A stretch of 26,183 nucleotides of DNA, taken from the IMG/VR virus record IMGVR_UViG_3300013102_000067, positions 1-26,183 of that record; one strand, 5' to 3'. Under the pieces are notes generated by a model that ran no database searches, was not told the DNA's origin, and saw nothing but the letters and a program-made list of their open reading frames with translations. Below are positions 1 through 26,183 of the stretch, in pieces. Within the stretch, counting starts at the first letter, position 1, and each line of letters opens with the position of its first letter. The stretch comes from a virus. The translations under genes and the position numbers were made by a program.

Positions 1-2053
1 ACGTGCCGGCTTTCGTCCACTTGAGGATGATCTTGGCGACCGTGGTGCCGGTGGCCAGACCGATCGCGACAAGACCCTGTGGCAGCGTCGGGATCGTCAC
101 ACGTACCTGAAACGACTTGCCGGCGCCGAACTTCGTCACGCTGGTCAGGGGCAGCCAGCCCAGCGCCTTCGAGCTCGGGATAGCGTTAGCCAGGTATTTG
201 TTGCGCAGCGCACGTCCAGCGACTTCCTGGCTGGTGGTGCCCGACGTGTCCGGGTGCTTGATCACGTAGCCGGCGTGGAATTCGAACAACTGGCCCATCG
301 GGCTTGACTCTGCATGCCAGCCCGATGAACCCGCGGCGAAATTGTGGTTCAAGATCGGAATCTCGACCACGCCGCTCGGCAACACGTACCAGGCCCGGGC
401 GCCGTAGAACGTGGCCGTTCCAGCGGTGTGCCCGCTCACCGCGAACTCGGCGACGCCATACACCACGCCGTCAAACGCTGTTCCCTCGGCGGTGTACAGA
501 GCCCTGGCGTTTGTACCCGTCAGCCCTGGACCTTCCGTCAACCCAATCTCATTGCCGTTGATGTCGCGCCACGAAACACGCACGTCGGCGCGGCACGCCA
601 CCATGCCGCCAAAGCTGTCCGTCGCCATGTCGCCTTGCACGCGAATCGTCGCGCTGTTCGCCAGCACCGGAAACGTCAGCACGCCACCCTGCATCACCGG
701 ATGCGTACCGACAAGATCGCCACCCGATGCCGGTAGGCCCGTCGGCGAACTGCCATCAGCACCGGTCAGCGGTGCACCCGCGCCACCGAGAACGTCATCC
801 GCCGGCGCCGGCAACTGCTGCCCGCCCACGCTGGAGGCGTCGATCGTTACCACGCCCAGCGGCGCAGCGTGCTTGACGATACCAAGCTTGCTCGCGGTCA
901 ACACGAAATCCGGCGTCGCGGCACCAGGATCTAGCGGGTAGCCCTGGTCGCGCGCAAAGCCCACGCCCAGCACCGGCGCATCACTCACCGCATACGTGTA
1001 CGTCGTGGCATCGAGCAGGACGGCCGGCACATTGCGGCAGGCGCCCAACAGGATCGGCCGCGGCTGGTTCGCCGCGCTCACATCCGCATCCGGGCGAATC
1101 AGCCAGCGCTGCACCGGCACGCCGAGCAAGCCCAGCGGGTCGCGGCAGGTGAACTTGACGGTGAGGTCATCCGGCGACGACACGTTGTCGATCACCGCGG
1201 AAAAAAGGCTCACGCTGTCGGCATAGGTCTGCCCGGCGGAGATCTGCGAGACGCGGATCGGCAAGTCGCGCGGGTCGCCCACCAGGTAGTCGTCGAACAC
1301 GCCATCGGCGTTGTATGCCGTCAGCACCATCGCGCCGGTCTTCACGCCCAATTGCCACGGCCAGAAATCCAGCGAACGCACAGCGCGCAGTTCGTTGTTG
1401 TCGCCGGCGACCAGACCGTTGTATCGCACATTCGGCACCGCATCGGCCGGGTCGCTGAGCCAGTCTTCGCTAGCCAGGCGTGCGCCGCGCAAGATCTGCG
1501 GCGGCTGGTACCAGCCGGCCAGTCCGGCCGGAACGGTCTCGAAGGCGCGCTGGCCAGCATTGAGGAAACAGCGCAGGCCATAGGCTTCGCTGCCGCCCAG
1601 ACTCACCGCCAGCGCCCACGGGCCGGTGCTGGGCAGCGCCTGCGTGCGCAGCAACGTGCCGTTGCGCCACCAGGTCACCGTCGGCTGCGTCGACGTGAGG
1701 TCGAGCTGCACCCGGATCAGATCGCCGATCGCGCCGGCGGCGACTGCCGCCACGCTCGCGCCGGCGGTGTGGATCTCGCCCAGGTCCATGCGGTAGCCGA
1801 AGCCGTTGGCATCGCCGCCGACGTACGTGGCCAGCGACGCATCGAGCGTGGCGACGCCGATGCTGGCCAGCAACGTGCCGGGGCCGTAGACCAGCAGCTC
1901 CGCGTTCCAGAGGCCGATGGATTCGGGGAACAGCGCCAGCGCGGTGCGGTTGACGGTCGCGATCGCGTTGACGGCCAGCACCGTACCGGACTGTTCCAGC
2001 TCCATTGAGGCGCCGAGGTTGGATGCGTCGAAGATGGCGTAGAGTGGCTTCAT
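1..2053 (-). CDS. Tail-tip/baseplate-type protein with N-terminal SPRY domain (partial, runs off left edge)
   Basis: The minus strand is open from an ATG at 2053 to the left edge (at least 684 codons), with no stop in the window. The start overlaps the previous stop as TGATG, which implies coupled translation. Residues about 45-170 look like a SPRY/B30.2 domain: an SIGVAT strand, YVGGDANGFGYR, then GDLIRVQLDL, TWWRNG and an AVSLGG strand. Known SPRY folds are small beta sandwiches used for protein binding. Residues 190-370 read like a tail-hub segment (VGDPRDLPIRVSQISAG), and the remainder is Thr/Gly-rich. The place after the tape measure is where siphophages keep distal tail, hub and receptor-binding genes, so a tail-tip role is inferred from context. 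The C-terminus, and whether a central fibre domain follows, are outside the window. Confidence 0.8.
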   Translation of the reverse strand, partial: MKPLYAIFDASNLGASMELEQSGTVLAVNAIATVNRTALALFPESIGLWNAELLVYGPGTLLASIGVATLDASLATYVGGDANGFGYRMDLGEIHTAGASVAAVAAGAIGDLIRVQLDLTSTQPTVTWWRNGTLLRTQALPSTGPWALAVSLGGSEAYGLRCFLNAGQRAFETVPAGLAGWYQPPQILRGARLASEDWLSDPADAVPNVRYNGLVAGDNNELRAVRSLDFWPWQLGVKTGAMVLTAYNADGVFDDYLVGDPRDLPIRVSQISAGQTYADSVSLFSAVIDNVSSPDDLTVKFTCRDPLGLLGVPVQRWLIRPDADVSAANQPRPILLGACRNVPAVLLDATTYTYAVSDAPVLGVGFARDQGYPLDPGAATPDFVLTASKLGIVKHAAPLGVVTIDASSVGGQQLPAPADDVLGGAGAPLTGADGSSPTGLPASGGDLVGTHPVMQGGVLTFPVLANSATIRVQGDMATDSFGGMVACRADVRVSWRDINGNEIGLTEGPGLTGTNARALYTAEGTAFDGVVYGVAEFAVSGHTAGTATFYGARAWYVLPSGVVEIPILNHNFAAGSSGWHAESSPMGQLFEFHAGYVIKHPDTSGTTSQEVAGRALRNKYLANAIPSSKALGWLPLTSVTKFGAGKSFQVRVTIPTLPQGLVAIGLATGTTVAKIILKWTKAGT

Positions 2054-3153
2054 CAAGCCGGCCATGTGAATGAGCCGAATGGATTGAGTCCCGTACTTGT
2101 CGAGCCAGAGCGCATTCCGCATTTACCCGCTCCGGCGATCGAAGTATCAGTGACCGTCACGACAGGGGTTCCGTCGAACGAAGCGACAAGCGACGAACCA
2201 TTCGCGGAAAATGCTAAGGAATGCACGGTATTTATCGGGAAATTGATTGCACTCGACCCTAGCTGAGTGAAAGTTCCACCGACCCTTTTGTAAACGATGA
2301 CCACGTTCCCGGGTGTGTGCGAGCCGTCTTTGATGACGGCCAAGTAGTAGTTGTTTTTGTCCAAAAGTCGCAGCGCTAGGCCTGAATCACTAGCTTGGCT
2401 GGTAACCATGCTGACATGCCCATCGGCGAATGAAACGCCGTTGCGGGTCAACACAGATTCGTTTGAATATTGCTGCAACATCGTTCCGCCGTTACTGGTG
2501 TCTACAAACCAGCGAACTGAAACACTGGCGTACTCCGTATAGCTCGCGATGGTGTTGGTCGAAAAATCGTCTGTTACATACCCTGAAATCACCACACTCT
2601 GCGCACTCGTCGCCGTCTGACCGTCGCCACTATCTACTGCCACGGTGAAGTCGACCGTCGCGGCGCTTCCCGTCGGCGTGCCGCTCAACCGCAGCATGTC
2701 GCCAACGATGCTGAGCGCGAGACCGGCGGGTAGCGCGCCCACTGTCACGCGCGGGTTGCTGTACGTGCCGCCGCCATTGGCAATCGTCAGATCACTGCTG
2801 TACGGCGTGCCCACGGTCGCTGCCGCATAGCTTCCGCTAATAGTCAACAGCAACGGCTCGGCGACCACCGACAACACGAAATCCCGTGTCACCGACGTGC
2901 CGGCGAGATCCGTTGCGGTCACCGCGATCACGAACGTGCCGGCCGTGCCCACGTCGCCGGACGAAATAACGCCCGTCGCCGGGTCGAGCTCCACGCCGTC
3001 AGGCAGCACGCTGTCGGTGGCATACGTGTACGGCGCCACGCCGTTGCGCGCCGTCACTCGCGCGCTGTAGCTGTCATGCAGGTGCACGCTGGGTAGCACG
3101 CCCGACAGGTCCAGGCTGTTGCCGATGTCGATCAGCACGATGCGGCGGGTCAT
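2053..3153 (-). CDS. Tail protein with Ig-like (He_PIG-type) repeats and a lectin-like C-terminal domain
   Basis: 366 aa; its start overlaps the tape-measure stop (ATGA). Two Ig-like repeats of the putative-Ig (He_PIG) type are visible. Residues about 20-95 carry APYTYATDS, LPDGVELDPATGVIS and a GTFVIAVTATD strand. Residues about 105-190 carry GTPYSSDL, LPAGLAL and LRLSGTPTG. Residues about 195-366 form a separate segment (FSTNTIASYTEY, LALRLLDKNNYYLAVIKDG, SLVASFDGTPVVTVTD) that resembles LamG/concanavalin-like sugar-binding sandwiches. Such proteins in this position usually decorate the tail or contact the host surface. The C-terminal part is clearly more AT-rich than its neighbours (about 2060-2620), as expected for an exchanged receptor-binding module. 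The exact function is inferred. Confidence 0.75.
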   Translation of the reverse strand: MTRRIVLIDIGNSLDLSGVLPSVHLHDSYSARVTARNGVAPYTYATDSVLPDGVELDPATGVISSGDVGTAGTFVIAVTATDLAGTSVTRDFVLSVVAEPLLLTISGSYAAATVGTPYSSDLTIANGGGTYSNPRVTVGALPAGLALSIVGDMLRLSGTPTGSAATVDFTVAVDSGDGQTATSAQSVVISGYVTDDFSTNTIASYTEYASVSVRWFVDTSNGGTMLQQYSNESVLTRNGVSFADGHVSMVTSQASDSGLALRLLDKNNYYLAVIKDGSHTPGNVVIVYKRVGGTFTQLGSSAINFPINTVHSLAFSANGSSLVASFDGTPVVTVTDTSIAGAGKCGMRSGSTSTGLNPFGSFTWPA

Positions 3154-6100
3154 CGCGCGGCCGTCCGGATGCTGCGGGTGATGCCGCGCAGGTCGACGCT
3201 GTCGCCTTGCTTGGCCATGCGGTCGTTGGTCTTCGCCGTGGCGTCGCTGCTCTTCTTGATCTCGGCCAGGCGATCATTGATCGCCGCGAGCAGCGCGATC
3301 ACCTGCGGGTCATTCGAGCCGACAGGCACGCCGCTGGTGACCGACGCGGCCGTGATCGGGCCGCCGGTGATCGTCTGGATGAGATCTCGGCCGAGCTGGT
3401 GGATGGCATCGACGATGCTGGCGCTGGCGTCCATCGTCGTGCCGGGGATATCGGCGAGTTTCAGGTTGTCGAGGTAGCCGGTGAGGTTGGTGACGCCCAG
3501 ATCCTTCGCCAGATCCTGCAGGCTGAAGCCCAGGCCGCTGGCCGCTTCGCCGTAGCCGATGCCGTGGGTGGTCGAGATGTCGGCGACGTACTGCGCCAGG
3601 GTCTTCGCGTCGGTAAAGCGGGACGTGGCGTTCGCGGCGGTCTGGTACTGGTCGCGCTGGGCGACCAGCTTGTTGTAGTCGTCCAAGGCGGCGTTGATGC
3701 CGGCCGTGCCGGTTTCGCCGGCGCCCGGCAACTGCAGGATGTCTTGCACCTTGGCGTACAGCCCGGCGTAGTCCGCGCTCGATGAGTACAGCTTGCGGCC
3801 CAGCGACAGCACGTCGTCGGCGCTGGTGACGCCGCTGCGCAGGCCCTTCAGTGCGACGTCCAGCTTTTCCTTGCCGCTGAGCGGCGAGTTGTCGCCGATC
3901 GCCATCTGCGCGGCGGTCTGCACCTTGCTGCTCATCTTGTCGAGCAGTGCGTTCACGGCCGCCAGGCTGTTGCCGGTCACGTCGTAGAGTTTCGAGGCGA
4001 GATCCTGCGCGGCGCTGCTGAGCTGCGCGATCGCGGCGGCGGCTTGCTTGGCCGCGTACTGGTGGATGTTGGCCAGGTCGCTTTCTTTCGCGTGCTGCAG
4101 GCCCGCGGCCTGCGCCAGCGCGTTCGCCTGATCGATGTTGTCCTTCATCTGCTTCGCGATCGCCTGCAGCGACGAACCAAAACCGGTCGACACCGGCGCG
4201 AACTGCCCGACGAACTGAAGGTACGCGGCGCTCGCTTGCATCAGTCGGTTGTACGTGTCGGCGAGCTTTTCGCCCTCTTGCTGCATGCCCTGCGTGAACT
4301 GCACCACCTGCGCCAGCGTTGCGGTGGTGCCGAGCGCAAGCAGGCTGTTGCCCTTGTTGATATCGGACTGCGCCTCAAGCATCAGGTTCGCGCCGTCCAG
4401 CAGCGTGTCGGCGCTGCTGCGGAATTGCTCCGCGATGGTCTGCGCCGCGGCACCGGCCGAGGCCTGCACCACTTTCACCAGCGCTTCGGCACCCAGGCGC
4501 TGCGCGGCGAGATCGGCCGTGGCTTCCTTCCAGGTGCGGCCGAGGTAGTCGACGATGTACTCCGTGCCCTTGTTCTTTCCCTTCTTGTCGTATTTGGTCT
4601 GGGCAAGGATGTTGGCGGTGAGCATCTCCGGAACTTCGACGCCCAGCTTCGTGGCGCCCTTCACCAGGGTGCTCTCGATGTTGTCGTACAACATCTGCGC
4701 TGCCTTCAGCATCTCGGGCGTGACAGGCTGGTTGACCGTGCGGTGTTCCTTGGTGCCGAACTTCGCCGCCTCGCTCCAGCCGCCGGTCAGCGCACCCATG
4801 AAGTTGGGCACCACGCCGGTATGGTACTTCCACTGATCGAGTGAGGCCGACGCATTGGCGCCGTTCGGATCGACGCCCAGGTTGAGGTTCGCCTGCCCGG
4901 TCGCGAATTTCGTACCGAACACTTTGCCGCCAGTGAAGTGATCGACGATCGCCGCAGCGGCGAGAATCCAGCCCACGATGGGAACCCAGCTTGTCGACGC
5001 CGCCGCCGCACCGAACGCACCCGTGGCCGCGGTGCCGAGGGAGGCACCACCGGCAACCCCCGCCGCCGTGCCCGCCAGTGCAGCGCCAGCAGCGCCGTAG
5101 CCGACCGTGGCGACACCCGTGCTGAACCCGCCACCGCCCTGGTGCGCGCCGTAGTACGCGCCCATGATGCCGCCGGCGATCGATGCATACGGGACGCCGC
5201 CCATCGCGGCGCTGGTGCTGCCGCCGTAGGGTCCCGCGTATGTCGTCGCGTACGGGTTGGCAGCTACGGCCGTGCCGTTGGCGCCAACGCCAACACTGGC
5301 GACGTTGCCGGCGCCCGTGGCGTAGGAGCCGCCGCCAGCCAGGTAGCTGTACATGCTCTTCAGCGTGGAGATATTGGAGAGCATGCCGCCGTAGCTGTTC
5401 GAACCACCTACGCCGCCGGCGCCGCCCATTGAGCCCGCTGTGGTTCCCACCGTGCTGCCGCCGCCGTAATACGCATTGGCGATCGACAGGGCGCTGCCGC
5501 TGAGATCGCCGCGTATGCCGAACCATCCAGCCACGCCACTCATCGCACCCGACAACAGCGGGCCGAGCACGCGAAGACGGATGAACTGGCTGATCAGGTC
5601 GCTGACGAACTGTTGCGCGATCGACTTCAGCGATTTGCCGAAGTCCTTCCAGCTTCGGGTTTGCCCGGTAATCAGGTCACCGAACGACTTGCTGATCGAG
5701 CCGGCGGCGTTTTCCCAGAAGCCGGCGTATTCCTGTGCGATCTGGTTCTGCTCGTCCGCCATCTTCTTCAGATCGAAGGTGGCGGCAGCCATCTCCTCCA
5801 CGCGTTCCTTATCGGCAGCTTTCTGGTCTTGCGTCAGCTTCAGGTTTCGCTCGCGATAGTTGATCTCATAGTCCTGACCAGCACGAGCAATCGCCTGGTC
5901 GCGCGGGTTGAGTACGGCCAGGTCGGCCTCCTGCTGCATCTGCTCGATCATGCGACCAGAGACGTCCATCTGGCGCTTGGCGACGTCGATGGCGTGATTG
6001 CGGGCGGTGGTGGCGTCGTCGATCGCGGCCGAGACAAGTGCCTGCACCGTCGCTTCGTCCTGCCCATTCTTGATCAGGATCGCGCCTTGCGCGGCGATGC

Positions 6101-7571
6101 TTCGGATCGCTGCGGCGCTGTCCGTCCATGCCTTTGTCAGCGGGTCGCTCTTGCCCTCCAGCTTGTCCTGGATATCCGCCAGCTTTGCGTACGCTCCAGA
6201 TACTGCTTTGAGTTGCCGTTCGTAGGCGGCGGCAGCATCCGTTCGCGAGTTCCAGTCCGTCGAAACCGCGGGCGCCATCAGGGCTGCATGGTTGCGATCC
6301 ATCTCCTTCCGCAAGGCGGCCGTGTCGGCATCGATGGCAAGCTGCCCTTTTTCCGCATCACTGGGGAACAACTGGTGGTAGAGCTTCTGTACATCCATCG
6401 CCTGCGACTTCAGCGCATCCACGGCGCTCGCACCGTTCTTCACCAGTTTGTCGAAGGCGGTGCTGCTGGTGTCGCCCATGTCGATCAGGCCCTGCTTCCA
6501 GGCCGTGATCGCGTCGCCGATGTGGCCATGCAGGATCAGCGATTGCACCTTGTCGTGCGTCTCGCCCATCTTGGCGAAGTTCTGGCGCGTCGCATCGATG
6601 GCAATGCCCATGGCCGTGATGGCTGCCGCCACGATTTCGGCCATGCCCTGCACGCCATTGGACAGCGTCCCAACCACCAGCACCAGGCCCTTCAATCCAC
6701 CGGCCAGCACGTCCGCGACCTCGGCCATGTTGCTGCCTTGCTGGGCCGCGTTGCCCATGCCGTCGCTCAAAGCCTGCAGCGCTGGGAGCATGTCGCTCAA
6801 GAACTGATTGGCCAACCCGACAGCCATGTCTTTCATGCGTGCAAGCTGGTCATTCAGCGCGGCCGCATCGTCGGTGGCCTGCTTGCTCAGCACCAGGCCA
6901 AGCTTGGCAGCCTCCTCGCTCATCGCAGCCAGGCCTTCCGCCCCCTGGTTGAGCATGGGGATCAGCTTGGCGCCTTCGGCGCCGAACAGCTTGGCGGCCA
7001 GCGCGGCCTTGTTGGCGCCGTCTGGCATCGCGCGGAAGCGCTCGGCGATCATGGGCAGCAAGTCGGCCAATGATTTCAGGTCGCCATTGGCATCCTTGAT
7101 CGGCACGCGCAGTGCCGCAAAGGCCGCGCTGAATTGCTTGTTGCCGCCGGCGGCTTTTAGTTGGCTCTCAGCCAGCGACTGCAGGCTGGTATCCAGCACT
7201 TGCATGTCCGCGCCGCTGGACTTGGCGGCATAGCCCATGCCGCTCAGGAATTCGGTGCTCACGCCCAGGCGCTGTGCCATCTTGCCGGTGGCGTCGGCTA
7301 CGTCGAGCTGGTGCTTCACCAGTGCGGTGAAACCGACGACGGTCGCACTGACGACTAGACCGATAGCGGCAGCCGTGCGCTTGTTGGAGGATTCGATCCG
7401 CTTGGCGGCATCGTCGGCTTCCTTGCCCGCATTGCGCGCCTTGCCGGCCACCACGTCGAAGCTTCCGCCCAGCTTCTTCATCTCCGCGTCGATGACCTTG
7501 ACCGTGCCGGTCAGGCCTTTCGCATCGCCGGTCAGGACGATCGTCAGTTCGCGGCGGTTATTGCTGGCCAT
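3150..7571 (-). CDS. Tail tape measure protein
   Basis: 1473 aa from ATG 7571; an in-frame GTG at 7583 would add four residues. Neither start has a convincing Shine-Dalgarno. The N-terminus starts with a beta strand (RELTIVLTGDAKGL), then long Ala/Lys/Asp-rich helices and a hydrophobic stretch near residues 68-90. This matches tape-measure proteins, which span the tail lumen, set tail length and help DNA eject. A Gly/Ala/Tyr-rich low-complexity section occupies about residues 700-850, followed by a hydrophobic segment (VPIVGWILAAAAIVDH). By the family rule of about 1.5 angstrom per residue the tail would be near 0.2 micrometre long. The gene sits downstream of the cargo island and a promoter-like element (7603-7645), and overlaps the next gene by ATGA. 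Confidence 0.95.
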   Translation of the reverse strand: MASNNRRELTIVLTGDAKGLTGTVKVIDAEMKKLGGSFDVVAGKARNAGKEADDAAKRIESSNKRTAAAIGLVVSATVVGFTALVKHQLDVADATGKMAQRLGVSTEFLSGMGYAAKSSGADMQVLDTSLQSLAESQLKAAGGNKQFSAAFAALRVPIKDANGDLKSLADLLPMIAERFRAMPDGANKAALAAKLFGAEGAKLIPMLNQGAEGLAAMSEEAAKLGLVLSKQATDDAAALNDQLARMKDMAVGLANQFLSDMLPALQALSDGMGNAAQQGSNMAEVADVLAGGLKGLVLVVGTLSNGVQGMAEIVAAAITAMGIAIDATRQNFAKMGETHDKVQSLILHGHIGDAITAWKQGLIDMGDTSSTAFDKLVKNGASAVDALKSQAMDVQKLYHQLFPSDAEKGQLAIDADTAALRKEMDRNHAALMAPAVSTDWNSRTDAAAAYERQLKAVSGAYAKLADIQDKLEGKSDPLTKAWTDSAAAIRSIAAQGAILIKNGQDEATVQALVSAAIDDATTARNHAIDVAKRQMDVSGRMIEQMQQEADLAVLNPRDQAIARAGQDYEINYRERNLKLTQDQKAADKERVEEMAAATFDLKKMADEQNQIAQEYAGFWENAAGSISKSFGDLITGQTRSWKDFGKSLKSIAQQFVSDLISQFIRLRVLGPLLSGAMSGVAGWFGIRGDLSGSALSIANAYYGGGSTVGTTAGSMGGAGGVGGSNSYGGMLSNISTLKSMYSYLAGGGSYATGAGNVASVGVGANGTAVAANPYATTYAGPYGGSTSAAMGGVPYASIAGGIMGAYYGAHQGGGGFSTGVATVGYGAAGAALAGTAAGVAGGASLGTAATGAFGAAAASTSWVPIVGWILAAAAIVDHFTGGKVFGTKFATGQANLNLGVDPNGANASASLDQWKYHTGVVPNFMGALTGGWSEAAKFGTKEHRTVNQPVTPEMLKAAQMLYDNIESTLVKGATKLGVEVPEMLTANILAQTKYDKKGKNKGTEYIVDYLGRTWKEATADLAAQRLGAEALVKVVQASAGAAAQTIAEQFRSSADTLLDGANLMLEAQSDINKGNSLLALGTTATLAQVVQFTQGMQQEGEKLADTYNRLMQASAAYLQFVGQFAPVSTGFGSSLQAIAKQMKDNIDQANALAQAAGLQHAKESDLANIHQYAAKQAAAAIAQLSSAAQDLASKLYDVTGNSLAAVNALLDKMSSKVQTAAQMAIGDNSPLSGKEKLDVALKGLRSGVTSADDVLSLGRKLYSSSADYAGLYAKVQDILQLPGAGETGTAGINAALDDYNKLVAQRDQYQTAANATSRFTDAKTLAQYVADISTTHGIGYGEAASGLGFSLQDLAKDLGVTNLTGYLDNLKLADIPGTTMDASASIVDAIHQLGRDLIQTITGGPITAASVTSGVPVGSNDPQVIALLAAINDRLAEIKKSSDATAKTNDRMAKQGDSVDLRGITRSIRTAAR

Positions 7572-7602
7572 GGTCGACGGCACGCGGTGGGGAGCTTACC
7601 CA

Positions 7603-7645
7603 GACCGTGTGCCGCCAACCGCAATGGGTCAACGGGAAAGCGTGC
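7603..7645 (-). promoter_or_regulatory. Copy 1 of bipartite late-promoter-like element (upstream of tape measure)
   Basis: The minus strand reads GCACGCTTTCCCGTTGAC (7645-7628), 15 bases, then GCACACGGTC (7612-7603). The same two blocks with the same 15-base gap occur at 16148-16190 and 21360-21402. Read as sigma70 it has TTGACC, a 17-base spacer and CACGGT, which keeps only the A2 and T6 of a -10 box. Predicted transcription would begin near 7597, about 26 bases before the tape-measure ATG. The element separates the cargo island from the tape measure. Confidence 0.6.
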
Positions 7646-7654
7646 GCGTGGAAC

Positions 7655-8179
7655 TTAGCTGTTCGGCCACAGGATGAATTGCGCAGTAATCACCTTGTAC
7701 CAAGGAACAGAAGCCCTCGGTCGGGCCTTCAAATGCTCGTAGGCACGAGCCAGTTCGTTTTCGCACAACAGATCGAGGGCCACATAGGTGGGAGGCTCAT
7801 CAGACTCGATGGTAAGGCGCCTCGCTTGCCAGCCTGCAACGGTGGCTTCGGTTGGCGACAGGTCACGTACCAAGTCCGCTTCCAACTCACAGAACCGGCG
7901 CCTCAGGTCATTATGTTGCCGCGCCATCTGGCCGGTGCCGACCACCAGATCGATGCCTGACATAACCACGACAAGCAATCCGCCTGCCGCCGCCAGCCAA
8001 CCGGGTGCGTGTTGTGCCAGCGAGGCGATAACTGCCGAGCCACCAATCACGCCGACGAACGCAGTCGACTTGTTCCATCGATCGAAGAAAGCATGGCGAC
8101 GAGCGTGGTAGCGCTGTGACTTTTGCGCGGCCCATAGAACGTCCCATCGATCTTTCGTGATGTCGGGATTGGTATCCAT
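7655..8179 (-). CDS. SLATT-like two-helix membrane protein
   Basis: 174 aa from ATG 8179. After a charged N-terminus (RWDVLWAAQKSQRYHARR) come two hydrophobic segments, about residues 38-55 and 60-80, joined by a short loop (AQHAPG). A cytoplasmic helical tail rich in Arg and Glu follows (HNDLRRRFCELEADL). This matches the SLATT/DUF4231-like two-TM architecture, known from defence-associated membrane effectors and also carried by phages with unassigned function. It is the last gene of a three-unit cargo island between the tail chaperone and the tape measure, so it is not needed for tail assembly by position. A role in membrane perturbation or superinfection exclusion is possible but is inference. 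Local GC is lower than in the structural genes. Confidence 0.7.
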   Translation of the reverse strand: MDTNPDITKDRWDVLWAAQKSQRYHARRHAFFDRWNKSTAFVGVIGGSAVIASLAQHAPGWLAAAGGLLVVVMSGIDLVVGTGQMARQHNDLRRRFCELEADLVRDLSPTEATVAGWQARRLTIESDEPPTYVALDLLCENELARAYEHLKARPRASVPWYKVITAQFILWPNS

Positions 8180-8191
8180 GGCGGCAGCATA

Positions 8192-8296
8192 TCACCCCTT
8201 TTTCGATGGCGGCGGCGGCGGTGGGGGCCGATGGTTCGGCGTGTTTTTTGGTGTGGGCGAAGCTGGCCGCTGCACAGGTTTGTTTTCCTTTGGCAT
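8192..8296 (-). CDS. Proline-rich micropeptide 2 (34 aa)
   Basis: ATG at 8296, TGA at 8194-8192. The peptide begins MPKENKPVQRP, has a TPKNTPNH middle and ends in seven prolines then SKKG. It starts five bases after the stop of the upstream proline-rich peptide and ends 12 bases before the SLATT-like ATG, so all three are probably translated from one message. No strong ribosome site is seen; re-initiation after the upstream stop is likely. Its poly-Pro plus Lys-Lys tail repeats that of its neighbour, suggesting duplication. Function unknown. Confidence 0.55.
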   Translation of the reverse strand: MPKENKPVQRPASPTPKNTPNHRPPPPPPPSKKG

Positions 8297-8301
8297 ATCG
8301 G

Positions 8302-8475
8302 TCACTTCTTCGTCGGTGGTGGTGGCGGTGGCAGTGAGTTGCGCACCGTGTTGTTGCTCTCTTTGAAGGCGCTGTCTTCGGAATATGTATGCGCCGGCGT
8401 CGAATGAGGCCGAGCAGGTGGCGCAGGGCTTGGCGCAGGGCGCGGCGGCGCAGGTGGCGCTTTCTTGTCAGACAA
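8302..8475 (-). CDS. Proline-rich micropeptide 1 (57 aa, TTG start)
   Basis: Starts at TTG 8475 with a strong GGGGGA ribosome site six bases upstream, giving (M)SDKKAPPAPP and a stop at 8304-8302. About one third of residues are proline. The C-terminus is SLPPPPPPTKK, nearly the same as the ending of the following 34-aa peptide. There is no hydrophobic segment or signal peptide. It is too short and non-canonical to be found by ATG-based calling. Such peptides are disordered and can bind SH3-like or membrane partners, or can stall ribosomes at the Pro run. I cannot assign a function. The strong ribosome site and frame integrity favour a real gene. Confidence 0.55.
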   Translation of the reverse strand: MSDKKAPPAPPRPAPSPAPPARPHSTPAHTYSEDSAFKESNNTVRNSLPPPPPPTKK

Positions 8476-8639
8476 AGTGAATCCCCCAGGGCGATGCAGG
8501 AAAGCATCGCCCTGCAGGCTACTGCCGCGTTCTCTATACCGTCAACTGCGCTTTGCAACTGCGCTATTTTGATGGGTCTATGGCATGGATAGGAGGGCTA
8601 CGTCGAAGCCGGGGCTCCATTTCCGCCGTGGTGAACTGA
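8476..8639 (-). other. Non-coding gap within the cargo island
   Basis: A 164-base stretch between the zinc-ribbon membrane protein and the proline-rich peptides. The minus strand shows a 13-base tandem (GCGCAGTTG twice), a GTTGAC followed 15 bases later by GCA (the same geometry as the late-promoter-like element, but with its flanking blocks lost), the 11-bp hairpin described separately, and the GGGGGA ribosome site. A weak promoter for the cargo genes is possible. No gene is supported here. Confidence 0.5.
8487..8514 (-). other. Perfect 11-bp hairpin before the proline-rich genes
   Basis: CAGGGCGATGC pairs perfectly with GCATCGCCCTG around a six-base loop. On the minus strand it lies just 5' of the GGGGGA ribosome site of the TTG-start gene. 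No U-run follows on either strand, so it is not a standard intrinsic terminator. It may stabilise the mRNA or bind a protein. Confidence 0.6.
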
Positions 8640-9335
8640 TCAGCCGCCGCTGAATTTCTCGTCGTCGAACCCAGCCACATCGAAGATGAATACCTGTCGG
8701 CCCTCCTGATAGAACGCCGACTCCACCCGCACCACCTTGGCCTTGCGCAGGTGCGCATTGAAGCGTCCAGACGGCGAGAGAAAAACCATGGTTGTGCTGT
8801 GGTCTTCGGGTTCGTGGCCGGTGTAACGCTCGGCAGGGCCATCGTCAAAACGAACAAGGATGGGACAACCGTCAATGCCGCAACCGAATTGGCCGCGCTC
8901 AATCGAGAAGATCACATCGCTGCCGTAGCGCGGATGCGTGCGCAGCATCAGGGTCGCGTGTTGCGCGCCGGCATACGGGAAGGAGAAATCGACCGTGTTC
9001 TGACTTTCCGCCCAGGCGTTATGGACTGCTTTGCCGGTCATGCTGTCCGTCGACGTGTTGTAACCCCATGCCTCTGGCGTCGGCGCCGTGGTCGTGGGCT
9101 CATCTGGCGTCGAAGAAGTCAGCGGCGTAGCGGCGGTAAGTGGTGCAGCCTCTGGTGTCTGGGGTGACTCGCTGGCACCTTTCCAGATACCCCATACGAT
9201 GGCCGCGCCGAACAGCACGACGATCCATGCACAACCTGTCTTTGTCGCCGAAGGCTTTTGCTTTCCGCAGTGCGGGCAGACCTTCGCGCTGGAGCTCATC
9301 TGCTGCCCGCATTCTTTGCACTTGATCAGCGCCAT
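8640..9335 (-). CDS. Zinc-ribbon, single-TM protein with conserved C-terminal domain
   Basis: 231 aa from ATG 9335 with a strong AGGGAGGAA ribosome site. An N-terminal zinc ribbon uses C6-x2-C9 and C20-x2-C23. One membrane segment spans about residues 35-51 (WIVVLFGAAIVWGIW). A Thr/Pro-rich linker of about 35 residues follows, then a globular domain (about 90-231) with FPYAGAQHATLMLR, HPRYGSDVIFS, GQFGCG, VRFDDGP and FDVAGF. I recognise this C-terminal pattern from unannotated bacterial and prophage proteins but know no function. Topology is probably zinc ribbon inside and domain in the periplasm. It begins the cargo island directly after the tail chaperone, an unusual position because tape measure normally follows. 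Confidence 0.8.
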   Translation of the reverse strand: MALIKCKECGQQMSSSAKVCPHCGKQKPSATKTGCAWIVVLFGAAIVWGIWKGASESPQTPEAAPLTAATPLTSSTPDEPTTTAPTPEAWGYNTSTDSMTGKAVHNAWAESQNTVDFSFPYAGAQHATLMLRTHPRYGSDVIFSIERGQFGCGIDGCPILVRFDDGPAERYTGHEPEDHSTTMVFLSPSGRFNAHLRKAKVVRVESAFYQEGRQVFIFDVAGFDDEKFSGG

Positions 9336-9367
9336 CCCCTATTCCTCCCTGTTGACGTCCCACCATC

Positions 9368-10098
9368 CTACAACCGCTGCAACTGCGGCAACACCGCGCG
9401 CACCAGCAGCCGCACATCGTCGAGCAGCCCTGGCCAGCGGTCGCGCGGCACGCCGATCAACTCGGCTGTGTTGCGGATCTCGCCGGCGGCGATGCCGGTG
9501 GGCATCAGGCGGCCATCGGGCAGGGCACTGCGTTGCCAGGTGGCGCGGATGAACACGTTGAAGGCGTCGGCGTTCTCCGGCCACACCACGCAGGTGTCGT
9601 CGGGATCGTCGTCGTCCTCGCGCTGCTCGTCGGCCCATGCGTCGGCGTCGGCCACGCCCATGGCCGCCAGCTCGGCGGCCATGTCGTCCAGCTCGGTGTC
9701 GTGATCCTCGGTGCCGCCGTGGCGTTGCAGCGCCAGCCAGGTCAGCGCCGCTTCTTCGAGATTTTCTCGGCGCCATCGTCCTGACGCATAGCCATAAAAA
9801 AATCACGGAACGCCGCGTTGCAGCACTCGATGCTGCTGCGCACCCACTTCAGGGCTTCGTCGGGAGGAAGCTCGTCTGTCGGCGTGCGGCCGATGCCGCT
9901 GACGCCGACCAGGACTTCATCGAGCACTTCGCTCTGGGTGTAGCCGGCGTCGGCGTCGAGAAACTCGTCAAGCCGTTCCTTCGGGATGCGCTTGAAGGTG
10001 GCCTTGAAATCGCCCTCGCGGAACGCGCCGCTGTTGGTGGCGAAGCGCACTTTGACGGTGCGGGTAAAGGTGGCGTCGGTGGTTCCGATCTCGATCAT
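9368..10098 (-). CDS. Tail assembly chaperone, -1 frameshift fusion product (gpGT-like)
   Basis: Predicted fusion: 101 codons from ATG 10098 through the second TTT at 9798-9796, then a -1 slip and 142 residues to the TAG at 9370-9368, about 243 aa in total. The -1 frame is open from the slip site onward. It reads ENLEEAALTWLALQRHGG and an Asp-rich stretch, then a DUF1799-like segment (VVWPENADAFNVFIRATWQ). In lambda-like phages the minor long product gpGT binds the tape measure while gpG coats it. The -1 frame has no good start before ATG 9682, which would cut off the conserved helix, so frameshifting explains the layout best. Confidence 0.85.
9742..10098 (-). CDS. Tail assembly chaperone, short product (gpG-like)
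   Basis: 118 aa from ATG 10098 (GAGGAA ribosome site, seven-base spacer) to TGA 9744-9742. It starts MIEIGTTDATFTRTVKVRF, has a beta-rich front (FKATFKRIPKERLDEFLD), a helical back with ECCNAAFRDFF, and a basic end (KISKKRR). Its position between tail tube and tape measure and its length are typical of gpG-type chaperones. It is the expected major product when ribosomes do not slip at 9796-9802. It is separated from the tail tube by a strong hairpin (10138-10166), which may lower its level relative to tail tube. Confidence 0.85.
   Translation of the reverse strand: MIEIGTTDATFTRTVKVRFATNSGAFREGDFKATFKRIPKERLDEFLDADAGYTQSEVLDEVLVGVSGIGRTPTDELPPDEALKWVRSSIECCNAAFRDFFMAMRQDDGAEKISKKRR
9796..9802 (-). 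promoter_or_regulatory. Programmed -1 frameshift site T TTT TTT
   Basis: In the chaperone frame the codons are GAT TTT TTT ATG, so the heptamer T TTT TTT is in the correct X XXY YYZ phase. After a one-base slip the frame continues TAT GGC TAT without a stop for 142 codons. In the whole gene pair this is the only heptamer I found that fits the rule. Known lambda-type chaperones use the same device with other heptamers. Confidence 0.85.
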
Positions 10099-10137
10099 GC
10101 TGGGTTCCTCGTGCCTCGATGCAGGCGTGGGGTGATA

Positions 10138-10166
10138 CACCGCACCGGCGCGTGGCCGGTGCGGTG
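10138..10166 (-). other. 12-bp hairpin just after tail tube stop
   Basis: CACCGCACCGGC and GCCGGTGCGGTG pair perfectly around a five-base loop, starting six bases after the tail-tube stop codon. No U-run follows, so strong termination is unlikely. It probably protects the 3' end of the highly needed tail-tube message or reduces read-through into the chaperone genes. Confidence 0.65.
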
Positions 10167-10172
10167 CGGGGG

Positions 10173-11102
10173 TCACTTGAAGGTGATGGTGTAGTCCGGG
10201 TCGGGGGCGATGGCGGCCAGCGGGCCGGTGACCTGCAGGGCGCTCACGCCCTGTTCGTCGTTGCGCTTGATCGTCTGCGCCTGGCTGTTGGTCGCGTCGA
10301 TCTGCACGATGTTGCCGTCCACGGTGCCGTGCTTGTAGATCATCGTGCCGGCCACTTCGCCGTTCACGTCGGCAAAGAAGTCGTGGGTGAGGATGTCGGT
10401 CTCTTCGAAGGTGGCGTCGAAGGTGGCCTTGCGGTCGGTGATCTGGATCGACTCCTCTTCGGAGTGCTCGTAGAACTCCACCTTCTGGCCGAAGTCCAGA
10501 TTCATGTTGTGCAGGCCGACCACCTGACCGAACAGCGTGCAATCCACCGTGGCCGCGCGGAACGGCACCGGCTTCTTCCAGGTGCTGTACACCGCGCCCA
10601 GGTCGGCGCCCTGGTTCACCGGCGGGTTGTACAGGCCCATGAAGGTGAACTCCAGCCACGCATAGTCACGCTTGGCGGTGGCCAGTTTCATGCTGCCGCG
10701 GCAGCCGGTGATGCTGTGCAGCGTCTTGTCGAGCAGGAAGCTCATGGTGAGCGAGTCAGGCGCCTCGTTGGGCGTGTACACCGTGTCGGTGGCGGCGGTG
10801 ACCACCTCGGTGTGGCCGCAGGCTTTCAGCAGCGGCCCCATGGCCGGCGCGGTGCCGGCGGCGCCACTGCCGGCCAGCGGCACGCGGAAGGTCACCTGCA
10901 CGTGCTTGCCCACCAGCGTGCCCAGGTTGCTGCCGAAGGTGGCCTTGTCCAGCGCCAGGTCCAGGGCCGTGCCTTCGAGCGGGCTGATGGCGAGCTGGCT
11001 GGTCTGGATGGCATTCAGCGCACCGGTGAGGGCCGCGGCCGTGCCATAGGTGGCTTCGATGCCCGCCAGCAGGGTCTTTTTGCGAAACAGGATCTTGCTC
11101 AT
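10173..11102 (-). CDS. Major tail tube protein
   Basis: 309 aa from ATG 11102, with GGAGAA about eight bases upstream. The N-terminus (LFRKKTLLAGIEATYGTAA) with following strands and a DYAWLEFTFMGLY segment matches siphophage tail tube proteins of the TTP_2 type, which polymerise into hexameric rings around the tape measure. The C-terminal half, rich in beta strands (VSALQVTGP, DYTITFK), may add a surface domain, since 309 aa is on the long side. Position after the neck genes and before the gpG/gpGT pair supports the call strongly. Confidence 0.9.
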   Translation of the reverse strand: MSKILFRKKTLLAGIEATYGTAAALTGALNAIQTSQLAISPLEGTALDLALDKATFGSNLGTLVGKHVQVTFRVPLAGSGAAGTAPAMGPLLKACGHTEVVTAATDTVYTPNEAPDSLTMSFLLDKTLHSITGCRGSMKLATAKRDYAWLEFTFMGLYNPPVNQGADLGAVYSTWKKPVPFRAATVDCTLFGQVVGLHNMNLDFGQKVEFYEHSEEESIQITDRKATFDATFEETDILTHDFFADVNGEVAGTMIYKHGTVDGNIVQIDATNSQAQTIKRNDEQGVSALQVTGPLAAIAPDPDYTITFK

Positions 11103-11156
11103 TGCAGTTCTCCGATGGCCGGGCGCGGAGCCGTGGGGCGGGTGGTGGTGTCAGGA

Positions 11157-11393
11157 TCAGTCGCGGGGGATGCCGAGCGCGGCGGCGCGTTCGCGCTTCC
11201 ACTGTTCGCGGTCGGCGGGGTCGCGGTCGCGTGTTCGGGTGGGTGGTGGCGCAGGCGCAGCGGCGGCAGGCTCACCTGCCGCCGCAGCTTCCGCCGGCGC
11301 TGTGGTATTCGGTGCGTCGTCGATGTTGCCGATCGATGTCGATAGCGTGCCGTCTTCGGCGACCTCGACCGGGGTGCGTTTTTCGCGGCCCAT
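11157..11393 (-). CDS. Small disordered Ala/Pro-rich phage protein
   Basis: 78 aa from ATG 11393, one base after the tail-terminator stop (TGACATG). It begins MGREKRTPVEVAEDGTLSTS, has a long Ala/Pro/Glu linker, and ends in a charged helix (REQWKRERAAALGIPRD). No domain is recognised. Small genes of this kind often sit just before the tail tube. Function unknown; the conserved-looking ends and tight spacing support its being real. Confidence 0.6.
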   Translation of the reverse strand: MGREKRTPVEVAEDGTLSTSIGNIDDAPNTTAPAEAAAAGEPAAAAPAPPPTRTRDRDPADREQWKRERAAALGIPRD

Positions 11394-11394
11394 G

Positions 11395-11850
11395 TCAAAC
11401 CTCCAGCAGTGGCAACAGCCACTCGGTGTGGATCCAGCCGTAAGGGGTGTCGAGCTGGGCGCTCTGCCGCGCGCTGAGCAGGCGCAGGGTGACCAGTTGC
11501 TCGTCGGCGATCGCGGCATTGGCGAACGCCTCGAGGTCGGCCAGCATGTCGAGCTCGGCGGTTTCCACCGCTTCGCCCTCGCCGCCCTCGGCCAGCTTGA
11601 TCTGGCCGGTGATGATCAGTTGCAGCGCGCCAAGCTCGGTCTGCACCGGTGCATCGAGGCCGGGGCCGTAGTCGCTGTGCTCGTACGGGTAGTCGGCCAC
11701 GCCGTTGCTCAGCACGGTGAACAGGCCGGGCGTCAGCTCGCTGTCGTCGCGCTCGCTGTGCATGCGGAAGCTACGCGTTATCCCGCGCGCAGGGAATTGC
11801 GCGGCCAGCGCGGCGGCGAGGTAGGCGATGCGTGCGCTCTTGGTGTTCAT
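11395..11850 (-). CDS. Putative tail terminator (gpU-like)
   Basis: 151 aa from ATG 11850, overlapping the upstream stop as ATGA. It starts with a helix (SARIAYLAAALAAQFPARG), has a central strand region (GALQLIITGQIKL), an acidic helix (ETAELDMLADLEAFANAA), and a C-terminal IHTEWLLPL strand. Length, order of elements and place directly after the neck gene and before the tail tube match tail terminators, which cap the tube and join it to the head. No catalytic motifs are expected. The assignment rests mainly on context. Confidence 0.65.
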   Translation of the reverse strand: MNTKSARIAYLAAALAAQFPARGITRSFRMHSERDDSELTPGLFTVLSNGVADYPYEHSDYGPGLDAPVQTELGALQLIITGQIKLAEGGEGEAVETAELDMLADLEAFANAAIADEQLVTLRLLSARQSAQLDTPYGWIHTEWLLPLLEV

Positions 11851-12350
11851 GGCTGCGCCACCGTGGCCAGCGCCTTGTCGGCGGCGGCGTCGAGCAGCGC
11901 ATCGATCCGCGGCAGCATGGCCTGCAGCGTGCGGTCGGCGAACGGGTTGGCCTTGATGCCCTTGGCCGCGATGCTGTGGCGGATCAGTGCGGCCAAGCTG
12001 CGCAAGCTCATGCCGTGCGTGCGCGGGGTAATGCCCTTGCGCTGCACCCAGCTCAGCGCCTCGGCCATCGGCATGACGCCGCCAGCGCCAGTGCCGTCGT
12101 TGACGTAGGGGCCGTAGGTTTTGCCGCGGGCGCGCACCATGTGCAGCAGCAGGCCCACGCGCTCAGCGCCGATGCTGTTGGCCAGCTCGCTGCGGTACTT
12201 CGGCGCCTGCCGGCTCATCTCGCGGGCAACTTCGATCGATCCGCGCCCCAGTGCCTTGTCGATCTCGGCAACCGCGACGTCTTCCGCCTGCGTCAGCGCG
12301 CGGCCGATCTTGTCGGCGTCGTGGGTGAGGTTGAACACGGGGCCGGCCAT
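11847..12350 (-). CDS. Neck/tail completion protein (HK97 gp10-like)
   Basis: 167 aa from ATG 12350, sharing one base with the upstream stop (TAATG). The pattern of a long helix, then RQAPKYRSELANSIG, a basic strand, YGPYVNDGTGAGG and a closing helix pair resembles HK97 gp10/virion-morphogenesis proteins. These bind the portal-proximal neck and complete the tail joint. Its location between the connector and the tail-terminator candidate fits. Overlapping frames on both strands in this stretch are shadows. Confidence 0.65.
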   Translation of the reverse strand: MAGPVFNLTHDADKIGRALTQAEDVAVAEIDKALGRGSIEVAREMSRQAPKYRSELANSIGAERVGLLLHMVRARGKTYGPYVNDGTGAGGVMPMAEALSWVQRKGITPRTHGMSLRSLAALIRHSIAAKGIKANPFADRTLQAMLPRIDALLDAAADKALATVAQP

Positions 12351-13000
12351 TACGCCGCCGCCTTGTATTCGGCCAGCAGCACCTGGTGCCAGCTGGCCGG
12401 CGTCTGGTTGCTGGGATAGCTGCCGCTGCCGGGGCTGAGCTGCACCGGCTTGTGCAGGTTGCGGTTCACCAGCTCGCGGGTGGCTTCCACCATCGCGCGC
12501 AGGATGATCAGGTCGCGATCGCCTTCCTTCAGCGTGCTGCCGGCGTCGGTCAGCACCGGCGTGGCCAGGTAGTAGTAGCGGTAGTCGGCGCCATACGCGC
12601 TGATCTGCTCCGCGCTTGGCGGCGGCGACAGTACCAGCACGGCGGTGTCGTCGACGTCGGTGGTCAGCCGCACGATCGGCAATGCGCCGGCCGGCTGCTG
12701 CCACACCGGCACCGCACCGATGCCCCAGTCGCTGGCCTTGGGGATCAGGATGTCGGCAGGTACGTCGGTGTACTTGGCCACGCCCGCCTGAAGGGTGAGC
12801 TGGCCAAGCTTGGTGCAACTGCGCTTGCCGTCGACGCCGATGGCGCGTACGGCGGTCAGCAGGTGGCGCTTGAAATCGGCATCCGGGTCTGCGGGCTGCG
12901 TGGTCGGATCGGCACCGGCCGGCGTACCACGAAAGACACTCGCCGCATCATGCAGCGAGGCCTTGTAGTCGGGCAGCAGGCTGGCCAGGGTGAGCGGCAT
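12350..13000 (-). CDS. Putative head-tail connector (adaptor)
   Basis: 216 aa from ATG 13000, three bases after the upstream gene. It opens with a short helix (TLASLLPDYKASLHDAASVF) and has an ADFKRHLLTAVRAIG helix. A beta-rich middle (LTLQAGVAKYTDVP, IVRLTTDVDDTAVLVLSPPPS) and a C-terminal helix (DLIILRAMVEATRELVNRN) follow. This mixture of helices around a beta domain is usual for adaptors under the portal. I cannot name a family with certainty; the position between capsid and neck protein supports a connector role. Confidence 0.55.
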   Translation of the reverse strand: MPLTLASLLPDYKASLHDAASVFRGTPAGADPTTQPADPDADFKRHLLTAVRAIGVDGKRSCTKLGQLTLQAGVAKYTDVPADILIPKASDWGIGAVPVWQQPAGALPIVRLTTDVDDTAVLVLSPPPSAEQISAYGADYRYYYLATPVLTDAGSTLKEGDRDLIILRAMVEATRELVNRNLHKPVQLSPGSGSYPSNQTPASWHQVLLAEYKAAA

Positions 13001-13003
13001 GGG

Positions 13004-13384
13004 TTACTCGCCGCCCTCACCATCAGGCTTCTGCTCGCCGCCTTCATCGCCCGGCTTCTTCTCGCTGGCGCGACGCAGGTGCTCGGCGGTGATCGCGGCC
13101 AACACGCCCGCACGCGGCTTCTTGGCGGATGCTTCCAGCGCCTCGAGCGTGTGCAGATCGTCCAGGCTCAGCGCGGTGAGCTCGGCGATCACGATGTCGC
13201 CCTTGCTCTTTTGCAGGGCCAGTACGGGATCGGCCGGCGGCTCATCGTTCGCCTGCGTGCTGACGGCGCCGTAGCCCGGCGGCACCAGGTGCGGCTCCAC
13301 CAGCTGGGTCTCGCCGGGGCGCAGCACGCTGCCGCCCACGTGCATGTTCGATTCGGTGTCGTTGGTGACGGGGATCTGTTTCAT
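13004..13384 (-). CDS. Head-associated protein of unknown function
   Basis: 126 aa from ATG 13384 with an AAGGG ribosome site. It begins MKQIPVTNDTESNMHVGGSV with an RPGETQLVEPHLVPPG segment that suggests a small beta domain. An Asp/Leu-rich helix follows, then a Lys/Glu/Gly-rich disordered end (KKPGDEGGEQKPDGEGGE). Genes of this type commonly lie between capsid and connector in HK97-like phages. Possible roles are a head decoration or a connector accessory factor. I do not recognise a specific family. It is the first gene after the hairpin that follows the capsid stop. Confidence 0.6.
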   Translation of the reverse strand: MKQIPVTNDTESNMHVGGSVLRPGETQLVEPHLVPPGYGAVSTQANDEPPADPVLALQKSKGDIVIAELTALSLDDLHTLEALEASAKKPRAGVLAAITAEHLRRASEKKPGDEGGEQKPDGEGGE

Positions 13385-13410
13385 GGGTCAAGCCCTTGTG
13401 TGGCGGAAAG

Positions 13411-13445
13411 TAGGAAGGGCGGCCGGTGTGCTGGCGCGCCCTTCC
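13411..13445 (-). terminator. Hairpin after the capsid gene (weak terminator or mRNA stabiliser)
   Basis: On the minus strand AGGAAGGGCG pairs perfectly with CGCCCTTCCT (10 bp), with extra G-C pairs possible inside the 15-base loop. Only ACTTT follows, a weak U-tract. It lies 18 bases after the capsid stop and before the next ribosome site. Partial termination or 3' protection of the capsid message is likely. Confidence 0.5.
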
Positions 13446-13462
13446 TGCTCCGGGGTTGGCTA

Positions 13463-15451
13463 TCAGGCGCCGCGGGCGTTGGTGACGCTGTACGCCAGGA
13501 TCGACGTGAACCGGCTGCGCAGCGGCGGCGGGATGTGCAGCGAGCTGTACTCCTCGCCGTAGGCGCCGCGCTTGCCCAGCGCCTTGCCGTTGCTGTCGAA
13601 CAGCTCGTACGGCACGCCGGTCTGGAACGTCTTGGCGATCGTGTACCAGAAGTTCGCGCGCTGGCCGAGCAGCATCCGCTCGTCGCCCAGGTCGATGCCC
13701 GGGGCGTCGGTGGCCCAGCCCGGGATACCCTTCACCGGCTGCAGGTTGCCCTGGTTGTCGATGTTGGCATCCGCCCGGCTGCTGGCTTCGCTGAACTGCT
13801 CCGCGTCGGTGATCATGTTGGTCAACACGTCGCTGGCCAGGAAGAAGTCCGGCTTCACGAAACGCTGCTGGCTCAACGTGGCCTTGCGCGCACCCACGGC
13901 CTGCAGAATCTTGTTCATCTGCTTTTCGTAGGTGCTGCCCGCGGCGACGTCGGTGTCCACCTTCAGCACGTTGGTGGTGTAGCTGTAACCGATGGTCACC
14001 GCACCGGCCGGGGCGCTGGCCGCACCGGTCTCATCGCAGATCTGGAACAGGCCGAGGTTGTAGCTCAGCACGCGGAAATACTTGCCCGCTGCCTGCGTGC
14101 CGCTGCCGTCGAACTCCACCAGCACGGTGGCGCCATCCTTCACCACCACCGGCTGCTGGGCGGCGCCCACGGCGGTGCCCTGCAGGTCGCGCGCCTGGTA
14201 CGGCCGCACCACCGGGAAGTTGGCGGTCTTGTAGCCGTTGGCCGCGCCGGTATACGCGGTGGTGGCGGTGCCGGCGGCCACGTCGACCACGCTGTACGCA
14301 TCGCTGTCGCGCAGCATGCGGTTGGCGATGGCCGCGGCCACAAGCTCGCGCATCACCTGCGCATTGCTGACGATGTTGCGGGCCCAGGCATCGAAGTTGA
14401 TGACGTTGCTGTTGCGGCTGAAGAACGCCGCCTCGTTGGTCAGCTCCATCGCCAGCTTGCGCGGCTCGATGTAGGCGTAGTCCAGCGCCTGCGCGATGCC
14501 GGCGCGGTGGATCGGCTGGCCCTCGTACACGATGCCGCCGTTCTGCACCGCGCTGGTGTCGCGGGTCTGGTACGGGATGGTGTGCGTGGCGCCGGTGGTC
14601 GGGTCCACGCTGGCGTTCACCAGGTGCAGGATGTCCAGCCGCTGGTACACCTGCTCGATCACCGCGCGCTGCACGGTGGCCGGGATGGTCATGTCGCCGG
14701 TGTTCACCGGGCCGCCGGCCAGCATCTTGGCTTCCTGGTGCAACTGCATGGCGTGTTCGCGGTCGAACTCGGCCAGCATGGTCTTGATGAAGGGGCTCTG
14801 CTTGGCCTCCTCCACGAACACCAGCTTGCCGTTGAACGCTTCCTGCGTCTGCGCCAGGCCCTTGCGCACGTTCTCGCTGAGCGCCTTGATCTTGTTGCTG
14901 TCGTCGACCGTGATGTGGGTGACGCCCGAGCGGATCGGAAAGCCCTGCTCGGCCAGCTTGCGCGAGGACTCGATCTGGTTGCCCAGCGCGATCTGGTTTT
15001 CCGCCAGCGACTTCACCTGGTCATCGGTCATGGCGCCGGTGATCAGGCCGTCGACATTGGCGCTGAGCAGCTTGCGGGTGTCGTCGCTCAGGCCGGTGGC
15101 GGCGGTCAGCGTATCGCTGAACAGCTTGACCCTGGCCGCCTTGTCGGTGGCCAGCTTGGTGGCGGCGTCGACGCGCGCGGTCTCGCGATCGTCCAGCAGC
15201 TTGGTGATGTCGGCTTCGCTCAGCATCTTGCCGGCGGGCGCCTGCACGCTCAGTGTGATCGGGCCGGTATGGCCACCTTCGGCCAGGGTCTTGCCGGTGG
15301 CGGTGAGGCTGTCCACCAGGCCCTTGTGGGCCGTGGCGTCCTCGCCCAGGTTCTTCGCGGCGGCCTCGTAGGCGCTGCAGATGGATTTGATGGTGTCTTC
15401 GCTGAGCTTCAGCGCGCGCAGGTTGGCGCGCAGGGTTTCGAGCCAGTTCAT
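13463..15451 (-). CDS. Candidate nested product: scaffold-capsid from internal start
   Basis: An in-frame ATG at 15451 (residue 210 of the fusion) is preceded by GGAG nine bases upstream and begins MNWLETLRANLRALKLSEDT, which looks like a natural N-terminus. It would give a 662-aa scaffold-capsid protein without the protease. Nested starts of this kind are known for Mu I/Z and lambda C/Nu3. Many copies of capsid but few of protease are needed per head, so internal initiation would explain the fused frame. Unproven. Confidence 0.5.
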   Translation of the reverse strand: MNWLETLRANLRALKLSEDTIKSICSAYEAAAKNLGEDATAHKGLVDSLTATGKTLAEGGHTGPITLSVQAPAGKMLSEADITKLLDDRETARVDAATKLATDKAARVKLFSDTLTAATGLSDDTRKLLSANVDGLITGAMTDDQVKSLAENQIALGNQIESSRKLAEQGFPIRSGVTHITVDDSNKIKALSENVRKGLAQTQEAFNGKLVFVEEAKQSPFIKTMLAEFDREHAMQLHQEAKMLAGGPVNTGDMTIPATVQRAVIEQVYQRLDILHLVNASVDPTTGATHTIPYQTRDTSAVQNGGIVYEGQPIHRAGIAQALDYAYIEPRKLAMELTNEAAFFSRNSNVINFDAWARNIVSNAQVMRELVAAAIANRMLRDSDAYSVVDVAAGTATTAYTGAANGYKTANFPVVRPYQARDLQGTAVGAAQQPVVVKDGATVLVEFDGSGTQAAGKYFRVLSYNLGLFQICDETGAASAPAGAVTIGYSYTTNVLKVDTDVAAGSTYEKQMNKILQAVGARKATLSQQRFVKPDFFLASDVLTNMITDAEQFSEASSRADANIDNQGNLQPVKGIPGWATDAPGIDLGDERMLLGQRANFWYTIAKTFQTGVPYELFDSNGKALGKRGAYGEEYSSLHIPPPLRSRFTSILAYSVTNARGA

Positions 15452-16078
15452 GGTGGTCTGCTCCAGGGATTCGGAAAGTTGACGGATCAGTTCCGGGTGC
15501 AAGAACACCGGGGTGGTGCCGGTTCCCTCGGCGAGGGTGACCGGGTCCATGCGCTTGATGACGGGGCGCGTGGTGAGCCCGGCGCCAAGAAGCGTCGGGC
15601 CGTGAGCGGTGCGGCTTTCGTTGTCGACAAAGTCGTCGACGAACTCGGCGCTGAGGTACACAAAGCCGCGGTCTTTCACCGCGGCCACGCCGTACGGGGT
15701 GAACTCCACATCGGCGCGCAGGCGGTTGCCGTCCACCTTCAGGCTGAGGATCTTCGCGGCGGAGCCGTTGGCCGGCTCGTGCGCCACGTCGATGAAGATG
15801 TCCTGGCCGTAGGTGCGGGCGTCGAAGTTGCGCACCATACTCAGCAGCATGTCGCGGGTGATCTCGAACGTGCCGTAGCGCGGGTCGCTGAACGTGCCGG
15901 TGCGGATGATGGTGACCGTGGCGCGCGGCGAACCCTCCGCCAGTTTCACGCCGTCCAGGCCGCACATGAAGCGCTTGGCGCCCGGTGGCGAGTCGTTGTT
16001 GTCCAGTTGGAATACGCGCGGAGTGGCCGGCGCCGTGGCCACCATCATCAGTGCTACTGCAAGCAACCGTTTGCGCAT
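13463..16078 (-). CDS. Prohead protease - scaffold - major capsid protein fusion
   Basis: 871 aa from ATG 16078 (GGAG, spacer about eight bases). Residues about 50-185 match the Mu gpI-type prohead protease (Mu-like_Pro). They include DIFIDVAHEP with H100, GNRLRADVEFTPYG, FVYLSAEF with S143, and LLGAGLTTRPVIKRM. Residues about 210-380 are Leu/Lys/Asp-rich helices, as in scaffold or delta domains. From about 380-460 to the end is an HK97-fold capsid region (FIKTMLAEFDREHAM, MTIPATVQRAVIEQVYQRLDI, KPDFFLASDVLTNM, ANFWYTIAKTFQTGVPYELF). These parts are usually two or three genes. The N-terminus (MRKRLLAVALMMVATAPA) oddly resembles a signal peptide. An internal start at 15451 could make the capsid part alone. 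Confidence 0.85.
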   Translation of the reverse strand: MRKRLLAVALMMVATAPATPRVFQLDNNDSPPGAKRFMCGLDGVKLAEGSPRATVTIIRTGTFSDPRYGTFEITRDMLLSMVRNFDARTYGQDIFIDVAHEPANGSAAKILSLKVDGNRLRADVEFTPYGVAAVKDRGFVYLSAEFVDDFVDNESRTAHGPTLLGAGLTTRPVIKRMDPVTLAEGTGTTPVFLHPELIRQLSESLEQTTMNWLETLRANLRALKLSEDTIKSICSAYEAAAKNLGEDATAHKGLVDSLTATGKTLAEGGHTGPITLSVQAPAGKMLSEADITKLLDDRETARVDAATKLATDKAARVKLFSDTLTAATGLSDDTRKLLSANVDGLITGAMTDDQVKSLAENQIALGNQIESSRKLAEQGFPIRSGVTHITVDDSNKIKALSENVRKGLAQTQEAFNGKLVFVEEAKQSPFIKTMLAEFDREHAMQLHQEAKMLAGGPVNTGDMTIPATVQRAVIEQVYQRLDILHLVNASVDPTTGATHTIPYQTRDTSAVQNGGIVYEGQPIHRAGIAQALDYAYIEPRKLAMELTNEAAFFSRNSNVINFDAWARNIVSNAQVMRELVAAAIANRMLRDSDAYSVVDVAAGTATTAYTGAANGYKTANFPVVRPYQARDLQGTAVGAAQQPVVVKDGATVLVEFDGSGTQAAGKYFRVLSYNLGLFQICDETGAASAPAGAVTIGYSYTTNVLKVDTDVAAGSTYEKQMNKILQAVGARKATLSQQRFVKPDFFLASDVLTNMITDAEQFSEASSRADANIDNQGNLQPVKGIPGWATDAPGIDLGDERMLLGQRANFWYTIAKTFQTGVPYELFDSNGKALGKRGAYGEEYSSLHIPPPLRSRFTSILAYSVTNARGA

Positions 16079-16095
16079 CGCCGTCTCCGAAAATC

Positions 16096-16130
16096 GTCCC
16101 GCCGCGCCACTGCCATGGTCGCGGCGGGAC
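16096..16130 (-). promoter_or_regulatory. Leader hairpin with short U-run upstream of protease-capsid gene
   Basis: GTCCCGCCGCG and CGCGGCGGGAC form a perfect 11-bp stem around a 13-base loop; the minus strand then reads GATTTTC. It lies between the promoter-like element (16148-16190) and the ATG at 16078, so it would be in the 5' leader of the capsid mRNA. The shape is that of an attenuator or leaky intrinsic terminator; the U-run is short (four). Confidence 0.6.
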
Positions 16131-16147
16131 CTCCCGCTGCCAGAAAT

Positions 16148-16190
16148 GACCGTGTGCGGCGGGGTTCGCGATGTCAACGGGAAAGCGTGC
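16148..16190 (-). promoter_or_regulatory. Copy 2 of bipartite late-promoter-like element (upstream of protease-capsid)
   Basis: The minus strand reads GCACGCTTTCCCGTTGAC (16190-16173), 15 bases, GCACACGGTC (16157-16148). Here the -35 is a perfect TTGACA, with a 17-base spacer and CACGGT at -10. The upstream block is also the end of the Com-like gene: it encodes its last residues (RTLSR) and its TGA. A start near 16142 would leave a leader of about 64 bases holding the hairpin at 16096-16130. Confidence 0.65.
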
Positions 16191-16350
16191 GCACCGGCAC
16201 TAATACCACCGGCACGGTGATCCAGCGCTTGCAGCGGTTGCATCGGGCGTGGCTTTCCTTGTCGCCCAGGCGCACCACGCGGGCGGTGAGCACGTTGTCC
16301 ACCAGCAGCTTCTTGCCGCAGCCGGGGCAGCACAGTCCATCGGTCTTCAT
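16174..16350 (-). CDS. Com-like zinc-finger protein
   Basis: 58 aa from ATG 16350, overlapping the minor head gene stop (ATGA), with GGGGA eight bases upstream. Cysteines C8-x2-C11 and C37-x2-C40 flank a basic/hydrophobic core (KLLVDNVLTARVVRL), and CNRCKRW follows the pattern of Mu Com. Com in Mu binds mom mRNA and activates its translation; there is no mom-like gene in this window. Com-like genes inside head modules are common in prophages with no tested role. Given the hairpin in the following capsid leader, binding that RNA is a possible but untested role. Confidence 0.75.
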   Translation of the reverse strand: MKTDGLCCPGCGKKLLVDNVLTARVVRLGDKESHARCNRCKRWITVPVVLVPVRTLSR

Positions 16351-17414
16351 GCGGCGATCCCCAGGCGTGCACTGATCTGGCTCCACGGCGCCAGCAGTTC
16401 GCTCTCGTGCAGTTGGCCGGCCGCAAACGCGGCGGCTTTCTTCTGGCCGCCGAGCACGCCGGCATGCATGTCGGCCGGTTGCGTGGCCAGCCACTCGAAC
16501 GCGGTCTGTTTGCCGGCGCGGTCGGCGTCGGTCACTTCGTCGATGAACACCGCCTCGATCGTGCACAGGGTGTTCGGGTGCGCGGGGTAGGGCAGCTCGC
16601 TGGGCGGGTACACGCCCGGGCCCAGCCCGTACAGGTTGGCGCGGGCGTACAGGTCGCAGATGTCGGTTTTCGGGTGCAGCGGGCTGAGCAGGTAGCGGAT
16701 GCCGATCACGTCCGGGTGCTGCGCCAGGCTGGCCACGTTGCTTTCCACGTAGGCCCGGTTCATCTCGGTGCGCACCACGCGGTGGGCCGCGTACAGCACG
16801 TCGCCGTCAGGGTTCACAAGCAGCGCTTCCGCTTTTTCCGCCAGCTTTGCGGCGCGGCGTGCCTGCATGCTCAGGTCGAGCACGGCCGGTACCGGCTTGC
16901 CCTGCTGGATGTATTCCAGCGCGGCCTGGTAGCTGGATTGCCCGCGCACGATGCCGTTCTCGATCACGCTGCGCAGCTCGGTCTGCGCGCTGCTGGCCAC
17001 GCGCCAAAGCCGGTCGCTCAGCTGCAGCCCATCCGCCGCGCGGAAGCTGGTGAGCCAGGCCATGGTCTGGGTCACCATGGCATCCACGCTGATGCCGCTG
17101 CCGGTCAGCGGAAGGATGCCTGCAGCGCCGAGGCGGGCGCTCTCAGGCAGTGCCGCGTACACGATGCCGCGGTACTGCTGCAGCAACTGGTCGGCCTGGC
17201 CAGACAGAAACGCGCGCAGCGTGGGGATCTGCCCTGGCAGCACATCGCGGCCGCCATCCTGCAGGCTGAGCAGCTCCAGCTTGATGGCGTTGGCGATGTG
17301 CTGCAGCAGCACCTGCACCGCGCCGGCCTGCTCGTTGCCGTACACCAGCATCTGCGCCCGGGCCGCTTTCACGGCCTGGTCGATGGCGGCTTTCTGGGCG
17401 GCTCCGCTGGCCAT
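16347..17414 (-). CDS. Minor head protein (MuF / SPP1 gp7-like)
   Basis: 355 aa from ATG 17414, sharing a base with the portal stop (TGATG). The N-terminal two thirds are helical and Ala/Gln-rich. The C-terminal part (about 215-320) carries the signature of the phage head morphogenesis family: RTEMNRAYVESN, SPLHPKTDICDLYA, YPPSELPYPAHPNTLCTIEAV. Such proteins bind the portal inside the procapsid and aid head assembly and DNA ejection. It lies directly after portal, the usual place. Confidence 0.9.
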   Translation of the reverse strand: MASGAAQKAAIDQAVKAARAQMLVYGNEQAGAVQVLLQHIANAIKLELLSLQDGGRDVLPGQIPTLRAFLSGQADQLLQQYRGIVYAALPESARLGAAGILPLTGSGISVDAMVTQTMAWLTSFRAADGLQLSDRLWRVASSAQTELRSVIENGIVRGQSSYQAALEYIQQGKPVPAVLDLSMQARRAAKLAEKAEALLVNPDGDVLYAAHRVVRTEMNRAYVESNVASLAQHPDVIGIRYLLSPLHPKTDICDLYARANLYGLGPGVYPPSELPYPAHPNTLCTIEAVFIDEVTDADRAGKQTAFEWLATQPADMHAGVLGGQKKAAAFAAGQLHESELLAPWSQISARLGIAA

Positions 17415-18838
17415 CAGCGCGTGGCGGTGCTGGTGCTGATGTTGGTGGCGCTGTCACCCTTGCGCCCATTGCCCGGCGTCACGCTCACGCGTGCGCCTTT
17501 CGACGGCGCCGGGTTATTCGGGTCGGGGTTGCCGCCGTCGCCGTTCGGGTACGGATCAGCGGTGGCTTTTTGCTGCGCGGCCGCACGCTCGGCGGCGGCA
17601 ATGTCGATGCCGGCCGCTTCCCACACCACCTGTTTCGGCAGGCCCAGCGCCTGCAGCTTCAGGGCGTGGTCGGCGCGCTGGTTCGGCGTGTCGGTGCGGC
17701 GCTCGGCGAACTCCACGCAGAACTCGTACGCGTCCGGGTTGCGCCCGCGCAGCAGCAGGTGCAGGCGAAAGCCCTGCTCGTACGTCCATGCGGTGTTGTC
17801 CTGCAGCGCGTCCAGCTCGTCGTAGAAGTCGGTCTGCAGATCCGCCAGCACGTCGCGGTTCAGATCCTTCACGTAGCCGAACAGGCCCTTCGGGGCGGGC
17901 GCTCCGGCGAAGAAGGTGTCCAGCAGCAGATCCACGTCGGCGATCTGGTCCAGGTTGGCGTCGCCCTGCATCGCGGTCACCGAACCCTTGCGGTTCATGT
18001 AGTAGTCGCGGTACGCGCCGGCGGCCTGGTCGCGCTCCACGCCGGCACGGTAGTCGGCCAGTTGCTCCTCGCTTGCGCCCTCCATGGTGTGCACTGCGCG
18101 CAGCGGCGCGCGCATGCGCCGGCGGATCACCAGGTCTTCCTCGGTGGCGGTGAGCTTTTTCCAGATCGACCGATTGGCATCGAGGTAAGGGCGGCCCATG
18201 CTGCCGAAGTCGTCGTAGTTGTCGGGCGTGAGGCGCGCCATGGTCAACTGCCACAGGCCGAAGTGGGCGACCTCCTGGCTGGTATAGATGTCGCGCTGGG
18301 TGAAGGCCTTTTCCGGGTGTTCGAAGATGCCGGACTTGCCCACGTTCGGCACGATGGTTTCCGCCGGCATGCGCGCGCAGCTGATCACCTGCGACTGGTT
18401 GCCGTCGAGCACCCACTGCATCGGCAAGTTGCCCTCCATCATCAGCCCGCGGATGTCGCTTTCCAGCTTGTCGCGGCGGTTCAGGTGCAGCCGGCGGCAG
18501 AACGCGTCGAACTCGGTCTGCAGCCACTTCGGCTGGCCCGGTGCCACCAGCTTGATCCCGCCTTTCGCGGCGGCGCGCGAGCTGCGCATGTGGATGCGTT
18601 TCACGCGGCCGTCCAGTCGGTCCATGTTGCGGATGTCCAGGATCACCTGGCGCAGCTCGTAGTCCACCCAGAACTGCCGGTACAGCCGTTGCAGCGCATC
18701 TTCCGGCGTGCTGCGTGAGCCCTGCTCGCTGCTGCTGCGCGGGATCTCGCCGGTGAGCAGCTGTTCGGCCGGGCTGTTGCCGACGCTGGCGATGCTGGCC
18801 GTGGGTTTGTTGCCGAACAGGCGGTCGAGGATGCCCAT
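17414..18838 (-). CDS. Portal protein
   Basis: 474 aa from ATG 18838 with AGGAG eight bases upstream. It starts MGILDRLFGNKP, typical of portal N-termini, then has a wing/stem-like core (RQFWVDYELRQVILDIRNMD, DKLESDIRGLMMEGNLPMQW) and a late helix region with GLFGYVKDLNRDVLADLQ. The C-terminal 60 residues are Pro/Asn/Gly-rich and disordered. The dodecameric portal is the channel and motor dock at one capsid vertex. Size and position between large terminase and MuF-like gene agree. I cannot fit it to one of the best-known portal families by eye. Confidence 0.85.
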   Translation of the reverse strand: MGILDRLFGNKPTASIASVGNSPAEQLLTGEIPRSSSEQGSRSTPEDALQRLYRQFWVDYELRQVILDIRNMDRLDGRVKRIHMRSSRAAAKGGIKLVAPGQPKWLQTEFDAFCRRLHLNRRDKLESDIRGLMMEGNLPMQWVLDGNQSQVISCARMPAETIVPNVGKSGIFEHPEKAFTQRDIYTSQEVAHFGLWQLTMARLTPDNYDDFGSMGRPYLDANRSIWKKLTATEEDLVIRRRMRAPLRAVHTMEGASEEQLADYRAGVERDQAAGAYRDYYMNRKGSVTAMQGDANLDQIADVDLLLDTFFAGAPAPKGLFGYVKDLNRDVLADLQTDFYDELDALQDNTAWTYEQGFRLHLLLRGRNPDAYEFCVEFAERRTDTPNQRADHALKLQALGLPKQVVWEAAGIDIAAAERAAAQQKATADPYPNGDGGNPDPNNPAPSKGARVSVTPGNGRKGDSATNISTSTATR

Positions 18839-18849
18839 GGCGAATGCTC

Positions 18850-20424
18850 CTATGCCGCGCTCGCGAGCATCTTCTCGCGGCTATGGCTGGTGGAAAGGAT
18901 GATGGTGGGCGCGTGCGCCGTGCCGCGGGTGGCCAGCGCCCAGACCGCGGCCATGGCGGCGTCGAAGCCGTCGTCGCCGAGTTTCGGGTTGGCCATCTTG
19001 TAGCTGCTGTAACTGGTCTTGGTGGGCTTGGCCACGATGTTGGGCAACTGCCGGCAGAACATGCGCAGGTCGGCCGTCTCTCGGTTGGCCATGTCCTGGT
19101 CATCGAAGTACGGCAACACCGCCGCGTCGTTGTGGAACACCGTGCGCATGGCATGCGCCATCTGGTGCTTGGTCATGCCCTCGAACCGCATCGGGCTGAA
19201 CGCCCACTCCGGCCAGGTGCTGGCGGTGCTCTCGCCGTCGCCGATCGCCCGGCGGTCAATGTCGGTCAGCCCTTCGCGAAACAGCTCGTCGTTGAGCGCG
19301 GTGAGCATGCCCACGCCGAACGCGTCGCCGATCGCGTAGTCCGGGCGGAAATACCGCCAGAACGCCACCAGGTCTTTCTGCACCTCCGGCTCGCCGGTAC
19401 CGGCCGGCCAGAACTTCACGAACGGGAAAAACAGGAAATTGCCGATCTGCTCGGTCACCACCAGCGAGTGCTTGGAGCTGGATGGGTTCTCGCCGTGGCC
19501 GGCTGCGTCGTAGCCGAAGCTGATCACGCCGCGGCGCGGGTAACGGGCGCCGCCCGGCATCGGCTCGGCCAGCTCCAGCCCGCTACGCAGGCCCAGCTGC
19601 ATGGCCGCACGCACCTTGTTCTCCCAGATCAGGTTGCGGCTGCTGATGTTCTTGCACAGCAGCTGGCGGATGTACTCGTCCGGGTCCAGCTCGGTGCGCA
19701 TCTGCTCCATGAAACTGGCGTTCAAGATGCCCAGCTCGATGCCCAGGTGCACGTCCACCGTCGGCAGCACGTGGTACTGCTCGCCGGCGATCATCTCGCT
19801 CAGCGTGTCGGCGCCCTTGAACACGCCGGTGATGCGGATCTGCGGATCGTTCTTGCTGTCGTCGCTGGCGCCCAGGCGGCGCGTGCTGCCCATCATCAGC
19901 AGGAAGCGGCCGTACAGCCGGTCGCGCGGCATGTCGTCGACCTCTTCCAGCGATGCCGCGGTGAGGTCGCCGCCGTCCACGTTGGCCATGATGCCGTAGG
20001 CCCGCGCCATGCTGCGGTTGCTGAACTGGTAATAGGTGTCGGCAAACTGCTGCCGGCCGCTGCGGTAGTTAAGGTGGGCGGTGAGGATGGGGCTGCGGCG
20101 GATCGCTTCCAGGTGGTAGTTCAGGTTTACCAGCGCCTGTGCCTCGCGCGGCGCCACAATGCCAAGCTCCTGATCCGGCGCGGTAGCCAGCTGCTTGAGC
20201 AGGTACATCTCCTTCACCGCGGTCTTGCCGGTGCGGCGGCTGCTGAAGTCGATGGTGTTCTGGTGCCGGTCCATCTCGATGCACTTCAGGATCTGCATCG
20301 GGTCCAGCGTCACGTTGTGCACGTGCTTGTGCCACAGCCCGTGGTCGCCGGCGAAGCGCATCACCTCACGCTCGGCCACACCCTGCAGCCGGTACCGCTC
20401 GGCGCGGGATACGCGCTCAGCCAT
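18850..20424 (-). CDS. terL: Terminase large subunit (packaging ATPase-nuclease)
   Basis: 524 aa from ATG 20424, overlapping the upstream stop by eight bases. The ATPase half shows a Walker A variant SSRRTGKT (61-68) and a Walker B region TAASLEEVDD (155-164). The nuclease half shows the expected acidic residues: D306 in SFGYDAAGHGE, D367 in DYAIGDAFG, and D484/D485/D488 near GDDGFDAAMAAVWA. It packages DNA through the portal and cuts concatemers. Which packaging strategy is used (cos or headful) cannot be read from the sequence here. Confidence 0.95.
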   Translation of the reverse strand: MAERVSRAERYRLQGVAEREVMRFAGDHGLWHKHVHNVTLDPMQILKCIEMDRHQNTIDFSSRRTGKTAVKEMYLLKQLATAPDQELGIVAPREAQALVNLNYHLEAIRRSPILTAHLNYRSGRQQFADTYYQFSNRSMARAYGIMANVDGGDLTAASLEEVDDMPRDRLYGRFLLMMGSTRRLGASDDSKNDPQIRITGVFKGADTLSEMIAGEQYHVLPTVDVHLGIELGILNASFMEQMRTELDPDEYIRQLLCKNISSRNLIWENKVRAAMQLGLRSGLELAEPMPGGARYPRRGVISFGYDAAGHGENPSSSKHSLVVTEQIGNFLFFPFVKFWPAGTGEPEVQKDLVAFWRYFRPDYAIGDAFGVGMLTALNDELFREGLTDIDRRAIGDGESTASTWPEWAFSPMRFEGMTKHQMAHAMRTVFHNDAAVLPYFDDQDMANRETADLRMFCRQLPNIVAKPTKTSYSSYKMANPKLGDDGFDAAMAAVWALATRGTAHAPTIILSTSHSREKMLASAA

Positions 20425-21352
20425 TCTCGCCGGCCTGCTGCTGGTGCTCGATCAGCACCGGGTCGCGTGCGGTGTTCTCGCGGCTGCGGGCGATCAGGTT
20501 GCTCAGATCCTCCAGCGCCAGCGTCGACCGCTTCTGGTACTCGAGTGCGCTGTCCTGCTGCTGTTTCTGGCCGGCGAGGTAGCCCACGGCATCCTCGCTG
20601 GCTTCCTTCGCCTTCGGCGTCATGTCCATGTCGCTCAGCGACAGGCCGATCTTGGCCACCCACTCGCCGATGCGCTTCAGCATCGGGTGCTCGCTCAGCT
20701 CGGTAAGCGCCACCATCTGGCCGGTGTCGTGGTCCTCGTACTGCGCCAGGTGGAAGCAGCCATCCTTGTCGTAGTACCACTGCGGCGCGCGGATGGTGCT
20801 GCCGTCCTTCAGCACGTCCAGGATCATCAGGTTGATGATGCTGCGCAGGTTGGCGTGCAGCTCCGCGTTCATCTCGGTCAGCAGCGACGGGTCGCCGGCG
20901 GTGAACGCCAGGTGGTGGCGGAAATACAGCTCCATCCGCTGCGGGCAGGCACCGCTGCTGTTCACGCACCGACAGTCGTTGCAGCTCGAGTAGCCGCCGG
21001 GCTTGCTGGGCCAGTAGGTGGCGACTCGCGCGGTCAGCCCGTGCTTCAGCCCGTTGAAGCGCGTGCGTGCTGCCTCCTCCGGCGTGGGGTGGCCGTCCAG
21101 GTTCTTCGCGGTGGCTGCCAGCCCCTCGGCGGTCTTCGGGCCGGTGGCGTGAGCCCAGGCCTTCAGCAAGCCGCGCTGCTGGCGTTCCTGCTCGCACTCA
21201 TCGCCGCATGCCCGGCATTTGCCGATGTAGCGCCAAGGGTGCCACTCGTCCTCCGGAGCGTCTTCCACCCGCACGGGTTCGGCCTCGAAGCGGTAATCGC
21301 AGTCAAGGCAGTGGAACCGGACTTCGGTGAGGCGTGGCCGCAGCTTTCCCAT
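20417..21352 (-). CDS. Zinc-finger protein, likely small terminase-type packaging factor
   Basis: 311 aa from ATG 21352. An N-terminal Cys cluster (C15, C18, C46, C49, C53) and a second one (C124, C127, C129, C136) suggest bound zinc. Between them lies a GPKTAEGLAATAKN and RFNGLKHGLTAR segment, a motif I associate with DNA-binding phage and genomic proteins. The C-terminal half is helical (MELYFRHHLAF, LRSIINLMILDVLKDG) and could oligomerise. The place before terL, with overlap, is that of the small terminase. The start has no Shine-Dalgarno and lies only two bases past the predicted transcription start, so a leaderless message is possible. At 311 aa it is longer than most small terminases. 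Confidence 0.6.
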   Translation of the reverse strand: MGKLRPRLTEVRFHCLDCDYRFEAEPVRVEDAPEDEWHPWRYIGKCRACGDECEQERQQRGLLKAWAHATGPKTAEGLAATAKNLDGHPTPEEAARTRFNGLKHGLTARVATYWPSKPGGYSSCNDCRCVNSSGACPQRMELYFRHHLAFTAGDPSLLTEMNAELHANLRSIINLMILDVLKDGSTIRAPQWYYDKDGCFHLAQYEDHDTGQMVALTELSEHPMLKRIGEWVAKIGLSLSDMDMTPKAKEASEDAVGYLAGQKQQQDSALEYQKRSTLALEDLSNLIARSRENTARDPVLIEHQQQAGENG

Positions 21353-21359
21353 GCTGCAT

Positions 21360-21402
21360 GACCGTGTGCGGGTACTGGCCGCGGGTCAACGGGAAAGCGT
21401 GC
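21360..21402 (-). promoter_or_regulatory. Copy 3 of bipartite late-promoter-like element (upstream of terminase genes)
   Basis: The minus strand reads GCACGCTTTCCCGTTGAC (21402-21385), 15 bases, GCACACGGTC (21369-21360). As sigma70 it has TTGACC, 17 bases, CACGGT. The expected start is near 21354 and the ATG is at 21352, so the message would be nearly leaderless. It falls in the only gap of note between the accessory genes and the packaging genes. Confidence 0.65.
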
Positions 21403-21413
21403 ACCGGGTGGCG

Positions 21414-21758
21414 TCAGCTGTAATCCACCGTGCTGGCCGGCGCGGAGCCGCGCGGCGTGTTCCATTCGCGCTCCCGCTCCGCGTAGTACAGGCGCTCCCG
21501 CTCGAGCTCGTCCACGTCGATATCCTCGCGTGGCGTGGCGATCGCCCGGTAGCCGTTGCACACCTTGCAGTCCAGGTCGACCTTGACGTCACAGAACGGG
21601 CAGGCGGTGAACACCCAGAACCGCCGGTGGATAAAGGTGCCGCGGTGGCATTTGTAGCAGGGGATGCCCGCTTCGATCAGCACGTAGCAATAGGCCCCGC
21701 AGGCGTCGCATACGCCGGCGGGGCCAAGGACGGTCGGGTTGAAGTGGCGGCGGCGCAT
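21414..21758 (-). CDS. Nine-cysteine zinc-binding protein
   Basis: 114 aa from ATG 21758; no strong ribosome site. Four CxxC pairs are seen: C17/C20, C34/C37, C53/C56, C64/C67, plus C24. The spacing resembles DnaJ-type or double zinc-ribbon folds that bind two zincs. The last third is a charged helix (VDELERERLYYAERERE). No partner domain such as J or nuclease is present. It is the last accessory gene before the late-promoter-like element. It could bind nucleic acid or a host protein; function unknown. Confidence 0.65.
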   Translation of the reverse strand: MRRRHFNPTVLGPAGVCDACGAYCYVLIEAGIPCYKCHRGTFIHRRFWVFTACPFCDVKVDLDCKVCNGYRAIATPREDIDVDELERERLYYAEREREWNTPRGSAPASTVDYS

Positions 21759-21788
21759 GGGGCGATGGTGCGCGCCGTGGGTCTCAGC

Positions 21789-22043
21789 TCACGCGAGTGG
21801 CTCAACGGCGCGGAAGTCGACAGGCATGTCATTGACCATATCCACGCTGCCAGGCGAATAGTCGGAGATGCCCGACTTCGACACGATCCAGTGGCCATCC
21901 CAGCCGGCGAAGGTGATCCATCGCTTTGTGCCGGGGCACTTTGTCACACGGATTCGGTCGCCGGGTTTCAATACGGCGCGCGCGGCGTCTTCCGCTCGAA
22001 GAAACGCGGCGACACGTTCGGCGCGCTGCTCTTCAGTGACCAT
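21789..22043 (-). CDS. Small phage protein, unknown function
   Basis: 84 aa if started at ATG 22043 (GGTGG six bases upstream); a GTG at 22052 would add three residues. It begins MVTEEQRAERVAAFLRAEDA, a helix, then a small beta domain (KPGDRIRVTKCPGTKRWITF, GWDGHWIVSKSG) that resembles SH3-like barrels. It overlaps the upstream gene by 11 bases. No family is recognised. Confidence 0.6.
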   Translation of the reverse strand: MVTEEQRAERVAAFLRAEDAARAVLKPGDRIRVTKCPGTKRWITFAGWDGHWIVSKSGISDYSPGSVDMVNDMPVDFRAVEPLA

Positions 22044-22290
22044 GGCTGCCACCCATCGACGGCTTCTCCGCCGCTAGCCGCTGCGGCTGCAACGGCTGGT
22101 GGAAGGTGAGGATGTGGTGCCACACCACGCCGCGCCACAGCACACGCAGGCGCTCGCGCCAGCTCAGCTTCCAGCAGCAGATGATCTCGCCGGTATCGCT
22201 GCCCGGCACGCGGTGCGCCGGCAGCGGGTTGTACTCCGGCTGATCCTTGGCGTAGACGACGGTCTGTTCGGGGAATTCGACCAGTTGCAT
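22033..22290 (-). CDS. Conserved small phage protein, unknown function
   Basis: 85 aa from ATG 22290 with AGGAG seven bases upstream. It begins MQLVEFPEQTVVYAKDQPEY and contains LPAHRVPG, ICCWKLSWRERLRVLWRG and TFHQPLQP. I know this pattern as a small protein that recurs in proteobacterial phages and prophages, always unassigned. A basic amphipathic stretch around residues 40-55 could touch membrane or nucleic acid. Confidence 0.75.
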   Translation of the reverse strand: MQLVEFPEQTVVYAKDQPEYNPLPAHRVPGSDTGEIICCWKLSWRERLRVLWRGVVWHHILTFHQPLQPQRLAAEKPSMGGSHGH

Positions 22291-22299
22291 GGGTTTCTC

Positions 22300-22575
22300 C
22301 TAGGGGGTGAAGGGCAGTTCGGGATCGGTTTCCGGGTTAGAGAAGTGGCCATCTGCGCGCGGCGTTTCGCCTTCCGGGAGGATCAGCGACAAGAAGCCGA
22401 GTGCCAGGCATTCGGCGGCCTCCTGCTCGGCTAGCTCGTAGGGTTTGGCGAAGGAATCCATCTCCCAGTCCGGCGCTTCATAGCCGAGGCTGCAATCGAT
22501 CCACACCACGTATAACTTCGGCGGTGCCGTCTCGCCGCGCGTTTCGTTGCTTCGTTCGACGGTCGCGGCGGTCAT
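22300..22575 (-). CDS. Small acidic phage protein, unknown function
   Basis: 91 aa from ATG 22575, overlapping the upstream stop (ATGA). A strand segment (PPKLYVVWIDCSLGYE) is followed by an acidic helix (KPYELAEQEAAECLALGF) and a Pro/Glu-rich end. Longer readings upstream in the same frame overlap the previous gene and are discarded. No family recognised. Confidence 0.6.
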   Translation of the reverse strand: MTAATVERSNETRGETAPPKLYVVWIDCSLGYEAPDWEMDSFAKPYELAEQEAAECLALGFLSLILPEGETPRADGHFSNPETDPELPFTP

Positions 22576-22898
22576 GTCCGCCCCTGCGGCGATCGGTTCA
22601 CGCGGGCGCCTTGCTTCATCTCGTCGGTGCGCAGCACGCTCACCACCTTGCCGTCCAGCACCACCAGGGTGGCGCCTTCGGGCGTGTGCAGGTGGCCGGT
22701 GCCGATGGTGCGGATCAGATCGGCGCGGCCGTCGCCGAGCAGGTCGCGGCGCAGCTTCTCCACGTCGATCTCCATCACCCGCTCCATGTAGCGCACCAGG
22801 GCGTGATCGGTGACCAGCGGCGGCGGTACCGGCCGGTACTTCTTCGGCGTCCAGGGCTTGGGCAGGTCGCGCTTCGGGCGGGCGGTGTGGAGGGTCAT
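22572..22898 (-). CDS. Small phage protein, DUF4258-like, unknown function
   Basis: 108 aa from ATG 22898, overlapping the upstream stop (ATGA). After a Pro/Lys-rich lead comes VTDHALVRYMERVMEIDVEK, then GDGRADLIRTIG, and a closing pair of strands (TLVVLDGKVVSVLR). The His-x3-Arg-x3-Glu-Arg start and the strand ending resemble small RelE/DUF4258-like folds seen in phages. No antitoxin-like partner is evident, so I do not call it a toxin. Confidence 0.6.
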   Translation of the reverse strand: MTLHTARPKRDLPKPWTPKKYRPVPPPLVTDHALVRYMERVMEIDVEKLRRDLLGDGRADLIRTIGTGHLHTPEGATLVVLDGKVVSVLRTDEMKQGARVNRSPQGRT

Positions 22899-23155
22899 TG
22901 AGCGCTGCCATTGCCAGCGATGCGACGCTGGCCGTCGTTGCCGATGGTCTTCATGTCTTCCGGGAAAAAGCCGCTGCCCTGCACGTTGTCGGTGGTCTTG
23001 AGAAACAGCACCTCGGCCTTCGCTGATTCCACGACTACCGTGGCCACCTCGGCAATGGCGCGGGCGCGGTCGAGGTCCATCGGTTTGGTTTCATCCTGCA
23101 ACGCCTCCAGCGTGGCGAACAGGTGGTTGCGCAGGTCACTGATTTTGTTTTTCAT
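22895..23155 (-). CDS. Small helical phage protein paired with the HNH gene
   Basis: 86 aa from ATG 23155, overlapping the HNH-gene end by 20 bases. It is nearly all helix: MKNKISDLRNHLFATLEALQ, then DLDRARAIAEVATVVVESAK, then a polar tail. I recognise this small protein as one often found beside HNH genes in phages, which suggests a shared role, but none is known. A GAGG ribosome site precedes the start. Confidence 0.7.
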   Translation of the reverse strand: MKNKISDLRNHLFATLEALQDETKPMDLDRARAIAEVATVVVESAKAEVLFLKTTDNVQGSGFFPEDMKTIGNDGQRRIAGNGSAQ

Positions 23156-23825
23156 CGCGGGCCTCGATCGTTCGTTTCAACTTGCCCACCAGGCGAATGG
23201 CTTTCTTCACCTCGAGTGGGTAGCGGTGGATGGTGTTGCGCCGCATGCGTTCGGCGCGGGTGATCAGTTCCAGGTTGTCGAGCGCGATGTGGGTCTTGTC
23301 GCGGTCGCGGAAGCTGAGGCACATGCCGCGCGGCACCGGCCCGTTCGCCTCTTCCCAGATGACGATGTGCACGCCCACCCAGCGGCGCGCCGGCACCGGG
23401 TGGTCGTCGGTGACCTTGCGCTCCAGGTAGCCGTCTTTGCTCAGGCGCTCGGTGCCGATCGGCACGTATTTGTGCTGAGCGGCGCCACGCATCTCGCCCT
23501 TCTTGAACTGCGTCGCCGCCATGCGGCCGGGCGCCCAGCCAGGTCGGCGTGAGCCCTTATTCGCGGGAACGTGGCCTTTCGGGAACCGGTAGGCTTTGCC
23601 CACTTCGTCACCGCGCCGGAGCCGCTGCGCGTAGGGGCTGGCCAGGTAAGCGGCTGACTTCTTCAGCCCCAGCTTGCGGGCGCGCTGGTACACCGCGCTG
23701 AGCGTGCAGCCGAAGCGCGTGGCCAGCAGATCGCTGGGGAAATCCGGGTATAGCTCGCGCAGCAGCGCGTCGCTGTCCACATCCCAGCGGAATCGCGGCC
23801 GGTTGATGTGCCGGCTGCGGGTCAT
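23136..23825 (-). CDS. HNH-type endonuclease-like protein with N-terminal HTH
   Basis: 229 aa from ATG 23825, overlapping the upstream stop (ATGA). Residues about 14-56 form a helix-turn-helix (DALLRELYPDFPSDLLATRF, then LSAVYQRARKLGLKKS). A basic linker and beta repeats (FPKGHVPANKG, YVPIGTERLSKDGYLERKV) follow. The HNH_3-like core has H153 in VHIVIWEEANGPVP and N184 in ALDNLELITRAERMRR. The usual central His before the DG/DR turn is Phe (F172). Such phage proteins may nick DNA near packaging genes or act as intron-less homing enzymes; whether this one is active is uncertain because of F172. Confidence 0.8.
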   Translation of the reverse strand: MTRSRHINRPRFRWDVDSDALLRELYPDFPSDLLATRFGCTLSAVYQRARKLGLKKSAAYLASPYAQRLRRGDEVGKAYRFPKGHVPANKGSRRPGWAPGRMAATQFKKGEMRGAAQHKYVPIGTERLSKDGYLERKVTDDHPVPARRWVGVHIVIWEEANGPVPRGMCLSFRDRDKTHIALDNLELITRAERMRRNTIHRYPLEVKKAIRLVGKLKRTIEARDEKQNQ

Positions 23826-24199
23826 GGCGTGCCGGCGGCGGGTTGGGTGGGGGTCAGGTCCTCGACTTCGAGGTACTCGGCCGACATGTCGGGGATATCG
23901 TGGTCGAGGATTTCTATGCCGAGCGTTTCGGCAGGGATGCACCAGCCTTCCTGCTTATGCAGATCCTTCACGGCGTATGCCGGCGTCCAGCCATCGAGCA
24001 GGGAATCCCACAGCCAGGAGGCGGCGTAGCGGGCAACCGCCTGGTATTCGTCACCGTCGGAGGCATCAAGCACTTCGTCTTTCGACGCCCAGAACCGGCT
24101 GATTTCGCCAGCCCACTGCGGCGTGAGCACGTCGGTATCGATCGACAACGTCAGCGTCAGGTCCATGCCGCATACGATCTTGAAGATGCGCTTAGCCAT
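23822..24199 (-). CDS. Small acidic phage protein, unknown function
   Basis: 125 aa from ATG 24199 with a GGAGGTG ribosome site; a longer reading to 24319 only overlaps the previous gene. It begins MAKRIFKIVCGMDLTLTLSI, then has LTPQWAGEISRFWASKDEV and RYAASWLWDSLLDGW, with an acidic, Pro-rich end (SAEYLEVEDLTPTQPAAG). It overlaps the previous stop by eight bases and the next start by four. No family recognised. Confidence 0.65.
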   Translation of the reverse strand: MAKRIFKIVCGMDLTLTLSIDTDVLTPQWAGEISRFWASKDEVLDASDGDEYQAVARYAASWLWDSLLDGWTPAYAVKDLHKQEGWCIPAETLGIEILDHDIPDMSAEYLEVEDLTPTQPAAGTP

Positions 24200-24500
24200 G
24201 GTGCACCTCCCGCAGCTTGGCCAGCAGGCGATCGGTGCGCACGAACACGCCCGCTTCCTCGTCCAGCAACTGGCGGGTGTGTTCGATGAAGGCGGGCAGG
24301 TCGCCGCGCACGGCGTCAAGGCGGATCTGCTCGGGGATCGGCGTTTCGTGGCCGAAGCCGGGCGGCACCACGACGACGCGTGATTCTGGATTGCAACGCC
24401 GCAAGCCGTAGCTGATCAGCTTTGCGTCGCTCACGCCGTCGAGTGCTTCCAGGACATCTTCACTATCGATATCGACGTACGTGCTTACTTGAAGGGACAT
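24192..24500 (-). CDS. Small phage protein, unknown function
   Basis: 102 aa from ATG 24500 with GAGGAG nearby; a GTG at 24515 would overlap the primase stop, but the ATG has the better ribosome site. It begins MSLQVSTYVDIDSEDVLEAL, contains AKLISYGLRR and RVVVVPPGF, and ends in a helix (FIEHTRQLLDEEAGVFVRTD). It follows the primase gene within 11 bases. Function unknown. Confidence 0.65.
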   Translation of the reverse strand: MSLQVSTYVDIDSEDVLEALDGVSDAKLISYGLRRCNPESRVVVVPPGFGHETPIPEQIRLDAVRGDLPAFIEHTRQLLDEEAGVFVRTDRLLAKLREVHHG

Positions 24501-24511
24501 GGCAGTGCTCC

Positions 24512-26183
24512 TCACTCATTGGCCGCACGCGCCCAGTCGGGCGGTGCGAGGTTGGGTTCGTCGGGCTGGCTGATGTACAGGCCGTACTCGGCCAGCTTCT
24601 TCAGGCTCAGGGCGGTCATGTGCGCGTGGCGGCGGTTGCCGATGCGGCGGTCGAGCTCGTCTTTCACGATCACGCCGGCGTGGTCGAGCTGTCGCTTGAA
24701 GATGCGGCCCGATTTCACCGGCAGGCCGTTCCACATGTCGCGCAGGCGGTTGGTGGTGCTGAGGTGGTCCATCACGAACTGCGGGCGCAGGATGATCACT
24801 TCCTCCTCGCCGATCAGGTCGAAGGCGTACGGGTGCAGGAACTGGTGGCTTTCGATCTCGCTGAAGGCGGTTTCGAGGATCCACACCCACGGCTCGCGGT
24901 CGCCGCTGGTTTCGGCGATGTGCTTGTTCATCTCGGCGCGCAGGTCGCGCAGGAACTCGCCGGTTTCGCGCGCCATGCCGGCGAACTCGCACAGCAGCGC
25001 CCAGGTGAGCGCGATGGCGGCGTAGTTGCGCACCATGCGGCTGGCGCCGGTGTCGCCGTTGCGGGCGCGGCAGCCGTCCCAGCACCACTGCTCCCACTCG
25101 GCCAGGCGCGACTGCACCTGCTCGCGCGTCATGGTGGCCAGGTACTGCAGCCACTGCCGCATGGGGAAGCGCGGAATGTTCTCCGGCATCAGCGGACCCT
25201 TGCGGCCGGTGAGGTCGGCGCGGATCACCTTGCCGGTGAGGCTGCGCACCGGCACGTCTTCGCCGGCCAGCAGCACTGGCGCGCTGATCAGGAACTCGGT
25301 GAGGTCGCTACCGCGGCGGGTAAGCGTGAACTGGTAGCTCTCCTGCAGCATGGCCACGGCCACGTTGATCACGTCCTGCCGGCGCGCGGAGATCTCTTCC
25401 CAGCCCACCGGGTGGCTGGTGTGGCACACGCTGGTGAGCAGGCGGAACTCGGTCTGCAGGCTCTGGCCGCCGAACATCGTCATGCCGATGGTGCGTTCCA
25501 GCCGCTTGATCAGCGTCGACTTGCCGCTGCCCTTGTCGGCCTGCACGATCATGTGCGGCCAGAAGCCGAGGAAGGCTTTCAGGTGCCCGCCCAGCGACCA
25601 GGTGATCAGCTGGGTGGCGGCGTTTTCGCGGAAGGTGGCCTGGTACGCCTCGATCACTTTGCGCGCGTCGCTGGCCTGCCCGCTGGGAAAGCTCAGCGTG
25701 GAATACGGGCACTGCTTTTCCGGCTCGGTGAAGTAGCAGTCGGGCCCTTCGTTCACCACCGGTTTGCCCTGGCGCCACGCCAGCCCGACGAAATTCAGCG
25801 CGTCGCGCGCGCCGCACTCGGCGCTGCGTTCCAGCACCGTGATCATGCGGGCGAAGCGGTTCGGGTTGAACACCGGGCCCAGCTTCTTCCAGTGCTCGAT
25901 GTTGTGCAGGCGCTCGTCGCTGAATACGCGGCGGATCAGGTTGGCGCCGTGGCGGGCGGTCTGCACGCTCACCGCGAACACGGTGTTGGGCTGGGCGTCT
26001 TCCTCACCCGACATCGTGGCGGTGGCGCCCTGGATGGTGACGCGGCTGACCGACGCCACGCGAAAGCCGGCCAGGTCGTCGATGATCGGCAGATCTTCGC
26101 CGCCGTCCTCGTTTTTCTCCAGCTTGCTGACGAAACTGGTGAAGTCCTGCTTCGCCCGGAACCGCCAGTACACGGCAAAGTCA
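24512..26183 (-). CDS. Primase/helicase-type ATPase (C-terminal part, runs off right edge)
   Basis: The frame is open to the right edge (the GTG at 26173 is not the true start). About 557 codons are visible. A Walker A motif ADKGSGKST lies about 550 codons from the edge-side count at residues 212-220 (numbered from GTG 26173), followed by a possible Walker B region, VGWEEIS (256-262). SAPVLLAGEDVPVRS and a C-terminal winged-helix-like end (LDRRIGNRRHAHMTALSLKK) follow. This matches DUF927-like/superfamily-3-like phage and plasmid replication ATPases, which usually carry a primase domain in front. It would unwind or prime phage DNA. The N-terminal primase part is outside the window and unproven. 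Confidence 0.75.
   Translation of the reverse strand, partial: DFAVYWRFRAKQDFTSFVSKLEKNEDGGEDLPIIDDLAGFRVASVSRVTIQGATATMSGEEDAQPNTVFAVSVQTARHGANLIRRVFSDERLHNIEHWKKLGPVFNPNRFARMITVLERSAECGARDALNFVGLAWRQGKPVVNEGPDCYFTEPEKQCPYSTLSFPSGQASDARKVIEAYQATFRENAATQLITWSLGGHLKAFLGFWPHMIVQADKGSGKSTLIKRLERTIGMTMFGGQSLQTEFRLLTSVCHTSHPVGWEEISARRQDVINVAVAMLQESYQFTLTRRGSDLTEFLISAPVLLAGEDVPVRSLTGKVIRADLTGRKGPLMPENIPRFPMRQWLQYLATMTREQVQSRLAEWEQWCWDGCRARNGDTGASRMVRNYAAIALTWALLCEFAGMARETGEFLRDLRAEMNKHIAETSGDREPWVWILETAFSEIESHQFLHPYAFDLIGEEEVIILRPQFVMDHLSTTNRLRDMWNGLPVKSGRIFKRQLDHAGVIVKDELDRRIGNRRHAHMTALSLKKLAEYGLYISQPDEPNLAPPDWARAANE

Follow-up and report, generated by a model that had tools for sequence, protein, structure and literature searches.

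How does a virus that encodes its protease, scaffold and major capsid protein (MCP) in one gene escape making one protease for every shell subunit? This question is raised by the window analyzed here, a virus record of IMG/VR that is 26,183 bases long, in which one uninterrupted minus-strand frame of 871 codons runs from 16078 to 13463 without an internal stop. Its ATG occupies 16076-16078, its stop codon ends at 13463, and the full frame (13463..16078, minus strand) encodes a predicted protease-scaffold-MCP of 871 aa (93.8 kDa calculated). The sequence places a Shine-Dalgarno (SD) core GGAG (16085..16088, minus strand) 6 nt 5′ of this first start codon. A preliminary description had read the three parts as continuous over all 871 codons and had offered self-cleavage of a polyprotein or internal initiation at 15451 as the means of balancing them. 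Gene order around the locus is siphophage-like: terminase, portal and a MuF-like head gene are followed by the fused gene and then by tail-tube and tape-measure genes. A 1329-codon plus-strand ORF covering the same DNA was found to be without support and was rejected as a GC-rich shadow ORF.

The continuity of the three parts was confirmed in the window and in 149 single-frame relatives. A single-protein query of IMG/VR recovered 30 relatives, a profile query 79 loci, and GTDB genomes yielded 59; after removal of fragments, the 149 relatives retained an uninterrupted frame of approximately 800-1070 codons from stop to stop, and 92 of them constitute a non-redundant set (<80% identity). This large and essentially unannotated family comprises phages and prophages, mostly of Beta- and Gammaproteobacteria. 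Microcystis phage vB_MaeS-yong1, for example, carries the gene (52% identical) under the label "hypothetical protein," an annotation that would change. In the same phage (L001:7684-10514), an adjoining 77-aa ORF is named "major head protein," probably a misannotation.

The protease domain (residues 50-180; 15539..15931, minus strand) is, according to its structural model, of the assemblin/T4 gp21 type and belongs to the Mu gpI family. Residues 70-402 match the Pfam family PF10123 (Mu-like prophage I protein; E = 1.9e-10, 41.2 bits, cut-off 25.2), as do 19 of 23 relatives tested (E ≤ 0.001). The two Mu-type motif residues picked out in the preliminary description, presumed catalytic His100 (15779..15781, minus strand) and Ser143 (15650..15652, minus strand), are both where it placed them and are invariant in an alignment of 68 sequences, and D97 is likewise invariant. 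AlphaFold2 predicts a beta-rich domain at residues 52-169. When modeled separately (residues 30-209, pLDDT 83), the protease gave its best structural matches to the herpesvirus assemblins, led by the varicella-zoster virus (VZV) protease (Z = 10.1, 2.6 Å over 108 residues), and matched T4 gp21 (5jbl) at Z = 8.8. Foldseek E-values for this model were weak (best 2.8e-3), yet the top 15 matches were all herpesvirus capsid proteases. A PDB sequence search with the capsid and protease profiles returned no useful match.

Beyond the protease, the full-protein AlphaFold2 model (pLDDT 76.8) and structure matches bear out the scaffold-like segment and HK97-fold capsid first proposed from the letters alone. 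The model and conservation place a helical scaffold at residues 195-415 (14834..15496, minus strand), which is among the least conserved parts of the protein and is rich in L-[AS]-E, and the predicted HK97 fold begins after approximately residue 429/465. The shell part aligns with HK97-fold capsids, with a Foldseek E-value of 7.1e-9 and, across 273 residues, a Z score of 16.3. Against Pfam and NCBIfam, including PF05065 (Phage_capsid), the shell domain matched no capsid family; its sole family match was PHROG 22848, labeled as of unknown function.

The best-supported part of the observation, judged from comparative sequence evidence, is the internal start. The in-frame ATG at 15451 with its GGAG, noted initially in the window, is present as Met210 (15449..15451, minus strand), with the SD core (15461..15464, minus strand) 9 nt 5′ of it. 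As in nested protease/scaffold genes, this in-frame start and ribosome site lie between protease and scaffold. An aligned start codon occurs in 92/92 non-redundant relatives (87 ATG, 5 GTG), even though the residues around it vary (MNW, MKW, MWKEL, MNLQ, MTL, MYK). At positions -18 to -5, an SD core is found in 84/92 relatives, compared with 46/1534 for other in-frame ATGs of the same genes. When synonymous codons were shuffled gene by gene, the core remained in 50.6 relatives on average and in 59 at most, and the mean anti-SD energy at the real site is stronger than in such shuffles (z = -8.4). Roughly every second shuffled gene has an SD core at this position, since the Glu-rich residues encoded there favor it; the amino acid sequence therefore carries part of the signal and codon choice the other part. 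In an unbiased scan of the whole gene, the internal site scored in 0.90 of relatives and the next best position in 0.27.

Plain synonymous-site conservation across the gene was only mildly raised at codons 203-211 (1.22), which was not the top window; this measure is therefore uninformative at such divergence, whereas the SD-specific shuffle test is informative. A second internal start for the MCP alone was sought and rejected, as no conserved start lies near residues 405-480 (best 0.27, mostly non-ATG). Initiation at Met210 would give a second predicted product, scaffold-MCP (residues 210-871; 13463..15451, minus strand), of 662 aa (71.0 kDa calculated). In the window, the predicted SD of the first start is at least as strong as the internal one, although SD strength does not yield the ratio of the products. 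By this sequence evidence, the internal start probably lets the gene make many enzyme-free shell precursors beside enzyme-bearing ones.

An independent parallel is provided by Pseudomonas phage PAJU2, whose ORF003, annotated "prohead protease fused capsid protein," is a fusion of Peptidase_S78 and Phage_capsid (PF05065). Among 34 non-redundant fused members of its family (<85% identity; loci L187-L267), the scan recovered one internal start, an ATG with a GGAGG-like SD at the protease/scaffold junction. This ATG is present in 34/34 fused genes, and its SD is stronger than in synonymous shuffles (z = -6.9); the true gene start gave -8.3, and a negative control, the ATG at 625, gave -0.3. Support for such a kept start comes from two lineages whose proteases differ, the PAJU2 lineage also having split members. 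Because the internal start is kept in the fused PAJU2 genes too, the rule may be general: we lean towards the view that protease-capsid fusions generally keep the capsid start in frame and that the ratio of fused to unfused translation sets the number of proteases per head. If so, each protease-capsid fusion gene would amount to two overlapping genes with a shared C-terminus.

The scaffold also carries a candidate processing signal. A count of L[AS]E across residues 181-440 of the 92 proteins gives 544 copies where shuffles predict 52, a tenfold excess, and both LSE and LAE rank with the most enriched tripeptides of this region. The enrichment is limited to the scaffold: the protease core holds 6 versus 6 expected and the shell (residues 460-871) 14 versus 23. 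The commonest positions include 182, 225, 265, 309, 358, and 435, and the window protein has ten copies (46, 182, 201, 225, 265, 286, 358, 375, 400, and 435), with none inside the protease core and none past 437. T4 gp21 cleaves on the C-terminal side of L/I-X-E, making many cuts in its scaffold (PMC9026906). Because gp21 shares the fold of the protease described here, L[AS]E is, by this analogy, probably its cleavage motif. Two copies are candidate boundaries: L-A-E 182-184 (15527..15535, minus strand; L[AS]E in 66/92 relatives) between protease and scaffold, and L-A-E 435-437 (14768..14776, minus strand; 44/92) between scaffold and MCP. The latter is the final L[AS]E ahead of the shell domain, and its Glu is incompletely conserved among relatives. 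A cut at E437/F438, the probable site, would yield a shell protein of 434 residues (46.8 kDa) that begins at F438, the predicted mature MCP with the HK97 fold (residues 438-871; 13466..14767, minus strand).

L[AS]E could alternatively mark helix or oligomer contacts. On that reading the nested two-product start would be right, but the motif would reflect the structure of the helical scaffold, with the protease cutting elsewhere. The motif does lie mostly within predicted helices, its exact positions shift among relatives, and cleavage is only predicted. However, the reversed E[AS]L is not enriched in residues 181-440 (42 versus 50 expected), nor is [VIM][AS]E. The motif also agrees with the specificity that has been published for a protease with this fold, and the PAJU2-family scaffold shows no enrichment (3 versus 9 expected), as anticipated because its protease is of a different type. 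We therefore regard a purely structural role as the strongest competitor, albeit an unlikely one, and favor cleavage.

Taken together, we consider it likely (probability roughly 0.78) that two nested precursors co-assemble and that the protease then cuts the scaffold from the shell at L[AS]E. Under this model, a single gene would give rise to two precursors with a common C-terminus, initiation at 16078 producing the 871-aa protease-scaffold-MCP and initiation at 15451 the 662-aa scaffold-MCP that lacks the protease. Their scaffold and shell parts would let both co-assemble as a procapsid, and the share of the protease-bearing form would set the number of protease molecules enclosed in the head. 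Once enclosed, the enzyme would cleave the scaffold C-terminal to several of its L-[AS]-E motifs, free itself near E184, and release the shell protein, probably near E437/F438 or perhaps at E423; scaffold peptides would then exit and the shell mature. We infer the synthesis of both products; the ratio between them, their co-assembly, the protease specificity, and the exact mature N-terminus are given here as predictions. The model predicts for the family, besides the cleavage motif, products of 93.8, 71.0, and ~47 kDa.

Self-cleavage and internal initiation had at first been posed as alternatives. Each draws support from our analysis, and the evidence favors their joint action. Self-cleavage by itself would mean a plain polyprotein, with the 871-aa protein as the sole product, cut into equal amounts of protease, scaffold, and shell. 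The continuous frame with its strong first ribosome site and the many candidate cleavage motifs are compatible with such a scheme. It would nevertheless place one protease by each shell subunit, and it leaves unexplained both the start codon in 92/92 relatives, with an SD beyond what codon choice predicts, and the same internal start in the unrelated PAJU2 family. We accordingly judge it improbable; nested precursors offer a simple answer to how a fused gene escapes one protease per shell subunit.

Still less probable, in our estimation, is a reading of the internal start as a leftover from once-separate genes that is now unimportant. Its origin may indeed be of this kind. The PAJU2 family mixes fused and split forms (the latter L213, L218, L233, L239, L243, and L254, and also L220 and L242); in split relatives, the protease frame stops shortly before the junction and the capsid gene starts at that junction, using such a start as the real MCP start. 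This coincidence with the fused internal start suggests that the latter is plausibly the former capsid start retained after fusion, and inheritance would thus explain where an internal start came from. In the window family, however, the site has been kept in 92/92 relatives (<80% identity) through ATG/GTG and SD-variant changes, and such persistence argues against a relic because a start and SD no longer in use would be lost by decay.

That a missed stop or frameshift joined separate genes, the outcome that had been named as fatal to the initial reading, can be dismissed despite the tendency of high-GC DNA to favor long spurious frames and single broken frames in two relatives: chance and sequencing error are excluded because 149 relatives, from independent assemblies and with identity down to ~35%, have the whole gene as a single open frame, and a shell-domain bait applied to random genome samples found full-length matches in frames of at least 846 aa in all but one of ~15 genomes. 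The two broken copies contain, respectively, a single in-frame TAG (L022) and a 1-nt indel relative to a 98%-identical sister (L029). Four further copies (L156, L161, L162, and L166) are truncated and appear to be decayed prophages. A shell-domain profile found no split relatives with both parts in ~1,170 genomes. The sole exception to the long frames, L268, is a 534-codon frame encoding a free-standing MCP without protease, which we interpret as either a decayed prophage or a small element retaining the shell alone.

Two further observations concern these exceptional loci. In L161 (L161:5971-8589), a serine recombinase gene lies shortly past the truncation point of the prophage copy. L268 (L268:1-8001, minus strand, match ~1603-3027) comes from a gammaproteobacterial genome; its capsid domain belongs to the window family (31% identical), AGGAGG stands 5 nt ahead of its ATG, and a tyrosine-recombinase-like gene is located several kilobases upstream on the same strand.

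The organization can be set against several known systems. In lambda C/Nu3 and Mu I/Z, a nested in-frame start yields the scaffold without the protease; herpesvirus assemblin is encoded by nested protease/scaffold genes; and in HK97 gp4/gp5 a scaffold (delta) domain on the capsid N-terminus is removed by the phage protease. The window gene shares with lambda C/Nu3 and Mu I/Z an internal start, and Mu I belongs to the Pfam family matched by its protease, but in those phages the capsid protein has a gene of its own, whereas the nested product here runs on through the MCP. With T4 gp21 and assemblin it shares the predicted protease fold and, for gp21, probably also the L/I-X-E specificity and multiple scaffold cuts; in T4, however, scaffold and capsid genes are separate, and assemblin is fused to scaffold only. 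In HK97 the protease is a separate gene, and the delta domain measures ~100 aa compared with ~220 in the window gene. One gene thus unites lambda/Mu-type nested starts, an HK97-type fused scaffold, and a T4/herpes-type protease. Sections of PMC8508860 cover single-gene protease-scaffold arrangements of the lambda and Mu type and summarize the HK97 system. A second start codon is described for T4 gp21 as well (PMC9026906).

The statement that protease, scaffold, and capsid are usually separate genes needs tempering, as protease-capsid fusions in single genes have been published for PAJU2 and Nocturne116 ORF18 (PMC8306868), occur in actinophage annotations such as that of Powelldog (PMC12760985), and, in the form of protease, scaffold, and MCP in one gene, have been proposed for gp5 of Pseudomonas phage MD8 in the sections of PMC8508860 that treat it. 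As in fused genes of the PAJU2/MD8 type, one conserved uninterrupted frame is found here in the 149 intact relatives. MD8 gp5 has the same three parts as the window gene; according to those sections it differs in being 693 aa long and in having a protease that was aligned to lambda C and modeled on ClpP instead of on the assemblin/gp21 fold, and their description of gp5 makes no mention of an internal start (PMC8508860). PAJU2 ORF003 and Nocturne116 ORF18 resemble it as protease-capsid fusions, the PAJU2 family also in its conserved internal start, but the PAJU2 genes differ in combining Peptidase_S78 with PF05065, in lacking L[AS]E enrichment, and in having split relatives. Our literature search, which covered few subscription journals, returned no account of fused protease-capsid genes with an internal start. 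What sets the window family apart from these systems is the combination of an assemblin/gp21-type protease, an unnamed capsid family, a family-wide internal start, and the L[AS]E motif.

Foldseek against BFVD retrieved other protein records, of 493-733 aa, that align over most of the window protein. Lactobacillus phage SA-C12 (L171:24521-26710) encodes a Peptidase_S78-capsid fusion of 729 aa, in which a very strong SD precedes an in-frame TTG at residue 163, a feature shared with two 65-67% identical relatives; in one of these two (L181), the frame is interrupted at ~370 codons.

Two minor features adjoin the 5′ end of the window gene. Residues 1-20 form a signal-peptide-like N-terminus, MRKRLLAVALMMVATAPATP (16019..16078, minus strand), which is confined to the full-length product and to some relatives; by score, up to 19/92 relatives have N-terminal hydrophobicity comparable to that of the window. 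If this signal peptide is real, only the protease-bearing precursors would be targeted to the membrane. Just 5′ of the polyprotein gene, a 58-codon minus-strand frame (16174-16350) encodes a zinc-ribbon-like CxxC...CxxC mini-protein (MKTDGLCCPGCGKKLL...), which matched no family above the cut-off and which we take to resemble Mu Com.
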